Origin: Armatimonadota bacterium | Lineage (GTDB): Bacteria; Armatimonadota; Fimbriimonadia; Fimbriimonadales; Fimbriimonadaceae | DNA length: 64,000 bases | NCBI GenBank assembly: GCA_016789105.1 | Contig: JAEURN010000010.1 | Span: 115,348-179,347 of the forward strand | Direction: 5' to 3' | In this document: positions 1 through 64,000 of the stretch, in pieces | Layout of the letters: each line of letters opens with the position of its first letter | Numbering within the stretch: position 1 is the stretch's first letter | Translations under genes and position numbers: made by a program | The notes under the pieces: generated by a model | What the model was told of the DNA's origin: nothing | The model's input: the letters and a program-made list of their open reading frames with translations, nothing else | The model's database searches: none

Positions 1-1003
1 TTGTCAACCCTTCAGGCTTTTTGTATTGCCATTGCCCGCGCCACAAGGCAACTGGATTGATAAACTTATACAATTCGAATATGTCGAACTTCTCGCGCTT
101 TTTAGCCCCATAAAAGGGCAGATCGGGGACGGTTTCGGCTTGTGGAGTTGGACTCTTGACCCCATCGAAAACATAAAGGGCCGGTTCGCGGCCGGGCAAC
201 CGGTGGGAGGCGACACGGGTCGCTTCTTTGGCTGGGGCGGCAACCTCATCACCCCCTTCCCCACACAATTCTCCCATCAACCGCAGGCCTTCGAAAGCAT
301 CCTGCGCGTAGAAGACCCGGCCTTTGTAAATGCTGCGGAGGTCTTCTTCGACATAGGCCCTGGTCAGGGCAGCACCGCCCAAAATCACCGGATACCCGTC
401 GAGTCCCCGTTCGTTCATTTCCAGCAGGTTGTCCCGCATGACGAGGGTGGATTTCACCAACAGGCCACTGAGGCCGATGACTTGGCACTTGCGTTCTTGC
501 GCCTCGACGAGGATTGTGTTGACGGGTTGCTTGATTCCGATGTTTTCGACCCGGAAACCATTGTTTGTTAAGATGATATCGACGAGGTTTTTGCCGATAT
601 CATGCACATCGCCGGCGACGGTTGCCAGCAAGATGGAACCCTTTTCCGATCCTTCGACCCGTTCCATGAGTGGTTCCAAGACTTTGACCGCCGCTTTCAT
701 CACCTCTGCGGATTGCAGGACGAAGGGGAGTTGCATTTTTCCGGCGCCGAAGAGCTCGCCAACCGTTTTCATCCCGTCAAGCAGGATCTCGTTGATGATT
801 GCCAGGGGCTCGTAAGTTTTCAGCGCCTCGGCCAGGTGGGCATCCAGGTTCTTTTTGATGCCTTCGACAATATGCTTTTTGAGTTGGTCCTCAATGGTGA
901 GGCCATCGAAGGGGTCGACGGCGGTGTCGGTCGTCCTGACGTCTTCGAACCGGTTCATCAATTCGATGAGAGGATCGTAAATGACTTCTCGGTTGTTCTC
1001 CAT
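1..1003 (-). CDS. metH: Methionine synthase, cobalamin-binding/activation half (partial, C-terminus beyond window)
   Basis: The visible 334 residues contain the MetH cap domain (about 1-115), a B12-binding domain with the GDVHDIG motif at residues 131-137 (His134 would be the lower cobalt ligand), and the start of the activation domain (text like FINPVALWRGQW). The gene runs off the left edge, so its C-terminus is missing. It starts at ATG 1003. The only in-frame sequence upstream leads straight to the TAG stop of the neighbouring peroxiredoxin gene. The homocysteine and methyl-folate domains that precede the cap in single-chain MetH are therefore not encoded here. The product is probably the cobalamin module of a split B12-dependent methionine synthase acting in the cytosol. 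A corrinoid protein of another methyltransferase is less likely because of the activation-domain text. Confidence 0.85.
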   Translation of the reverse strand, partial: MENNREVIYDPLIELMNRFEDVRTTDTAVDPFDGLTIEDQLKKHIVEGIKKNLDAHLAEALKTYEPLAIINEILLDGMKTVGELFGAGKMQLPFVLQSAEVMKAAVKVLEPLMERVEGSEKGSILLATVAGDVHDIGKNLVDIILTNNGFRVENIGIKQPVNTILVEAQERKCQVIGLSGLLVKSTLVMRDNLLEMNERGLDGYPVILGGAALTRAYVEEDLRSIYKGRVFYAQDAFEGLRLMGELCGEGGDEVAAPAKEATRVASHRLPGREPALYVFDGVKSPTPQAETVPDLPFYGAKKREKFDIFELYKFINPVALWRGQWQYKKPEGLT

Positions 1004-1048
1004 TCCCCTTGGTTTTGAACCTGGAGTATGGCATCTTGGCCCGACGGC

Positions 1049-1528
1049 CTAGAGGCTTTCCAGGCACGCGGCGATGGCTTCGCGATCCGGGATGTCGCGC
1101 AATGTGGCCGTGACTTCGCTATACCGGATCACGCCCTCCGTATCCACCACAAAGGCCGCCCGCTGGCTGGAAGGGCCAAGGCCGGCAAAATCCTCGAGCA
1201 CGACGTCATAAGCCTGAACGACCTCGTGCCGGAAATCGCTGAGCAGAGTGATAGAAATCTCTGCACTTTTGGCCCAGGCATGCTGGACAAAGGCCGAATC
1301 CACAGTGATCCCATAGACGGCCGCCCCAAGTTCGGCAAAAATCTCCAAACCGCCGCTGTCATCGCAAAGCTGGGCGGTGCATGTGCTGGTGAAAGCCCCA
1401 GGGACGAACAGCAACACAACCGGCTGCCGGCCGATATGGTCGTGTAGGCGGACTTCGGCAAGCTTCCCTTTGGCATCAAGGGTCAAAAGGCAGAAATCGG
1501 GAGCGAATTCGCCGACTGGCAAGGGCAT
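1049..1528 (-). CDS. Peroxiredoxin (AhpC/TSA, redoxin type)
   Basis: This 159-residue cytosolic protein has no signal peptide and carries the peroxidatic motif PGAFTSTC (P43-x3-T47-x2-C50), followed by a second cysteine at position 55. This is the PxxxTxxC active site of peroxiredoxins that reduce hydrogen peroxide and organic hydroperoxides. A later SSQRAAFVVD segment supplies the usual conserved arginine and core strand. The length fits the Prx5/AhpE-like or BCP-like single-domain families; I cannot place it more precisely. It lies 45 nt upstream of the metH fragment on the same strand, so the two may be cotranscribed, which would suit protection of the oxidation-prone cob(I)alamin chemistry (inference). 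Confidence 0.85.
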   Translation of the reverse strand: MPLPVGEFAPDFCLLTLDAKGKLAEVRLHDHIGRQPVVLLFVPGAFTSTCTAQLCDDSGGLEIFAELGAAVYGITVDSAFVQHAWAKSAEISITLLSDFRHEVVQAYDVVLEDFAGLGPSSQRAAFVVDTEGVIRYSEVTATLRDIPDREAIAACLESL

Positions 1529-1614
1529 TTGGCCAAACGTATGGCCGGTTCAGGCGACCCACGGAAGCCAGGGCCGATGCAACCCCTTGGTGCGTTGGCG
1601 AGTCCAACTCACCG

Positions 1615-1944
1615 ATGACCAAGTGTTTTGCCATCGCCGTGTTGCTGGCCCTGGTGCTGACCGGGTGCAATCCGAACGACACAAAGGATCTGGCCCAAGA
1701 TGGCGGAAAGGTCGCCGAAACCGCCGTGCGTGCCGCTGGCAACGCCGGAGTGGCTGCAAAGGTCAACACCATGCTGGGCTTGCACAAAGATGTGGACATG
1801 TCTGGCCTGCATATCGAAGCCGATGGGGGAACCGTGACCGTGAGCGGCCATGTCGGTTCGGCCAAAGAGAAGAAACTGGTGTTGGATCTGGCTAATAAGA
1901 CACGGGGCGTGGACAAAGTTGTCGACAAACTACGGGTGGAGTAG
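1615..1944 (+). CDS. BON-domain lipoprotein
   Basis: The 109-residue protein begins with a lipoprotein signal peptide (hydrophobic segment ending LVLTGC, lipid-modified Cys at about 18). The mature part ends in a single BON-like domain (about 40-109) with the text TVTVSGHVGSAKEKK and VDKVVDKLRVE. BON domains are usually envelope-associated and thought to bind phospholipid or other hydrophobic surfaces. It is a monocistronic gene facing a minus-strand operon that ends 35 nt downstream. No substrate or partner can be named. The family assignment rests on the G-x-V-x(L/V)-x-G pattern and the final V-x-x-V-x-N/K-L-x-V strand. Confidence 0.75.
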   Translation: MTKCFAIAVLLALVLTGCNPNDTKDLAQDGGKVAETAVRAAGNAGVAAKVNTMLGLHKDVDMSGLHIEADGGTVTVSGHVGSAKEKKLVLDLANKTRGVDKVVDKLRVE

Positions 1945-1979
1945 CTTCCACACGGGAGACACTTTCTACGACCCCATCG

Positions 1980-2927
1980 CTAGTCGCGCGGCTCCTTCCT
2001 TTTTTTTGTTTTTGCAAAGAACGAAAGCCCAACGAATGCCCCGCACGCAATTGCCGACAGGCCCATGACCACGCCAATTGGGATCGGGCTTCGGTCTCCT
2101 CGATCGATCCCCTTGTTTGCTATCGCTTCGAGCGACGGCAACGCGGATGCCCACTTGTATTGGGCGGGGAATGAATCACTGAGTCGATAATCGCTGACCG
2201 TTGAGCCTGTGGGCACAAAATTTTCAAATGCTTCAAACTTTTGGTTTGGGATTTGCCGGTAAGTGAGGGTCTCAAAATTAGCCGGAACCATTTTGACGAT
2301 CGAAACGGTGTCAGCTTGTTTGAGAACGACCTTGTAGATCAGATTCTTTCCAAAATAGACATCAAATCCGTTGTCGGTTGCTTTTGCATTTTCGTTGTTG
2401 GGGTTGGGTTGTCCTACCAAACCTATTTCAGACTGGATCGATTTGACCCGGTCGGCAAGCGTGCCTTCACCGAGGAGCAAACGTTCTTCATAGGCTGTGC
2501 AAACGGATCGGTAATGTTCCGGTTTTCGGACGATGAGCATCCCGATGGCATTCTTGCTTCCGTGGTAGCTGGCGAATGCCGTGCTATCAACCATAAACCG
2601 ATCCGGTTCCAGTTCCAAGGTCATTCCATTCACCGAAAGCAAAGGCCCCTCAAGTCTTTGCCCTTCGCGTTTGTACTGGACGATCTTCTTTGCCGTGTAC
2701 CCGTTTGTCCTTTTCGCGACGGCGTTGCTGAATTGGGATTGGGTGTACTTGACGCCAAGCCGGTCGAGTTGTTGGCGCAATTCCGCGGCATTCAAGGCTT
2801 CCGGCGACCTGGCCATGGTTAACTCATAGGTGCACGTTTGCGCCAGGGCCAAATTGCCCGCGCCGGCCGTGAGTGTGGCGATCAATAATGTCTGTCTAAT
2901 GGCTTGACGTCGGTTCATGTCTGGCAC
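1980..2927 (-). CDS. Secreted, C-terminally membrane-anchored protein of unknown function
   Basis: The 315-residue protein has an N-terminal signal peptide with an arginine pair (MNRRQAIRQTLLIATL...ALAQ), which may be Tat-like or Sec. It has one transmembrane helix near residues 280-305 (IPIGVVMGLSAIACGAFVGL) followed by a basic tail (KTKKRKEPRD). The roughly 250 residues between should be outside the cytoplasm, anchored at the C-terminus. I recognise no domain. It is the last gene of a four-gene minus-strand operon and overlaps the preceding Cys-rich gene by 13 nt, so translational coupling is likely. Base composition is visibly less GC-rich than most of the window. Confidence 0.7.
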   Translation of the reverse strand: MPDMNRRQAIRQTLLIATLTAGAGNLALAQTCTYELTMARSPEALNAAELRQQLDRLGVKYTQSQFSNAVAKRTNGYTAKKIVQYKREGQRLEGPLLSVNGMTLELEPDRFMVDSTAFASYHGSKNAIGMLIVRKPEHYRSVCTAYEERLLLGEGTLADRVKSIQSEIGLVGQPNPNNENAKATDNGFDVYFGKNLIYKVVLKQADTVSIVKMVPANFETLTYRQIPNQKFEAFENFVPTGSTVSDYRLSDSFPAQYKWASALPSLEAIANKGIDRGDRSPIPIGVVMGLSAIACGAFVGLSFFAKTKKRKEPRD

Positions 2928-3313
2928 TCGAAAATCTCTTTACTATACGTGTAGTGGGAGTATTCATAACCGTTAACGTTACATGTGCAACCGCCTGTCG
3001 CGAGATTGTTGCACCTTCTCTTTCTCACTGTCACGGTAACGGTGGATGGGTTTGCCAGCTGGGTACACCACCCCGGACCGTTCACACATGCGTTTGCCGT
3101 GTAGGTCTCGACTTCGCACGCAAATTCATCTTGGCTGCAGTTATTCTGTCCAGGCACCAGTGGCGCACAGCTTTCAACTATGTTCTCAAAATTCTTAGAT
3201 TCGCAATGGGTTAGTATCGCATAGGCACTCTGCGATACTCCTAATATCGTTGCAATGCCAATGGTGTACAATGCAATCAAGGGGATCCGACTTATTGTGT
3301 TTCGATTGTTCAT
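2915..3313 (-). CDS. Small secreted cysteine-rich protein
   Basis: This 132-residue protein has a signal peptide (about 1-32, ending in SQSAYA) and a mature domain of about 100 residues containing 10 cysteines, an even number consistent with extracytoplasmic disulfides. No known family is recognised. It is the third gene of the operon that starts at 4342, one base after the pseudopilin stop and overlapping the next gene by 13 nt. Its place beside a pseudopilin suggests that it is a surface component or cargo of the same export system (inference). No SD sequence is obvious, and translation is probably coupled to the preceding gene. Confidence 0.7.
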   Translation of the reverse strand: MNNRNTISRIPLIALYTIGIATILGVSQSAYAILTHCESKNFENIVESCAPLVPGQNNCSQDEFACEVETYTANACVNGPGWCTQLANPSTVTVTVRKRRCNNLATGGCTCNVNGYEYSHYTYSKEIFECQT

Positions 3314-3314
3314 T

Positions 3315-3965
3315 TCAGTTTACTCTCATCATTGTTTCGAAAAATACCTTCTGATCTTGACTCAGGTGACAACTTGTTCCGCGAAAAGCAATAGTTGAGC
3401 TATGAACCCATTTTGCGCTTCCGTCCCAGAATGAGACCACCGATCCGCCATTGCGTGAATCAGCGAGCCACTTGCCACCAAACGGCTCGGCGCCTGGGTA
3501 GAGGCGAGGTGAATAGATATCAAGATGATTACTGGTCAACATTTGAACCGCTGTACCGCTTGGCAATTCAAATGGGGCTGACTCAATGAGCCAGATGGTA
3601 TTCTCCGTTTCGACAACTTCCGTAAAGAATAGGCACCCATTGAGTCCAAACCCATAACCCAGCGGAGGAATCCCGCCAGTTTTTCCCGTATATCTGGGAT
3701 TCCTCAAGATTTCGCGTGATTTTGTGTAGGTGTAGAGTTTGTTTGGCCAATCTTGCCCCGGCAAACCCCTATGTGTAATATGTTTTCCATCGTAATCTTC
3801 GGAGTACAACCGCAATGCCGTTGTGATCTGATGTTGTTGGGCCAGCATCGCGGCCGTATTCGCCGAATCTTTGGCGCGGTTGTAAACAGGAAGAATGATT
3901 GCCACCAAAATCAGAATGATTGCTGACACGACTAAGAGTTCAGTTAACGTGAAGCCGCGTTTCAT
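3315..3965 (-). CDS. Type II secretion/type IV pilin-like pseudopilin
   Basis: The 216-residue protein has a class III prepilin leader: a short basic segment (MKRG), then FTLTELLVV with the Glu at mature position +5, and a long hydrophobic helix to about residue 28. A prepilin peptidase would cut before Phe. The globular part has the text QITTALRLYSEDYDG and an H-x-G-rich C-terminal portion like the large Armatimonadota/Planctomycetes pseudopilin families. It overlaps the upstream DUF1573-like gene by 4 nt (ATGA) and is followed at once by the Cys-rich gene. It would act as an inner-membrane-assembled pseudopilus or fibre subunit. Many such paralogues occur per genome in this group, so its specific role is unknown. 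Confidence 0.85.
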   Translation of the reverse strand: MKRGFTLTELLVVSAIILILVAIILPVYNRAKDSANTAAMLAQQHQITTALRLYSEDYDGKHITHRGLPGQDWPNKLYTYTKSREILRNPRYTGKTGGIPPLGYGFGLNGCLFFTEVVETENTIWLIESAPFELPSGTAVQMLTSNHLDIYSPRLYPGAEPFGGKWLADSRNGGSVVSFWDGSAKWVHSSTIAFRGTSCHLSQDQKVFFETMMRVN

Positions 3966-4342
3966 TTGGCCCCGATCTCCAAATCGAATGGGAGCCTGAT
4001 CAATTTTTCGCCCTGGCGGTTGGTCATTTTCAGAGTCACATTCTTTGCAAGTTTGGCCGACCCATACCGGCTGGTGTCAAACCTCACCGATAGCTTCTTT
4101 GATTGGAACGGCCCAACGATCCACTTTTGCCGAGCGGAGCAACAGTCGCCCTCGTAGTCCAGTATGACTTTGTGGCCTCTCAAATTGATGAAGTCGATTT
4201 CCAACGATCCCCCATCCAGATGATTTTGTACATCAACAGAATCTGGTGCCGAAACGAAATAGGGGGGTGACGTGACGCAGATACCAAATGCGCCAGAAGC
4301 CATCAACACGGTAGCAAAGACGGCGGTTCGATGAACAACCAT
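3962..4342 (-). CDS. DUF1573-like secreted protein
   Basis: The 126-residue protein has a signal peptide (about 1-20) and one Ig-like domain. Features resemble DUF1573: a paired-Cys segment (GDCC, where the family usually has SCGC), an I-x-P-G-like turn (IVGPFQSKKLSVRF), and a following FDTSRYGS...KNVTLKMTN strand pair. It is the first gene of the four-gene operon and overlaps the pseudopilin by 4 nt. A TATACT hexamer lies exactly 6 nt before the ATG, so the message may start on the A of the start codon (leaderless). The function of DUF1573 proteins is largely unknown; in other phyla they often travel with small secreted peptides. Confidence 0.65.
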   Translation of the reverse strand: MVVHRTAVFATVLMASGAFGICVTSPPYFVSAPDSVDVQNHLDGGSLEIDFINLRGHKVILDYEGDCCSARQKWIVGPFQSKKLSVRFDTSRYGSAKLAKNVTLKMTNRQGEKLIRLPFDLEIGAK

Positions 4343-4348
4343 GCCGGC

Positions 4349-4377
4349 AGTATAGGCAAAGGACTTGGTGCCGCCAA
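4349..4377 (-). promoter_or_regulatory. Promoter of the envelope cassette
   Basis: On the minus strand, TTGGCG (complement of 4372-4377) is separated by 17 nt from TATACT (complement of 4349-4354). GCCGGC and then the ATG at 4342 follow. Initiation at the usual distance would fall at or within 1-2 nt of the start codon. The G12/C12 tract lies six bases upstream of the -35 hexamer. Confidence 0.55.
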
Positions 4378-4383
4378 CAACTT

Positions 4384-4395
4384 GGGGGGGGGGGG
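4384..4395. repeat. Homopolymeric G12 tract
   Basis: Twelve consecutive G on the plus strand lie between the rRNA terminator and the promoter of the envelope cassette. Such tracts are prone to slipped-strand mispairing and to sequencing error. Its position just upstream of the -35 hexamer could make it a contingency switch. That is inference only. Confidence 0.9.
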
Positions 4396-4404
4396 CTAAA
4401 GACC

Positions 4405-4440
4405 TATAAAAACGCCCCCATCTTTCGAAGGGGGCGTTTG
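4405..4440 (-). terminator. Intrinsic terminator of the 23S-5S unit
   Basis: Read on the minus strand, a 10-bp stem AAACGCCCCC / GGGGGCGTTT (complements of 4430-4439 and 4410-4419) is followed by a T-rich stretch (TTTTTAT overlapping the stem end). It lies about 10 nt past the 3' end of 5S rRNA. Confidence 0.85.
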
Positions 4441-4449
4441 AAAATGTAT

Positions 4450-4564
4450 CCGCGCGGCGTCCATATCTCCCGGGCAGTCACCCGCCAAGTACATCCGGCG
4501 CTGTAGAGCTTGACTTCCGTGTTCGGGATGGGAACGGGTATTTCCTCTACGCTATGGCCACGCG
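4450..4564 (-). rRNA. rrf: 5S ribosomal RNA
   Basis: The minus strand carries the 5S core (CCCGTTCCCATCCCGAACAC, then GGAAGTCAAGCTC) and the terminal pairing GCGTGGC...GCCGCGC. The length of about 115 nt is normal. It lies about 110 nt downstream of 23S in the same transcription unit. The exact ends are estimated from the terminal helix. Confidence 0.93.
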
Positions 4565-4605
4565 AAAACTCGTGTTGTGTTTTAGCCTTTCAAAGCGAAA
4601 AACAC

Positions 4606-4660
4606 TTTGAAAGCTGCATATTGTTTGTTGACTGCCCGTAAAAGATCACCGGAACCTGCT
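4606..4660 (-). other. 23S rRNA processing stem, 3' arm
   Basis: This segment is complementary to 7583-7638 on the other side of 23S. The outer block pairs GTCAACAAAC and TATGCAGCTTTCAAA with an internal 2/3-nt mismatch. The inner block pairs TCTTTTACG-x-GCA, followed by TTCCGGTG. In the transcript the two arms would form a helix of about 50 bp bringing the ends of 23S together, as in bacterial RNase III processing stems. Confidence 0.85.
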
Positions 4661-4672
4661 CTGAAGCTTGTT

Positions 4673-7572
<2,900 letters not shown>

Positions 7573-7582
7573 GCTTCTTTTT

Positions 7583-7638
7583 GAGTAGCTTCCGGTGTCT
7601 TTTACGCGCAGTCAACAAACCACTATGCAGCTTTCAAA
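7583..7638 (-). other. 23S rRNA processing stem, 5' arm
   Basis: This is the partner of 4606-4660, immediately before the 5' end of 23S and inside the leader between the predicted start site (about 7684) and mature 23S. About 47 of 55 positions can pair by eye. Confidence 0.85.
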
Positions 7639-7690
7639 ATGCTCTCGGCCCAATCGGCCCCGCCTCACTTTCGGTCAGCGGCGAAGAGGA

Positions 7691-7719
7691 ACTATACCAG
7701 CGCCCCCCGAGGGAGTCAA
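7691..7719 (-). promoter_or_regulatory. rRNA promoter for the 23S-5S unit
   Basis: On the minus strand, TTGACT (complement of 7714-7719), a 17-nt spacer and TATAGT (complement of 7691-7696) give a near-consensus sigma-70-type promoter. Transcription would start near 7684, giving a leader of about 110 nt that contains the 5' processing arm. The stretch 7720-7965 upstream holds no gene that I can support. Confidence 0.85.
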
Positions 7720-7965
7720 GGACCCCTGGGAACATTTCGGAAAACCGGGACCCTTAGCTCAGGGCAGATCCCCGGAGCATCCCTCAAAACCGGCAAATCT
7801 CCGCAACCTTGGTTCAAAACTGCCCTCAGGCATAAGAAAGGCGTTCCCGCCCAGGAGGCCCATTGGCCGCCCATTGGCCATCTCGATCGACCCTTCCGGC
7901 CCCGGCCCAGGGCTGCCCGGCGTTTTCAACTTCTTCAATGTGCGTTGGTTAAACGACTCCCAATA

Positions 7966-8003
7966 CAAAAAAAGCCCCAAGGCCAAAAGCGAGCCGTGGG
8001 GCT
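7966..8003 (-). terminator. Intrinsic terminator after the PEP-CTERM metalloprotease
   Basis: On the minus strand the stem AGCCCCAC / TTGGGGCT (complements of 7996-8003 and 7973-7980, one mismatch) is followed directly by TTTTTTTGTATT. It lies 18 nt after the stop of the gene at 8021-9001. Confidence 0.88.
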
Positions 8004-8020
8004 ATTAGAATTTTGCCGGC

Positions 8021-9001
8021 TTAAGCGCGGTTACGCCGCCGCAAAGCCGCTAGGCCCGCTAAAGCGAGCACTGCCATCGTTGCCGGTTCCGGCACTGCCG
8101 TTGGGTAAAGGAATTGCCGGCCAGCAAAATCGTCGTTCTGCAGGCTGTTCGTCAAAAAGAACGAACTGATGTTGCTCTCCATCATGATGTCCACCCCGGA
8201 CTGGGCGAAAACGGACGTCGGGATCGAGTAGGTGCTCAAGCCCGCACTGGCCGCCGGGTTTGCGATGTTCACCATCCCGGCAAACGAGTTGGAAAGCGTC
8301 GCCGCGGCATTGTTCGGGTTGTAGTTGTCGTCCACAAACGTGCCGCCAGGGCCGCTTTGCAAATCAACATCGGCAAGACCCAGCGTGTGCCCGATCTCGT
8401 GGCGGAGGATGGTCTCAAACCAAGGCAGGGTCCAGAGGGCGTTCGTGTTCGCATTCAGGGTCACATCAGCCCCGGAAATGGGGGCCGCGTTGTAGTTCGC
8501 CGTCCCCGAGGTCAAGGTCACCGTCCCCGCCACCGCGCTGAAAAACGCTTCCGCCCGCAAGCCCGGGTCGCCATTGGAAAAGGTGCTGCCGGAACTCGCC
8601 CCGAACAGGTCGATCATCGCCCCCTGCCGCACGCCGCTGACCACCGATGTGGAGACGGCCGTGCCAAAGTCGGGGCGGAAACTGATCGTCGTCCCCAGGC
8701 CGCTGACCGGGTCGACCACTGTCCAGGCACTGAAAGCCCGCTCCACCGCTTGCTGGAACGCCGCGTCGGTCGGGGCCGCGCCAGACCAGGTGAACACGTT
8801 CTTAAACGAAGAATAGGATCCACCCAAAACCGAATAGGTCAATCCGCCGGATAGCGAGCGGTCAAGCCCACCCATCTGCCGGGGAGCGGCATCCCAACGA
8901 TAACCGCCCGAAAGGCCGCTTCCGCCATAAAAACCGAATCCAAGGGCCGATCCGCAACCGGCAACAATGGCGAGGGCCGAAAAAGCAATCTTCATTTTCA
9001 T
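8021..9001 (-). CDS. PEP-CTERM-anchored matrixin-like metalloprotease
   Basis: The 326-residue protein has a signal peptide (MKMKIAFSALAIVAGCGSALG). A metzincin zinc motif HEIGHTLGLADVD lies near residues 201-213 (HExxHxxGxxD, three zinc ligands and the catalytic Glu). The C-terminal sorting signal has VPEPAT, a hydrophobic helix and RRRNRA. The protease domain would act outside the cell or at the surface after exosortase-type processing. A good SD (GGAGAAG) precedes the ATG at 9001. The gene is monocistronic with its own terminator. The substrate is unknown. It could be self-limiting in the manner of matrixins, but no cysteine-switch propeptide is evident. Confidence 0.87.
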   Translation of the reverse strand: MKMKIAFSALAIVAGCGSALGFGFYGGSGLSGGYRWDAAPRQMGGLDRSLSGGLTYSVLGGSYSSFKNVFTWSGAAPTDAAFQQAVERAFSAWTVVDPVSGLGTTISFRPDFGTAVSTSVVSGVRQGAMIDLFGASSGSTFSNGDPGLRAEAFFSAVAGTVTLTSGTANYNAAPISGADVTLNANTNALWTLPWFETILRHEIGHTLGLADVDLQSGPGGTFVDDNYNPNNAAATLSNSFAGMVNIANPAASAGLSTYSIPTSVFAQSGVDIMMESNISSFFLTNSLQNDDFAGRQFLYPTAVPEPATMAVLALAGLAALRRRNRA

Positions 9002-9100
9002 ATCTTCTCCAAGTTCCCCATCATAGAGGGTTTTGGTTAAGGTTGCCGCAACAATACCGCGTCCCGCGCGGAAATCGACCTCATGGAGACGGTTTGAAGA

Positions 9101-9601
9101 TCAGAAATTGTCTTCCCAACTCCCCTTGGGGGCCTTGACCTTTCCAACCCCCTTTTGGCGGAATCTTCGAATGACTTTGGGGATCAACAATCCTGCGGCA
9201 ACGGTTGCTAGGGGCGCAAAAGCAACGGCGAACGCGCTGGTCAGCCCAAACGCGAACGGGATTGCGACCAAAGGAACCGCTATGCCAAATAGCGAGACCC
9301 CGACCGCCTTCCCCGTCCACTTGGGATACACGGCATAGACAAGACCCGTCATGACGCCTCCGGAGACCGCGCCAGGGAGCAACCCGGTGAAGACCCCACC
9401 TGCAAACGTCGACTCCCACTTCATCAGGAAGGTCAGGAACAAGCCGGTGAGGAAAAATGAACCTGCCAGCAGAAGCCCCACCAGATAGGCAACCGGCCAA
9501 AGAAGGTACGGGGGCGGTTCGCTGGTTCCGATCAAACGGGCGGCGGCAAGCTCTTCCTGGCTTTCGGAGGTTGCGGAGGGTTCCTCCATCTCTCTCTTCA
9601 T
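9101..9601 (-). CDS. Small multi-pass membrane protein, unknown function
   Basis: The 166-residue protein has an acidic, Ser/Glu-rich cytosolic N-terminus (1-30), then four probable transmembrane helices (about 33-60, 66-92, 100-120 and 122-142), and a basic C-terminal tail (IRRFRQKGVGKVK). No family is recognised. The gene is divergent from the rhamnosidase with about 50 nt between them. Confidence 0.6.
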   Translation of the reverse strand: MKREMEEPSATSESQEELAAARLIGTSEPPPYLLWPVAYLVGLLLAGSFFLTGLFLTFLMKWESTFAGGVFTGLLPGAVSGGVMTGLVYAVYPKWTGKAVGVSLFGIAVPLVAIPFAFGLTSAFAVAFAPLATVAAGLLIPKVIRRFRQKGVGKVKAPKGSWEDNF

Positions 9602-9648
9602 TCTACTGTCGAAGCGACTTCTCCACCAGGAACGGGGATACTAGAACC

Positions 9649-12600
9649 GTGCTTTTGGCCGCATTTGGACTTTCCATGCCCCAGCCGACCCTTTCCCCCT
9701 ATGCCTTGCGGTGCCAAAACCTCGACCAGGCCGATGCCGTGCAGACCGCCTCCCCGGTCTTTTCGTGGAAGCTACGGGCAACCCGAGAGGGATTGCAGGA
9801 TCTTTCGCAATCGGGCTACCAGGTGGTTGTCGCTACCAGTAAGAAGGCGCTTGAGCAAGGAGACCTTTGGGATTCGGGCCGGGTGGACAGTTCACAAACC
9901 TATGGGGTGACCTTCCAAGGCAAGCCCCTCCGGTCGGGCCAACGGGTGTGGTGGAAAGTCAGGAGTTGGGATCAGGCCGGGACAATGAGCGCCTGGTCTG
10001 CCCCCGCTGAATTCGGTGTCGGGCTCCTTAACAAATCGGATTGGTCGGCCCAGTGGATCCATGGGGGCAAACCCCAGGCGGTCACCGACCTTTTGGCTGA
10101 ATCACATTGGATTTGGTACCCCGTCCCCGATCTTTCCCATGCCCCAGCGGGGAGCCACACCTTTACTCAGTCGTTTACCGTGGCTGCCGGGGGCCGGGCA
10201 ACCGTGTTCGTCACGGCCGACAACCTCTTCTCCTTCCGTTTGAACGGTAAAGAAGTGATCCGCTCAACCGATCCTGAAGCCTGGTCTCAGGTTAAGGAAG
10301 CCGATCTGACCCCCTATTTGATTCCGGGAAAAAACCAAATAGAGGTTGTGGCGACAAATGCAACGGAAGGATATGCGGGGCTGATCGCGGCAATCGAAGT
10401 CTCTGATCCCGCAGGCTCGCGGATATTCCACACCGACGGCAGTTGGCTGTCGGACGGCCAACCAGCGATGGTCATCGGCAAAAACGGCGTGAGCCCCTGG
10501 AACACTATCCGCAAAGTGCAATTTGTTACTGCCCCGGCCCAATATTTCCGGAAGCCCATTCAAGTTGCCGGCAAGGTCGCCCGGGCCACCGCCTACGTCA
10601 CGGCGCTAGGGATCGTCGATTTCGAAGTCAATGGCCAGCGTGTGAGCGAGGATCTGTTCACACCCGGTTGGACGGACTACCGGATTAGAACCTACTATCG
10701 GGCTTTTGACATCACCCGACTCGTCAAATCCGGCAAGAATGAACTGCGGGCGGTTCTGGGCCAGGGGTGGTTTGCCGGCTATGTCGGCTGGGCGGCCCAG
10801 CGAGAACACTATGGCGACACGCCGATGCTCAAAGCCCAGATCGAGATTGAATACGCAGACGGCCGCCGCGAAACCGTTGCCACGGATGAAAGTTGGGAAT
10901 TCAGCGACGGGCCGATCCGCGACGAGCACTTTTTGCACGGGGAGAAGTACGACGCCCGGGTCGCCCCAAGCCATTGGAAGCCGGCCCTGGTCGGCCAGTG
11001 GGAAGCTTCATTGGAAGCATTTCCTGGCAACCCGGTTCGTGCCTATCAGGTGAGGACCCCAAAGACGGTCAGGGCGCTCGGCGGCGGAAGGTACTTGATC
11101 GACTTCGGCCAGAACCTCTCCGAATACTGCCGCATCCAAGTTCAAGAGCCGGCGGGAACGGTTGTGGCTTTACGCCATGGCGAGCGATTGGACACCCAGG
11201 GCAACCTTTACACTCAAAACCTCCGCCTGGCCCAAGCTGTCGACACTTACACCTGCCGGGGAGGCGGGGTCGAGGTGTGGAATCCGCGGTTCACCTTCCA
11301 TGGGTTCCAATATGTCGAAGTCTCGGGACTCTCTACGGCCCCAGGGCCAGATACCGTGCAGGCGGTGGCGATTTCCTCGGCGACCCCGGAAACTGGATCG
11401 ATGGAGACCAGCGACCCGATGCTGAACCAACTGCTCAGCAATTGCTGGTGGACTCAAAAAATGAACTTCGTCGACATCCCGACCGACTGTCCCCAACGGG
11501 ATGAACGGCTCGGATGGACGGGCGACGCCCAGGCTTACATCCAAACGGCAGCGTATTTTTCCGATGTCCAGGCATTCTTCGATAAATGGCTGGTCACCTT
11601 GGACGATGCCCAGGGGGCAGACGGCAACTATCCCAAAGTTGCCCCGGTCATTTCGCATTTGGATGACGGCGGGCCAGCTTGGGCGGATGCCGGGGTGATC
11701 TGCCCGATGGAGGTCTATGAGACCTACGGGGATATCGCATTGCTACGCCGCCATTACCCGAATATGAAGCGGTTCGTGGACTTTTGCGAAAAGCGATCCA
11801 AACCAGACCTGCTGCCGCCGGACAAGTACCACATCTATGGCGATTGGCTCAGCATCAATGCCGACACCCCCAACGACGTGATCACAACCGCCTACTTTGC
11901 TGGGAGTGCTGGGCTGGTTTCCCGGGCCGCAGAAGCCCTTGGAAACTCGGGCGACGCAAAGAAGTACCGCGATTTGCGCGACCGTGTCGCTGCGGCTTTC
12001 CGTAACGCGTTTGTCTTGCCAGACGGGAAGGTCAAGGGAGATACCCAATGTGGCTATGTTTTGGCTTTGGGGTTCGACCTCCTGACTCCAGGGCAAGCTA
12101 AAGCCGCCACCGAACGCCTGGTTGAGAACATCAAATCGCGCGGTTGGCACCTCAGCACCGGGTTTGTCGGCACCCGCGACCTGATGCACGTGCTGACGAA
12201 AATCGGCCGCAGCGATGTTGCGTTCCGGCTGCTGCACAACACGAGCTTCCCGAGTTGGGGATTCGAAATCCAACACGGGGCGACCTCGATCTGGGAGCGA
12301 TGGGACGGGTGGACCCCCGAACGCGGGTTCCAGGATGTTGGGATGAATTCGTTCGCTCACTACGCCTATGGGGCGGTTGCGGGCTGGATGTTCAAGACGG
12401 TCGGGGGGATTTCACCCCTTGAGCCCGGCTACGGCAAAATCCTGATCGAACCGCACATCGACCCCAATCTGACCTTTGCCAAAACCCGGTTCGAATCGAT
12501 CCGCGGCCCCATTGTGTGCGAGTGGATTGGCACTCCGGCCAAGGGTCGCCTGACCGTCGAGATCCCTCCCAACGCCAAGGCGACAGTCCGGTCTCCTGAC

Positions 12601-12654
12601 GGCCGGGTTTTTGAAATCGGGTCAGGGAGGCGGACAATCGCTTACGGTTTTTGA
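9649..12654 (+). CDS. Alpha-L-rhamnosidase, glycoside hydrolase family 78
   Basis: This large hydrolase (about 1000 residues) has the GH78 architecture. N-terminal beta-sandwich domains include a fibronectin-like segment (VFSWKLRA...VWWKVRSWD) and the Bac_rhamnosid_N region (RATAYVTALGIVDFEVNG, TPGWTDY). An (alpha/alpha)6 catalytic barrel follows with the signature DCPQRDERLGWTGDAQ near residue 610, plus GDWL and SIWERWDGW, then a C-terminal beta domain. The DxxxRDE segment holds the conserved acidic catalytic residues that release terminal alpha-L-rhamnose. GTG 9649 is favoured because GATACT lies exactly 6 nt before it. ATG 9676 is the alternative and would give a protein 9 residues shorter. 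I see no clear Sec signal, so the site of action is uncertain. Confidence 0.9.
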   Translation: MLLAAFGLSMPQPTLSPYALRCQNLDQADAVQTASPVFSWKLRATREGLQDLSQSGYQVVVATSKKALEQGDLWDSGRVDSSQTYGVTFQGKPLRSGQRVWWKVRSWDQAGTMSAWSAPAEFGVGLLNKSDWSAQWIHGGKPQAVTDLLAESHWIWYPVPDLSHAPAGSHTFTQSFTVAAGGRATVFVTADNLFSFRLNGKEVIRSTDPEAWSQVKEADLTPYLIPGKNQIEVVATNATEGYAGLIAAIEVSDPAGSRIFHTDGSWLSDGQPAMVIGKNGVSPWNTIRKVQFVTAPAQYFRKPIQVAGKVARATAYVTALGIVDFEVNGQRVSEDLFTPGWTDYRIRTYYRAFDITRLVKSGKNELRAVLGQGWFAGYVGWAAQREHYGDTPMLKAQIEIEYADGRRETVATDESWEFSDGPIRDEHFLHGEKYDARVAPSHWKPALVGQWEASLEAFPGNPVRAYQVRTPKTVRALGGGRYLIDFGQNLSEYCRIQVQEPAGTVVALRHGERLDTQGNLYTQNLRLAQAVDTYTCRGGGVEVWNPRFTFHGFQYVEVSGLSTAPGPDTVQAVAISSATPETGSMETSDPMLNQLLSNCWWTQKMNFVDIPTDCPQRDERLGWTGDAQAYIQTAAYFSDVQAFFDKWLVTLDDAQGADGNYPKVAPVISHLDDGGPAWADAGVICPMEVYETYGDIALLRRHYPNMKRFVDFCEKRSKPDLLPPDKYHIYGDWLSINADTPNDVITTAYFAGSAGLVSRAAEALGNSGDAKKYRDLRDRVAAAFRNAFVLPDGKVKGDTQCGYVLALGFDLLTPGQAKAATERLVENIKSRGWHLSTGFVGTRDLMHVLTKIGRSDVAFRLLHNTSFPSWGFEIQHGATSIWERWDGWTPERGFQDVGMNSFAHYAYGAVAGWMFKTVGGISPLEPGYGKILIEPHIDPNLTFAKTRFESIRGPIVCEWIGTPAKGRLTVEIPPNAKATVRSPDGRVFEIGSGRRTIAYGF

Positions 12655-12719
12655 TCCTGGCTGCAGTTGGCTGCCGGACGCTTGGTTCTGCCTTTCAAAA
12701 AGGCGTATCATCTTTGCCG

Positions 12720-13364
12720 ATGACGCCTGCCATCGCGACCTTCGCCATCTTGGCTTGCATCCAAGAAAAACCCGACCAAAGCGGGCTCGCAACGCTTAAA
12801 GAAGCCATGGCGGTTTTGCAGGATGGCGACACATCGATCCTCACTGGCCGCCGCGAGTTCAGCGGAGAATTCGACGGCGATTACGTGGTCTACCGGGAGA
12901 AACATTCCCGGCTCCGGTACGACTATTGCGGTTATTTTGGGGACAACTTGGGTTTTATCTTGACTCCCAAGGCCATGGCAGAGATCGATGGCGACGGGAA
13001 CCAGTCTTTGGTGGCACTGCCGAAATCTTGGGGTGCCCGCTCCGAGAATCCTAACACGGATTCTTACGGAGGGGTCGCCGTTTCGCTCCTCGCCCCAGTG
13101 GGGGATATCGGCACATTTGTGGATCTGAAAAAGGATGTCATCCCGGTGAAAGACAATCCTGGGGCGGTTGAGTTCACCCATGTTTCGGGAACCAAAGTCA
13201 CGGTGACCCTCCTCAAAGACAAATCGGTTTCGATCTCCGTCCCGCAACCCGGGTTTGGCGGGTTCCGCCCGCCAACGACGGCCGTCGATACCATCCGGAT
13301 CAAGGCCAAGGGGGTCAAGTTTCCCGATTGGTTGTTCGCCGTGAAAGCAACCCCGCCGAGGTAG
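12720..13364 (+). CDS. Putative lipoprotein of unknown function
   Basis: The 214-residue product starts with a short hydrophobic segment ending FAILAC (a plausible lipobox, Cys about 13). A beta-rich mature domain of about 200 residues follows, beginning with LATLKEAMAVLQ. It resembles outer-membrane lipoprotein carrier-like sequences (GEFDGDYVVYREKHSRLRYD), but not strongly enough to assign. ATG 12720 is preceded by TATCAT at 8 nt. A longer TTG start at 12651 would overlap the rhamnosidase and is less likely. The gene lies 65 nt after the rhamnosidase and may be cotranscribed. Confidence 0.6.
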   Translation: MTPAIATFAILACIQEKPDQSGLATLKEAMAVLQDGDTSILTGRREFSGEFDGDYVVYREKHSRLRYDYCGYFGDNLGFILTPKAMAEIDGDGNQSLVALPKSWGARSENPNTDSYGGVAVSLLAPVGDIGTFVDLKKDVIPVKDNPGAVEFTHVSGTKVTVTLLKDKSVSISVPQPGFGGFRPPTTAVDTIRIKAKGVKFPDWLFAVKATPPR

Positions 13365-13382
13365 ACTCGCCCTCGCCGACCC

Positions 13383-13458
13383 GGGAGTGTAGCTCAGCGG
13401 TTAGAGCAGGAGGCTCATAATCTCTTGGTCGTGGGTTCGATTCCCACCACTCCCACCA
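13383..13458 (+). tRNA. tRNA with CAT anticodon (elongator Met, or Ile2)
   Basis: A complete cloverleaf is visible. The acceptor is GGGAGTG/CACTCCC, the D stem GCTC/GAGC, and the anticodon stem GGAGG/TCTCT (with G-U pairs) around loop CTCATAA. The T stem is GTGGG/CCCAC with TTCGATT, followed by an encoded ACCA. The anticodon stem lacks the three G-C pairs of initiator tRNA, so it is elongator tRNA-Met or a lysidine-modified tRNA-Ile2. Confidence 0.93.
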
Positions 13459-13490
13459 AACTTGGTTGTGACGCGCACAAAATGGTAAAT

Positions 13491-13514
13491 GTTACATTTT
13501 AGATAATGTGTAAC
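13491..13514. promoter_or_regulatory. AT-rich imperfect palindrome upstream of the PPC protein gene
   Basis: GTTACATT and AATGTGTAAC form an inverted repeat (outer arms GTTACA/TGTAAC) around a short spacer that includes GATAAT. It sits 30 nt before ATG 13544 in otherwise GC-rich sequence and could be an operator over a -10 element. No regulator can be named. Confidence 0.35.
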
Positions 13515-13543
13515 GAACTCGATCATTTGGCATCTAAGCTGCC

Positions 13544-15139
13544 ATGAGGGCTTTCCCCGCCACCATCCTCCTTCTCTGCGCATGCCTGAGCTTTGCCCAA
13601 GGCGGGCAAGGCGGGGCCGTCGGCACGGCCAACGATGGGCAGACGCAAGACTTCGACATGATCCTGACACCTGGCCAAAGCAGCGAGCTCAAGGTCGAGG
13701 CCAAGGCCGACGATATGATCTTGGCCGTGGTGGAAAGCGGTGCCTTTGACCCCGCGGTCGCGTTAGTCGCCCCGGATGGCAAGAAACTCGTGGAAAACGA
13801 CGACATCCGCGAAGGCGACCAACGATCCCGTGTGATCTTCCGGTTCAAAGCCGACGGGACATACAAGCTGACCGTCTCGGGGTTCAAGGGGGCAGCCGGC
13901 GGCCCGTTCCGGATCAGCCTCAAGCGGTTCCACGCCCCCCTCTTGGAAGGCGGCTCGGCGTCGGCGGATTTCAGCGGCATCGACCCGGTGTGGAGGGCGA
14001 TCCCGATCAAAAAAGACACGCCGACCGTGATCGCCACCTACGGTTCGGGCAACCAGGTGCCTTCCGGATACGACTCAACTGGCGAGCGCCTGGCCAACGA
14101 GGCGGATGCGATGACATTTGGAATGGGTGGCCGGTTCACCTACACATCACCCATCGACCAAGAGATCTATGTGTTCATCCCCCGGTCTGGTTACCGGGGG
14201 TTCACCATCGATGCGGTGCCGGTCAAGTTCCAAGAACTTGCCGTTAATGGCGAGGTTTCTGGGGAATTGGCGCGCAGCCAACAAATGGCATACCGCTTTC
14301 ACGCGGCCGCCGGGGCTTTGTTGCGCACCCAGGCCGGACCGGGGCGGTCGGGGTTCCAAGTGGCTTTCCGCCCGGTCAAGCTGGATGACCCGAAGTCCGT
14401 GAACCCGTTTGGCTCCTTGCCGGGGATCTCGAAGAACTCGAATGCCGGAACGTATTTCGTCCGGGCGTCCGGGGTTTATGAAGCCATCGTGGCCCACACC
14501 GGCTTTCAACCCCAGGCTTTCCGATTTTCAATCTCGGAGTTCTCCCGGGCGTGGCAGCCGGAAACACAGTCCGATTCGCTCCCGATCGGCGAAAACCTCT
14601 ACTACAAGTTCGATCTGCCCTTGGGGGTGTTGTTGGATCTATCGTCCACCAGTGCCGTGTTCGACATGAATATCTCTCTGCTTGACGCCGATGGGAATGC
14701 CATTGCCAACCAGGACGACAATGGCGATTCGCCCGACCCCAAGTTCCAGATGCTGGTCACCAGGCCTGGCACATACATTTTGCGGGTGGGATCTTATGGC
14801 AACGGCGGGGGCGGCGCGTTTTCAATCGAGAAGCACTTGACTTTCCCCAGCCAATATCGGAGCGGCGAAACGTTTGAACTTGGAGCCGACAGGCCTGCTT
14901 TGCGGCTGATCCCCGCTAAAAAAGGGCAGTTCTTCTACTTGGCGGTGACCGGGACATCCCGGGCGGAGTTGGCCTTCTATAATCCGGACGGCCGGATCCT
15001 GCCGGCCTCGCAGATGGAGGAACCAGGTGGGCGGCGCATCTTTTTGGTCAATCCGCAAAGCGACGGCGACATCCTGGTGACATTTTCGACTGCTGCCCCG
15101 GGCACGGTCACCGTTTCAAACGCCACCATCGGCGGCTAA
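13544..15139 (+). CDS. Secreted protein with PPC-like (pre-peptidase C-terminal) domains
   Basis: The 531-residue protein has a signal peptide ([20 protein letters not shown]). Tandem beta-sandwich domains resemble PPC/DUF-type bacterial adhesion or stabilising domains. The first is about 35-130, with [20 protein letters not shown] and [16 protein letters not shown]. Another is about 345-430, with [20 protein letters not shown] and [15 protein letters not shown]. No protease or other catalytic domain is present, which is unusual because PPC domains commonly ride on peptidases. It is probably a secreted or surface binding protein. It converges with hisF and shares its stop region (CTAA) with it. 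Confidence 0.7.
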
Positions 15140-15894
15140 ACCGGCCGGATTGCCAGCCCGGATTCCGCCATGAACGACTTGAGTTCGGAAATCTGGGCCA
15201 TGCCGTCGTGGAGGATGCCCGCCAGCAAAACCGCGTCGGCTTTGCCAACGGTGACCGCCTCAACCAAGTGGCCGGCATTCCCAGCCCCGCCGCTGGCAAT
15301 GACCGGGACTTCGACAGCATTGGATACGGCTTCCGTGAGCTTCAGGTCGTAGCCGGACCGGGTGCCGTCGCCATCCATCGAAGTGAGCAGGATTTCGCCC
15401 GCCCCGCGTGCAACCAATTCGATGGCCCAGTCAATGGCGTCCAGGCCAGTGTCGTGCCGCCCGCCGTGGGTGAACACATGCCACCGGTCACCTGACCGCT
15501 TGGCATCGATGGCGGCGACGACACATTGGGAACCGAATATCTGCGCCGCTTCTTGCACCAATTCCGGGTTTGCGACGGCTGCTGAGTTCAAACTAACCTT
15601 ATCGGCCCCGGCAAACAATGCCGCCCGGATATCGTCTACGATTTTCAAGCCGCCCCCCACCGTGAAAGGAATGAAGACATTTTCGGCCACCTGCCTTGCC
15701 AGGTCGATGACGGCCGGACGGCCTTCGTGGGTGGCGGTGATGTCGAGGAAAACCAATTCGTCGGCCCCTTGCGCAGCATAGAACCGTGCAAGTTCCACCG
15801 GGTCGCCGGCATCGCGGATTTCGACGAAGTTCGTCCCTTTCACAACCCGGCCCGCCTTGATGTCCAGGCAGGGGATGAGTCGGATTGGCTTCAT
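15136..15894 (-). CDS. hisF: Imidazole glycerol phosphate synthase cyclase subunit HisF
   Basis: The 252-residue (beta/alpha)8 barrel has the family text from the first residues ([15 protein letters not shown], catalytic Asp11) and the second catalytic Asp in [11 protein letters not shown] (about 130). The phosphate-binding glycines lie in FTVGGGLK and VIASGGAGN. It uses ammonia from HisH to convert PRFAR to imidazole glycerol phosphate plus AICAR in histidine biosynthesis. No other his gene is nearby. It is the third gene of a minus-strand operon (4-nt overlap with the upstream gene), which is an orphan position for hisF. It ends overlapping the convergent gene by 4 nt. Confidence 0.96.
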
Positions 15895-16733
15895 GAGACC
15901 ACCTGCCGGCGGACAATGCCGACGCGGCGACCGATCGGGTCGCGTCCGGCGAGTTGCAAGATGAAAACGTCGCCGTACTCATCGAATTCCCACGGGCCTG
16001 GATCCTCGGGATTCCGGAAGATGTGGTGGGCAAGCCGGGTGAGCAGCCCAGTCATCAAAACCTGCCGATCGTCTTCTTGGGGTTCTGTCCGGAGCTCGTC
16101 CCAACCGATTTTTCGGAGGCCGAATGTCCGGGCAAAGCTCCCGTCTTCATCCGACATCCACGCGATGCGCAGATGGAAATCTGGCCGTTCCGCGTTGTTG
16201 TTTTGTTCCAGGAACCCCCGGAATTCTCCGGCGGTCGTCATGCGCTCGCTGATATGGTCGAAAACGACTTCGCCTCCCATTTTCTCAGCCAAGGCATCGA
16301 CCATATGGGGCAAAAATTGCAAATGCCGGAAGTCCTTGAGCCGGGCCTCGCTGGCATACCGCACCTTGACTAAGGCAGGGCATTTGGCCAATCTTTCCAA
16401 GATCTCCTTGGTTGGTTCAACCCCTTCTTCGAACAGGTCAGGGCGGAAAAAGGTCGGGTTCTTGTCTTTGAGCGCAACCGCCAGATGAACCCGGACATCG
16501 GTGAAGAGCAAGCCTTCCCTGGCCCCGATGCTCGCCTTTCCGGGACGGTTGTGGGGGTTTGCACTAATCATCCGATCCATCAATTCGGTTTGATCCGGGA
16601 GTTTGGTGCCAGTGGTGTAAAGCCAGTATTCGGTCAGAGCCAGGTATCCGGGTTCCCGTCTGCCGTTGAAGGCACGCCAGGCGAGGAGCCCGAAGGCTGC
16701 GAGAATCAAGGCGACCGGGATCAGCCAGATCAC
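15891..16733 (-). CDS. Membrane-anchored protein of unknown function in the hisF operon
   Basis: The 280-residue protein starts at GTG 16733, where GTGA overlaps the TGA of the upstream small gene. It has an N-terminal transmembrane helix ([18 protein letters not shown]) and then a cytosolic or periplasmic domain without a recognised family (text such as [20 protein letters not shown] and [17 protein letters not shown]). The frame stays open much further upstream, but that extension overlaps the Zn-ribbon gene and reads as low-quality Arg/Pro-rich text, so I reject it. A 4-nt overlap with hisF on the other side indicates tight cotranscription. Confidence 0.65.
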
Positions 16734-16951
16734 TCCGGCATCACCCCGGATGTCCAGTTCAGGGCCAACTCCGTTTCTGCCGCGGTGAGGTAAGTCCAAC
16801 AGACGCTGCACAGCCCGGCTTCGTTGACCTTTGGATCTCGGCATAGCAGGCACATATCCGTTCGCACGGCCTCCTTGACGATCCTGGCCTGCCCCAAGGC
16901 CCAAACCAGTTGGTCGCGGGGGATCCCTTCCGGGTTGATGCGGCCATCCAC
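16730..16951 (-). CDS. Small zinc-ribbon-like protein
   Basis: The 73-residue protein carries CLLC and, 12 residues later, CSVC, a four-cysteine zinc-ribbon pattern, followed by WTYLTAAETELALNW. GTG 16951 is chosen because TAGAAT lies exactly 6 nt upstream, suggesting a leaderless message. It is the first gene of the operon with the membrane protein and hisF (4-nt overlap). The function is unknown; such small zinc ribbons commonly mediate protein or nucleic-acid contacts. Confidence 0.6.
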   Translation of the reverse strand: MDGRINPEGIPRDQLVWALGQARIVKEAVRTDMCLLCRDPKVNEAGLCSVCWTYLTAAETELALNWTSGVMPE

Positions 16952-16991
16952 TCCAGGATTCTACTCGTGCCCCCCTGGGTAACCTGGACTG

Positions 16992-17765
16992 ATGCGCATC
17001 GCGACGTTCAATGTGAACTCGATCCGGGCCCGGATCCCCCGGGTTTTGGAATGGCTGGCGGAAGCCCAGCCGGATCTCGTCGCGATTCAAGAGACCAAAG
17101 TCGAGGATGCGAAATTTCCATTTGCCGAACTTGAGCCAACGGGGTATGAAATCACGATTCACGGGCAACCCCGCTACAACGGCGTCTGCTTTTTGACCAA
17201 AGGGCCGTTAGAGGATGTCCAGACCGGCTTTGGTGACCCCACGATGCCAGAAGATGCCCGAATCATCCGCGCCGTTTACCAGGGGGTCGAATTCATCGAC
17301 ACATACGTACCAAATGGCACCCAGGTCGGCACCGATAAGTGGGATTACAAGCTCGCCTGGCTGGACCGGTTTTCTCGCTATTGCGAGGAGACGATCGGCA
17401 AAGACGACAAAGTCGTCTGGCTGGGGGATATCAACATCGCCCCGACGGCGGACGACGTTTATGAAGCGGAACGGCATTTGGGCGGTGTCGGCCATCACCC
17501 GGACGAATTTGAACGCCTGAAACGGATCGTCGAGTGGGGCTGGACGGACTGCTTCCGCCGCCAAACCCCGGGGCCGGGTCATTACACGTTTTTCGATTTC
17601 CGGATACCGAACAGCGTCCAGCGCAACCTGGGATGGCGGATCGACCACATCTACGCTTCTCCAGCCGTCAAGCGGGCTTGCAAAAAGGTCTGGGTGGATT
17701 TGGATGCCCGCAAGAAAGACAAGCCGAGCGACCACGCGCCTCTAGTTGCCGATTTCGAGTTCTAG
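16992..17765 (+). CDS. xthA: Exodeoxyribonuclease III
   Basis: The 257-residue Mg-dependent AP endonuclease/3'-5' exonuclease has the family motifs in order: FNVNSIRAR (Asn7 region), IQETKVED (catalytic metal-binding Glu34), WLGDINIAP (Asp/Asn pair), WRIDHIYAS and SDHAPLV (C-terminal Asp-His). It repairs abasic sites and 3' blocks in the cytosol. ATG 16992 has TAACCT exactly 6 nt upstream. It is divergent from the Zn-ribbon/hisF operon with only 40 nt between start codons, so the two promoters are packed head to head. Confidence 0.95.
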   Translation: MRIATFNVNSIRARIPRVLEWLAEAQPDLVAIQETKVEDAKFPFAELEPTGYEITIHGQPRYNGVCFLTKGPLEDVQTGFGDPTMPEDARIIRAVYQGVEFIDTYVPNGTQVGTDKWDYKLAWLDRFSRYCEETIGKDDKVVWLGDINIAPTADDVYEAERHLGGVGHHPDEFERLKRIVEWGWTDCFRRQTPGPGHYTFFDFRIPNSVQRNLGWRIDHIYASPAVKRACKKVWVDLDARKKDKPSDHAPLVADFEF

Positions 17766-17815
17766 GATTTGAGTCGAGCCTGGTGAGGCGTTTTGGGATC
17801 AGCGCAACTGCCACG

Positions 17816-17902
17816 AGCCTAGTGCCATTCGACCCCTCCCATTCCCTCCCCAGTCCTGGGGAGGGAATGGGAATGCCGCCAATCAATTTGGGCGCCCCGG
17901 GG
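17816..17902. repeat. REP-like intergenic repeat, copy 1
   Basis: The unit starts AGTGCCATTCGACCCCTCCC, then carries a nearly perfect palindrome (ATTCCCTCCCCAG / CTGGGGAGGGAAT, 17841-17868). After a variable stretch it ends CAATTTGGGCGCCCCGGG. A related copy starts 134 nt downstream. It lies between the convergent genes xthA and the anti-sigma gene and could act as a bidirectional transcription stop. Confidence 0.8.
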
Positions 17903-17949
17903 AACACAAAACATGGCCCGGACTTGCAATAGTAGGGTGCCACTGGCGG

Positions 17950-18038
17950 AGCCAGTGCCATTCGACCCCTCCCTAACCCTCCCCAGTCCTGGGGAGGGAA
18001 TCATGAAATCTGCCAGTCACTTTGGATGCCCTGGGATT
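17950..18038. repeat. REP-like intergenic repeat, copy 2
   Basis: This second copy has the same AGTGCCATTCGACCCCTCCC entry, the palindrome CCCTCCCCAG / CTGGGGAGGG (17977-17998) and the tail CACTTTGGATGCCCTGGG. It is preceded by a further small hairpin CACTGGC-GGA-GCCAGTG (17941-17957). No gene is supported between 17766 and 18095. Confidence 0.8.
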
Positions 18039-18095
18039 GCCAAGAAATTGAGAATCTCACGAGTTTCAAAATTCGATAAGCCAACAAAGAAATGA

Positions 18096-18120
18096 GCCCG
18101 GATTGGTGGTCCGGGCCGCA
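18096..18120 (-). terminator. Possible terminator of the sigma/anti-sigma operon
   Basis: The stem GCCCGGA / TCCGGGC (18096-18102 and 18110-18116) lies 34 nt past the anti-sigma stop. On the minus strand it is followed by TCATTTCTTTG, a weak T tract. Confidence 0.5.
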
Positions 18121-18153
18121 TTTGGTTGGAGAGGAAGGAAATGAAGGAAATCG

Positions 18154-18867
18154 TCAGCGCATCATGGTTTCGGCGTAGGCCGTGAGCTCTTGGGTGTCCC
18201 GTTCGCCGAACAGGATGCAGGTGTTGCCTTGGACAGACCAGGACACGCAGTTGGTGTTGTTGAGCGTGCCTGACTTGACATTGGGGTTCGATGTCGCTTT
18301 GTCGAGCCCTTCGATCCGATCGGCACCTTGAATCATCAGGATGGCGAGTCCGCCAAGGCCATATTTGTCGCGCAGTCCATAGCGTAAGAACGGCCGGTTA
18401 TCGAGATAGCCTCCCGAGACGCTTGTGCGTTGGAATTCGGACAGGTCGACGTAGTCAAGGGCCTTGACCCGGGGGGCTTCACCTCGGGGCATCGCGGCCG
18501 CCGGGTCAAGGAGCCCGGCGATTTGGGTGTTAGAAACGGTGCGCGACCCAAGGACGCGGTTCACCGTGCCCCCGGCAAATATCATGAGGAGCAAAGCCCC
18601 GCAAAACATCCAAGCCCAGCGGCCGACAAATGATTCGGTCGACTTGACGCGATCCAGGGCCTCAAGACGTTCGACGCACTTGTTCCATCCTTCGTCGTTG
18701 GCCACCGGCCGGCAATGTGCTCCCAAAGAACTCTTCATCGCGCGCGCCCATTCAAATTCGGCCCGCAGCTTTTCGTTGCTTTCAAGGAGCTGACGTGCCT
18801 CTGCCTCTTCGCCCGGCGCAAGTTCGCCGTCTGCTAGGGCGTGCATCAATTCAACTTCTCGACTCAT
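18154..18867 (-). CDS. Membrane anti-sigma factor (no zinc motif)
   Basis: The 237-residue protein has an N-terminal anti-sigma-like helix bundle (LMHALADGELAPGEEAEARQLL), one transmembrane helix (about 82-102, WAWMFCGALLLMIFAGG) and a periplasmic C-terminal domain of about 130 residues. It follows the ECF sigma gene with a 4-nt overlap, the classical arrangement in which the anti-sigma factor holds the sigma factor at the membrane. The H-x3-C-x2-C zinc motif of ZAS-type anti-sigma factors is absent, so it belongs to the zinc-free branch. The periplasmic domain presumably senses the signal (inference). The C-terminal text CVSWSVQGNTCILFGERDTQEL resembles domains in other putative transmembrane anti-sigma proteins. 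Confidence 0.75.
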   Translation of the reverse strand: MSREVELMHALADGELAPGEEAEARQLLESNEKLRAEFEWARAMKSSLGAHCRPVANDEGWNKCVERLEALDRVKSTESFVGRWAWMFCGALLLMIFAGGTVNRVLGSRTVSNTQIAGLLDPAAAMPRGEAPRVKALDYVDLSEFQRTSVSGGYLDNRPFLRYGLRDKYGLGGLAILMIQGADRIEGLDKATSNPNVKSGTLNNTNCVSWSVQGNTCILFGERDTQELTAYAETMMR

Positions 18868-19433
18868 GTTTCGCTTTCCTGTTTAATGTAACCCTCTTGG
18901 AGCGCATATCGTTCCAACTCCCGGCGGAGGATTGCCCGCCCTCTTGCAATTCGGCTCCGGACGGTGCCGACCGGCACATCGGTTGCCAAGGCGACTTCGT
19001 CGTAGCTGAGCCCTTCAAGGTCGCTGAGGAGAACCGCGACCCGGAAAATCTCCGGCACTTTTTCCAAAGCGGCTTCAAGTTCGGCCCCCACCATTTCGTC
19101 AAAGAGCTGGCGGTCGGGCAGGTTTTCTGCCGGCCCCACCGGTTCGTAGGCATTCTCATCGTCATCCAATGAGATGGGGCTCCCAAACCTCTTCCTCCGC
19201 CGGTACTTGTTGATGTACAGGTTGGTGAGGATCCTCAAGATCCACGCTTTGAAGTTTTCGCCGTCGAACCGTTCAAACGCCTCATAGGCGCGGACGATCG
19301 CCTCTTGGGCCAAGTCTTCCGCTTCTTCCCGATCCCGGGTCAGCCGGAGCGCGGTTCCGTACAGGGACGGATACACGGATTCGGCCAGACTTTGGAATCG
19401 GTCGCGGGGGCTCTTGGCTCTGGAGAAGAGCAT
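18864..19433 (-). CDS. ECF RNA polymerase sigma factor (RpoE-like)
   Basis: The 189-residue protein shows region 2 (about 25-90: LRLTRDREEAEDLAQEAIVRAY, then FKAWILRILTNLYINKYRRR for -10 recognition) and region 4 (about 125-175: IFRVAVLLSDLEGLSYDEVA, VPVGTVRSRIARGR) for -35 recognition. It lacks regions 1.1 and 3, as ECF factors do. It is cotranscribed with its overlapping anti-sigma gene. TAGAAT lies 12 nt before the ATG. The regulon cannot be read from this window. Confidence 0.92.
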   Translation of the reverse strand: MLFSRAKSPRDRFQSLAESVYPSLYGTALRLTRDREEAEDLAQEAIVRAYEAFERFDGENFKAWILRILTNLYINKYRRRKRFGSPISLDDDENAYEPVGPAENLPDRQLFDEMVGAELEAALEKVPEIFRVAVLLSDLEGLSYDEVALATDVPVGTVRSRIARGRAILRRELERYALQEGYIKQESET

Positions 19434-19519
19434 GGATGCGACGCGATTCTACCTCTGGCCCGGTTCAACCGCGGAGAGGAGGGTTGCGTTCCCTTTTCAG
19501 GCAGAACCTGGCAAAATTC

Positions 19520-20422
19520 CTAGGCGGCCAGGTTGAACGACTGTTGGACTTTGTCCACTTCTTGCGCAACGACTTGCTGGATGATGGCGATTTGCTCGGC
19601 CGGCAGGCCGATGGCCCGGGCGAGTTTTTGGACATCGACAGGCGGGACGGCCCCCAAACCCTGGTAGCCGGCAAGGTTGGCGATCTGCACGGCGCTGGCG
19701 ACGATTTGAGTCGTCTCCCCGTGTTGCGGGTCAGATTTGGGATCCAAGTGGTAACGGATGGCATTGCGCATCATCTCGTTCAGGTTCCAGCGTTCGGCCA
19801 ATAGTCCGCCAACTTCGGCATGGTCGAACCCGAGGACATCTTGTTCGGCATCCTTCAAAGATTTTCCGGTTCGGATGCTCAGCTCAACGGCGGCATCGAA
19901 TTCGGTGGGGACGAACCGTTCAAAGACCAGGAGCCCGATGTCATGCATCATGCCGGCGCAATATAGCTCTTCCCCTTTGGCCGGCAACTTGAGTTTTGCC
20001 AAGACACGGCAAGCGACAGCCGACGCAATCGAATGCCTCCAAAAGGCGATTTTGTCGAACTGTTTGGATTCCGAACGGCTCGACGAGAGTTGTTGGAAAC
20101 TGATCCCGACGACCAGGCTCCGGATGCTGGTCATGCCGAGAAAGCTGATTGCCCGGCCGATGGTCGGCACATTAACCCCGCCGTAAAAGGCACTGTTGGC
20201 CACCTTCAAGATCTTGGCTGTCATGGCCGGATCTTGCTCAAACGCCTTTTCGAGTTCCTTTTGGTTGGAATTTGGGTCATCCGCCAGCCTCATGACCTCG
20301 CTCACCGCCTGCGGGAGCACAGGGAGGTTCTCGCTCCGGGCCATGCGTATTTCGAGACTGGCTAGTTGCACAGGGTAATAGTTGGTGGACTCACGTGCCC
20401 TCAATACCGGTATTTGAGGCAT
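19520..20422 (-). CDS. HDOD-domain signalling protein
   Basis: The protein of about 300 residues contains an HDOD domain over most of its length, starting with ENLPVLPQAVSEVMRL. It includes DPAMTAKILKVANSAFYGG, the core SFLGMTSIRSLVVGIS, and a degenerate HD site in MHDIGLLVFERF. HDOD proteins are non-catalytic or degenerate relatives of HD phosphodiesterases that act in c-di-GMP, motility or stress signalling. ATG 20422 is chosen. An in-frame TTG at 20464 would add 14 residues. It is divergent from dnaJ. Confidence 0.85.
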   Translation of the reverse strand: MPQIPVLRARESTNYYPVQLASLEIRMARSENLPVLPQAVSEVMRLADDPNSNQKELEKAFEQDPAMTAKILKVANSAFYGGVNVPTIGRAISFLGMTSIRSLVVGISFQQLSSSRSESKQFDKIAFWRHSIASAVACRVLAKLKLPAKGEELYCAGMMHDIGLLVFERFVPTEFDAAVELSIRTGKSLKDAEQDVLGFDHAEVGGLLAERWNLNEMMRNAIRYHLDPKSDPQHGETTQIVASAVQIANLAGYQGLGAVPPVDVQKLARAIGLPAEQIAIIQQVVAQEVDKVQQSFNLAA

Positions 20423-20512
20423 TTGCGTTTGATTCTTGCGCAACTTCCCCTGGGCCTCTGGCAAATCAGTGAAACCAATTGGCTGTGCCGGCTGTCTACT
20501 TTAGTGTAACAG

Positions 20513-20527
20513 ACTCAACTCTTTGAG
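20513..20527. promoter_or_regulatory. Inverted repeat before dnaJ, possible HspR-type operator
   Basis: CTCAA-N4-TTGAG (20514-20527) lies 15 nt before the dnaJ start. The half-site resembles the HspR (HAIR) half-site CTTGAGT/ACTCAAG, but the two halves are in the opposite orientation and closer together than in the canonical HAIR element. The presence of hspR in the same operon makes autoregulation plausible (inference). Confidence 0.35.
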
Positions 20528-20541
20528 CCGGCCAGTTGAAC

Positions 20542-21507
20542 ATGGATTACTACAAAACGCTGGGGGTTGACCGAAAGGCATCCGACAAAGACATCAAATC
20601 CGCGTACCGCAAACTTGCCCGGAAATACCACCCCGACCTCAACCCGAATGATGCGGCGGCGGAAAAGAAGTTCAAGGAAATCAGCGAGGCCTACGAAGTC
20701 TTAGGCGACGAAGAAAAGCGCAAGCAATACGACCTCTACGGGGACGATTGGGAAAGGATCCAAGCGGGCGGGTTCAACCCAGGGTCTGGCGGCCAACAAG
20801 TGAACTTTGAAGATTTCGGGGGCTTTGGCTCGGTGTTCGAATCGTTGTTCGAGAACATGGGCCGTGGCGGAGGCCCCTTCCAACAGGCCCGCTCCCAACA
20901 AGTGGCCCCAAGCGACGTGACCCAGGCGGTGACGGTTTCTTTGGAAGAGCTGGACTTGGGCACGAAGAGAACCCTCACCTACAATGTCAGCGACGCCTGC
21001 GCCCAGTGCCATGGATCGGGACAAGTAACCTTGACCAACCGCGGGTTGGGGGTCTGCCCCAACTGCCAGGGAAAAGGGACTACAACCCGGTCGCGCCGGG
21101 TTGAGGTGACAGTTCCGGCGGGCATTGCCGATGGCAAGAAGCTGCGTGTGGCGGGCGGCGGCGGCCGGGGGAGCAACAACAAAGCCGGCGACCTCTTCGT
21201 AGAAGTGCGGCAAGCCGCCCACCCGGTCTTCAAAAGATCGGGGAACGACTTGGAGACCGAAGTGGAAGTCGATTACCTAGATGCAGCCCTCGGGGGTGAA
21301 GCCAGGGTGCCGACCCTGCGATCCAGCGGCACCATCACCATCCCAGCGGGAACCTCGAGCGGCCGGGTTTTCCGGCTCAAAGGCCAAGGGGTCGCCGGAG
21401 GCGACATTTTGGCCCGGGTGAAAGTCACGGTGCCTTCCGACCTTTCCGCAGCGGAACGACGGGCCCTTGAAACGGCCAGGAAATCGAGGGGCAAAGCCAG
21501 CGCATGA
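20542..21507 (+). CDS. dnaJ: DnaJ-type co-chaperone with a half zinc finger
   Basis: The product has about 321 residues. A J domain (1-70) carries the HPD motif in [11 protein letters not shown] Gly/Phe-rich linker (about 80-115) follows, then a C-terminal substrate-binding region. The cysteine-rich domain has only two CxxCxGxG motifs (CAQCHGSG and CPNCQGKG) instead of the four of classical DnaJ, so a single zinc site is expected. It would deliver substrates to DnaK and stimulate its ATPase. ATG 20542 is used; an upstream TTG at 20536 is not needed. The stop overlaps hspR by 4 nt (ATGA). No dnaK or grpE is in the window. Confidence 0.9.
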
Positions 21508-21905
21508 GGAAATCCCAGCAACCCGTTTTCATGATCGGGGTGGCGGCCCGACTCTGTGGCATCCATCCCCAGACTTTGCGGCAATACGAAAAGCTCGGGC
21601 TGGTCTCCCCTTCCCGCGTCGGGGCCAAGAACCGGCTCTACAGTGAAGAAGACATCTCCCGAATCAAGCAGATCCAGCGGCTCACGCAAGACCTGGGCGT
21701 GAACCTTGCCGGGGTGGACATCATCCTAAAACTCTTGGACGACATGGAAGATATGCGGGCCGAGTTCGAGCAGCAATTCATCGAATTTGCCCGCGACGCC
21801 GAACTGCGCATGGCGGCCATGTCCAAGAATGCGAACGCCCCCGTCCGCGTGGACTCCCCGTTGGTGCCCGTGCCGAAGATTACGGTTCGCCGACGGTTCG
21901 AATGA
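21504..21905 (+). CDS. hspR: MerR-family heat-shock repressor HspR
   Basis: The 133-residue protein has an N-terminal winged-helix domain typical of HspR ([49 protein letters not shown]). A coiled-coil helix (about 70-105) and a basic tail follow. HspR represses dnaK/dnaJ/clpB-type genes and is titrated by DnaK. The 4-nt overlap with dnaJ strongly supports the assignment, because dnaJ-hspR is a recurrent pair. The 3' end overlaps the convergent DUF418 gene by 26 nt. Confidence 0.9.
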
Positions 21906-23100
21906 GGGCGGGCCGCCGGCCATAGGCTAGGGCCCGCCAGGCCCACTCGACCGGGCCCATTGTGTGGCGGCGCAGCCACAAATGAGCAAACCCAATGTTC
22001 GCCGCCCAAACCCCAAAAACCACAAAGTACAAAGCCCAATAATCCAGCTTGTTCATGAGCCCGAACCCCCAGCTGTAGAACAGGGTGCAACAAATCGCGC
22101 TTTGCATGAGGTAGCAAGTCAACGCCATGCGGCCAGGGGCGGACAAGAGCTTTGCCAGGCGGCCAGATGGGCAACGCTCCAACAGAATGGAACCCAGGAC
22201 GGCAATGCCGATCGCCATTGGGGCATTGAGCCCGAACTCGATCACAGATTCATAGCTAGCATTTTGGGATTGGGCAACCCCCCATGCCGCGGCGACGTTA
22301 AGGATGAACCCAACAGCCCCCACGGCAAGGAGCCAAGTGGTCGCCAGTTTGCGTTGGGAAGGCCGCGAAAACAATCCTTGGGAAGCCATCCACATCCCAA
22401 AAAGGAACAAACCGCCCATTTCAAACATGAAGATCGGCAGCGAAGCCAAGATGAACCCAGCCTGCTCCACCCGCATCTGCATTTGTTCCAGATAGGTTCC
22501 GTGGCCGTAAACGAGCAGCTCCCGGGCCGGAGAGTACCGGTCGTAGAGCCGGCCCGGCGCATCCGAAACGCTCGCAAGGTTGCTCACCGTAATCAACCAA
22601 CCCACCAAAATTGAAAAGGCCATGCTCAAGCTTGAAAGGACGACCAGCCAGTTGGGCCTGACCCGGGCAAAGAGGATCGCACCAAAAGCGATGAGCGAAT
22701 ACATAAGCAAGATGTCCCCGTACCACAGGAACACGATATGCAAGATGCCGATCAGCGACAAGAAAAGGGTCCGCCTGGCATAAAGCCCCGGCCACTTCCC
22801 CGCCGCCGATAGCTTTTGGTATTGCAGATACATCCCGGCACCGAACAGCAAGCAGAGCAATCCCCGCATCTTGCCGGTGACCAAGGCAACCCGGATGCCT
22901 TCCACCCAGAAATTCGTGTGCAACGCCCAGGTTTCTGGTCCAAACGAAGAGCCGAACGAAGCCAAACCAAACGACCAGATGTTGGCAAGGAGGATCCCCA
23001 GGATCGCCACCCCGCGCAAAACGTCGAGGCTCTCAACCCGTCCTTGGACGGTTGGTGCCGCAACTGGTGGCGGAATGTCACCCGGTGCGTGCAATTTCAA
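21880..23100 (-). CDS. DUF418 (YeiB-like) integral membrane protein
   Basis: The 406-residue protein has about ten hydrophobic segments. It shows the DUF418 start (RVESLDVLRGVAILGILLAN), a long periplasmic loop, and the characteristic C-terminal stretch WLRRHTMGPVEWAWRALAYG. The family is widespread in the cytoplasmic membrane, distantly related to acyltransferase-3-like proteins; its role is not well defined. It overlaps the start of the downstream esterase by 23 nt on the same strand and the convergent hspR by 26 nt. Confidence 0.88.
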   Translation of the reverse strand: MKLHAPGDIPPPVAAPTVQGRVESLDVLRGVAILGILLANIWSFGLASFGSSFGPETWALHTNFWVEGIRVALVTGKMRGLLCLLFGAGMYLQYQKLSAAGKWPGLYARRTLFLSLIGILHIVFLWYGDILLMYSLIAFGAILFARVRPNWLVVLSSLSMAFSILVGWLITVSNLASVSDAPGRLYDRYSPARELLVYGHGTYLEQMQMRVEQAGFILASLPIFMFEMGGLFLFGMWMASQGLFSRPSQRKLATTWLLAVGAVGFILNVAAAWGVAQSQNASYESVIEFGLNAPMAIGIAVLGSILLERCPSGRLAKLLSAPGRMALTCYLMQSAICCTLFYSWGFGLMNKLDYWALYFVVFGVWAANIGFAHLWLRRHTMGPVEWAWRALAYGRRPALIRTVGEP

Positions 23101-23941
23101 ATTTTCCGGAAGTCGTTTTGAGTCGCTCGCTTAGGAATCTGATGCCGTCTTCGACGGATTTCATAAATTCGGGGATGCCGGGGTTGAACTCGTGTTTCAT
23201 TCCCGGGATCAACCGAGTCTCGTGGAAAACTTTTGCTGCCGCCAGCGCCTCATCCAACCGCTGCGCCTGTTTGGGCGGGACAAGGGTGTCGGCAAGGCCA
23301 TGGATGGTGAAAACCTCCGCCGATTTCCCATCGACGTAGTTGATGGGGCTGAGCGATTTGACCGACTCGCTGGCCGGATCATATTTTTGACCCGTGACTT
23401 GCAGGCTGACGAGCGCCGCCACGTTGGGGTCGAAATCCTTGGAGAGGTCGGTTGGGCCAAAGAGGTTGAGCACGTATTGAACTCGGCTCGATTGCCCAGG
23501 GTTGTCGGGGTCTTTCGCATCCCGGGTGTCGGTGAACCCGAGCAACAGGGAGAGATGCCCGCCGGCACTTGCTCCGGCGGCCCCCATTTTGGTGGTGTCT
23601 AGCCCGAATTTTGCGGCATTTGCGCGGAAATAGCGGACAGCCGCTTGGCAGTCGTCGATTTGGGCGGGCCACTTGCTTTGCGGCGCCAAACGGTAATCGA
23701 CGGTAGCCGATGCAATCCCCGCTTTGGCCAGCGCCTCGCACAAGATCGCCATCTCTTGCCGCTTTCCACCTGTCCATGCCCCGCCATGGACGACGATGAC
23801 GAACGGATCCCCTTTAGGGTTGTGGAGTTCGGGGGCATAGAAATCGGCCATCACCTGGTTCCCGCCGATATTGCGGTAGACGATGTCCTTTTGGATGGGG
23901 TTGCCAGCAAAGGCGAGCCCATAAACGAGTGCGGCCAACAT
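23078..23941 (-). CDS. Secreted alpha/beta-hydrolase (BD-FAE/esterase-lipase type)
   Basis: The 287-residue protein has a short signal peptide (MLAALVYGLAFAG). The hydrolase fold has the oxyanion-hole motif HGGAWTGGK, a nucleophile elbow GASAGGH (Ser about 138), a late Asp in FTIHGLADTLVPP and a final His in GMKHEFN. The set matches esterases of the BD-FAE/Aes-like group, which cleave short acyl or feruloyl/acetyl esters. TAGAAT lies exactly 6 nt before ATG 23941, so it may be translated from a leaderless message. It heads a two-gene unit with the DUF418 gene, which it overlaps. Confidence 0.85.
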   Translation of the reverse strand: MLAALVYGLAFAGNPIQKDIVYRNIGGNQVMADFYAPELHNPKGDPFVIVVHGGAWTGGKRQEMAILCEALAKAGIASATVDYRLAPQSKWPAQIDDCQAAVRYFRANAAKFGLDTTKMGAAGASAGGHLSLLLGFTDTRDAKDPDNPGQSSRVQYVLNLFGPTDLSKDFDPNVAALVSLQVTGQKYDPASESVKSLSPINYVDGKSAEVFTIHGLADTLVPPKQAQRLDEALAAAKVFHETRLIPGMKHEFNPGIPEFMKSVEDGIRFLSERLKTTSGKFEIARTG

Positions 23942-23994
23942 ACACCTATTCTAACGCGGCACACCCTCCAGAGGATTGATCCATTCGGGCCGAT

Positions 23995-24438
23995 ATGCCA
24001 AAATCGCAGCCCATGCCACGCAAATCCAGTGCCTTGATCACGATCGGGTGGCTGGAGCGCGTCTCGTTCCCGGACTGGGGGATTGACACGATCATCGCCA
24101 AAATCGATACCGGGGCCCGCACCAGCAGCATCCACGCGGAAAACGTTTCTGAACGGGAAGACGGTTTGCTCGAATTCGATGTCGTGGAACACATCGACCA
24201 CGTTGACAAGTGGGTGCACGTCGTCTGCCCTTACGTCCGCAAGACGTCTGTCCGTTCCAGTTCCGGCCGGGCGCAAAACCGCTATGTCGTCAAGACACGG
24301 ATGGTGCTGGGCGGCGTCGAAAAGGTGATTGAGATTACGTTAAGTTCTCGTAAGAAAATGCTGCGGAGGGTTCTCATCGGCCGGACAACCTTGGCAAAAT
24401 CATTCGTCGTCGACGTTTCTCGGAAGCATTTGGCCTAA
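23995..24438 (+). CDS. Retropepsin-like ATP-dependent zinc protease family protein (RimK partner)
   Basis: The 147-residue single-domain protein has the aspartic-protease-like motif AKIDTGARTSSIHA (Asp-Thr-Gly about 36-38) and the later RRVLIGRTTLAKSFVVDVS strand typical of the RimK-linked zinc-protease family (PF05618-type, related to RimB). It is followed after 4 nt by the rimK-like gene, the usual pairing. Family members are thought to counteract or trim glutamate/peptide ligation, but activity here is inferred. ATG 23995 is used; ATG 24013 is possible. Confidence 0.85.
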   Translation: MPKSQPMPRKSSALITIGWLERVSFPDWGIDTIIAKIDTGARTSSIHAENVSEREDGLLEFDVVEHIDHVDKWVHVVCPYVRKTSVRSSSGRAQNRYVVKTRMVLGGVEKVIEITLSSRKKMLRRVLIGRTTLAKSFVVDVSRKHLA

Positions 24439-24442
24439 GGCA

Positions 24443-25627
24443 ATGAAAATAGCGATCCTCAGCCGCAACCGCAACCTTTATTCCACCCGCCGGCTCCGGG
24501 AAGCCTGCGCCGACCGAGGGCACACCGTCAAGGTTCTGGACACCCTCAAGTTCAGCATGCTCATCGAGCAAGAACAACCGGAGTTGTTCTTCCGAGGGCG
24601 GCGGCTCTCGCACTACGATGCAATCATCCCCCGGATTGGAAGTTCGATCACCCAATACGGCTGTTCGGTGGTGAACCAGTTCCAACAGATGGGCGTTTTT
24701 TGTGCGAATACCTCGAGTGCGATTTTGAACACGCGCGACAAGCTCCGGTGCCTCCAAATCCTCTCGCGCCACGACATCGGCATGGCCCCGACCAGTTTCG
24801 TCCGTGACCGCAAAGACATTCTAAATGCCATCAATAATGTAGGGGGTGCCCCGGTCATCATCAAGTTACTGGAGGGCACGCAGGGCGTCGGCGTGATCTT
24901 GGCCGAAAACCAAAAGATCGCCGAGGCGATCATTGAGACTTTGCACGGGGCAAAGCAAAACGTTTTGGTTCAAAAGTTCGTCGCCGAATCCAAAGGCAAA
25001 GACGTCCGAGCGTTCGTCGTTGGCGGGCGGGTCATTGCCGCCATGCGCCGGGTGGCCCAAGGGCAAGAGTTCCGGTCAAACATCCACCGTGGAGGCAAAG
25101 CCGAGCCCATCGACCTGCCGGCCGATTATGAGCGGACGGCCATCGAGGCTGCCCGAATCCTTGGTCTTCGGATCGCCGGGGTGGACATGTTAGAAAGCCA
25201 GGATGGCCCCCAGGTCATCGAGGTGAATTCTTCCCCCGGTTTGGAAGGGATTGAGACCTGCACGGGGATCGACGTGGCGGGAACCATCGTGGACTACATC
25301 GCCGAGCAAATCGACTTCCCCGAATTGGACATCCGCGAGCGCCTTTCCCTTTCGGCCGGCTATGGGGTCGCCGAGTTGATCGTGCCAAATTCGCCGGAGT
25401 TCCATGAAGTGGCGATCCGCGATTCCGGAATCCGGGAACGGGACATGATCGTTCTCACTGTCGAACGCGGCGAAAGCCTGATCTCTAACCCCAAGAGCAC
25501 GTTTGCTCTCCATGCCGGCGACCGGATCCTCTGCTTTGGCAAGCACGAATCGATGCGCGACCTCATCCCCAAGCAAAAACGGAAACGCAAGAAGAAACTC
25601 TTGCCCAACGTGGATCAGGCCGAATAA
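24443..25627 (+). CDS. rimK: RimK-like ATP-grasp ligase fused to an RCK_C (TrkA-C) domain
   Basis: The 394-residue protein begins as RimK (MKIAILSRNRNLYSTRRLRE, PRIGSSITQYG, the ATP-grasp core VIIKLLEGTQGVGVILAE, the metal-binding IEVNSSPGLEGIE). After the ATP-grasp domain (1-300) it carries an RCK_C-like domain (about 305-372: GVAELIVPNSPEFHEVAIRD, then DMIVLTVERGE and LHAGDRILCFGKHESMRDL) and a Lys/Arg tail. RimK ligates glutamate to ribosomal protein S6 or other acceptors; RCK_C domains bind ligands such as c-di-AMP in K+ transporters. The fusion suggests ligand control of a RimK ligase. It overlaps the convergent PhyH gene by 13 nt. Confidence 0.9.
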   Translation: MKIAILSRNRNLYSTRRLREACADRGHTVKVLDTLKFSMLIEQEQPELFFRGRRLSHYDAIIPRIGSSITQYGCSVVNQFQQMGVFCANTSSAILNTRDKLRCLQILSRHDIGMAPTSFVRDRKDILNAINNVGGAPVIIKLLEGTQGVGVILAENQKIAEAIIETLHGAKQNVLVQKFVAESKGKDVRAFVVGGRVIAAMRRVAQGQEFRSNIHRGGKAEPIDLPADYERTAIEAARILGLRIAGVDMLESQDGPQVIEVNSSPGLEGIETCTGIDVAGTIVDYIAEQIDFPELDIRERLSLSAGYGVAELIVPNSPEFHEVAIRDSGIRERDMIVLTVERGESLISNPKSTFALHAGDRILCFGKHESMRDLIPKQKRKRKKKLLPNVDQAE

Positions 25628-26397
25628 ACCAGGGGATTGAGTTCGGTTGCCGCCAAATCTCCCGGTGCCAAGCCGGGGAACCAGGATGCGAGGTCGTTCT
25701 GGCGGTCTTGGGAGTCGGCTTGCCCCACCTTCGCCCCGTCTTCAAAGTAGATTGCCGTCATCACTTCCCGCATCTGGCTGCTCCGGTTGCCCGGCGCCCC
25801 GTGAAAAACCCATCCCGAGTGGAACGTGGCGTCCCCAGCCCGCATGTTGTTGGGCGGCGTGACTTCAAAGCCCCGTTCTCGGATGAGGTCACGAATGGTT
25901 TCATCGCTCTTGTCGCTAATCGGCAAGTTCCCCAAATAGCCCAACCCATGCGACCCGGATGCAAACATCATCGTGCCCATGTCGTCCCCGGCGTCAACAA
26001 GAGGCATCCACATCGTCACGGTGTTAGGGGTGTCGAGCGGCCAATATTGCTGGTCTTGGTGCCATGGGGTGGGCCCACCGCCCGGCTCTTTGAACAGCGA
26101 CTGGTCGTGATAAAGCCTCACACCGCGCACGCCCATCAGTTCGGCAGCGATTTTTCCGATTGCAGGGGAAAGGATGCATCTGGCGACGGTCACACTGTGC
26201 CGCCAAAGGTTCGTGGTCTGCAAAAACGCCTGGCCATAGGTGTCGCGCTCGGCCAGGGGGCGTTGCTCTCGGTTAAGCCGGGCCGCGGTCTCCCTCACCG
26301 CGTTGCGGAATTCGGCGAGTTCATCGCCACTTAAGACCCCCCTCACCAGGGCATGCCCATCCCGGGCATAAGCTTGGGCCTGTTCTCCGCTCGTCAT
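25615..26397 (-). CDS. Phytanoyl-CoA dioxygenase (PhyH) family Fe(II)/2-oxoglutarate oxygenase
   Basis: The 260-residue cytosolic protein has the PhyH facial triad: His and Asp in PWHQDQQYWP (about 113-115) and a distal His in SGWVFHGAPGN about 95 residues later, followed by the 2-oxoglutarate-binding Arg of NRSSQMREV. The N-terminus starts with the family helix (YARDGHALVRGVLSGDEL). The substrate cannot be inferred; bacterial members hydroxylate many small molecules. TAGAAT sits exactly 6 nt before the ATG with no SD, so it is probably leaderless. Confidence 0.9.
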   Translation of the reverse strand: MTSGEQAQAYARDGHALVRGVLSGDELAEFRNAVRETAARLNREQRPLAERDTYGQAFLQTTNLWRHSVTVARCILSPAIGKIAAELMGVRGVRLYHDQSLFKEPGGGPTPWHQDQQYWPLDTPNTVTMWMPLVDAGDDMGTMMFASGSHGLGYLGNLPISDKSDETIRDLIRERGFEVTPPNNMRAGDATFHSGWVFHGAPGNRSSQMREVMTAIYFEDGAKVGQADSQDRQNDLASWFPGLAPGDLAATELNPLVYSA

Positions 26398-26461
26398 TTG
26401 TTGATTCTAACCCCCGGCGACCCTTGGAAGAAACCGATTCCTGGCCGTATACTGGAGTGGC

Positions 26462-26707
26462 ATGGCCGATCCGAACGATGTCGCCGCCACCAAGCTGGTG
26501 AGGCAAGAATTCTCCAAGCGGGGCTTGGACACGACCCGCGCCGACCTCCGGGTTACTCACGGGGTCGCTTATATCCGGGGGAGCATCGGGACGATCAAAG
26601 GTGGCCCGCAAGATGTCCGCTCAGAAATCGAGCTGATTGCCAAAGTTTTGCGGACTCGGCCCCAGATCAAAGACGTCGTGGTCGATTGCACCATGCGCGG
26701 CGGCTAA
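26462..26707 (+). CDS. Small BON-like protein
   Basis: The 81-residue protein has no signal peptide and an alpha-beta pattern resembling a BON domain (LRVTHGVAYIRGSIG, then IAKVLRTRPQIKDVVVDCT). TATACT lies 8 nt before the ATG, with TTGGAA 18 nt further up; the 8-nt gap also contains GGAG, so leadered or leaderless initiation cannot be separated. It is convergent with the acuC-like gene and shares its CTAA stop region. The function is unknown. Confidence 0.6.
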   Translation: MADPNDVAATKLVRQEFSKRGLDTTRADLRVTHGVAYIRGSIGTIKGGPQDVRSEIELIAKVLRTRPQIKDVVVDCTMRGG

Positions 26708-27762
26708 GCCAGTTTTTCCTTCCAAAATTGCACCACGGACTGGGCCGTAGCGAACCCGTAGCCTGCCGCTTCGGGCGGGAGGTCTAAAAATCTGCCTGCG
26801 CCCCATTCCGGAGGGATCTCTTCTGGGGCGCCTTCAGGAACTCCCAGTCCAGCCAGGGTCAGGATTGCGGCGACCCACATCCGGGGAACGTTGGTGATCT
26901 CGTACCCTCCGCCACCGCAAGCCAAGACCGGCAAACCCGTCGCCCGAACCAGTTCAACCGCTCCGAGCCAATCTTGGACCGACACCTGGAGGTGGCCCAG
27001 AGGGTCGAGCGTATGGGCGTCGCACCCCATTTGGAGGACGATGGCTTCGGGACGGAACCAATCGGCATAAGGGAGGAAAACTTCACGGAATGCCCAAAGC
27101 CAGACGTCACCGGTTGTCCCCGCGTCGAGCGGGATGTTGACCACCGAGCCTCCCGCACCTTCTTCAGAAAGAAATCCCGTTCCCGGGTAGAGGGTTTTCC
27201 CGGACTCGTGGATCGAAAGAGTCGCTACATCCGGATCCTCTTGGAAAATCGCTTGGACGCCATCGCCGTGGTGCAGGTCGATATCGATGTAAAGGAGCCG
27301 ATTGAAACGGCCTTTGAGAAGGCTGAGCGCAATGGCTGGGTCGTTGAAAACACAGAATCCGCTGGCTCGCTCCCTGTGGGCATGGTGGAGGCCCCCGGCG
27401 ATATTGAAAGCCAGCGGGTCACCGGCTACGAGTCGGTTTGCCGCCGCGACGGCCCCGCCGCAATAGGCCATCGACGCTTCGAACATCTTGGGGAATGCTG
27501 GGGTGTCGCCCGGCCCCAATCCTGCTTCCGCCAATTGTTCCCGGCTGGCGCCCGGCCCCAGGCGCACCGTTTCCAAATATGCCTCCGTGTGGACACGGAG
27601 GATGTCCCGTTCCTCGGCATACCCGGGGTCGTATGTCTCGGTTTCTGGGGCCACTGATTTCAGGAGGGCCACCGTTCGGGCAAGTCGGACGGGCTTAAGG
27701 GGGTGCCTCGGCCCAAAATCGTATTCCATCATCCTGGGATGGAAGAAAAACCCGGGCACCAT
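26704..27762 (-). CDS. acuC: Histone deacetylase superfamily protein, AcuC-like
   Basis: The 352-residue zinc amidohydrolase has family motifs: an N-terminal FHPRMMEYDFGPRHPLKP, the active-site DIDLHHGDGVQAIF, and SIHESGKTLYPGTG. A later LQMGCDAHTLDPLG and a terminal GGGGYEITNVPRMW complete the set. The Asp/His/Asp zinc ligands and the His-His pair are intact. AcuC-type enzymes deacetylate acetyl-CoA synthetase or related acyl-lysine substrates. TAAGCT lies exactly 6 nt before ATG 27762. The stop is shared with the convergent small gene. No acuA or acs is in the window. Confidence 0.9.
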   Translation of the reverse strand: MVPGFFFHPRMMEYDFGPRHPLKPVRLARTVALLKSVAPETETYDPGYAEERDILRVHTEAYLETVRLGPGASREQLAEAGLGPGDTPAFPKMFEASMAYCGGAVAAANRLVAGDPLAFNIAGGLHHAHRERASGFCVFNDPAIALSLLKGRFNRLLYIDIDLHHGDGVQAIFQEDPDVATLSIHESGKTLYPGTGFLSEEGAGGSVVNIPLDAGTTGDVWLWAFREVFLPYADWFRPEAIVLQMGCDAHTLDPLGHLQVSVQDWLGAVELVRATGLPVLACGGGGYEITNVPRMWVAAILTLAGLGVPEGAPEEIPPEWGAGRFLDLPPEAAGYGFATAQSVVQFWKEKLA

Positions 27763-27794
27763 CGGCAGAGCTTAGCACGGGGCATAAAGCAGCG

Positions 27795-27823
27795 GCGCCC
27801 CTGCCGTTACCGGCTAGGGGCGC
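27795..27823 (-). terminator. Hairpin after the 35-residue membrane peptide gene
   Basis: The stem GCGCCCCT / AGGGGCGC (27795-27802 and 27816-27823) has a 13-nt loop. It lies about 40 nt past the small gene on the minus strand and is followed by CGCTGCTTTATG, so the T tract is poor. Confidence 0.5.
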
Positions 27824-27864
27824 ACCAGGGATGTTCGCTGTGAGGGTATGGGTGTGAAACCAGG

Positions 27865-27972
27865 TCAGGCCGATTTTTTGTCGGGGTCGTCTTTCAAGGC
27901 GTCTTTCGCAAGTCCATAGGCTCCGGCCATGCTAGCCAGGGTGACCGCGACAGCAACGAGGGTTAAGGTCAT
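27865..27972 (-). CDS. Small single-pass membrane peptide
   Basis: This 35-residue reading frame encodes one hydrophobic helix (LTLVAVAVTLASMAGAYGLA) and a charged tail (KDALKDDPDKKSA). A strong SD (GGAGGAAGAG) lies about 9 nt before ATG 27972, and a hairpin follows the stop. The combination of SD, helix and terminator makes it a credible small gene. The function is unknown. It is too short for usual ORF cut-offs. Confidence 0.5.
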   Translation of the reverse strand: MTLTLVAVAVTLASMAGAYGLAKDALKDDPDKKSA

Positions 27973-28148
27973 AGAATCCAACTCTTCCTCCACCCAATTG
28001 GGTGACACTGTGTTTGTTCCCGACCCAGGAGTGGGAATCCCATGGTCCCTCTAAGGCATTTACCAGGCTTTCAGCGAGTTCCGGCACCCTTACCGTCAGG
28101 AGGATTGCCAGCCGCAAAAGGTACGGGGGCGGACGGTATCCTGGTGCG

Positions 28149-30806
28149 ATGCCCGGATTGGCCGCCCTTTCCTGTCTCACCTTGTTTACGCCGACGGTTT
28201 GGAAGACTGGCGACCTGGCGGTTGAAGTGGATCAAGCATTGGCAACGGTGCGGATCCTGGCGGCCGACGGATCTGAATACATGGCCATGCGTGGGATCGA
28301 AAGCCTGGCCTATGTGCTTTCCCAAAAAGAACGGCTCTCACTGACGGGGGTCAAGGGCGGCCAAAAGTTCGTCACGACATTCCAACCCGGCGGCGAGAGT
28401 GGCCAGATCCTGACCGAGACATCCTATCCTGGCAATGGCAAGGCATCGGCACTTGCGGACACCTACGAGTTTGACGCGGCCTTGGGAAACGCGGTCGAAA
28501 ATAGCGGCCGGGCGCCGCAATGGTCGACGCCGCTGAGTCTGAGGTCTGGTAGCAAGGGGTTTGTCGCAATCTGGCCAGATCCGGCCAAGTTTGAACTCGC
28601 CACGCCCATGCCAGGGTTTCTTGGGGATGGGGCGATCGGATACCAAAATGCCGCACCGAGCCGGGATGGTCGTTGGGTCGAATCCCCAGTCCCCCGACCA
28701 TATCCGGGCGGCACGTCCTACACCTATGTGATCCAGGCCGGGGTTTCGGAGAACCCTGTCTCCACCGTTCTTTCGTCGATTTGGAAGAGGGCCAGTTCTA
28801 GCCGGCGGAACCAAGCTTTTCCGCAGGTCGCACCGATGGCGGTTTGCATGGCAAACACATTGAAGTTCGACCGCCTCCCATTTGCCGACCCCTTCCAAGC
28901 GGATGCGGCACTGGGTGGGGGTCCAAGCCGTTGGGAACAGTTCAACAAGGGCCAACGGGGCAAAACCGAGACCGGTGGCGGCGGCGAAGAAGAAGAGGAA
29001 TCCGGCGGCTCAATGAACGGCGTTTACGGATTTCCAGCTGGCCAGGGCGACGCCATTACCCTTTCACGCGGGGCCAACGCGATGCGTGCCGCCGCCGCCA
29101 TGGACGCCTTGGGAATGGAACTCAAGCAATCTGACTGGCGGGGCCGTGCCATCCAGCTTACGAACGTCATCGCCGCCGGGAGCCCACCCGATGGATTCGC
29201 GGCAAAGGTCACGGTTGGCCCCCAAGATGTCAATCCACCTAACACGGCAAGCCCATCCTCCAGCCCCGACGAGGCGGCAACCGCCTTTTTTGCCGCAAAG
29301 CTGATTTCGCAATCCCCAGGCCATCCGGAAACCGCCGACCTCACCCCCCGTATCTTGGGGGTTCTCAGCCGGATGCCGGCCGGGGAGCCGGCCCCGGAGT
29401 TTGCCGCCTTGGTTGCCGCCGCGGCGCATTTGCCCGGATTGCCGACAGAAATCCGGCAAGCGGCCATTGGGCGTTCCGTAGCCCTCGAAGCCTCCTTTGC
29501 GGTCACCCCTGCCAATTCCCAAAACCCTTGGACCCTTGAAGCCCTCCTGTGGATGAGGCAATCCAACCCGGCGGTATTCGATTCACAAATTTCGAACCTG
29601 GTGACACGGTGGTTGCTTCGCCAATCCCTGTTCGACCTCCGAGACCGGGATGGCATCGCCTCCTTTGGAGCATTCCGGACTGGTGGCGGTGAAATCGGGC
29701 CTGACTCTCCTACGGTCGCCAGCTTGGTGGGCCGGGCGGGGATCGCACTAGGCAAGCCCGAATGGCTCGACCGAGCCGCGTTTGCGTTGCGGGCCAGCCA
29801 CTCGCTCTACGCCGCGATGGCGGGCAACCCCTTGTGGGAGACCTTGCCGGGAGTTGAGTTTGGAACGGCGGCTCCCGGGTTTGGCAATGAAACCCCCGGC
29901 TTCCCCGACCGCCGGGAGAAGTTTGAATCGGCAGAAGGATTGCTGGTGGCGGCCACCTATGAGCTCCTCCGCGAATCTGGCGGCGCCTATGAGTTTGAAA
30001 GTGGGCAGACGGTTGGAGTAGACGGACTGAGTGCCGCGCCCGACGGTTCGCTCCGCAACACCCTGTTCTCCAACCCTGACCCGTTTTTGGGCCGGTTCCA
30101 ATGGCCAGGCAAAGGGGCCAAATCCACGCCCCCAGCCGCTGCCGATGTTCCTGGATGGCCGTCGATCGCCCATCTTTCCTTGGAATTGCGGGAAGGCCGG
30201 TGGTTTGCCGTTGCTTCACCAGGTCTTTCCTTCTCTCAAGGATCCGAACGGCCTCGGGGCGACTTTTTTGTCGGCAACAAGCGGATTCCGGCCACTGTTG
30301 GCAGCAAGGGATTCGAAGCCGTCCTCCCGATCGGCCTGTTCGGTCCCGTCCGCTTCTCAAGCATCGCCGGGGGACTGCCCGTGGTGGCGGAATCTGCTTT
30401 GCCGAATGGTTCGCCGATCTCTTGGGCGGTGAATGCCCTTCCCTCTTGGCGCCGCACGGGCGATTTGCGCTGGCAGGGCTCCCTTGCGACCCCGGGCTTG
30501 ATTTCGACTGCCGAAACAGGTGCCGGAACCGATTTGCCTTGGCTGATCGGCGAAATCAAGACCCCTTGGCTGACCGCTTCGGGCAAAACCCTTTCGTTCA
30601 TGGCCAAGGGTGTCGGCGACTGCGACATTGTCCTGCTGGATCTCGACGTTGCGGCGGTCGTTGCGACTTGGTACCCCGGCGAGGGGAAATCTATGGCCGT
30701 CGCGTTCGACCTGAGCCCGATCCAGGGCCACCGCGTGGCCGTGGCAATTCGAGACCGGGATCGGGAAGGCTGGATTCAGGCCAGTGGCTTAAAGGTTCTG
30801 GACTAG
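28149..30806 (+). CDS. Large secreted protein of unknown function
   Basis: The product is 885 residues when started at ATG 28149, which has TATCCT exactly 6 nt upstream and gives a signal peptide (MPGLAALSCLTLFTPTVW). The frame is open further 5' but that text is not coding-like. The protein has a beta-rich N-terminal part, a Gly/Glu low-complexity run near residues 275-290 (GGGGEEEEESGGS), a helical middle (about 310-590) that could be an alpha/alpha barrel, and a beta-rich C-terminus ending WIQASGLKVLD. I cannot name a family. A carbohydrate-active or surface protein is possible. It shares its stop with the convergent giant barrel gene (CTAG). Confidence 0.7.
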   Translation: MPGLAALSCLTLFTPTVWKTGDLAVEVDQALATVRILAADGSEYMAMRGIESLAYVLSQKERLSLTGVKGGQKFVTTFQPGGESGQILTETSYPGNGKASALADTYEFDAALGNAVENSGRAPQWSTPLSLRSGSKGFVAIWPDPAKFELATPMPGFLGDGAIGYQNAAPSRDGRWVESPVPRPYPGGTSYTYVIQAGVSENPVSTVLSSIWKRASSSRRNQAFPQVAPMAVCMANTLKFDRLPFADPFQADAALGGGPSRWEQFNKGQRGKTETGGGGEEEEESGGSMNGVYGFPAGQGDAITLSRGANAMRAAAAMDALGMELKQSDWRGRAIQLTNVIAAGSPPDGFAAKVTVGPQDVNPPNTASPSSSPDEAATAFFAAKLISQSPGHPETADLTPRILGVLSRMPAGEPAPEFAALVAAAAHLPGLPTEIRQAAIGRSVALEASFAVTPANSQNPWTLEALLWMRQSNPAVFDSQISNLVTRWLLRQSLFDLRDRDGIASFGAFRTGGGEIGPDSPTVASLVGRAGIALGKPEWLDRAAFALRASHSLYAAMAGNPLWETLPGVEFGTAAPGFGNETPGFPDRREKFESAEGLLVAATYELLRESGGAYEFESGQTVGVDGLSAAPDGSLRNTLFSNPDPFLGRFQWPGKGAKSTPPAAADVPGWPSIAHLSLELREGRWFAVASPGLSFSQGSERPRGDFFVGNKRIPATVGSKGFEAVLPIGLFGPVRFSSIAGGLPVVAESALPNGSPISWAVNALPSWRRTGDLRWQGSLATPGLISTAETGAGTDLPWLIGEIKTPWLTASGKTLSFMAKGVGDCDIVLLDLDVAAVVATWYPGEGKSMAVAFDLSPIQGHRVAVAIRDRDREGWIQASGLKVLD

Positions 30807-33800
30807 AACCGGACGCTGTAGTCGAACCGGAGCTTCCAGTCGCGCAGATAGCTGTTGTCCGGGCGTCCGCGACCCCATTGGAGGTGCTCCAAGCTGAAGC
30901 TGAGAGACTGGTTGGGGCCAGGTTTTTGTGTGAACGAAAGACCGTAACTGTGGGCCAGCGACACATTGCCGCGGCGGATCCATTGTTGGAGTGAGTAAGT
31001 CAGCTGCAGCGGTGCCCCGCTATCGGCAAACAGTGTGGCGTTGGCCCGGGCTTCCCGGCGAAGTTCGTCGTTGACGTTGTCCCTCTTGATTTCGTTCCAG
31101 TTGAGGTCGAACTTGAGTTTGGGGTCGTTTTGGTACTTGACCGTCCAGCTGGACGTGCGTTCGTCCAACGGCGCAGAACCAAGCAGGACGCCGCCCCGAT
31201 CTTGCAACGGGTTGGTCAGAGTTTTGTGTTCAAACGAGAACAACTTGTTGGGCCGGTACGTCAACGCGTAGTCCCTCAAAAAGAGGGTGTCGTTGTTCGG
31301 CATCGTCCGGACGCCATATTTGAGCGAGGCCTGGAATGGGGCCTTACCGGTTTTGTCGGTGGTGAGCAGGAATGACCGGTCGATTGCCCGGACACCGTCG
31401 CCTTGGTTGACTTGGCTCGAGTAAGTCCAGCCGAATCCGATGTTGCCCACCGCACCCGAGATCCCCATGTTGATCAATTCCTTTTGCCAGGCCAAGAAAT
31501 CGCGCTGGGTGTCTGTGCGGTAGTAGAAATTGATATCGCCGACCGGGCCGATTGAGAACGGGGAGAGGTTCGCAAAGTTGACGTTGCCGAAATAGTTTTG
31601 GCGTTGGCCATCCCAGCGGTTGGTTTGGTAGCTGGCGCCCCCAAAATTGAGACCGGCGAACTTGCCGCCGCTGAGGCCGACCGACGTTTTCATGGTTCCG
31701 TCGTTGATGCCGTGGGCGTCTCGGTTGTAGCCGTAATCGAGTCGGATCCCTGAGCCGAAATCGACCCACAACCCATAGTTGCGGCGCACATCGTCCGGCT
31801 TGTCGCCGTCGTAGCGCACCCTTTGGTCTTCGACGCTGACCCCGATTCGGCTATTGATTTTTGTCGTGACTTTGTTGCGCGATTCGGTGGTTCGTGTCCC
31901 GTCATCGAACTTGGTTTCGCTTTGGACGGTGCTGAAGGTGGTGTTGGCGTTGATCGGCTTTTCGTAACTCACCGTGCGTTTCGACGCATCGGGCAGGTCT
32001 TGCTTGACGCCGTTGTAGGATTGGGCTTCTTGGGTGACCGTCACGCGGCCAGCTGACCCCATGTTGTGGGAAAACGAGTAGGCGCTGTAATGGGAATCGA
32101 CAGAATCGAGCCCCGATTCGCTGAGAGATTCGTTGGTGTTTTGGTAACTCAGCGTCGTGAACTTGCTGAGATCCCACGATGCGGAAAACTGGCTGAATCC
32201 CCGGACTTGGTCGAGGATGCCGTTGACGGCATCGGCCCTTTGGTAGCCGAATTTCAGGCTGCTGTTGGGGGCATAGCTCGCGATGAGCTCTGATTGGTCG
32301 AAACCGATCAGACTTTGGAGGAGGCCGCGTTCCGAGTCGACGAGTTGGTTGACGTCGGTGAAACCAGAGTCCACCCCGCGCCGGAAATAGGTGACGTCAA
32401 ATCCAAACAGCACGGCGTCGAGCCGTTGCCGGTAGGCACCGCCATTAGGCGAATCCGCGGACATTTGGCTGAATCCGAGTTTGCTGTTCTTTCCGAATTG
32501 AGTTGTGAAGTCCAGGTTCGACTTGTTGAGGCCGTCAATTGTCCCGAGCCTTTGCTGTTCGCTGAACAGGAGGTTGCGGTTGCCGCCAAACCCATCGGTG
32601 GTTGTTTGGTGCGAGAAATTCAGGTTGGTTTTGCCCCGGCTAACGGAAAACTCGTTCAATCTTAGGGTGCCCGATTGGTTGTCGATGGTGACCCGGTTCC
32701 AGTAGGACTGGAAGTCGCCGATCTTGCCCTGAATCCGCATTCCGTCCCGGTTGATTCCGGCGACGTTGGTGCCCCCGATATCTCGGCCATCCGGTTTGCC
32801 GGCCGGGTTGTACATGTGGGCAACGTCCCCGGCAATGGCCTGCCGGTCTTCGTTGGTCATGGCACCTTGGGCGCCAAAGACCTCGTCCATCTTGCGGGTG
32901 ATGTGGCTGAGACTCCAGCCTCCATAGCCCAGGTTGAACGAGGTCCCCTTCATTTCGCCCTTGTCGGCAATCATTGAATCGACCGAGTAATCGGCCTTAA
33001 GCCACTTGTTGGCGACTCCGAGCGTGTAGTTGTTGCGGTCGATCCCGCGTTCTTTGGCCAGCTGGCCCTTGTCGGCCTCGCGCAGGTCGCCAAAGCGGGT
33101 GAATCCGGCATCGACCGACTGTCGGGACCAGGTTCCCTTTAACCATCCGTCGGTGATGCTGAGGTTGCTCCGCCAAACGCCTTGCTTGTCCTCAGTGCCT
33201 TGGACGCTGAGCATATGGAAATCGACCGCGGCCCCGCCGCCTTTGTAGCCGAGCCCGAGGTTTTGCCGCTCAAGCCCGCGCTCTTTTTGCAACTGCTGCC
33301 GGTCTTGCTCGCGCAAGCCGGAAAATTTGTTAAAGCTCGGGTCGACGACAGTTGAATCCCAGTTGAGGCTGACCCCCGCCAAAGTTGCACTGGCCGACCT
33401 CCAGTTGATCGACCCATTGGAGTCTCCGACCGACTGCACGCCGCCGCCAAACCCCATGCCACCGACCTTTGCCCCGGTCAGGGAGAACCCGGTCCGCTTG
33501 AGGCCTTTTTCACCCTGGAACTGCTTGATTTCATCCGGGCTGAACCCCGCGCCAGCAAACGATGAAAATCCGGCGAAGCGATCGTCGATATCTTGGTAGC
33601 TCAGCTTGACGTTGCCGCCCAGGACGTTGGTGGCGTAGTTTTGGACAATGGCTTTGCCGGTACCGGTTTCGGTGTCTGTTTTCGGCCCTTCGTCTCCGAG
33701 AAGGCTAGCGGTATCCGACTTCTGCCGGTCGTTCAGCATCATGACTCCCCTCAGGTTGCCGCCGCCGAACTTAAACGAGCTCGCTAACCCGAAGAGGTTG

Positions 33801-34288
33801 CCCGAAAGGACGGTTCCGTCGGCCATGCGCTCGGTGTATCCGAAACCGAGGACGGCCCGCGCACCGGGGGTGAGTTCAAAGGCGAACGAATTGGCCCCGT
33901 TAGCGGCCACTGCCCCATAGACCCCTTCGTTCTGCTTAGAATCGTCGTAGCGATAGCTGACAGTAACGGACTGGCCTGGCCGGTACGGAACTTTGAGATA
34001 GACGACGCCGGATGCGTAGTCCACGGTGTAATCTCGTTCGCGGCTTAGGCTGTGGCCGGCCAAGACGACCGTCTCGGATTTCTCGATTACGTTGCCAAAA
34101 CGCAGGGGAACGGAGAGAGCGCCTTCCTTGAGCCGGACGATATCGAAACTAGATTTCCCGCCGACGGGGGCACTGGCCGAGGAGCCTTCCTTTGAAGGTG
34201 TGTCGAGCAGGGGGATTTGGGCCTTGCCGACAACCGGCAACGCGAGCAGTGCAAGTCCATATGCGCTCCAGCGTTTTGCCCTCAACAT
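30803..34288 (-). CDS. Giant outer-membrane beta-barrel-like protein with internal repeats
   Basis: The 1161-residue protein has a signal peptide (about 1-24, ending VGKAQ). An N-terminal domain (about 45-110) has FDIVRLKEGALSVPLRFGN and SRERDYTVDYASGVVYLKVP, similar to repeats in surface and barrel-associated proteins. The remainder alternates aromatic strands to the end, KLRFDYSVRF, with the terminal Phe typical of BAM-recognised barrels. A motif resembling DAGFTRFGDLREADKGQL recurs (near residues 245, 325, 395 and 665), probably as helical loops between strands. It is predicted to sit in the outer membrane. A consensus TATAAT is 11 nt before the ATG with AAGGA between. The ligand or role is unknown. 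Confidence 0.8.
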   Translation of the reverse strand: MLRAKRWSAYGLALLALPVVGKAQIPLLDTPSKEGSSASAPVGGKSSFDIVRLKEGALSVPLRFGNVIEKSETVVLAGHSLSRERDYTVDYASGVVYLKVPYRPGQSVTVSYRYDDSKQNEGVYGAVAANGANSFAFELTPGARAVLGFGYTERMADGTVLSGNLFGLASSFKFGGGNLRGVMMLNDRQKSDTASLLGDEGPKTDTETGTGKAIVQNYATNVLGGNVKLSYQDIDDRFAGFSSFAGAGFSPDEIKQFQGEKGLKRTGFSLTGAKVGGMGFGGGVQSVGDSNGSINWRSASATLAGVSLNWDSTVVDPSFNKFSGLREQDRQQLQKERGLERQNLGLGYKGGGAAVDFHMLSVQGTEDKQGVWRSNLSITDGWLKGTWSRQSVDAGFTRFGDLREADKGQLAKERGIDRNNYTLGVANKWLKADYSVDSMIADKGEMKGTSFNLGYGGWSLSHITRKMDEVFGAQGAMTNEDRQAIAGDVAHMYNPAGKPDGRDIGGTNVAGINRDGMRIQGKIGDFQSYWNRVTIDNQSGTLRLNEFSVSRGKTNLNFSHQTTTDGFGGNRNLLFSEQQRLGTIDGLNKSNLDFTTQFGKNSKLGFSQMSADSPNGGAYRQRLDAVLFGFDVTYFRRGVDSGFTDVNQLVDSERGLLQSLIGFDQSELIASYAPNSSLKFGYQRADAVNGILDQVRGFSQFSASWDLSKFTTLSYQNTNESLSESGLDSVDSHYSAYSFSHNMGSAGRVTVTQEAQSYNGVKQDLPDASKRTVSYEKPINANTTFSTVQSETKFDDGTRTTESRNKVTTKINSRIGVSVEDQRVRYDGDKPDDVRRNYGLWVDFGSGIRLDYGYNRDAHGINDGTMKTSVGLSGGKFAGLNFGGASYQTNRWDGQRQNYFGNVNFANLSPFSIGPVGDINFYYRTDTQRDFLAWQKELINMGISGAVGNIGFGWTYSSQVNQGDGVRAIDRSFLLTTDKTGKAPFQASLKYGVRTMPNNDTLFLRDYALTYRPNKLFSFEHKTLTNPLQDRGGVLLGSAPLDERTSSWTVKYQNDPKLKFDLNWNEIKRDNVNDELRREARANATLFADSGAPLQLTYSLQQWIRRGNVSLAHSYGLSFTQKPGPNQSLSFSLEHLQWGRGRPDNSYLRDWKLRFDYSVRF

Positions 34289-34458
34289 GCTGTCCTTAGA
34301 TTATAGGCCATTCCTGGTTCATTTGAACCGGGATCCCCAAAAAACCCCGGCTATGAGCCTTTTGCCGACAATCCATGGGTAGTGACGCCTAAACAATTGC
34401 CAGGTTTCGCCCTTTAGGGGTAACCGCTGAAAACCGAGTGTCCAACGATGTAACCGGG

Positions 34459-34632
34459 ATGAGAGACGAAGAGCGCCCGGTCGTCGTGAACCTCAGCATC
34501 GACGAGGCTTACGAGATCTTAAACCGGTGCCTGGGCAGTGCGGGTGACGACACCCCCCTGTTCCGGGATGCTCTGCGCCGCTTTGCCTGGGCGATCGAAC
34601 GGTCGAATCAGGTCGATGAAGAAGCGGCCTGA
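34459..34632 (+). CDS. Small conserved-looking cytosolic protein, unknown function
   Basis: The 57-residue product MRDEERPVVVNLSIDEAY... is acidic with two amphipathic helices (IDEAYEILNRCLGS and LFRDALRRFAWAIERS). It starts at ATG 34459; a GTG at 34438 would add seven residues. Its end overlaps the convergent aat gene by 25 nt. No family is recognised. The 170-nt gap before it holds a small hairpin (GGTTCA/TGAACC at 34316-34329) and the promoter region of the barrel gene. Confidence 0.45.
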   Translation: MRDEERPVVVNLSIDEAYEILNRCLGSAGDDTPLFRDALRRFAWAIERSNQVDEEAA

Positions 34633-35216
34633 CGGCGGCCCCACGCGGTTTCCACGGCAATCGATTCCGTAAATATTTGATGAAATTCCTGTTCGGTTAA
34701 TTGGACACATCCAAGGCGTGCCGTATGGCTGTTCATGATTTGGGAATCAAGGCATACAAATCCCAAATCTCTCAACTTTTTGAGCAATTCAAATAAAGCA
34801 ATCTTGCCCATATCGGTATGCCGGGTAAACATCGAATCCGCCGAAAACCATCCGCCGACGGCTTCCCCAAAGATACCGCCCGCCAATTCGCCGCCGACCC
34901 AAACTTCGCAACTGTGGGCCCAGCCTTCCCGGTGGGCCTCTCCGTAGACACGAGCCAGTTCTGGGGTGAGCCAGTTGTCACGGGGACGGAAGCACGCGGC
35001 GACAACTTCGTCGAATGCCGTATCAAAGGTGACTTGGTAGCCCCCTTTGCGGATCTGTTTCGCCAAAGACCTGTTCACGCGCATGCTGCAACCGGGGAAA
35101 ACGGCCCGCCCCCGTGTGAGATAGAACTGCACATCTCCGGAATCATCAGCCATCGGGAAAGCACCCTCCTGGTAAGCCGCCCAAAGCATGTCCGTCGTCA
35201 GTTGGCCATCCGGCAT
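34608..35216 (-). CDS. aat: Leucyl/phenylalanyl-tRNA--protein transferase
   Basis: The 202-residue enzyme of the N-degron pathway transfers Leu or Phe from aminoacyl-tRNA to proteins with N-terminal Arg or Lys. The family text is clear: LWAAYQEGAFPMAD, PRDNWLTPELARVYGEAHREGWAHS, then VWVGGELAGGIFGEAVGGWFSADSMF and the C-terminal CLDSQIMNSHTARLG. Degradation would go through ClpS-ClpAP, and a ClpC-type unfoldase is encoded at 55.6-58 kb. ATG 35216 is chosen; a TTG at 35249 would overlap the divergent DinB gene. Confidence 0.93.
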   Translation of the reverse strand: MPDGQLTTDMLWAAYQEGAFPMADDSGDVQFYLTRGRAVFPGCSMRVNRSLAKQIRKGGYQVTFDTAFDEVVAACFRPRDNWLTPELARVYGEAHREGWAHSCEVWVGGELAGGIFGEAVGGWFSADSMFTRHTDMGKIALFELLKKLRDLGFVCLDSQIMNSHTARLGCVQLTEQEFHQIFTESIAVETAWGRRQAASSST

Positions 35217-35227
35217 TGTCAAGAAGT

Positions 35228-35662
35228 ATGCTCTCCCCAATGGACGCAAAGGAATTCTTGGCCAAACAGTTGGACACGACGGGCTACCAGTTGCAAGCGG
35301 TATTCGCCGGCTTCCCTGATGGGAAATGGGATGAAAGAACGTGCAATGAAGCCATGAGCGCCAAAGAAACGGCAGAGCACCTGGCCGAATGCTACGTGGC
35401 TTTCTTAGATCATTGCGAAGGCCGGGAACATGAGTGGGGTTCGTTCAAGCCGGCTTCTTCCGACCCCGAAAAAATTGTGGCCGAAATGTTCGAGCTGCGT
35501 GCCAAGGCCATCGCCACGTTCATGGCGCGCAATGGCGATGATGTGCTCGGCTGGGCCAGCGACTACATAGTTTTGCACGACCCGTACCATGTTGGCCAGA
35601 TGTGCAGCCTGCGGTTAGAGCTCGGGGAGTTTTCTCCGTACAGCATCTACAAAATGGACTAG
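35228..35662 (+). CDS. DinB/YfiT-like four-helix-bundle protein
   Basis: The 144-residue protein is predicted to be all-helical with DinB-type metal ligands: His in SAKETAEHLAECY and two His in IVLHDPYHVGQMCSLRLELG. Members are putative metal-dependent hydrolases or thiol (bacillithiol/mycothiol) S-transferases. The substrate is unknown. ATG 35228 or 35240 could be the start. It is divergent from aat, with start codons only 11 nt apart. Confidence 0.75.
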   Translation: MLSPMDAKEFLAKQLDTTGYQLQAVFAGFPDGKWDERTCNEAMSAKETAEHLAECYVAFLDHCEGREHEWGSFKPASSDPEKIVAEMFELRAKAIATFMARNGDDVLGWASDYIVLHDPYHVGQMCSLRLELGEFSPYSIYKMD

Positions 35663-35672
35663 CACAAAACAC

Positions 35673-35701
35673 CCGGGCGGAGCCTTTCCGGCTCCGCCCG
35701 G
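35673..35701. terminator. Bidirectional hairpin between DinB and pseudopilin genes
   Basis: A perfect 12-bp stem CCGGGCGGAGCC / GGCTCCGCCCGG with a 5-nt loop lies between the convergent stops at 35662 and 35709. There is no strong T tract on either side. Confidence 0.7.
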
Positions 35702-35708
35702 CCCGGGG

Positions 35709-36470
35709 TCAGTCGCAAGCCCAGTAGTATGTTCCGGCTGTGGGGTGGGCGTCGCCGGATCGATGCCCTTCCGGATCGACCACCGTGTTGTCGAAAAGCC
35801 CCGGGCCACTGGCAAATTTGGCGTGGCCATCGGCAAAAATCAACGATCCACCCCGGCTGGACCATTGTTTGTAATAATTGTAAGGGGCATCGCAATCATA
35901 GCCGTACCGCGAGCAATCGGGCAGTTCATAACCCTTCTTGCGGTCGAAAAACGCCATCATTTCTGCCCGCATGATCCGGGAGTTGGCGGGGTCTGCCATC
36001 GCGGTCTCGGTCACTGTCCAGCTTTCTGTGGCCCCCGGATCCCCCTGGTAACCCTTGCTGTATCCCGCGACCAAGGTGTGCAAGCACCTGGTGAACCGAT
36101 AGCTACTGCCATAGGCCTCCCAATAGGTGGATTTCCCCGTCCCGGCCGTGGTGGCCGGCCCCCCGGCATCAAGCGGACTTTTGAAAATCTCGCGGCTTTT
36201 GGTGTAGGGGTAGAGCCAGACTTCGACACCTTCGTGCCCGGTTTGCAACGGTGCCGGGTCGGATTGGTAGGCCATAAAGATCGGCATGGTGTCATCGTAA
36301 TCGCTGACATAAAGTTTGCTTGCGATGGCGATTTGGCGGGCATTGCTGAGGCAGGCTGTGTTTTTGGCCGCTTCCTTGGCTTGGGCGAACACCGGGAAAA
36401 GGATTGCGGCGAGGATCGCGATGATGGCGATGACCACTAGCAGCTCGATGAGGGTAAAGGCGTTTTTCAT
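35709..36470 (-). CDS. Pseudopilin with Armatimonadota-type N-terminus, downstream of a TPP riboswitch
   Basis: The 253-residue protein starts MKNA|FTLIELLVV with Glu+5 and the hydrophobic helix IAIIAILAAILFPVFAQAK, a hallmark of the expanded pseudopilin families of this phylum. The globular domain has SNARQIAIASKLYVSDYDDT and a C-terminal GGSLIFADGHAKF H-x-G block. It would be processed by a prepilin peptidase and assembled from the inner membrane. No SD is visible before the ATG. The only sequence ahead of it is an intrinsic terminator and a TPP aptamer (36487-36644), an unexpected regulatory context. Confidence 0.9.
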   Translation of the reverse strand: MKNAFTLIELLVVIAIIAILAAILFPVFAQAKEAAKNTACLSNARQIAIASKLYVSDYDDTMPIFMAYQSDPAPLQTGHEGVEVWLYPYTKSREIFKSPLDAGGPATTAGTGKSTYWEAYGSSYRFTRCLHTLVAGYSKGYQGDPGATESWTVTETAMADPANSRIMRAEMMAFFDRKKGYELPDCSRYGYDCDAPYNYYKQWSSRGGSLIFADGHAKFASGPGLFDNTVVDPEGHRSGDAHPTAGTYYWACD

Positions 36471-36486
36471 TGTTCAAAATTGCACA

Positions 36487-36525
36487 AATCAAAAGGCCCG
36501 CCCCCGCATTCCACGGAGCCGGGCC
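36487..36525 (-). terminator. Intrinsic terminator in the riboswitch expression platform
   Basis: On the minus strand the stem GGCCCG / CGGGCC (complements of 36520-36525 and 36495-36500), extended imperfectly inward, is followed by TTTTGATTT. It lies between the TPP aptamer and the pseudopilin ATG. The loop side repeats the aptamer-end motif (GGAATGCGG), which could let a competing antiterminator form. Confidence 0.7.
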
Positions 36526-36546
36526 ATTGCGTTACCCTTCATCGCT

Positions 36547-36644
36547 CCGCATTCCCTCCGCCGGCATGACCCGGATCAGGTTCAAGGGGATCGGGTGGGC
36601 AATTCCACCGCATCTCAGCCAGTGCACGTCGGCACCCCCTGCGG
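36547..36644 (-). ncRNA. TPP riboswitch aptamer (THI element)
   Basis: Read on the minus strand, the aptamer shows the P1 pair CCGCA/TGCGG, GGGGTGCC, the pyrimidine-sensor CTGAGA, and the pyrophosphate-sensor block CTTGAACCTGATCCGGGTCA followed by TGCCGGCGGAGGGAA. All conserved THI-box elements are present. TAGAAT (complement of 36671-36676) lies about 27 nt upstream and could be its -10. It is oriented toward the pseudopilin gene at 36470, with a terminator between. No thiamin gene is in the window. Confidence 0.93.
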
Positions 36645-36769
36645 GCAAAACCTTTCGACTTTGCAACTGCATTCTACGCCAGGTTTCTGAATATTCGCTG
36701 ATTGCAGGGCCCTGAAGCCCAGAGTCGCCGGGCGATTTCTGCCTAAAATCAGTTGGGGTTGATCAGAAA

Positions 36770-37783
36770 ATGGGCAAATACACGATAGCGACGATTCCGG
36801 GCGATGGGATTGGCCCGGAAATCATGGAGGCGACGATCCAGATCCTTTCGGCAGCCGGGTTCGAGGCCGATTACGTACCGCTCGAAGCCGGGCTCTCGGC
36901 GATTGAAAAGGGATTGCCGCCGATGCCAGACGAAACGGTTGAGCGGATCCGGGAAATCGGGATCGCCCTGAAAAGTCCAACGACAACCCCGAGTGGCGGC
37001 GGCCATGCCAGTGCAAATGTCACTTTGCGCAAGAAACTGGATCTTTTCGCCAATGTGCGACCGGCAAAAACCTTGCCGGGGCTGAAAGGACCGTTTGCTG
37101 ACAAGAATTTGGACATCGTGATTGTCCGGGAAAACACAGAAGATCTTTACGCCGGCATCGAATACATGGCCCACCCGGATGTGGCCCAATCGATCAAGGT
37201 CATCACACGCCAAGGCTCGGCGCGGTTGTTCGAGTACACGTTTAGGATGGCGGCCGAACAGCAACGTCAGTTGGTTACGGTTGTCCACAAGGCCAACATC
37301 ATGAAGTTGAGCGACGGCCTGTTTTTGGAAGAGTTCTACAAAGCTGCAAAGAACCACCCGGAAATCAAGGCAAACGATATTATTGTCGACAATTGTTGTA
37401 TGCAACTCGTTACCAAACCTGAACAATTCGATGTTTTGGTGACGGAAAACCTGTACGGCGACATCATCTCCGACCTGTGTGCCGGTTTGGTGGGTGGGTT
37501 GGGTATTGCGCCGGGTGCCAACATCGGCGAAAAGTGCGCCGTGTTCGAAGCAGTGCACGGCTCAGCCCCAGATATCGCTGGGCAGGGCGTGGCCAATCCG
37601 ACGGCCCTGCTGATGAGTGCGGTGATGATGTTGCGGCACTTAGGCGAACAGGAAATCGCCTCCCGGATCCAGAACTCGGTCATGCGGGTCTGCCAGGATG
37701 GGAAGTGCCTTACCATCGACCTTGGCGGAAAAGCCGGCACCCAGGAATACGCCCGCGAGGTCATAAGCGCTAGCCAACCCTAA
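36770..37783 (+). CDS. Isocitrate/isopropylmalate dehydrogenase family protein, probably NAD-type isocitrate dehydrogenase
   Basis: The 337-residue beta-decarboxylating dehydrogenase starts with YTIATIPGDGIGPEIM. It has the substrate loop SANVTLRKKLDLFANVRP, IVRENTEDLYAGIEY, the Lys/Asp catalytic set (VVHKANIMKLSDGLF, VDNCCMQLV) and the cofactor segment FEAVHGSAPDIAGQGVANPT. The loop text SPTTTPSGGGHASAN and ANVRPAK favours NAD-dependent isocitrate dehydrogenase over LeuB; homoisocitrate dehydrogenase is a further alternative. It would make 2-oxoglutarate in the TCA cycle. rmlD follows after one base, so they are probably cotranscribed. TAAAAT precedes the gene by 20 nt. Confidence 0.88.
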   Translation: MGKYTIATIPGDGIGPEIMEATIQILSAAGFEADYVPLEAGLSAIEKGLPPMPDETVERIREIGIALKSPTTTPSGGGHASANVTLRKKLDLFANVRPAKTLPGLKGPFADKNLDIVIVRENTEDLYAGIEYMAHPDVAQSIKVITRQGSARLFEYTFRMAAEQQRQLVTVVHKANIMKLSDGLFLEEFYKAAKNHPEIKANDIIVDNCCMQLVTKPEQFDVLVTENLYGDIISDLCAGLVGGLGIAPGANIGEKCAVFEAVHGSAPDIAGQGVANPTALLMSAVMMLRHLGEQEIASRIQNSVMRVCQDGKCLTIDLGGKAGTQEYAREVISASQP

Positions 37784-37784
37784 C

Positions 37785-38675
37785 ATGGAATCCGCTCCCC
37801 GAATCCTGCTCCTGGGCAGCCAGGGGATGCTCGGCTCGGATTTGCTCCAGTCCTTTTTGGCCCGGGGTTGGGCCGTGGATTCGCCGTGGGCCAATGACCT
37901 CGACCTCACCGATCCCAACCATATCGAAAAAATCCGCCGGCGCGATATCGGCCCGTACACACACATCGTCAACTGCGCCGCCTATACCGCGGTGGACAAG
38001 GCCGAAAGCGAGGCCATGGCCGCCATGCGGGTCAATGCCGTTGCCCCAGGCGCGCTCGCCTTTGCCGCCCGGGAATCCGGGGCCCGGTTCATCCACATGA
38101 GCACCGATTTCGTCTTCGACGGGTTCTCGCAAACCCCCTACCATGAAACCGACCCGACCAACCCGCTGGGGATTTATGGCAAATCCAAGCTGCAAGGCGA
38201 ACAAAACGCGATCCGGGAAAATGATCAAACGGTCATCCTGCGCACCAGCTGGCTTTTTGGGGCCAAGGGCAAATGCTTCCCCGCCACCATGATCTCGAAG
38301 TATCGGGAGGGGGCGTCGCTACGGGTGGTGGACGACCAACGCGGGTGCCCGACTTCGACTGTCGACTTGAGTGAATCAATCTGCCAGGTGATCGAACTGG
38401 CCATCCCGGCAGGTGTTTACCACTGTTGTGGTTCTGAGAACCTCACATGGTATGGATTCGCCTCTTTGGCGATCGCAACGTATCGAGCCGCACACGGATT
38501 GGCCGAAGAGCCGGAAATAACGCCTTGCCAAACCCTGGAATATCCGACCCCGGCGCGCCGTCCAGCTTTCAGCGTCTTGGATTGCACCAAAATCGGCTTG
38601 GCCGGCGTTTCGGCCCACCGCCCATTGTCGGAATCGCTCAACGAGTTTTGTGCGCGTCTGGAACTCGGGCCATAA
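37785..38675 (+). CDS. rmlD: dTDP-4-dehydrorhamnose reductase (RmlD)
   Basis: The 296-residue short-chain-type reductase has the Rossmann motif LLLGSQGMLGSDL, then NCAAYTAVDKAESEA, STDFVFDGF and the YxxxK catalytic pair in YGKSKLQGE. RSWLFG-like RTSWLFGAKGKCF and GCPTSTVDL complete the RmlD signature. It would reduce dTDP-4-keto-L-rhamnose to dTDP-L-rhamnose for surface glycans. The other rml genes are not here. It sits one base after the dehydrogenase gene. With the GH78 rhamnosidase at 9.6 kb, the window has both a rhamnose-building and a rhamnose-releasing activity. Confidence 0.92.
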   Translation: MESAPRILLLGSQGMLGSDLLQSFLARGWAVDSPWANDLDLTDPNHIEKIRRRDIGPYTHIVNCAAYTAVDKAESEAMAAMRVNAVAPGALAFAARESGARFIHMSTDFVFDGFSQTPYHETDPTNPLGIYGKSKLQGEQNAIRENDQTVILRTSWLFGAKGKCFPATMISKYREGASLRVVDDQRGCPTSTVDLSESICQVIELAIPAGVYHCCGSENLTWYGFASLAIATYRAAHGLAEEPEITPCQTLEYPTPARRPAFSVLDCTKIGLAGVSAHRPLSESLNEFCARLELGP

Positions 38676-38725
38676 ACATCCCAGCCCTCACAGAAAGCTC
38701 ATGTGACCGGACTAATATCCAATCG

Positions 38726-39559
38726 ATGACACAGGTGTTTGCATTCCTTGTGCTCCAGCAGTTGGCCCAACCCCAGGTTGAGATCACCGTTAAGGATGGG
38801 ATCCGCACGATTGTCGCGAATGGTCTCCCGAATCACAAGACGGGCCAGTTCCCCAACCGCGAAAACCCGAATTCGATCCGGGAACAACGCTACCGGTTCC
38901 AGGTTCCGGCAAATCCCAAAGAGAACGAGCAAGCGACCCCTTTGGGTCACCAAGATTTCGGCATCGCCCTCAACGGCGTCCCGTTCGACCCCCTGACGGC
39001 CGAGTTTTGGAACAACGACCCGAAGTGGAACTATGAAGCCATCATCGGTGGGAAAGGTTCGCTGGGGATCGATCAGGCCAACGCCCATGTCCAGCCAACT
39101 GGCGCGTATCACTACCATGGCGTTCCGTGGCCTCTAGTCGTGGATTCAACGCGCATGACCTTGATCGGCTACGCGGCCGACGGTTTCCCAATCTATGGCC
39201 CCTTTGGCCCCACGGATCCGATGGATTTGAAGAGCCCCGTCAAGACCCTCAAAGGATCCTACCAACTCAAAAAGGGCACCCGCTCGATCGGGGGCACCTA
39301 TGATGGCCGGTTCACGGCGGACTGGGAATATGTCCGGAAGTCAGGCGACTTGGATGAATGCAACGGCCGGTTTGGGCTGACTCCGGAGTACCCAAAGGGC
39401 ACCTACTACTATGTTGTGACAGAAGCCTATCCCTACATTCCGCGGATGTTTAAGGGAAATCCCGATCCGAGTTTTAGGCGCATGGGGCCCCCACCGGGGG
39501 GGCCGGGTGGGCGGCCAGGTGGCCCGCCACCTCGTCCGGGCGGCGGCGGGGGCCAATAA
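38726..39559 (+). CDS. YHYH-domain secreted protein with Pro/Gly-rich tail
   Basis: The 277-residue protein has a short signal-like N-terminus (MTQVFAFLVLQQLAQPQ). A YHYH domain spans most of the protein, with PTGAYHYHGVPWPLV and GYAADGFPIYGPFG. A low-complexity tail follows (PPPGGPGGRPGGPPPRPGGG). YHYH proteins are secreted and of poorly known function; the His-rich motif may bind metal. TAATAT lies 7 nt before ATG 38726, supporting this start over the much longer open frame, which overlaps rmlD. Confidence 0.85.
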   Translation: MTQVFAFLVLQQLAQPQVEITVKDGIRTIVANGLPNHKTGQFPNRENPNSIREQRYRFQVPANPKENEQATPLGHQDFGIALNGVPFDPLTAEFWNNDPKWNYEAIIGGKGSLGIDQANAHVQPTGAYHYHGVPWPLVVDSTRMTLIGYAADGFPIYGPFGPTDPMDLKSPVKTLKGSYQLKKGTRSIGGTYDGRFTADWEYVRKSGDLDECNGRFGLTPEYPKGTYYYVVTEAYPYIPRMFKGNPDPSFRRMGPPPGGPGGRPGGPPPRPGGGGGQ

Positions 39560-39564
39560 ACGCA

Positions 39565-39598
39565 GACCGGGCCGGAGGGTTGTGCCTCCGGCCCGGTC
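39565..39598. terminator. Bidirectional hairpin between YHYH and DUF4382 genes
   Basis: A perfect 14-bp stem GACCGGGCCGGAGG / CCTCCGGCCCGGTC with a 6-nt loop lies between convergent stops at 39559 and 39619. Confidence 0.75.
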
Positions 39599-39618
39599 TC
39601 GCTTGACGATCTTGGGCT

Positions 39619-41316
39619 TTAGTGGTCGTCGAGCTTTGCCCGCACGCCGACCATATTGCTGCCGTCGACCAGGCCGTCGACTTCGGCGAGTCCTCCTGCC
39701 GCTATCGCGTCGAAGAACTCAGATTTGGACATCGTCACACCGTCGTGATCCCGATAGGTCGCGCTGGCGGACATGGTGACTGAGATGTTTTGGCCGAAGG
39801 TTCCGTTGAACCCTTCCCATTCCACCAAGGTCAAAGTGAAGGCGGAAGTCACCGGGTTCACGTTGCTGATGGTTCCCTTGGCCTCATCGGAATCACTGCC
39901 CCCGCCCGAGCTGCTGCGAAGGTCGAGCCTTTTGGCGGTCATCGTCCCATCGGCGTATGTCCCTTCAACCTTGATCGACGTGGCCGAAGATACGGCAGCG
40001 AAGAACTGGTTCTGGGTAAGCGGCTCGCCGGTAGAGCCCCGATAGATGGTGCTGCCATTGGTGGCGATATTGAGCGTCCCACCCGAGGTACCCGAGAATC
40101 CTTCCCACTCGGTCATGGCAATGGAAAGTGTCCCGGCAAAGGCGTTGCTTGTTATCAAGGTTCCCCGGGCTTCTTGCCGGTCGTCCCCGCCGGTACCGTC
40201 TTCCAATTTGGCTTTGGTGGCGGTCAGAGTGTTGGTCGCCGAATCGTAGCTGCCTTGGACTTCGACGCTCCCTCCGGTCAAAGCGGCGAAGAATTCATCG
40301 GCCGTGATGATCAAGCCCATCCGATTGAAGAACTTGGTTCCCGTACTGGTTGTGACGTTGATCCAGAGTTCGGCTGGGATAAACCCGCGCGTTTCTTGCG
40401 CCTTGACCTCCATGTGGTTCGAAGCCAAGTTGGCGTTGCGGACCTCACCTTCGACCCGGGCTTCTCCCGAAGCGCCCGGTCCATCTTCGATTTTGATTTT
40501 CGAAGCTTGGAAGGTGTGGGTGTCGGCAAAAAAGATTCCGTGGGCCTCGACCCTTTGCCCGTTCGCCAAAGTCGGCGACGGGGTGCCATTTTCGTTGAGC
40601 ATGACGGTATCCGCCGACGTGGCGACTTTCACGACCCGCCCCTCGCGGTTGGTCAACTCAAAGGTTTGGGTTGGCGCAGTCCCTTGGAGGTTGCCCACTG
40701 TCCCTGAGATTTCGCGGCTGCGGTGGCGGGCCGGGTCGTCCAAACCGGGTCCGGAAAACAGGTTGACCGCTGGGACGATAAACCCGCCGGTGATATTCCA
40801 GTTGGCCAGGTCAAAGTCGAATGTGAGCGAACCGCCGGCAGCCACCGTTTGTGGTGTCGGCAAGGTTAAGGTCAATTGGCTCTTGTTTGTCCCGGAATTG
40901 AGCGACGGGGCAAACTGGAACGGCTGTCCCGTGGTTGATCCCGTGGTGTAAAGCACGACATCGCGCCCCATTTCAAATTTGACGGCCGTCACCGATTCCG
41001 ACGGGAAAGACGAGGCGCCGAGGAACGTGAACAGGCTGTTTGTGCCGTCGTTGAGGGCGCTGAGATCCACCGGCACCCCGTCCGTCGATTCAAAGACCTG
41101 GGTGGTGCCGCTTGCGGTCACCACTTTCACTTCGTAAAACTTCACCCAAACATGGTCGTAACCGGTGTTCAAGTCATCGGTCACAAAGAGCGAGACTTGG
41201 TTGGCAAGGTTGACGGTGCTGCCGCCTCCACCGCCCCCACCGCAACCGACGGCGAAGATGAGGATGGCAAAGAGCATTGCCAATGGAACAAGGATTTTTG
41301 CAAAGCGAATTTTCAT
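39619..41316 (-). CDS. DUF4382 lipoprotein with four DUF5666-like repeats
   Basis: The 565-residue protein starts at ATG 41316 with a lipoprotein signal (LFAILIFAVGC, then seven Gly). It has an N-terminal DUF4382 domain (about 35-185: VSLFVTDDLNTGYDHVWVKF) and then four repeats of about 85-95 residues. Repeats three and four share MTEWEGFSGTSGG / LVEWEGFNGTFGQ. Each repeat ends in a K-A-K-L-x-D-like strand, as in DUF5666. It is anchored by lipid at the envelope and may be a surface-exposed structural or carbohydrate-linked protein. The longer open frame to 41523 is not supported, because it overlaps ctlX and lacks coding texture. Confidence 0.82.
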   Translation of the reverse strand: MKIRFAKILVPLAMLFAILIFAVGCGGGGGGGSTVNLANQVSLFVTDDLNTGYDHVWVKFYEVKVVTASGTTQVFESTDGVPVDLSALNDGTNSLFTFLGASSFPSESVTAVKFEMGRDVVLYTTGSTTGQPFQFAPSLNSGTNKSQLTLTLPTPQTVAAGGSLTFDFDLANWNITGGFIVPAVNLFSGPGLDDPARHRSREISGTVGNLQGTAPTQTFELTNREGRVVKVATSADTVMLNENGTPSPTLANGQRVEAHGIFFADTHTFQASKIKIEDGPGASGEARVEGEVRNANLASNHMEVKAQETRGFIPAELWINVTTSTGTKFFNRMGLIITADEFFAALTGGSVEVQGSYDSATNTLTATKAKLEDGTGGDDRQEARGTLITSNAFAGTLSIAMTEWEGFSGTSGGTLNIATNGSTIYRGSTGEPLTQNQFFAAVSSATSIKVEGTYADGTMTAKRLDLRSSSGGGSDSDEAKGTISNVNPVTSAFTLTLVEWEGFNGTFGQNISVTMSASATYRDHDGVTMSKSEFFDAIAAGGLAEVDGLVDGSNMVGVRAKLDDH

Positions 41317-41419
41317 GGAAAACCCCGGACGGACAGCTCCGCCCACCTTTAATGACGGCACTTTTACGGTGATTAGCAGACGGATCGAAAAAAAATACAT
41401 AATTTCCTTAGGCAAATAG

Positions 41420-42319
41420 TTGAGCGACGGCGACCCATCCCCGCAGCCGATCCAATCGGCGTCCTCTGTCCTGATGATCCGGCCGTCCACGGCCTTCAGC
41501 AATCCGGAAACTCTTGCCGACAATTCGTTCCAATCGCCGGCAACTCCAAAGGATGCGCTTGACCGTGTTCAAGGCGAATTCGATGGACTGGTTTGCGCCC
41601 TCGATTCGCGGGGAGTCGCGGTCACCGTGATCCAGGATCTGCCCGAACCGCCCACGCCGGATGCCATGTTCCCCAACAACTGGTTCAGTACCGAACCGGG
41701 AAGGCTGACCCTTTACCCGATGCTGGCCCCCAGCCGGGCCGCCGAGGCCAAGCCGGCAGTACTGGGGCATTTGCGCTCCCGATACCCGGAGGTGCTGGAC
41801 CTCAGAGGTCTACCCCCGCTAGAAGGGACGGGGAGCCTGGTTCTTGACCGGGTCAACCGGCACGCCTATGCCGCCCGCAGTCCGCGAACCTCCCCGGTGA
41901 CTCTTGCCCAATGGGCGCTTGAATCAGGCTATTCCTTTACCGTGTTCGACACCGCCGATGCGGAGGGTGTGCCGGTCTACCACACCAATGTGATGATGGC
42001 GGTCGGGACAGGCTGGGCCATCCTCTGCACGGAATCGGTGATCGGCAACGAAAGCCGGCTCGCGATCCTGGAACAACTCGAGGGCCGGGAGGTTATCGAG
42101 ATCACCCCCAGCCAGATGGCCCGGTTTGCCGGCAACATGATCGAATTGCAAGGCGCCCATGGCCCGGTAATCGCCATGAGTGCCAACGCCTACGGTTCGC
42201 TCGAATCGGGCCAAATCAGGCAGCTGTCGCAACACGGAGAGCCGTTGGCCGTCGAGATTGCAACGATCGAGCAAATTGGGGGTGGCAGCGTCCGCTGCAT
42301 GGTTGCCGAACTGTTCTAG
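41420..42319 (+). CDS. ctlX: CtlX-like amidinotransferase/arginine-deiminase superfamily hydrolase
   Basis: The 299-residue pentein-fold enzyme has VLMIRPSTAF, PDAMFPNNWFST (guanidino-binding Asp/Asn), GSLVLDRVNRHAYAARS and VYHTNVMMAVGTG (catalytic His). The terminal GGGSVRCMVAELF supplies the nucleophilic Cys. The pattern is that of CtlX and related arginine/citrulline-type hydrolases. It would act on a guanidino or ureido substrate in the cytosol. The start is uncertain: TTG 41420 keeps 18 residues before the first strand, and ATG 41474 is the alternative. The last four bases overlap the convergent dienelactone hydrolase (CTAG). Confidence 0.85.
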   Translation: MSDGDPSPQPIQSASSVLMIRPSTAFSNPETLADNSFQSPATPKDALDRVQGEFDGLVCALDSRGVAVTVIQDLPEPPTPDAMFPNNWFSTEPGRLTLYPMLAPSRAAEAKPAVLGHLRSRYPEVLDLRGLPPLEGTGSLVLDRVNRHAYAARSPRTSPVTLAQWALESGYSFTVFDTADAEGVPVYHTNVMMAVGTGWAILCTESVIGNESRLAILEQLEGREVIEITPSQMARFAGNMIELQGAHGPVIAMSANAYGSLESGQIRQLSQHGEPLAVEIATIEQIGGGSVRCMVAELF

Positions 42320-43071
42320 CGGTTGAAGACCTCACGCAAAAAGTCTTGCAGAGCCATCCAACTCCGGCGATCGGCTTCGGCATTGTAGGCCGCCCCGCGG
42401 GAGTTATCGTTCCCTGCTTCTTTTTGCGTGAAGGCGTGCACGGCATTCCCGTAGTTGATAAAGCTGTAATCAACGTTCCCGGCCCGCATCTCGTCCAGGA
42501 AGGACTGGATTTGGGCAGGCGGGACGCTCGGGTCGTCTGCCCCGTTGCACACCAAGATCGGGCATTTGATGTTTTTGGCTTCTTCCGGTTTGCCACCATC
42601 GAGACCGCCGTGGAAGCTCACCGCCCCCACGATGTCGGCTCCCGATCGGGCGAGTTCCAGGGCCCCGGTTCCGCCAAAGCAGTAGCCGATGACCACGATT
42701 TTCGTTCCATCGACCCCTGGCGTCTTGCGGATCTGCTCAAGTCCTGCTTTGAGCCGCGACCGGTAAAGAGCCCGGTCGCCCTTGTACTTTCCGGCATATT
42801 GCCCACGTTCGTTACCGGTTGGCCGATTGCCCTTACCGTAAATGTCGACGGCAAAAGCCACGTATCCGAGTTTGGCCAGCATGTCGGCCCGCATCTTCTC
42901 GTTGTCGGTCAGTCCGCCCCATTGGTGAACGATCAGGATTCCCGGGGCCACAGCGTCTTTGTCTGGTTTGGCCAAGTAGCCTTCCAAGGCGAAATCGCCA
43001 TCTTTGTAATCGACCAGTTGACCGTGAAACTGTCCCATCATCGCCAAGCCCGCCATCAAAACGTTGAGCAT
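42316..43071 (-). CDS. Secreted dienelactone hydrolase family protein
   Basis: The 251-residue alpha/beta-hydrolase has a hydrophobic leader (MLNVLMAGLAMMGQFHG). The DLH set is VHQWGGLTDNEK, the nucleophile motif GYCFGGTGAL (Cys instead of Ser, as in true DLH), an Asp in CNGADDPSVPP and a His in NAVHAFTQKEAG. The downstream VHAFTQKEAG...AYNAEADRRSW text is typical of large DLH-like hydrolases. The substrate is unknown. ATG 43071 is chosen; a TTG at 43098 is possible. It is divergent from the hut operon. Confidence 0.87.
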   Translation of the reverse strand: MLNVLMAGLAMMGQFHGQLVDYKDGDFALEGYLAKPDKDAVAPGILIVHQWGGLTDNEKMRADMLAKLGYVAFAVDIYGKGNRPTGNERGQYAGKYKGDRALYRSRLKAGLEQIRKTPGVDGTKIVVIGYCFGGTGALELARSGADIVGAVSFHGGLDGGKPEEAKNIKCPILVCNGADDPSVPPAQIQSFLDEMRAGNVDYSFINYGNAVHAFTQKEAGNDNSRGAAYNAEADRRSWMALQDFLREVFNR

Positions 43072-43142
43072 ATTGTTTGTAACGGTGGATCCAGGCAAAA
43101 CATCTCAACGAGCTTGGAATTTTCAAGGGGTAACGTGCAGGT

Positions 43143-44108
43143 GTGGGCGAGCTGAGCCGACGGGAGCGACTTGTCGCCGCCGCGTTTTACGGGGCAACCG
43201 CCCTCGCGACAATCGGCTGGTGGGCACTTTTGCTTCTGGTTCCCGCATCCCGCGAGTGGTTTTTCGGCCGCCGGTTTGCCGGCACTTTACCGATCGCGTT
43301 CCTCCTGCCAGATTTGGTTTCGGCGCCGCTCTTGGCGATATGGTTGGTGCCGACCGTGCTCAAAAGCTCGCCGTGGGCCAGGCTTGGCGCGGCCCTGCAT
43401 GCCGGGGGCCAGGGCTATGCGTTCTTGATTGCGGTTAGCCTGGCCGCCCAAGACCCGACGGCCTATCCTGGGGTTGTCTGCATGATGTTTTCAAGCGGGG
43501 CAGCCCTTGCGTTTGCCATGAGGTTGAACCAAGCGCCGGTTTTGTGGGGGCCGTTCCGTTTTGCCCCGGCCCCACCCCGCGACGGGCGGGGCCATTGGGT
43601 CGAAGCCTTGAAGCAAACCGCGGCGATGTGGCTGGTGTTCCTCCTGCTCATCCCGGCGGGAATGGCGGCCGCAGAAGCTGCCCTGGGATGGAACTCCCAG
43701 TGGTGGAGCCACCCCATGCGCATGGCGATTGCGGTGCCGGTGTTCGTGGCTTGCGGATCCGTCGGGCTATGGTCGGGTTGGGTGATGACCCATCTTGGCG
43801 GCGGCACTCCCTTGCCGAGCGACCATCCCGCTCAGCTTGTGGTTGCGGGGCCATACCGGCTGATCCGCAATCCGATGGCCTTGGCGGGTATAGCCCAAGG
43901 GGTTGCGGTCGGCGTTGGAATCGGATCCCCCCTTGTGGCCTGTTATGCACTCACCGGTGCGGTTGCCTGGGAAGTTCTGACCCGGCCTCTGGAGGAGGCG
44001 CATTTGGAAAAGGTCTTCGGGGCCCCCTATGCGGCGTACCGTCAGGCGGTGCGGTGTTGGATCCCGAGCCCCCCTTACCGCCAATCCCAAGATAAACTGG
44101 GGCCATGA
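43143..44108 (+). CDS. Multi-pass membrane protein with ICMT/PEMT-like methyltransferase C-terminus
   Basis: The 321-residue protein has about seven transmembrane helices. Its last third carries the isoprenylcysteine carboxyl methyltransferase/phospholipid methyltransferase pattern: [18 protein letters not shown], then a helix, then [21 protein letters not shown], ending VRCWIPS. The GPY-x-RNP and E-x(4)F-x(4)Y blocks are the SAM- and substrate-contact motifs of the family. It starts at GTG 43143 with TAACGT exactly 6 nt upstream. It overlaps hutU by 4 nt, so it heads the hut transcription unit, although no functional link to histidine breakdown is known. Confidence 0.78.
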
Positions 44109-45796
44109 GCTCCACCCTTGGCCCGCAAGCCAAGCCGCGTCCAGTGCGCGCACCCCGGGGAACGGCCCTGAATTGCAAGAATTGGCAGATCGAAGCCGCC
44201 TACCGGATGATCCAAAACAACCTGGATCCCGAGGTCGCCGAGCGGCCGGAGGATCTGGTGGTCTACGGCGGGATCGGCAAAGCCGCGCGGAATTGGGAGT
44301 GTTTCGAGGCGATTCTGCGCACCCTTGAACGCCTAGAGCCCGACGAGACCTTGCTCATCCAATCGGGCAAACCGGTGGCCGTGTTCAAAACCCACCTTGG
44401 CGCACCGCGCGTTTTGATTGCCAATTCCAACCTTGTCCCCAAGTGGGCATCGTGGGAACACTTCCACGAACTCGACCGCAAAGGCCTGATGATGTATGGG
44501 CAGATGACGGCGGGGTCTTGGATCTACATTGGGTCGCAAGGGATTGTGCAGGGCACCCACGAGACATTCAACGAGTTGGGCCGCCAACATTATGGTGGCG
44601 ATTGGTCAGGCCGGTTCATCCTGACGGCCGGCCTGGGAGGGATGGGCGGGGCCCAACCGCTGGCGGCCGTTTTGGCTGGCGCGCACTGCATTGCCATCGA
44701 ATGCCAAGAATCCCGGATCGACTTCCGGTTGAAAACGCGATATGTGGACTGGAAGGCCACTTCAGTTCAAGAAGCCTTGGATCTGGTATCCGCCGCAACA
44801 GAACCCATCAGTATCGGGCTACTGGGCAACGCGGCCGAGCTCTTGCCAGAATTCCTGCGTATCGCCCAAGCGGGCGGCCCAAAACCGGGCGCGGTGACCG
44901 ATCAGACTTCCGCCCATGATTTGCTGAACGGCTATTTGCCTGCTGGGTGGAGTGTCGCCGATTGGGAGCAGGCGCGTTCCGGCTCCGACGCAGAACAAAT
45001 GCGCTTGCAACGGGCCGCCGCCGGTTCGTGCGCGGTGCATGTCCAGGCGATGTTGGGGTTCCACCGCATGGGCGTTCCAACAATCGACTATGGCAACAAC
45101 ATCCGGCAAGTCGCGCTCGACGAAGGCGTGGCGGACGCCTTTGATTTCCCTGGGTTCGTCCCGGCCTGCATCCGCCCGATGTTCTGCCAAGGCAAGGGGC
45201 CATTCCGCTGGGTGGCGCTTTCCGGCGACCCGGAGGACATCTACAAAACGGACGCCAAAGTGAAAGAGCTGTTCCCGTCGGACTTGGCCCTGCACCGGTG
45301 GCTGGATCAAGCCCGGGAGCGGATCGCCTTCCAGGGTTTGCCGGCGCGGATCTGTTGGCTTGGGCTGGGCGACCGCCACCGGGCTGGCTTGGCATTCAAC
45401 GAAATGGTGCGGAATGGCGAGCTTTCGGCACCCATCGTCATCGGCCGCGACCACCTGGACACGGGATCGGTTGCCAGCCCCAACCGGGAGACCGAAGCCA
45501 TGCTGGACGGGAGCGACGCGGTGAGCGATTGGCCTCTTTTGAACGCCATGTCGGCGGTCTCCGGCGGGGCGACGTGGGTGAGCTTCCACCACGGCGGCGG
45601 GGTCGGCATGGGCTATTCGCAACATTCGGGGGTGGTGATTGTCGCGGATGGCTCGGCAGAAGCGGAGGAGAAGCTGGCGCGGGTGCTGTTCAATGACCCG
45701 GCAATCGGGGTGGTGCGCCATGCGGATGCGGGTTACAAGTTGGCTCAGTCGGTGGCGCGGGAACAGGGGCTGGATATGCCGATGGGGACGATGTGA
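44105..45796 (+). CDS. hutU: Urocanate hydratase
   Basis: The 563-residue length is normal for the family. Text such as [35 protein letters not shown] and [10 protein letters not shown] matches, and the C-terminal [19 protein letters not shown] with NAD contacts is diagnostic. It hydrates urocanate to imidazolone propionate, using NAD+ as electrophile, the second step of histidine breakdown. It overlaps the upstream membrane gene and hutH by 4 nt each, so the three genes are translationally coupled. Confidence 0.97.
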
Positions 45797-47313
45797 TTGA
45801 GATCCAACCCGGCCGTTTGACCCTTGCCCAGCTCTGCGAGTTGGGCGGAAACCCCACTCCCATCTCCCTGCCCGAGTCTTCATGGGCGAAAGTGGAAGCC
45901 GGTGCGGAAACCGTTGCGAAAATCGTCGCCAAAGGCGAGCCCGCCTATGGCATCAACACGGGGTTTGGCAAGCTCGCCAAAGTCCATATCCCCGATAGCC
46001 AGCTTGCGCAACTCCAAACCAACCTGGTCCGGTCGCATGCGGTGGGCGTCGGCGAAATCCTAGATGAGCCCACAACCCGGCTGATTTCCATGCTCAAAAT
46101 CGCTAGCCTGGCCCAGGGGTATTCGGGAGTCCAAAGAGGAACCTTGGAAAAAGCGGTCGCCATCCACAATGCTGGGATCTTGCCGTGCATCCCCAGTCAA
46201 GGTTCGGTCGGGGCATCTGGCGACCTCGCTCCGTTGGCCCATTACACCTTGGCCTTGATGGGCGAAGGGGAATGCGTGTATCAAGGAGAGCGCAAACCCG
46301 CGGCGGTCGCATTGGATAAGGCGGGAATATCGCCGCTAGAACTCCATGCCAAAGAGGGCCTGGCATTTTTGAACGGCACCCAAGTCAGCACCGCGATCGC
46401 GTTGAGGGGCCTTGCCCAGGTTGCGCAAGTTTTTGGCGCGGCAATCCTCTCCGGTGCCCTTAGTGTGGATGCCGCCAAAGGTTCCGACACTCCGTTTGAT
46501 GAGCGGATCCATGCCGTCCGTGGCCACTCGGAGCAGTCAGAAGTCGCCGGGTATTACCGCGAACTGTTAGAGGGTTCCGAAATCCGGGCGAGCCACTTGG
46601 AGCATGACGACCGCGTGCAAGACCCCTACTCGCTGAGGTGCCAACCTCAAGTGATGGGGGCGGTGTTGCAACAAATCCGGTTCCAAGCCAGGGTGCTGAC
46701 CGCAGAAGCCAATGGCGTGACAGACAACCCTCTGGTGTTCCCGGAATCTGGTGACGTTCTGAGCGGTGGGAACTTCCACGCCGAGCCCGTTGCCCTCGCC
46801 GCCGACGGCCTTGCCATCGCCTGCGCGGAAATCGGGGCTCTCAGCGAACGCCGGATCGCCCTTTTGATCGATTCCACGTTGAGCGGTTTGCCGCCATTTT
46901 TGACGCCAAATCCCGGGCTCAACAGCGGGTTCATGATCGCCCACGTGACCGCCGCGGCTTTGGCCAGCGAAAACAAAACCCTGGCCCACCCGGCCAGCGT
47001 GGATTCGTTGCCGACCAGCGCGAACCAAGAAGACCACGTGAGCATGGCGACCTTTGCCGCCCGGAAACTGAACCAAGTTGTGGCCAACGTGCGGCATATT
47101 GTCGCAATCGAGCTGCTCGCCGCGGCCCAAGGCATCGACTTCCACCGGCCGCTCAAATCGAGCTTGCCGCTTGAGAAACTTCATCACCTGATCCGGCAAA
47201 TGGTTCCCCACTACGGCGAAGACCGCTACTTCGCGCCCGATATTTTGGAAGTTGAACGCCTTATCTCGCGAGGGGCCCTCACGGGAGGAACCCCTTTGGA
47301 GTCAGTGGTTTAG
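45793..47313 (+). CDS. hutH: Histidine ammonia-lyase
   Basis: The 506-residue enzyme has the MIO-forming Ala-Ser-Gly in [14 protein letters not shown], the N-terminal [15 protein letters not shown], and the later family blocks [25 protein letters not shown] and the [11 protein letters not shown]-like region. It deaminates histidine to urocanate, the entry step of the pathway. It is directly coupled to hutU (4-nt overlap). A minus-strand PEP-CTERM gene begins its stop only 8 nt beyond hutH, so this first hut unit ends here. Confidence 0.97.
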
Positions 47314-47320
47314 GCGCTGA

Positions 47321-48070
47321 TTACCGCTTTTTCCGGCGCAAAATGGCGGGAATAGCCAAAGCCAGCAATCCAAGGCTTGCCGGTTCGGGAACCGACGTAT
47401 TGCGGAACATGACCGAAACGTCGCCCGTGGCGGTGTCTTGAGCAATGGAGCTGAGATCCGTCGCCGCATAAATCCGATAGGATCCGGCAGTTGCGTTTCC
47501 GGTTCTCAGGATGCCGTTGAAGGTCACTCCGTTCTGGATTGCCGCCCAGCTCGTACCGTTCCATTTTTGCAATTCAACTCTGGCGTGGGTTCCCGCACCA
47601 TTTGAATGCACGGCATAAGAGCCGAGGAACTCATACGAAAAGTCATTGGCTACGGTGAATTCTAGGATCAGTTCGTTCCCCGGATTCCTGCTCTGCCCCC
47701 CTGCGCCAACACCTGGGGCACCTGAGTAGCTTGCCATGTAGGAAGAATGGAGGGCGGCATCAATCTGGTCAAATTGCCCCAAAGTGCCGTTCAGGGTGTA
47801 GTTATGGTTGAGGTCGATTCCTACTGCGGCCTGCCACGGCGCGTTGAGATACGTGCCGCTAACCGAATCGTTATAGACCATCGATTTGGTTGAGGCGGCT
47901 TCCAGATCGGTATACGTTTGGAAGTCTTCAGCATGGATGGTGAAGTCACCGCCGTGCCCGTAATCGGTGAAGTAGCTAAATGTCGAGCTACGAGCGGTCA
48001 AAGTTTGCGCAAAGGCCGACGCGCTTGCACAAACAAGCACGGCAATTGCCATGTGACGGACGTTTGTCAT
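47321..48070 (-). CDS. PEP-CTERM secreted protein
   Basis: The 249-residue protein starts at ATG 48070 behind a good SD (GGGAG). It has a signal peptide (MTNVRHMAIAVLVCASASAFAQ), a beta-rich mature domain and the C-terminal sorting signal VPEPASLGLLALAIPAILRRKKR-like tail (Pro-Glu-Pro, helix, basic end). It would be exported and processed by an exosortase-type enzyme. No catalytic motif is seen. It is unrelated to its hut neighbours and sits opposite to them, between hutH and hutG. Confidence 0.85.
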   Translation of the reverse strand: MTNVRHMAIAVLVCASASAFAQTLTARSSTFSYFTDYGHGGDFTIHAEDFQTYTDLEAASTKSMVYNDSVSGTYLNAPWQAAVGIDLNHNYTLNGTLGQFDQIDAALHSSYMASYSGAPGVGAGGQSRNPGNELILEFTVANDFSYEFLGSYAVHSNGAGTHARVELQKWNGTSWAAIQNGVTFNGILRTGNATAGSYRIYAATDLSSIAQDTATGDVSVMFRNTSVPEPASLGLLALAIPAILRRKKR

Positions 48071-48170
48071 TTCTCCCTTCCTTAGGTCTTCAAGACCGCG
48101 CTTGATGTCAAGACAGTCTGGCAAAGACCAGCATTCCCTAAACACTATATCAGGATTTACCAGTTTTTTC

Positions 48171-48200
48171 TTGACATGATTGCCCGCCTCAGCACAGGAT
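48171..48200 (+). promoter_or_regulatory. Possible promoter for hutG-hutI
   Basis: TTGACA (48171-48176) is followed 18 nt later by CAGGAT (48195-48200), a poor -10. Another candidate is TATCCT at 48226-48231, 9 nt before TTG 48241. The divergent region 48071-48240 also contains a palindrome GGTCTTcAAGACC (about 48086-48098) that could bind a regulator. Confidence 0.3.
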
Positions 48201-48240
48201 TCTTCAACCGCTTCATTACCGGGCATATCCTGCGGGCCAG

Positions 48241-49194
48241 TTGGCGGTAGTGTGGAATGAAATGCTCGTCGAACCGACCAAACAGTCTTGGATGGGTCGC
48301 CACGACCCACTGGATGGCCAAGCCGGCAACCGTTGGCACCATGGGGTGCAAATGGGGCCGAGCCAAGAACCCGGGGCGATCAACATCCTGGGATTCGCCT
48401 GCGACGAGGGGGTTTTCCGCAACCAAGGCCGGATTGGGGCAAAACAGGGGCCCCAACACCTGAGGGCCGCGCTCGCCAATTTGGCGATCCACCAACCGCT
48501 ACATCTCCGCGACCTCGGCGACGTGGCTTGCCACGACAAGAATCTGGAGACCGCCCAGGGCGAATATGCCGGATTGGCGATGGCCGCCATGCGGAAAGGG
48601 CAGTTTGTTGCCGGCCTCGGCGGGGGGCACGAGATCGGTTTTGCCAGTTTTGCCGCGTTCAACCAGGCTTGCCCGCAAGGCACGTTGGGAATCCTGAATT
48701 TCGACGCCCACTTCGACCTGCGTCGCGACAACCAGCGCACCAGCGGGACTTGGGCCCTCGACGCGTTCGAGCTTGCCGGCCCCCGGCTCAAGTACTGCGT
48801 TTTCGGGGTTGCCAGCGCCGCCAATACTTCGGCCCTGTTCCACACGGCCCAGCGACATGGGGCGCATTTCCGGCTGGACGAAAGGCTCACGCTGCTCCAC
48901 TTGGAAGAGGCCCGAAAAGATTTGGAATCTTGGCTGGATCAGGTGGATCACGTGTATCTCACGGTTTGCCTGGACGTGTTCCCTGCCGGTTACGCACCCG
49001 GGGTCAGTGCCCCTGCGGCCTTAGGCATAGCCCCCGAAGTCGTGGAGGCTTTGGTGAAAGTCGCGATCCGCTCGCGCAAAGTCGCGCTGATGGATGTGGC
49101 CGAACTCAACCCGCTACACGATGTGGATTCCCGCACCGCCCGGCTCGGGGCTCGGCTGGTGTATCAGGCGGTCAACACTTTGGTGGGCCAATGA
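48241..49194 (+). CDS. hutG: Formimidoylglutamase
   Basis: The 317-residue ureohydrolase (arginase fold) has manganese-site motifs GLGGGHEIGFASF, LNFDAHFDLR and a later CLDVFPAGYAPGVSAPA. The N-terminal NILGFACDEGV...GAKQGPQHLR block is typical of HutG. It hydrolyses N-formimidoyl-glutamate to glutamate and formamide. The start is uncertain: TTG 48241, GTG 48250 and ATG 48262 are in frame and all keep the conserved W-x-GRxDP region. The stop overlaps hutI by 4 nt (ATGA). Confidence 0.93.
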   Translation: MAVVWNEMLVEPTKQSWMGRHDPLDGQAGNRWHHGVQMGPSQEPGAINILGFACDEGVFRNQGRIGAKQGPQHLRAALANLAIHQPLHLRDLGDVACHDKNLETAQGEYAGLAMAAMRKGQFVAGLGGGHEIGFASFAAFNQACPQGTLGILNFDAHFDLRRDNQRTSGTWALDAFELAGPRLKYCVFGVASAANTSALFHTAQRHGAHFRLDERLTLLHLEEARKDLESWLDQVDHVYLTVCLDVFPAGYAPGVSAPAALGIAPEVVEALVKVAIRSRKVALMDVAELNPLHDVDSRTARLGARLVYQAVNTLVGQ

Positions 49195-50444
49195 CCGCCG
49201 ACCTCCTGATCCGCCATGTGAACCTCGCCACGATGACCGGCGAGGGGTTAGGGGTAATTGAGAACGCCGCCCTGACGGTCACGGACGGGCGGATTTCGTG
49301 GATTGGGCCAGAATCGGCCGGAATTCAAGCGGAAACCGAGTTCGACGGGCAAGGCGGATGGCTTCTGCCTGGGTTTGTGGAATGCCACACCCACCTCGTT
49401 TATGCCGGGTGCCGCGCCCACGAATATTCGGCCCGGTTGGAAGGCCAGAGCTACCAGGAAATCTGCAATGCGGGCGGCGGAATCCTTTCGACCGTGCGGG
49501 CGTCCCGCGCGACAAGCGAGCAGGGACTTCTGGAAACGGCCAGGCAGCGGGCGCAAGATTTCGTGGCCCAAGGGGTGACGACGCTCGACATCAAGTCCGG
49601 CTACGGCCTGGATTTGGAGAACGAGTTGAAAATGCTCCGAGTGGCCCGCCAAGTCGGTGAAACCGTTAGTGTCAGAGTCAAAACCGGTCTGCTGGCCGCC
49701 CACACCCTGCCCCCAGAATTCGATGATAAAGAGGCCTATGTCGACTTTGTGATCGGTGAAATCCTGCCCAAAGTTGCCCGCCAGGGGCTGGCCGACTATG
49801 TCGATTGCTTCACGGAGTCAGTCGGATTCACTCCGGATCAGACCCGCCGCCTGTTCACGGCGGCCCAAGCGCTCGGCCTTCCCGTCCGACTCCATGCCGA
49901 CCAGCTCAGCAACCTCGGGGGGGCCGGGCTTGCAGCCGAATTCGGTGCTTTGTCCGCCGACCATGTCGAATACACGTCAGAGGAATCTATTCAGGCGATG
50001 GCGAAGAGCGGCACGGTCGCCGTGTTGTTGCCAACCGCCTACTTTTTCTTGCGAGAAACCCAGGCGCCGCCCATCGGCCTATTCCGAAAAATGGGGGTTC
50101 CGATGGCCGTGAGCACAGACTGCAATCCAGGCACCAGCCCATCTACCAATTTGCTGTTGGCGATGAACATGGCCTCAACTCTGTTTGGCCTGACGACAAC
50201 CGAATCTCTGAGGGGAGCCACCGTCAATGCCGCCCATGCGCTGGGCTTACAGAATGACATTGGCACCCTCGAGGTCGGGAAAGCGGCCGACTTGGCCCTC
50301 TGGCGGGTGGAGCACCCAGGGCAGTTGGTGGCCCGGATCCAATCCCCGCCGCTGGTGCAATCGTGGATCGCCGGAAAGCCGGTTCACTTTTCCAATTCGG
50401 CCAATGTCAGCGGGGCGACCCAAACCGATGTTTTCCCATCCTGA
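49191..50444 (+). CDS. hutI: Imidazolonepropionase
   Basis: The 417-residue amidohydrolase has zinc-site motifs CHTHLVYAG (metal His pair), TLDIKSGYGLDLENELKML, VRLHADQLSN and STDCNPGTSPSTNLLLAMNMA. These match HutI, which opens imidazolone propionate to formimidoylglutamate. ATG 49191 overlaps the hutG stop; a far longer open frame beginning inside hutG in another frame is not a gene start. Its last 61 nt overlap the end of the convergent BNR gene, an unusually deep convergent overlap. Confidence 0.96.
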   Translation: MTADLLIRHVNLATMTGEGLGVIENAALTVTDGRISWIGPESAGIQAETEFDGQGGWLLPGFVECHTHLVYAGCRAHEYSARLEGQSYQEICNAGGGILSTVRASRATSEQGLLETARQRAQDFVAQGVTTLDIKSGYGLDLENELKMLRVARQVGETVSVRVKTGLLAAHTLPPEFDDKEAYVDFVIGEILPKVARQGLADYVDCFTESVGFTPDQTRRLFTAAQALGLPVRLHADQLSNLGGAGLAAEFGALSADHVEYTSEESIQAMAKSGTVAVLLPTAYFFLRETQAPPIGLFRKMGVPMAVSTDCNPGTSPSTNLLLAMNMASTLFGLTTTESLRGATVNAAHALGLQNDIGTLEVGKAADLALWRVEHPGQLVARIQSPPLVQSWIAGKPVHFSNSANVSGATQTDVFPS

Positions 50445-51643
50445 ACTCCGGTCCAAATCGGGACGATGCGCCCGTCGTAGGCCGAGATATTGTTGTAGTC
50501 GCCGAAGAACCCCTTGGGGCTCATATCGATCACAGACCGGTTGACCCGCCGCTCTTTGAACGTTTGGCCGCCATCGGTGGACCAGGCCACGGTGACGTTG
50601 GTGTCGTTCCCTGTGCACCCCCGCCGGTCGTAGTACACGGCATAAAGGTTGCCGTTCGCTTGGTCAACGGCCAGCCAGGGGAAGAATTGCTGGCTGCCGG
50701 CCGAGTCTTTATTGACCCGCAGCGGCTTGGACCACGTTTTCCCGCCGTCGGTGCTCCGGATGAGGAATATGTCGCTATCGGCTTCGGCCGTCTCTTCCGA
50801 GTACATCACGTAGAGGTTCCCCGAGTGTTTGCCGGCCGATTGGTCCACCTGCAAAATCGGCATCCCATTACACCGGCCGATTCCGCTGACCATAATGTCC
50901 CAACCGCCCTTTTGGCTGGCGATGACTTGGTCTCGGGCCCGCCATGTCTTGCCGTCATCGGTGGATTGGTCCAGGAAGATTTTGCCGTCAAAGGCCCAAA
51001 CCACTGAGATCGTTCCATCCGGCGAAATCGCGGGAACCGCCCCTTCTGGAGTGTTGTCGCTGTCCAAGCAGTCGCCGCTAAATTCGTTGATCTGCACCGG
51101 GGTGGTCCAGGTTGCCCCCTGATCTTTTGACCGGCTGAAGAGAATGTTGGATCTTTTGTCCGGGCTTTTGTCGGCGTATTTGTCGAACTGCGTCCAGGCG
51201 ACGGCAATTTCTGGCTTTGAAGGGTGAGTTGCCGGCCAGGCTTTGTCTTGGTTCTTGGGGGCATTGGGGCCGATTGCGGTGGGGTTGCCCAAGGCGGTCC
51301 CCCGGAAAGGCATCCGCTGGCAAACAATGCATTCCAGCCACCGGTCGGCCGGGCCGGGGTTGGCCAGGTGCAGGTAATAGAAGTTCCCGAGCGAATCGCT
51401 CACAATGGCTGGGTCGCCATAGACGCCCCACGGAGACTTGAGTTTGCTTTGCACCCAAGTCTTTCCGCCGTCGGTGGAAACCGCCGCCTTGTCAATGATG
51501 CAACCGGCGACGACGACATTCGGGTTTTTGCGGCTGACCGCCACGCTGGGTTCACACGGGCTGAACCCTCCTTCGTTAGGGAAAACCTCGACATTCAAGA
51601 ACGGGACCGTTTGGGCCAACAGGAGGCTGAGTGGGACGATCAT
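50384..51643 (-). CDS. Secreted BNR/sialidase-like beta-propeller protein
   Basis: The 419-residue protein begins with a hydrophobic leader (MIVPLSLLLAQTVPF). It contains several Asp-box/BNR repeats (STDGGKTWVQ, STDDGKTWRA, STDGGKTWSK, STDGGQTFKE) spread over a six-bladed propeller. Asp boxes occur in sialidases and many other secreted propellers. The Arg triad of true sialidases cannot be confirmed, so activity is unknown. It lies 6 nt downstream of the Gfo/Idh gene on the same strand and may be cotranscribed. It overlaps hutI at the 3' end. Confidence 0.8.
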   Translation of the reverse strand: MIVPLSLLLAQTVPFLNVEVFPNEGGFSPCEPSVAVSRKNPNVVVAGCIIDKAAVSTDGGKTWVQSKLKSPWGVYGDPAIVSDSLGNFYYLHLANPGPADRWLECIVCQRMPFRGTALGNPTAIGPNAPKNQDKAWPATHPSKPEIAVAWTQFDKYADKSPDKRSNILFSRSKDQGATWTTPVQINEFSGDCLDSDNTPEGAVPAISPDGTISVVWAFDGKIFLDQSTDDGKTWRARDQVIASQKGGWDIMVSGIGRCNGMPILQVDQSAGKHSGNLYVMYSEETAEADSDIFLIRSTDGGKTWSKPLRVNKDSAGSQQFFPWLAVDQANGNLYAVYYDRRGCTGNDTNVTVAWSTDGGQTFKERRVNRSVIDMSPKGFFGDYNNISAYDGRIVPIWTGVQDGKTSVWVAPLTLAELEK

Positions 51644-51649
51644 GTGGGA

Positions 51650-52651
51650 TTAAATACTGGCGGCTTGGGCCAAAAGTTCGCGAGGATCGACGGGCCGGTT
51701 TTCGGCGGCGCTAAGGATGGCGGCTTCGGCAACGGCGACGGCGGCCATGCCCTCCTGCCCGGTGACCGGCATGGGGGAACCGGTGCGGACGGCCGAGAGG
51801 ACTGCCGACAAGTGACGGAAATAGGGGTCGTCAGCACTATCCATGTTTGCGGCGGCGACAGACCCAGAATCAGTGTGAACCCTGAGGCTCGGGGCTAGGC
51901 GGGAGTCGAATTCGACAATGCCTGCCGATCCGGAAACTTCAAGGGTAGCCCGGAAGCCGCTGGGATCCATCCACGTTGTCTCGCAGTGGCAGACCACTCC
52001 CGATTCGGTGGTGAGTGTGACCAAGGCGTAGTCGCCTTCGAATTTGGTGCCGCCGACGGGGTTGAATCGGACGCTTTTGGCATAGACTTGGGCGATCGGG
52101 CCAAAAGTCCAAAGGATCCAATCGTAGTCATGGATGGCCAAATCCAAAATGACTCCGCCGCTATGGGCCGGGTCGCGGAACCACCCCTCGCTACCGAGAG
52201 GGGCCCTGCCTCCCCGGCGCATCCGGCACAAGGCCGGCGACCCCACCGCCCCATCCAAAACAAGGTTGTGGATCCGGTTGTGCTCGGGGAAAAACCGGAC
52301 TACGTGGCCGATCCCGAGCTGGATTCCCTTCCCCTCAGCCGCGGTGATCAATTGCCGGCATTCTGACAGGCGGCGGGCCATCGGTTTTTCGACAAGCGTG
52401 GGTTTTCCGGCATCGATGCTTTGGAGGGCGTATTCGACATGGAGATGCGTGGGCAGGCAGATGTCGACCAGCTCGGTTTGATCGAGGAGGTCTTGGTACG
52501 TTGCTGCTCTCTTTGCCCCGTGGTGCTTTGAAAACGCCCCGAGTTTGTCGGCATCCCGGTCAAACGCGACGAGTTCCACTCCGGGCATATTGGCGTAGTG
52601 CCGGGCGTGGACATTGCCCATGCCGCCCGTGCCGAGGATTCCGACCTTCAT
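51650..52651 (-). CDS. Gfo/Idh/MocA family oxidoreductase
   Basis: The 333-residue protein has an N-terminal Rossmann motif (VGILGTGGMGNVHARHY) and the EKPMARRLSEC segment (Glu-Lys-Pro, catalytic Lys) near residue 95. The C-terminal domain has AHSGGVILDLAIHDYDWILW, with the family's G-G-x3-D-x-x-x-H block. It probably oxidises or reduces a sugar or inositol derivative with NAD(P). It lies between the EamA transporter gene (4 nt upstream) and the BNR gene in one minus-strand unit, which could handle an imported sugar-like compound (inference). Confidence 0.92.
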   Translation of the reverse strand: MKVGILGTGGMGNVHARHYANMPGVELVAFDRDADKLGAFSKHHGAKRAATYQDLLDQTELVDICLPTHLHVEYALQSIDAGKPTLVEKPMARRLSECRQLITAAEGKGIQLGIGHVVRFFPEHNRIHNLVLDGAVGSPALCRMRRGGRAPLGSEGWFRDPAHSGGVILDLAIHDYDWILWTFGPIAQVYAKSVRFNPVGGTKFEGDYALVTLTTESGVVCHCETTWMDPSGFRATLEVSGSAGIVEFDSRLAPSLRVHTDSGSVAAANMDSADDPYFRHLSAVLSAVRTGSPMPVTGQEGMAAVAVAEAAILSAAENRPVDPRELLAQAASI

Positions 52652-52655
52652 GGCC

Positions 52656-53582
52656 CTATGCTATCTCATCGGCCGGGGCGGCCGCACGGGTGGATTCCTT
52701 TGTTGCCGGTTTGTGGTTGGCCAGGGCAACCCCGGCCAAGAGGATGGCGACCCCAACGGCTTGGGGGAGGTTAACGGGAATCCCCTGGAAGGCCCAAGCG
52801 GAAAACGTGGCCACAACCGGTACGAAATACGCCGTCATGGAAGCCTTGGCCGGGCCGGCTTCCCGAACCCCCACATAGTAGGCGGTGAATGCGCCTGCTC
52901 CGGCGACAAACACCAGGTACGCCAAGCCAGCCCACCCTACCCATGTGACCCGGGAATAGTCGAATGTCACCGTGTCCATGACCGCATAAGGCAAAAGGAT
53001 GAGGGCGGCGCCAGGATAGGTCGCTAAATACACGCCCACCGCGGGACGGTCTTGGAGCAGGGGCTTCATCATGACGACGCTGATCGCCCAGATGAGGGCT
53101 GAACCCAGGGTGAACGCCAAACCGAGGGGCGTCCAATGCCGCTCCCCAGACCCCATGAGGATGACGGTGGCCACTCCGAGGTAAGCGACCGCCCCCCCGA
53201 CGTAAAGTTCCCACCGGCCCCGATCCCTGCCCTTCAAGACCGAGAAGATGCTGACCCAAATGGGAGCCGTGGCCAGGCAGACCGCCCCTTGGGCTGCGCC
53301 TACCCGGGCCATCCCTTCCAAGAAGAACACCATGTAAAGGCCAGTGCTCATGAACCCGGCAAAGAGGAAGGGCACCCATTCTTCCCGTTTGGGCCGGTAA
53401 GTTAGCCGCATCGCTGCGGCATAACTCCATAGGGCAAGACCCATGAACATATAGCGGAGGAGCATCATGACGTTGACCGGCAGATCGACCAACGAATATT
53501 TGATGACCACGAAGTTGCACCCCCAGGCGAATACGACAAAAACCAGGGCGGGGTGCGGGAGCCGCTCGGGCCATCGAGGCAT
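52656..53582 (-). CDS. EamA/DMT-superfamily transporter
   Basis: The 308-residue protein has ten predicted transmembrane helices in two EamA repeats. The first begins HPALVFVVFAWGCNFVVIKY and the second begins near LGLAFTLGSALIWAISVVMMK. It ends in a basic/Ala-rich cytosolic tail. Members export or exchange amino acids, nucleotides or other metabolites. The substrate cannot be inferred. It heads the unit with the oxidoreductase and BNR genes. TAGACT lies 9 nt before the ATG with AGGAG between. Confidence 0.92.
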   Translation of the reverse strand: MPRWPERLPHPALVFVVFAWGCNFVVIKYSLVDLPVNVMMLLRYMFMGLALWSYAAAMRLTYRPKREEWVPFLFAGFMSTGLYMVFFLEGMARVGAAQGAVCLATAPIWVSIFSVLKGRDRGRWELYVGGAVAYLGVATVILMGSGERHWTPLGLAFTLGSALIWAISVVMMKPLLQDRPAVGVYLATYPGAALILLPYAVMDTVTFDYSRVTWVGWAGLAYLVFVAGAGAFTAYYVGVREAGPAKASMTAYFVPVVATFSAWAFQGIPVNLPQAVGVAILLAGVALANHKPATKESTRAAAPADEIA

Positions 53583-53681
53583 CTCCTGCCGAGTCTATCG
53601 GAGTGCGGGCTGGGCCTTGGGACTAGGACGGTCTTGGCAATTGCCCGACCCTATCGCACACTATGGCGTCTAACGGCTTAA

Positions 53682-54407
53682 ATGGCAGTCATCTCGCAGG
53701 AACAGATCACCCGCGTGGGCCGGGCATTTTTGCAAGGCCAGCTGTGGATGGAAGGTCAACAGATATCGCATCCTGAATCTGTGGATGTTGCGTTGGCCGC
53801 CGAAAGCTACCGGTATTTTTGGCGCCCCCGGCAGGTGGGAACCCTGCTACTGATCCCGCGGGACGTGGCGACCTTGCCTTCGGAATTGGGCTGCAAAGTC
53901 AAATCCGGTTGGGTAAAAGTCGATGGAAGCCAATCGCCCAACGGGTTTGTCCGATCAGCTTATTGCCTCGGTTTCGGCGAACCGGAAATCGTCCCAGGCC
54001 TCCCGACGGCCGCCACGGAAAGGAATCCCGCGTTTTGGCACACGTTGGCCGAGTTGGTCCAACGCCCCTATTCGGCGTCGTTGGATCTGATCCCAAGGCT
54101 CGAATCCAAAGTCAAAATCCTCCATGAACTCCACCGCCTGGGGATCTGGATCGGCCACCCCAGCTTCCACGCTGGGCAATGTAACCGGCCTTTGCTGGAT
54201 CTGTGGTGGAAAGGTTCGGGCCAAACCTCCTATGAGGAATTGGGCCGACCGTTGATTGTTGCTTACGGCCGGGGGCTTTATGATGACCTCACTGCCTGCG
54301 ACATCCCTGTCGCCGATTACCTTTACCACCCGCAGGGGTTGCACACCGACGAGCATGTGGCCCACCAGCGGCGAATTGTCGAACGCGTGCTCAAATTTTC
54401 TGTCTGA
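53682..54407 (+). CDS. Hypothetical cytosolic protein
   Basis: The 241-residue soluble protein has no signal peptide or transmembrane segment. It has Trp/Tyr/His-rich motifs (SYRYFWRPRQVGTLLL, GIWIGHPSFHAGQCNRPLLDLWW, and a final YLYHPQGLHTDEHVAHQ). The latter part loosely recalls DNA-glycosylase-like folds (N-terminal RPLLDLWW, C-terminal HP near the end), but the evidence is too weak to assign. Coding texture is good. It is followed after 29 nt by the TauE-like gene. Confidence 0.6.
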   Translation: MAVISQEQITRVGRAFLQGQLWMEGQQISHPESVDVALAAESYRYFWRPRQVGTLLLIPRDVATLPSELGCKVKSGWVKVDGSQSPNGFVRSAYCLGFGEPEIVPGLPTAATERNPAFWHTLAELVQRPYSASLDLIPRLESKVKILHELHRLGIWIGHPSFHAGQCNRPLLDLWWKGSGQTSYEELGRPLIVAYGRGLYDDLTACDIPVADYLYHPQGLHTDEHVAHQRRIVERVLKFSV

Positions 54408-54436
54408 CCCAATCCCGCCGGTAATCTGGACCCCTT

Positions 54437-54799
54437 ATGGGAACGGTGCTGATTGGTTTGGTGACGGGGATCGTCGCCGGCGTATTGAGCGGCTTGTTTG
54501 GGATTGGCGGCGGCATTGTGATTGTGCCAGCCCTGATCGTCGCGCTCGGGTTCACGCAACACAAAGCCCAGGGCACATCGCTTGCCGCCCTATTGCTACC
54601 CGTCGGGGCTTTGGGCGCGTACCGGTACTACCAAGACAAAAACGTTGACATCAATGCCGCGGCTGGAATCGCGGTCGGCCTGTTTGCCGGAGCTTTGATC
54701 GGTGCCAATGTGGCCAGTTCGCTCGACCCGACGACGATGAGGCGGGTCTTTTCGCTGTTTTTGCTCGGGATCGCGGCGTACCTTTGGCTCAAGAAGTAA
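54437..54799 (+). CDS. Half-length TauE/SafE-type membrane protein
   Basis: The 120-residue protein has four transmembrane helices and the TauE/SafE repeat motif GLFGIGGGIVIVPALIV...THKAQGTSLAALLLPVGALGAY-like text. Full-length TauE/SafE transporters carry two such repeats in about 250 residues, so this is a single-repeat version that would need to dimerise. It may export sulfite or organosulfonates or another anion. TAATCT lies 9 nt before the ATG. No truncation scar is visible; the gene starts and stops cleanly. Confidence 0.82.
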   Translation: MGTVLIGLVTGIVAGVLSGLFGIGGGIVIVPALIVALGFTQHKAQGTSLAALLLPVGALGAYRYYQDKNVDINAAAGIAVGLFAGALIGANVASSLDPTTMRRVFSLFLLGIAAYLWLKK

Positions 54800-54833
54800 A
54801 CACCGGGCCCTGCGTAGCGTCAGAATCACCGTG

Positions 54834-55379
54834 ATGCTGGCTGCCGTCTTGAGTGCGATTGCCGTTGCGGCCCCGCCGGAAATCAATTTGGTAGACGGTC
54901 GGGTGATCCAACTGTCTGGCCGGCCGGCTACCGTTGTGGTGTTCATCTCTCACGATTGCCCCATTGCCAACGATTCGCAGCCCGCGCTGGAGCGGGCGTA
55001 TCAACGGTTCAAGTCGAAGGCGGTTGCTTTTGTCGGCGTTTACATTGACCCCCGCCTCACGGCCCGAGGAGCGGCGGCCCACAAAAAGGAATACGGCTTT
55101 TCGTATGACCAATCGGTGGACACGCGCCACGCCCTGGTCGGATATCTGAAGGCAACCGTGACTCCGGAAGCGTTTGTCCTTGACCGTTCCGGCAAGGTCT
55201 GCTATCGCGGGAGAATCAACGACATGTACAACGACCTGGGTTCGAGGAAGGCCAAAGTGACGACCAACGACCTGGAAGACGCCATCGCGGCGGTGGTTGC
55301 CGGCAAGGCCCCGAAAACCGCCCGGACGAAGGCCCACGGTTGCGTGATCCCTGAGCTTAAAGACTTTGCAGGACTCTGA
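54834..55379 (+). CDS. Secreted thioredoxin-fold (redoxin/AhpC-TSA) protein
   Basis: The 181-residue protein has a signal peptide (MLAAVLSAIAVAAPP) and a thioredoxin-like fold with FISHDCPIANDSQPALE in place of CxxC. This single-Cys motif is that of periplasmic AhpC/TSA-like proteins. A cis-Pro segment TVTPEAFVLDRSGKV and YRGRINDMY follow. A C-terminal Cys (AHGCVIPE) could be a resolving residue. It probably acts in extracytoplasmic thiol or peroxide chemistry. Start ATG 54834; GTG 54831 is directly before it. Confidence 0.8.
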   Translation: MLAAVLSAIAVAAPPEINLVDGRVIQLSGRPATVVVFISHDCPIANDSQPALERAYQRFKSKAVAFVGVYIDPRLTARGAAAHKKEYGFSYDQSVDTRHALVGYLKATVTPEAFVLDRSGKVCYRGRINDMYNDLGSRKAKVTTNDLEDAIAAVVAGKAPKTARTKAHGCVIPELKDFAGL

Positions 55380-55413
55380 CCTTGTGATCCCCCCGGGTAC
55401 ATTGCCTTTGTCC

Positions 55414-55489
55414 GGGCGCTTAGCTCAGTTGGTAGAGCGTCTCGCTTACACCGAGAATGTCGGGGGTTCGAGTCCCTCAGCGCCCACCA
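55414..55489 (+). tRNA. tRNA-Val (TAC)
   Basis: The cloverleaf has acceptor GGGCGCT/AGCGCCC, D stem GCTC/GAGC, and anticodon stem TCTCG/CGAGA around loop CTTACAC (anticodon TAC). The T stem is GGGGG/CCCTC-like with TTCGAGT, and ACCA is encoded. Confidence 0.95.
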
Positions 55490-55531
55490 AGCCCCCGGTT
55501 CAACTTCAGATTTGGATTGGGAGAAAAGAGA

Positions 55532-55574
55532 TTTGGGCCGCCGGTTGATTCCGGCGGCCCAAACTCGTTTTTTT
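55532..55574. terminator. Bidirectional terminator between tRNA-Val and clpC
   Basis: A perfect 13-bp stem TTTGGGCCGCCGG / CCGGCGGCCCAAA has a 6-nt loop. On the plus strand CTCGTTTTTTT follows shortly; on the minus strand ATCTCTTTTCTC follows, so both converging units could end here. Confidence 0.85.
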
Positions 55575-58080
55575 AGTTGCTGACGAGTTCCTGTGGCTCG
55601 TCTACCGGCGGCGGAGCGTCGGACTTTTTGAAGATCACGTTACCATCGGCATCGACATCCGCCAGGATATGGTCGCCAGACACAAACGTGTTCATCAGCA
55701 GCTGTTCGCTGAGTGGGTCTTCGATGTACCGTTGCACGGCTCGGCGGAGCGGGCGAGCACCAAGGTTGGGGTCGTACCCCTTTTCGACGAGCAGATTTTT
55801 GACCGCTTCACTGAGGTCGACCGAGATTCCAAGATCCTTGGCGGATTTGTTGACCCGCTGCAGGTAAATGTCGGCGATCTGCAGGATTTCGTCCTTTTGC
55901 AGGTGCTGGAAGACGATAACCTCGTCAACGCGGTTGAGGAACTCGGGGCGGAACGATTTTTTCATCTCGTCCAGCATCTTGTTCTTCATCATCTCGTAGG
56001 TTCGCGGGTCGGTGATATCCATTTTGGAATCGCGGAACCCGAGCCCCTTTTCCAGCTCGATCGGCCGGACGCCGACGTTGCTGGTCATGATGATGATGGT
56101 GTTGCGGAAATCCACGTGGCGACCTTGGGAATCCGTCAGGTGCCCATCTTCCATGACCTGGAGGAGGATATTGAAGACTTCTGGGTGGGCCTTTTCGATT
56201 TCGTCGAGGAGGACGACGCAATAGGGGTTGCGGCGCACCTGCTCGGTGAGTTGGCCTCCTTCATCGTAACCGACATAGCCCGGAGGGGCCCCGACGAGCC
56301 GGCTGACGGCGAACCGTTCCATGTACTCGGACATGTCGATCCGGACGATCGAACTGTCCTTTTCATAGAGGTATTCGGCCAGAGTTTTGGCAAGTTCCGT
56401 TTTGCCGACCCCGGTCGGCCCGAGGAAGATGAAGCTCGCGATGGGGCGCTTGGGATCCTTGAGCCCGCTCCGGCTACGTCGGATGGCCCGGGCGACCGCG
56501 CTGACGGCTTCGTTTTGGCCGGTGATGCGTTTGTGCAAGTCCTCTTCCATTCTGAGGAGCTTTTGCGATTCGGCCTCGACCAGTCGGGTGACGGGGATCC
56601 CTGTCCAACTTTGGACAATTCCGGCAATTTCGGTCTCACCGACGACGGCATCGGGCTTTTCTTCGGCCCGCCAGGCTTCTTCACGTTCAACGATGGACGC
56701 GTTCAGGATGTCGTATTCCTTGTCCATGGCCTCGACTTCGTCCGGCTCTCCGTGCCTGCGCAGGTGTTCCAGGTCGGCGCGGATTTTGGCAAGCTTTTGC
56801 TTGTCGTTGCGAACATCGCTGGGCGGCAGGCTTTGTTGGAGCCGAACGCGGCTGGCAGCTTCGTCAATCAGGTCGATGGCCTTGTCGGGCAGGGTGCGGT
56901 CGGTGATGTACCGCATCGAAAGTTGGACGGCGCTGGTGAGGGCGTCGTCTGTGATTTCGACGTTGTGGTGCGCCTCATACCGTTCGCGGAGCCCCCTCAG
57001 GATTTCGACGGCTTCCTCTTCGTTGGGTTCGCGAACCTTGACGGACTGGAACCGCCGTTCCAGCGCCGCATCTTTTTCAATGTATTTGCGGAATTCGTCT
57101 TGGGTTGTTGCCCCGATGCATTGGAGTTCGCCGCGGGCAAGCGCGGGCTTCATGATGTTCGAAGCGTCGATGGCGCCTTCTGCGGCGCCGGCTCCAACGA
57201 GGGTGTGGAGTTCATCGACGAAAAGGATGACCTGGCCCTCGGCCTTGCGGACTTCCTCCATCACTTTTTTCATGCGCTCTTCGAACTCGCCGCGGTATTT
57301 GGTTCCGGCGACAAGCCCGGCCATATCCAGGGCGACCAAGCGCTTGCCAAGCAGCAGGTCTGGGATGTCCCCGCTGACGATGCGGAGGGCGAGGCCTTCG
57401 GCAATCGCGGTTTTCCCAACTCCCGGGTCGCCGATGAGAACCGGGTTGTTCTTGGTCTTCCGGGCGAGGATCTGCATCACCCGCTCGATTTCGGCCTGGC
57501 GGCCGACCACGGGGTCGAGTTTGCCTTCCCTGGCCAATTCGGTTAGGTCACGGCCAAATTCGTCGAGGGTCGGGCTTTTCGCCGCATTGCCGTTTTGGTT
57601 TTGCGAGTTGGCCTTGCTCGATTTTTCGCTGGCTGGGCTTTGCACTTCGTTGTCTTGAAGTGCCATCACTTCCCGTCGTGCGCGGTCGAGTTCGACTCCG
57701 AGCCGGGCGAGGACGCGTCCGGCCAATCCGTCGCCTTCGCGGATCAGGCCGAGCAACAGGTGTTCGGTCCCGATGTAGTTGTTGTTGAGGTTCCGGGCTT
57801 CGTCATAGGCCAAGTCAATGACGCGTTTGGCCCTTGGCGTGAGCGTCATATCCTGGCTGGGCCTGGATTCCCCCCGCGGGAGTTGCTTTTCGACTTCTGA
57901 ACGGATTTTTCCGAGGCCGACCCCGAGCTTTTCCAAAACACGGGCGGCTACGCTGTCGCTCTCCCGCACCAATCCGAGCAACAGGTGTTCGGTGGAGACG
58001 TACCCCTCACCAAATTTCTGTGCTTCTTCTTGGGCGAAGAAAACCACTTTTCTTGCGCGTTCTGTGAACCGTTGCCACAT
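55573..58080 (-). CDS. clpC: ATP-dependent Clp protease ATP-binding subunit ClpC
   Basis: The 835-residue AAA+ unfoldase has two Clp-N repeats (about 1-150: FTERARKVVFFAQEEA and STEHLLLGLVRE, repeated as IGTEHLLLGLIRE). AAA1 has Walker A GDPGVGKTAIAEG (about 215), a middle coiled-coil domain (about 410-475) and AAA2 has Walker A GPTGVGKTELAKT (about 553). The C-terminal D2-small domain has GARPLRRAVQRYIEDPLSEQ. It feeds substrates to ClpP and works with adaptors such as ClpS or McsB. An SD (AAGGAG) precedes the ATG by 14 nt. No clpP, ctsR or mcsAB is adjacent. Confidence 0.96.
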   Translation of the reverse strand: MWQRFTERARKVVFFAQEEAQKFGEGYVSTEHLLLGLVRESDSVAARVLEKLGVGLGKIRSEVEKQLPRGESRPSQDMTLTPRAKRVIDLAYDEARNLNNNYIGTEHLLLGLIREGDGLAGRVLARLGVELDRARREVMALQDNEVQSPASEKSSKANSQNQNGNAAKSPTLDEFGRDLTELAREGKLDPVVGRQAEIERVMQILARKTKNNPVLIGDPGVGKTAIAEGLALRIVSGDIPDLLLGKRLVALDMAGLVAGTKYRGEFEERMKKVMEEVRKAEGQVILFVDELHTLVGAGAAEGAIDASNIMKPALARGELQCIGATTQDEFRKYIEKDAALERRFQSVKVREPNEEEAVEILRGLRERYEAHHNVEITDDALTSAVQLSMRYITDRTLPDKAIDLIDEAASRVRLQQSLPPSDVRNDKQKLAKIRADLEHLRRHGEPDEVEAMDKEYDILNASIVEREEAWRAEEKPDAVVGETEIAGIVQSWTGIPVTRLVEAESQKLLRMEEDLHKRITGQNEAVSAVARAIRRSRSGLKDPKRPIASFIFLGPTGVGKTELAKTLAEYLYEKDSSIVRIDMSEYMERFAVSRLVGAPPGYVGYDEGGQLTEQVRRNPYCVVLLDEIEKAHPEVFNILLQVMEDGHLTDSQGRHVDFRNTIIIMTSNVGVRPIELEKGLGFRDSKMDITDPRTYEMMKNKMLDEMKKSFRPEFLNRVDEVIVFQHLQKDEILQIADIYLQRVNKSAKDLGISVDLSEAVKNLLVEKGYDPNLGARPLRRAVQRYIEDPLSEQLLMNTFVSGDHILADVDADGNVIFKKSDAPPPVDEPQELVSN

Positions 58081-58420
58081 GTTCTGTTTCTTTGCTCCTT
58101 AGCCGGGGTTTTCGCCCCGCTGTCACATCCTTAGACGACTTGCGGCATGGGGTTGTGCCCCCAGACCTATTCCCGGGGCTTCCCCCGCCTTTGGTTGGAT
58201 TGTCGGTCGCCACACCCGCTTTGGATAGCCGGATACCCGCAAGGATACCGGGCCGGGAAATGCCGTCCCCGGCTAACGCGTTACGAATCCCAGCAATATT
58301 ACGGGGAATGCAATGACTGGAAAAATCCCGTGTAGCAGATTTGCCGGGAACCATTTACAATGGAGGTGAGTCGAACGCTCGTCAGGGGCGCAGACCCCAA
58401 ACCACCTTGTGACAACTGCC
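58081..58420. other. Divergent intergenic region without a supported gene
   Basis: About 340 nt lie between the clpC start and the secreted-protein gene. They hold several small GC-rich hairpins (for example GCCGGGG/CCCCGCT-type near 58101-58120) and TACAAT at 58356-58361, a possible -10 for the gene at 58421. I see no RNA gene or open frame with coding texture. Confidence 0.5.
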
Positions 58421-59824
58421 ATGCGTAAATTCCTCCCCATTTTGGCCGCCCTGCTGGCATTGCCCGGCTTGGCATCGGCCGTCCCCGGAGAAATCCGAGG
58501 CGAATTAAAGGCCTTTGGCTGGGTCAAGCGCCCAGACGGCACCCGGATCAGTCTCGACGGGATGAAGTTCCCCTTCGTCGCCAAGCCTATCAAGACGGTG
58601 CAACTGTCTGACCGGAGCACGAACCCGAATTCTGCTGGCGAGGCCCTGCGCCAACGCCTGCTGGGCCCGCTTGGCAACCCGGGTGGCAACGGGGTCAACC
58701 GTTCCGGGGGCAAATCTGGCGGGCCGGATGCCCTGCAAACGGTCTACATGGCCAATGCCGGCGCCGGATACGGGGTCATTGAAGCCAATCCCAGTTCTCT
58801 CGACGATGTGACGATGACCAGCGCCGGGCTGGGCAAGGTTTGGCAACAGTTGACGTTCGGTTTCCAATACAGCACGGGTGGATTCACACCTTTCATCTGC
58901 CGGTGGCGATGCTTTGGATCGAATGTAGAGAACCCGACGCCCCAAAACGACTTCGCCGACGAGTTTGCGGATTTCGGGGTCAAGTGGGATGTGACGATTC
59001 CGGCCGGGTCGGCTTTCGTCGTGACCATTGATATCCACCAGGCCGTCGTGATTAGCAACGACACAACCATGTTCATTGCCGAGCAGTTCCGCGAGCCCCA
59101 CTTGGTCGGCTTCCCCCCCCACGAAGATGGGGAAGGCGAGTTCCGGACCGGCAACGTCGATGTGGTCTTTAATGCCGGCGGAGAGCCCTCGGTCGGGCTC
59201 AGCGACAACACGTTTTTCTACGACTGGGATCCGCTTGACGGCAAATATGAGAACACCGAGATCGACCAGGTTGACACCGGCAAGTCGGATCTTGTTCTGG
59301 GTATCGAAATCAATACGAGCGGAACCCTTAATGACCTGACCGCGCTCAATCTGACCAAAGAAGCCGGCCGACAACCGATCGGGAACCTCCTTTCGGTCCT
59401 GAACGCCAACGACAACAACGTTTACGACATCCTGCCGGATTACACCGGGGGCCGCACCTCCCCTGTGGGCTCGATCATCGTCGACTTCCTCCAGCCGTTC
59501 CCCACCTACACGGGCATCCGCGCCATTGGCCGCGTCGGTTCCGATGTGTCGGGTGTGGACTTTGCGGTCGACCTGTGGGATTTTGTCGACAATAAGTGGA
59601 TCCAACTGACGACGGGACCCTTGCCCCAAGGCTATCTGAGCTTCTCGGAAGGATACGGCGGAACGGTTGCCATGAGCCACTTCACCGGCATCATCAACTT
59701 CCCGCTGTTTGGCCCCAACCCGGGCATGCGGGCCCGGGTTCGTTACAAGAACACGTCAGATACCCTGCCCCGCAACTGGCACATGCTGACCGACCAAATC
59801 AAGCTCAGCGTCTTCACCGGCTGA
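58421..59824 (+). CDS. Secreted protein of unknown function
   Basis: The 467-residue product has a clear signal peptide (MRKFLPILAALLALPGLASA). Its mature part is beta-rich, with texts such as DVTIPAGSAFVVTIDIHQAV, NTFFYDWDPLDGKYEN and FDVDFAVDLWDF-like blocks. No catalytic motif is recognised. GTG 58409 is an alternative start four codons upstream. It is monocistronic and followed by a strong terminator. Proteins of this design, often with a later YGGTVAMSHFTG block, look like structural or surface proteins of the group; I cannot assign a family. Confidence 0.7.
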   Translation: MRKFLPILAALLALPGLASAVPGEIRGELKAFGWVKRPDGTRISLDGMKFPFVAKPIKTVQLSDRSTNPNSAGEALRQRLLGPLGNPGGNGVNRSGGKSGGPDALQTVYMANAGAGYGVIEANPSSLDDVTMTSAGLGKVWQQLTFGFQYSTGGFTPFICRWRCFGSNVENPTPQNDFADEFADFGVKWDVTIPAGSAFVVTIDIHQAVVISNDTTMFIAEQFREPHLVGFPPHEDGEGEFRTGNVDVVFNAGGEPSVGLSDNTFFYDWDPLDGKYENTEIDQVDTGKSDLVLGIEINTSGTLNDLTALNLTKEAGRQPIGNLLSVLNANDNNVYDILPDYTGGRTSPVGSIIVDFLQPFPTYTGIRAIGRVGSDVSGVDFAVDLWDFVDNKWIQLTTGPLPQGYLSFSEGYGGTVAMSHFTGIINFPLFGPNPGMRARVRYKNTSDTLPRNWHMLTDQIKLSVFTG

Positions 59825-59845
59825 CCTGGCGAAAGATTGGTGCCG

Positions 59846-59882
59846 ATGGCCCGCGGACATCATCCGCGGGCCATTCTTGTTG
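59846..59882 (+). terminator. Intrinsic terminator after the secreted-protein gene
   Basis: The stem ATGGCCCGCGGA / TCCGCGGGCCAT (59846-59857 and 59863-59874) is perfect, with a 5-nt loop and TCTTGTTGT after it. Confidence 0.8.
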
Positions 59883-59923
59883 TCGGGGCATCGTTTGGGC
59901 AGGGGCGGCAGTAATATAGGGTA

Positions 59924-61342
59924 ATGCAAGCGGCGTGGAAGGTCGGAGCCTTTGTTTTGGTGTTTGTCGGGCTCTTTGCCGGCATCCTCGCGGTTTTAAA
60001 TGCGAGCCTGTTCGCCAAACCCAAGGACACTTATTACGCCCGGTTCGCCGATGCGGGAGGCCTGAATTCAGGCGCCGACGTGCTGCTGGCCGGGGTTTCC
60101 ATCGGGCGGGTGGAATCGGTGGAACTCGCGGAAGACGGGGCGGCGTTGGCGACCTTGAGCATCGAACAGGGCCGGAAACTCCCCAAGAATCTGGTTGCCG
60201 TTTTGCCCACGAGTTTCATCGCCATCGGTGACCGCCAAGTGCTGCTCAAGCCGCTTGGAACCGGCACAGGGTTCTATGCCGCCGACAATATGGACTCCCC
60301 CATTCCGGGCCAGCTGCAAGGGCCGCTCGACGACATCCTCCCCGACACCGGCCAAACGATGGAGGAGTTGAACAAGACCATGGTCGCCTTCCGCGAGTTG
60401 CTCCAGGACAAAGAGCTGAAAGACGGTCTAGTCGGCGTAATGAAATCCGGTCAGGACACGGCCGGGAAGTTCGGCAAACTTGCCGAACACTTGGATGGCA
60501 CGCTAACCCGCAACGACAAGCGGATAGACACCCTGTTGGCTTCGATGGTGGACACCGTCAAAAACGTGGAATCGGTGACCGCCGAACTGAATTCGTTTGC
60601 CAAAAGTGGAAAGCTGCAATCCCAAACCGAGCAGTTGCTGGCCACGATGAACGAGGCGGCGACAGAGGGCAAAGCGTTGGTTTCCGACCTGCGTGCCTAC
60701 ACCGCCGATCCTGATATCCAAGGCAACCTCAAATCCACCTTGGAAAACTTCAACAAGATGTCTGAATCTGGCGTGACCATTGCAGCCAACACCGAAGAAA
60801 TTACCAAGAACGGCATCGGGATCAGCGAGCAGACCAAAGAGCTCATGACCAAGGCCAACAAACTGGCCGACGAAGTCGAAAAGCTCATTGAGGACGTGAA
60901 AGGGGCCGTCAAAAAGTTTGAAGGTTCCGGCGGTGCGTCCAGCCTAATCCCCAAAATCGATGTGGAGACCGGTTTGACCTACAATTCTGAGGGCTCGCGG
61001 CTGCGGGCAGATGTCAACCTCCAGATCCCGGCCGGGAAGGACAAGCTCAACCTTGGCCTTTACGATGCGTTTGAATCGAACAAACTGAACATCTTCTTTC
61101 AAAAGCCGCTTGACCAACGGACGGACCTTCGGTACGGGGTCTATGCGTCCAAGCCCGGCATCGGGGTATCTTATGCGCTTGCGCCGAACACGTGGTTCCA
61201 ATCGGAACTGTTCGGCCTAAACGATCCGCAGCTGGACATCCGTCTCAAGCGCCGGTTCAACGAATCGATTTTCGGTTGGGTTGGCATCGACAAGGTGTTC
61301 GGGAAAAACAGCCTAGCGGTCGGGGTCGGCACCAAACGCTGA
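59924..61342 (+). CDS. mlaD: MCE/MlaD protein with C-terminal beta-barrel-like extension
   Basis: The 472-residue protein has an N-terminal transmembrane anchor (about 5-28) and one MCE domain (about 35-115: YYARFADAGGLNSGADVLLAG, SIGRVESVEL, TSFIAIGDRQVLLKP). A long helical region follows (about 120-340, Thr/Glu/Asn heptad-like). A C-terminal strand-rich part of about 125 residues (LRADVNLQIPAGKDKLNLG, ending SLAVGVGTKR) looks like a small outer-membrane barrel. MCE proteins shuttle lipids between membranes. TAATAT lies exactly 6 nt before the ATG. No mlaE or mlaF neighbour is present. Confidence 0.85.
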   Translation: MQAAWKVGAFVLVFVGLFAGILAVLNASLFAKPKDTYYARFADAGGLNSGADVLLAGVSIGRVESVELAEDGAALATLSIEQGRKLPKNLVAVLPTSFIAIGDRQVLLKPLGTGTGFYAADNMDSPIPGQLQGPLDDILPDTGQTMEELNKTMVAFRELLQDKELKDGLVGVMKSGQDTAGKFGKLAEHLDGTLTRNDKRIDTLLASMVDTVKNVESVTAELNSFAKSGKLQSQTEQLLATMNEAATEGKALVSDLRAYTADPDIQGNLKSTLENFNKMSESGVTIAANTEEITKNGIGISEQTKELMTKANKLADEVEKLIEDVKGAVKKFEGSGGASSLIPKIDVETGLTYNSEGSRLRADVNLQIPAGKDKLNLGLYDAFESNKLNIFFQKPLDQRTDLRYGVYASKPGIGVSYALAPNTWFQSELFGLNDPQLDIRLKRRFNESIFGWVGIDKVFGKNSLAVGVGTKR

Positions 61343-61366
61343 ACCGCACACGAACGAGGTTTTCCG

Positions 61367-61936
61367 ATGAAAGTCATTTTGAAGCAGGCAGTGCCCAAGT
61401 TGGGCAAAGAAGGCCAGGTCGTCACGGTTAAAGACGGCTACGCCCGCAATTTTTTGTTCCCGAACAGCATGGCCGTTGTCGCCGATAAGAAGCAACTCGG
61501 CGCGCTGGAGCGGCAACACGCTAAAGCCGCAGCCCAGCTTGAATCGACCAAGACCGATGCCGAGGCCATGGCCGCCCGGATGAACGGCAAATTGGTCAAG
61601 ATCGAAACAAAATCCGGCCCCGATGGCCGGTTGTTCGGCGCTGTCACCAGCCAAGACATCGTCGATGCCGTCAAGAGCCAACTCAACGAAACCGTAGACC
61701 GGAAAGCCGTTCTCCTGCTCCGGCCGATCAAGCGACTCGGCACTTACGATATCGAGCTCAACGTCCACCGCAATGTGGATATTGAGTTTAAACTCAACGT
61801 CTTCGACCCGGAATTCATGGAAACCGAAGAGCACCTTCCGGAGTTTGAAGAAGCCATGGCAGAAGCCGAAATCGCCGCCACTCCAGAAGCCTCGGCTGAT
61901 GAGAGCGGAGACGCTGCCGCCGACCAAGCCGAATAG
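61367..61936 (+). CDS. rplI: 50S ribosomal protein L9
   Basis: The 189-residue protein has the L9 signature at its start (MKVILKQAVPKLGKEGQVVT, then VKDGYARNFLFPNSMAVVAD), a central helix (about 42-75) and the C-terminal RNA-binding domain (to about 150). A further tail of about 40 residues is very acidic (EEAMAEAEIAATPEASADES), longer than the usual 147-150 residues. A good SD (GAGG) precedes ATG 61367. It lies 24 nt after the MCE gene and ends in a strong terminator. The usual rpsF/ssb/rpsR neighbours are absent. Confidence 0.95.
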   Translation: MKVILKQAVPKLGKEGQVVTVKDGYARNFLFPNSMAVVADKKQLGALERQHAKAAAQLESTKTDAEAMAARMNGKLVKIETKSGPDGRLFGAVTSQDIVDAVKSQLNETVDRKAVLLLRPIKRLGTYDIELNVHRNVDIEFKLNVFDPEFMETEEHLPEFEEAMAEAEIAATPEASADESGDAAADQAE

Positions 61937-61951
61937 CGGCCAAACCACCTG

Positions 61952-61993
61952 ATTCCCCCGACAAAGTTGCCGGGGGAATTTTTGTTATTTTTG
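61952..61993 (+). terminator. Intrinsic terminator after rplI
   Basis: The stem ATTCCCCCG / CGGGGGAAT (61952-61960 and 61971-61979) has a 10-nt loop and is followed by TTTTGTTATTTTTG. Confidence 0.9.
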
Positions 61994-62078
61994 GGTCCTT
62001 CCCTGCTTCAATTCCCCCGGGATTGAACCGAGAATCCCTGTTAAGGATTCGGCAAGATCGGTCCGCATTTGCCAGCAC

Positions 62079-63422
62079 ATGTCTGATGTTCACCCGCTCT
62101 TCTATTGCCTAGCCGCCGTTGCGGCGGTGGGATTTGCCGGGTTGATTGTTTGGTCTTGGCGGTTCAAACACGCAATAACTTCTCTGGTGGCCGTGCTGGT
62201 TCTGCTGTCTGCGATCATTGGTTCAGGGGCATACTTCGGCAGGGAAATCGTCCGCCGGGAGACCCGGCAACTCCGTGATTCCGAGATGTTGGCAGCCCGC
62301 ATCTTGGGCATCTCGATCCAAGCCAAGGGGCATTCACTCATCCGGCTGGATGGATCGACAGACTCTGCGAAAGCCGAATTGCAAAACTGGCTTGACCAGC
62401 TTCTCCGGCAAAACCACCAGGTGTCTTCGATCCAAACGGTGCGAAAAACCCCGTCCGGGGTTCCGCAGACCATCATCCGCGCTGGCAGCGCAGAAGACTC
62501 GGACTTGGCCGCAGGATCGGCGAACAACCTGGCTTTTGGCTGGCAGGGGACGAGTGGATTTGCCCCCAACGCCACCAGTTCCGGAAAGGCGCTCGCCGCC
62601 ATCCCGATCAAAAACCCCAGGGGGGAGATCGAAGCGCTGGTGCTCGTGGCATTCAATGGGCCTTCCGGAACAGCGGCGGGTTCGCAAAGTCAAACCGGGA
62701 TCCTGGTTTTAACGAGTGCGCTCGCCTTCATCGTACTGACCGGTGCGGCGGCCGCGTTCCGGATGTCGGACAGTCTGGCCCAAGCCCGGGTGGCCCGGAT
62801 TGAATTGGCCGCCCAAGGAGAGCGGATCCGAGAGCAGATGGACATCATCGCCGAAAAAAACCAAGCGATGGCGGCCAGCCACGACGCATTGGCATCGGCC
62901 AACGCCAAGCTGCAATCCCTGGCCACACTGGACGGGCTCACCGGGGTGATGAACCACCGGTCCCTGATGGAATTCTTGACCACCAACATGAAGCGGAGCT
63001 CGGTGATCGGCTCACCAAGCAGCGTGATCTTGATGGACGTCGATAACTTCAAATCGTTGAACGACCAATACGGCCACATCGCCGGAGATGAGGCCCTGCG
63101 GACGATTGCCAGCGTGCTCAAGCAGTCTTGCCCCAAAGGGGCCGGGGTCGGGCGTTACGGCGGTGAGGAGTTCATGATGGTTCTGCCCGGGGCATCGGAG
63201 ACCTCTGCCATTGCCGTCGCCGAAGAACTCCGCCGACGCGTCCAAATGGCAAAGACGACATCGCGAGCCGTCACGGTGAGCGTCGGGGTTTCCACGGTCT
63301 ACTCCATGTCGAAATCGGAGCAAGCCTTGATCGACGAGGCCGACAAAGCGCTTTACCAAGCTAAACGGACGGGCAAAAACCGCGTGATCCACTTTGGCCA
63401 CGGGCTCTTGGAATCAGCTTGA
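62079..63422 (+). CDS. Membrane-bound diguanylate cyclase (GGDEF)
   Basis: The 447-residue protein has two N-terminal transmembrane helices (about 8-25 and 33-52), an extracytoplasmic sensor region (about 55-205), a third helix (about 208-230), a coiled coil (about 235-285) and a GGDEF domain (about 285-440). The active site is GRYGGEEFMMVLPG, intact in the GGEEF form. DVDNFKSLNDQYGH provides the metal-binding Asp. The RxxD inhibitory site upstream of GGEEF is missing (PKGA there), so product inhibition at that site is not expected. It makes c-di-GMP in response to an unknown periplasmic signal. Confidence 0.93.
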   Translation: MSDVHPLFYCLAAVAAVGFAGLIVWSWRFKHAITSLVAVLVLLSAIIGSGAYFGREIVRRETRQLRDSEMLAARILGISIQAKGHSLIRLDGSTDSAKAELQNWLDQLLRQNHQVSSIQTVRKTPSGVPQTIIRAGSAEDSDLAAGSANNLAFGWQGTSGFAPNATSSGKALAAIPIKNPRGEIEALVLVAFNGPSGTAAGSQSQTGILVLTSALAFIVLTGAAAAFRMSDSLAQARVARIELAAQGERIREQMDIIAEKNQAMAASHDALASANAKLQSLATLDGLTGVMNHRSLMEFLTTNMKRSSVIGSPSSVILMDVDNFKSLNDQYGHIAGDEALRTIASVLKQSCPKGAGVGRYGGEEFMMVLPGASETSAIAVAEELRRRVQMAKTTSRAVTVSVGVSTVYSMSKSEQALIDEADKALYQAKRTGKNRVIHFGHGLLESA

Positions 63423-63494
63423 GGGCCCGGGGCGGCGGATTCCCCAAAAATACTCGGAACAAAAGGATCGGCGTGGACATTCACTGTTTGCCCG

Positions 63495-64000
63495 ATGCCA
63501 ACCTGCCCTCCTGCCGCGCAACTGCTCAAGCACCCGGATGACGCCACCGGGTCGGAAGCGGCCTATGAGCAGTTGGTAATCCGGGAATTCCCGAACTTGA
63601 TCCGGCTCGCCCGGCGGTTGAGTTGGCCCGATTCCGATCTGGCATCCGACCTGGTCCAAGGGGCGGTGGTCAAGGGTTTGAGGGCCCTGCGCGAATCTAA
63701 ATTCGTCATCGGTCCAAATAGCCGGGCTTGGCTCAGGCAAGCCGTCACCCTGGAATTCCTGCTCCACCGCCGGTCCCAAAAACCGGTGGCCCCATTGGAT
63801 GCCGGGATCGAAGAGCGGCTCTCTGCCCCGCTATCGCAACCCTTTGGAAACGAGATTTCCGACGAAATCCTACGAGCCGTCCAAGACCTGCCAGAAGACC
63901 AGCGCGACCTTGTGGTCTTGGTGGACTTGGAAGGCATGGAATACCTTGAAGCCAGCAAAATGCTCGGGATCCCGGTCGGCACCGTACGCTCCCGTCTAAG
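63495..64000 (+). CDS. ECF-type RNA polymerase sigma factor (partial, runs off right edge)
   Basis: The frame from ATG 63495 stays open to the window end (168 codons). It shows region 2 (about 25-90: LIRLARRLSWPDSDLASDLV, QGAVVKGLRAL) and region 4 (about 120-168: ILRAVQDLPEDQRDLVVLVD, LEGMEYLEASKMLGIPVGTV, ending RSRL). The region-4 helix-turn-helix is cut by the window edge near its end. It lies 73 nt after the cyclase gene on the same strand. The anti-sigma partner, if any, would be outside the window. Confidence 0.85.
   Translation, partial: MPTCPPAAQLLKHPDDATGSEAAYEQLVIREFPNLIRLARRLSWPDSDLASDLVQGAVVKGLRALRESKFVIGPNSRAWLRQAVTLEFLLHRRSQKPVAPLDAGIEERLSAPLSQPFGNEISDEILRAVQDLPEDQRDLVVLVDLEGMEYLEASKMLGIPVGTVRSRL

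Follow-up and report, generated by a model that had tools for sequence, protein, structure and literature searches.

The 64-kb stretch of DNA analyzed here (the window) comes from a 2.75-Mb genome of the phylum Armatimonadota, whose relatives include the Fimbriimonadaceae MAGs BROCD034 and TGS_ARM4. Four open reading frames (ORFs) lie on its minus strand at 4342-3962, 3965-3315, 3313-2915 and 2927-1980, where the initial annotation had placed them, and the tight coupling it described was correct: two junctions overlap, by 4 and 13 nt, and one leaves a single nucleotide between the genes. The 13-nt overlap depends on a GTG start at 2927, which gives the 315-aa version of the fourth protein; this length stands if the GTG is used, but an ATG at 2918, located within ...CAGACATGAACCGACGT, is the likelier start, yielding a protein of 312 aa (1980-2918) and an ATGA overlap of 4 nt.

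All four proteins had been described as exported, and membrane or signal features were indeed present gene by gene. The first gene (3962-4342) encodes a divergent DUF1573-type protein of 126 aa with a membrane segment at its N-terminus and a Cys-Cys within its motif region. The window protein itself has no Pfam match, and it can be called DUF1573-like only through its relatives, as 4 of the 12 members of its profile (A7) match DUF1573 (PF07610, best 4e-9). For the product of the same gene (3962-4342, minus strand), the model of the OS_HP2 (seleno)proteins gave a weak match (E 0.021) that falls well short of its cut-off. The second gene (3315-3965) encodes a pseudopilin of 216 aa, whose prepilin signal, MKRGFTLTELLVV, carries the prepilin cleavage/methylation motif of type IV-like pseudopilins and matches N_methyl (PF07963, 1.3e-5 in Pfam) and IV_pilin_GFxxxE (TIGR02532, 3.7e-7, 29.7 bits, cut-off 16.3). 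Its C-terminal SRNGGSVVSFWDG looks like the H-X9-DG motif without the His, and the window pilin was not among the matches to the H-X9-DG model (TIGR04294) at E up to 1. The third gene (2915-3313) encodes the ten-cysteine secreted protein of the initial annotation, a 132-aa product with a Sec-type signal and with ten Cys at family-conserved columns (alignment A14). The fourth protein (alignment A13) has a weaker hydrophobic stretch at its N-terminus and, at its C-terminus, a membrane segment with a basic (+4) tail. No sigma factor, Wzy_C or VKOR gene adjoins this copy; a VKOR gene is found elsewhere in its genome.

In line with the earlier description, 5S (4565-4449) and 23S (7568-4670) rRNA genes lie on the same strand just upstream, outside the system. 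A terminator-like hairpin on the minus strand (4431-4415), located between the 5S rRNA gene and the cassette, and a promoter-like sequence of the cassette's own set it apart from the rRNA unit. Within the window, only the 23S and 5S rRNA genes were found (4449-7568, minus strand), and a PEP-CTERM-type gene occupies the expected place of the 16S gene, which therefore seems to be unlinked. A gene adjoining the rRNA unit (8021-9001, minus strand) encodes a PEP-CTERM protein with a weak match to a matrixin-like zinc motif. Farther away, a TPP riboswitch was detected at 36535-36649 (minus strand, 65.2 bits). On the other side, the cassette is bordered by a BON-domain lipoprotein gene (1615-1944, plus strand), such that it takes up the 2.5 kb that separate this gene from the 3' end of the 23S-5S unit. 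The same interval measures 112 bp in congener G003, holds one gene in G004 and two in G001, with PEP-CTERM-like ends (L114 4314-5315 and L118 580-2470), and has a GC content of 0.32-0.50 across these four genomes. Since the congeners differ in what the interval contains, the site next to the rRNA genes is variable, and the AT-richness of the cassette is partly tied to the site. More generally, this flank resembles a turnover hotspot for envelope genes, where the exported-protein content differs with each congener or is nil.

The lower GC content that had been noted was confirmed, the four genes having values of 0.474-0.520 against 0.589 +/- 0.023 for the 48 other called genes of the window, compared with which they rank lowest in GC and GC3. 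Codon usage was clearly atypical in the pilin and Cys-rich genes and mildly so in the other two. Cassettes elsewhere were likewise AT-richer than their own flanks in 16 of 18 cases, by up to 6.7 points. As for the pseudopilin, the genome yielded ~51 prepilin- or pseudopilin-like matches, and 79 PulG-type pseudopilins were reported in Fimbriimonas ginsengisoli (PMC4072686).

Single-sequence searches returned weak matches only (81 relatives; 31 for the pilin), and among congeners no cassette match. A reading of the four as orphan genes was dropped once the neighborhoods were read, as the weak matches turned out to be a true family with the same order of diverged genes. Profile searches of 291 Armatimonadota genomes (E <= 0.001) detected the family of the fourth, anchored protein in 42 genomes belonging to several families and that of the Cys-rich protein in 27. 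When the two separate match lists were compared, an anchored match was seen to follow immediately downstream, and on the same strand, in 40 of the 42 Cys-rich loci. Between the DUF1573 and anchored genes of G118 and G136, which represent two further families of the phylum, lies a secreted Cys-rich ORF that the profile had missed. A match in G038 (L015) was discarded for lying inside a long ORF on the opposite strand, as were Cys-rich matches in G012, G018, G259 and G290, which had no surrounding cassette. Some copies contain a frameshift or internal stop (G034, G014 and G052), which may represent decay or assembly error. ORFs in neighborhoods and controls were called with a simple custom script rather than a trained gene finder. 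As read from these neighborhoods, the four genes represent a single copy of a hitherto undescribed gene system with a scattered distribution in Armatimonadota, and the recurring gene order supports the earlier proposal of a functional cassette of exported proteins. Co-occurrence elsewhere and atypical composition, the opposites of which had been set beforehand as grounds for rejecting that proposal, were both found. The repeat tracts, tandem gene pairs and accessory genes described below were absent from it.

Two main gene orders were observed repeatedly. In the first, the order is DUF1573 - pilin - Cys - anchored (the window copy, G056, G034, G052, G009, G110 and one G032 copy), and in the second it is [sigma] - DUF1573 - Cys - anchored - (Cys - anchored)n - [Wzy_C] - pilin (G063, G070, genus g50 and relatives). 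As read from these loci, the membrane DUF1573-type protein leads, a pseudopilin usually comes along and repeat tracts are located at the front of the operon, with sigma factor, Wzy_C ligase and VKOR oxidase genes in subsets. An adjacent pilin is missing at G014, two G032 copies, G044 and G027, which counts against the interpretation that we favor. Where pilins are present, those of G070, G063 and G136 scored above the cut-off of TIGR04294, and those of G056 and G052 just under it. Genes of sigma-70 region 4 proteins adjoin the cassette in genus g50, G063 and G070, and are missing from most Fimbriimonadaceae copies. A Wzy_C ligase gene overlaps or abuts the pilin gene in genus g50, G063, G070, G136 and G059; in the ligases tested, only Wzy_C was reported at E up to 0.01, with no match to PglL_A (PF15864). 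In one locus (L056 6125-8296), the Wzy_C ligase, encoded between the anchored gene and the pilin gene, is fused to a peptidoglycan transglycosylase (PF00912, 1.1e-48). Within family f2, the cassette of some genomes also includes an Lnt-like gene. VKOR-type oxidases lie beside three loci (G027, G082 and the second anchored locus of G113) against ~0.06 expected; as 106 of the 113 genomes of the order encode a VKOR, its mere presence is uninformative and its position alone counts. A variant locus in G095 (L101 50-4056), with neither a DUF1573 gene nor a pilin gene, encodes a BT_3928-like membrane protein, an eight-Cys secreted protein, a diverged secreted protein downstream and a Wzy-like ligase.

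The Cys-rich and anchored families had no match in Pfam, NCBIfam or PDB sequences, and AlphaFold gave no usable model for either the anchored or the Cys-rich protein (pLDDT 36 and 49, respectively). A LolA-like fold was considered for the anchored protein and dropped, as no Pfam model supports it. In the Cys-rich family, the ten Cys columns are conserved in 27 proteins (alignment A14) and include a CxC. A GxxVxDxRL...YxWxGxLP region is conserved in the anchored family (alignment A13, 29 members), and 25 of the 29 members possess a C-terminal transmembrane segment (TM) with a basic tail. The two genes also multiply together, forming tandem arrays of up to five pairs, as in G184, where they alternate five times. 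Similarity between Cys-rich proteins correlated with that between the adjacent anchored proteins (r 0.885), a value reached by none of 2000 shuffles of partners within the genome (mean r 0.28), indicating that the pair is the unit of duplication and inheritance. On this evidence, the secreted ten-Cys and C-terminally anchored proteins are a fixed, co-inherited pair, although physical linkage alone could produce the correlation, which does not imply binding.

The DUF1573 gene bears a simple repeat at its 5' end in 18 of 29 copies, whereas only 7 of 271 control genes taken from these loci do (p 3.5e-16). This enrichment held at homopolymer thresholds of 9 and 10 and was robust to using one value per genus, 11 of the 18 genera having at least one such repeat. 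Across the cassettes, simple sequence repeats (SSRs) were ~six times denser than around them (21 in 101 kb versus 11 in 335 kb, p 4e-7). A repeat in the 5' region beyond chance, as is characteristic of SSR phase-variable (contingency) loci, is thus present here, while the 11 of 29 leading genes that have no tract count against a phase-variable reading. Depending on the lineage, the repeat is poly-C, poly-G, poly-T, poly-A, ACAG, GACA or AG (with poly-G/C lengths of 8-17); that the unit varies while its place remains constant favors instability, and not a fixed binding site, as the target of selection. The poly-G of G181, G188 and G185 is located within the -35/-10 spacer between TTGACA/G and TAGAAT (spacers of 15, 15 and 16 nt, respectively), and in G032 an ATG with GGAGG upstream is followed at a short distance by an (ACAG)10 tract. 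Repeat number also differed among closely related copies, another characteristic of such loci, the differences being between copies or species in assemblies, which miscount homopolymers: two copies in G070, 97.0% identical over 970 nt, carry ten and seventeen G with no other internal indel; G184 and G188 carry nine and eight, the tract being the only indel; and G118 has (AG)7 and (AG)9. In G184 (L096 3549-3557) and at the matching L194 tract of G188, the poly-G is located at the 3' end of the sigma gene. With eight G, the sigma frame stops at a TAA touching the ATG of the DUF1573 gene, and with nine it reads on, such that tract length could set translational coupling.

In the window, the candidate phase-variation tract is a C12 on the minus strand (4384-4395; G12 on the plus strand), the sole homopolymer of at least 9 nt in its 64 kb. 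It is located 6 nt upstream of the -35 box of a promoter-like TTGGCG-N17-TATACT on the same strand (4349-4377), whose -10 box ends 6 nt before the ATG of the DUF1573 gene, and the transcript may thus be nearly leaderless. Three promoter-like sites were found in this region against 2.4 expected by chance; hence, it is the position of this one that constitutes the argument.

Taken together, these observations suggest a phase-variable envelope cassette, an interpretation for and against which we find the case evenly balanced. Working from sequence, we infer both the phase switching and an activity of the Cys-rich protein. Slippage of the tract would alter transcription or translation of the operon, leading to expression in only part of the population. 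The pseudopilin would join the cell's type IV- or type II-like filament machinery, and the Cys-rich protein would cross the membrane by Sec and then be oxidized in the periplasm by VKOR, encoded next door in some lineages, an oxidation in which the Cys-containing DUF1573 protein may assist. The anchored partner would hold the Cys-rich protein or hand it over, allowing its display or release by the pseudopilus, and Wzy_C, where present, probably O-glycosylates the adjacent pilin, as PglL-type ligases encoded beside pilin genes do. The product would most likely be a diversifying surface or secreted protein for adhesion, recognition or antagonism. The initial suggestion of a fiber-displayed or exported effector is compatible with these data, though no domain match speaks for an effector. 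Tentatively, and as a plausible step further, the cassettes may form a new class of phase-variable surface or contact system in Armatimonadota, comprising a diversifying secreted ten-Cys core protein with a dedicated membrane partner, which its own pseudopilin would deliver or display and which in some lineages would be under its own sigma factor and glycosylated.

The main rival to an adhesion, recognition or antagonism factor is a set of secreted toxin/immunity (bacteriocin-like) pairs, whereby the Cys-rich protein would attack competitors, the anchored protein would protect the producer, and the pilin and Wzy_C would serve delivery or modification. Fixed pairs of a small secreted and a membrane protein, inherited pairwise, arrayed in tandem and patchy in occurrence, would suit such a role, and the anchored genes of G039 and G020, which stand there with no Cys-rich gene, might represent orphan immunity genes. 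However, no known toxin or immunity domain was found in Pfam or NCBIfam, the anchored protein is large and has a conserved region of its own, and the constant leading DUF1573 gene is left unexplained; we consider this alternative unlikely. Less probable still is an envelope-maintenance or stress module, in which the sigma factor, DUF1573 and anchored proteins would serve in sensing or repairing the envelope, with the Cys-rich protein acting in the periplasm as a redox or metal-binding component instead of being displayed. The adjoining sigma factors, the VKOR genes at some loci and the CxC of the Cys-rich family fit this role, yet the cassette is patchy, missing from all congeners and strongly divergent, most Fimbriimonadaceae copies have no sigma factor, and repeat tracts are unusual in housekeeping functions. 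A chance neighborhood, i.e., an ordinary pseudopilin gene beside unrelated small genes at an AT-rich site, might draw on the many pseudopilin-like matches of the genome and on congeners that have no match and whose corresponding interval is nearly empty or occupied by PEP-CTERM-like genes, but is scarcely credible given a gene order that recurs in many genera of several families and repeats that recur at one place.

If the phase-variable reading is true, repeats kept at one operon position in an environmental, hardly cultivated phylum would point to a selecting enemy or partner that recognizes the structure, possibly a phage, predator, competitor or host surface. It would also assign a role to one of the dozens of function-unassigned pseudopilins with which these genomes abound. 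Host-associated bacteria are where repeat-driven phase variation has been studied best, and the library searched contained no paper combining 'phase variation' with 'Armatimonadetes'. In addition, two protein families that have no database match are now defined and testable.

Among known systems, the Verru_Chthon cassette (TIGR02596, TIGR02599) is lineage-specific, includes prepilin-type proteins and has no known function. It resembles the window cassette in the shared N-terminal prepilin segment only, the two models scoring 14 bits (cut-off 70) and 10.8 bits (cut-off 256.5), respectively, against the cassette. The prepilin N-terminus is also common to the window pilin and the type II secretion protein GspG (3.2e-7; TIGR01710, 30.4 bits, cut-off 88.85), but the cassette has no other type II secretion gene and the C-terminal half of its pilin is of the H-X9-DG type. 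The C-terminal TM and Arg/Lys tail of the anchored protein recall PEP-CTERM proteins, whose like are encoded in the same rRNA-flanking interval in congeners; unlike in these, the conserved motif of the anchored family lies well before the TM, and PEP-CTERM models matched none of 22 members. The Wzy_C ligase genes that overlap or abut pilin genes in some cassettes are reminiscent of PglL/PilO-type O-glycosylation loci, in which a candidate target, in most cases a pilin, is encoded adjacent or close to 21 of 31 pglL homologues, and in which PilO, too, is without the PglL_A motif (PMC3643930). The cassettes differ from PglL in that the tested ligases gave no PglL_A match, and the window copy has no ligase. 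Finally, the fim2/fim3 poly-C promoters of Bordetella pertussis and the porA promoter tract of Neisseria meningitidis represent SSR phase-variable surface loci (PMC2562373). The cassette differs from these in its proteins, in belonging to an environmental phylum and in having several repeat types at one position. Like them, it has a homopolymer at or in the promoter of genes for exported proteins, within the -35/-10 spacer in three loci, and a tract length that differs between near-identical copies; in the window, the C12 tract preceding the -35 box is similar to the poly-C found in the Bordetella fim promoters.
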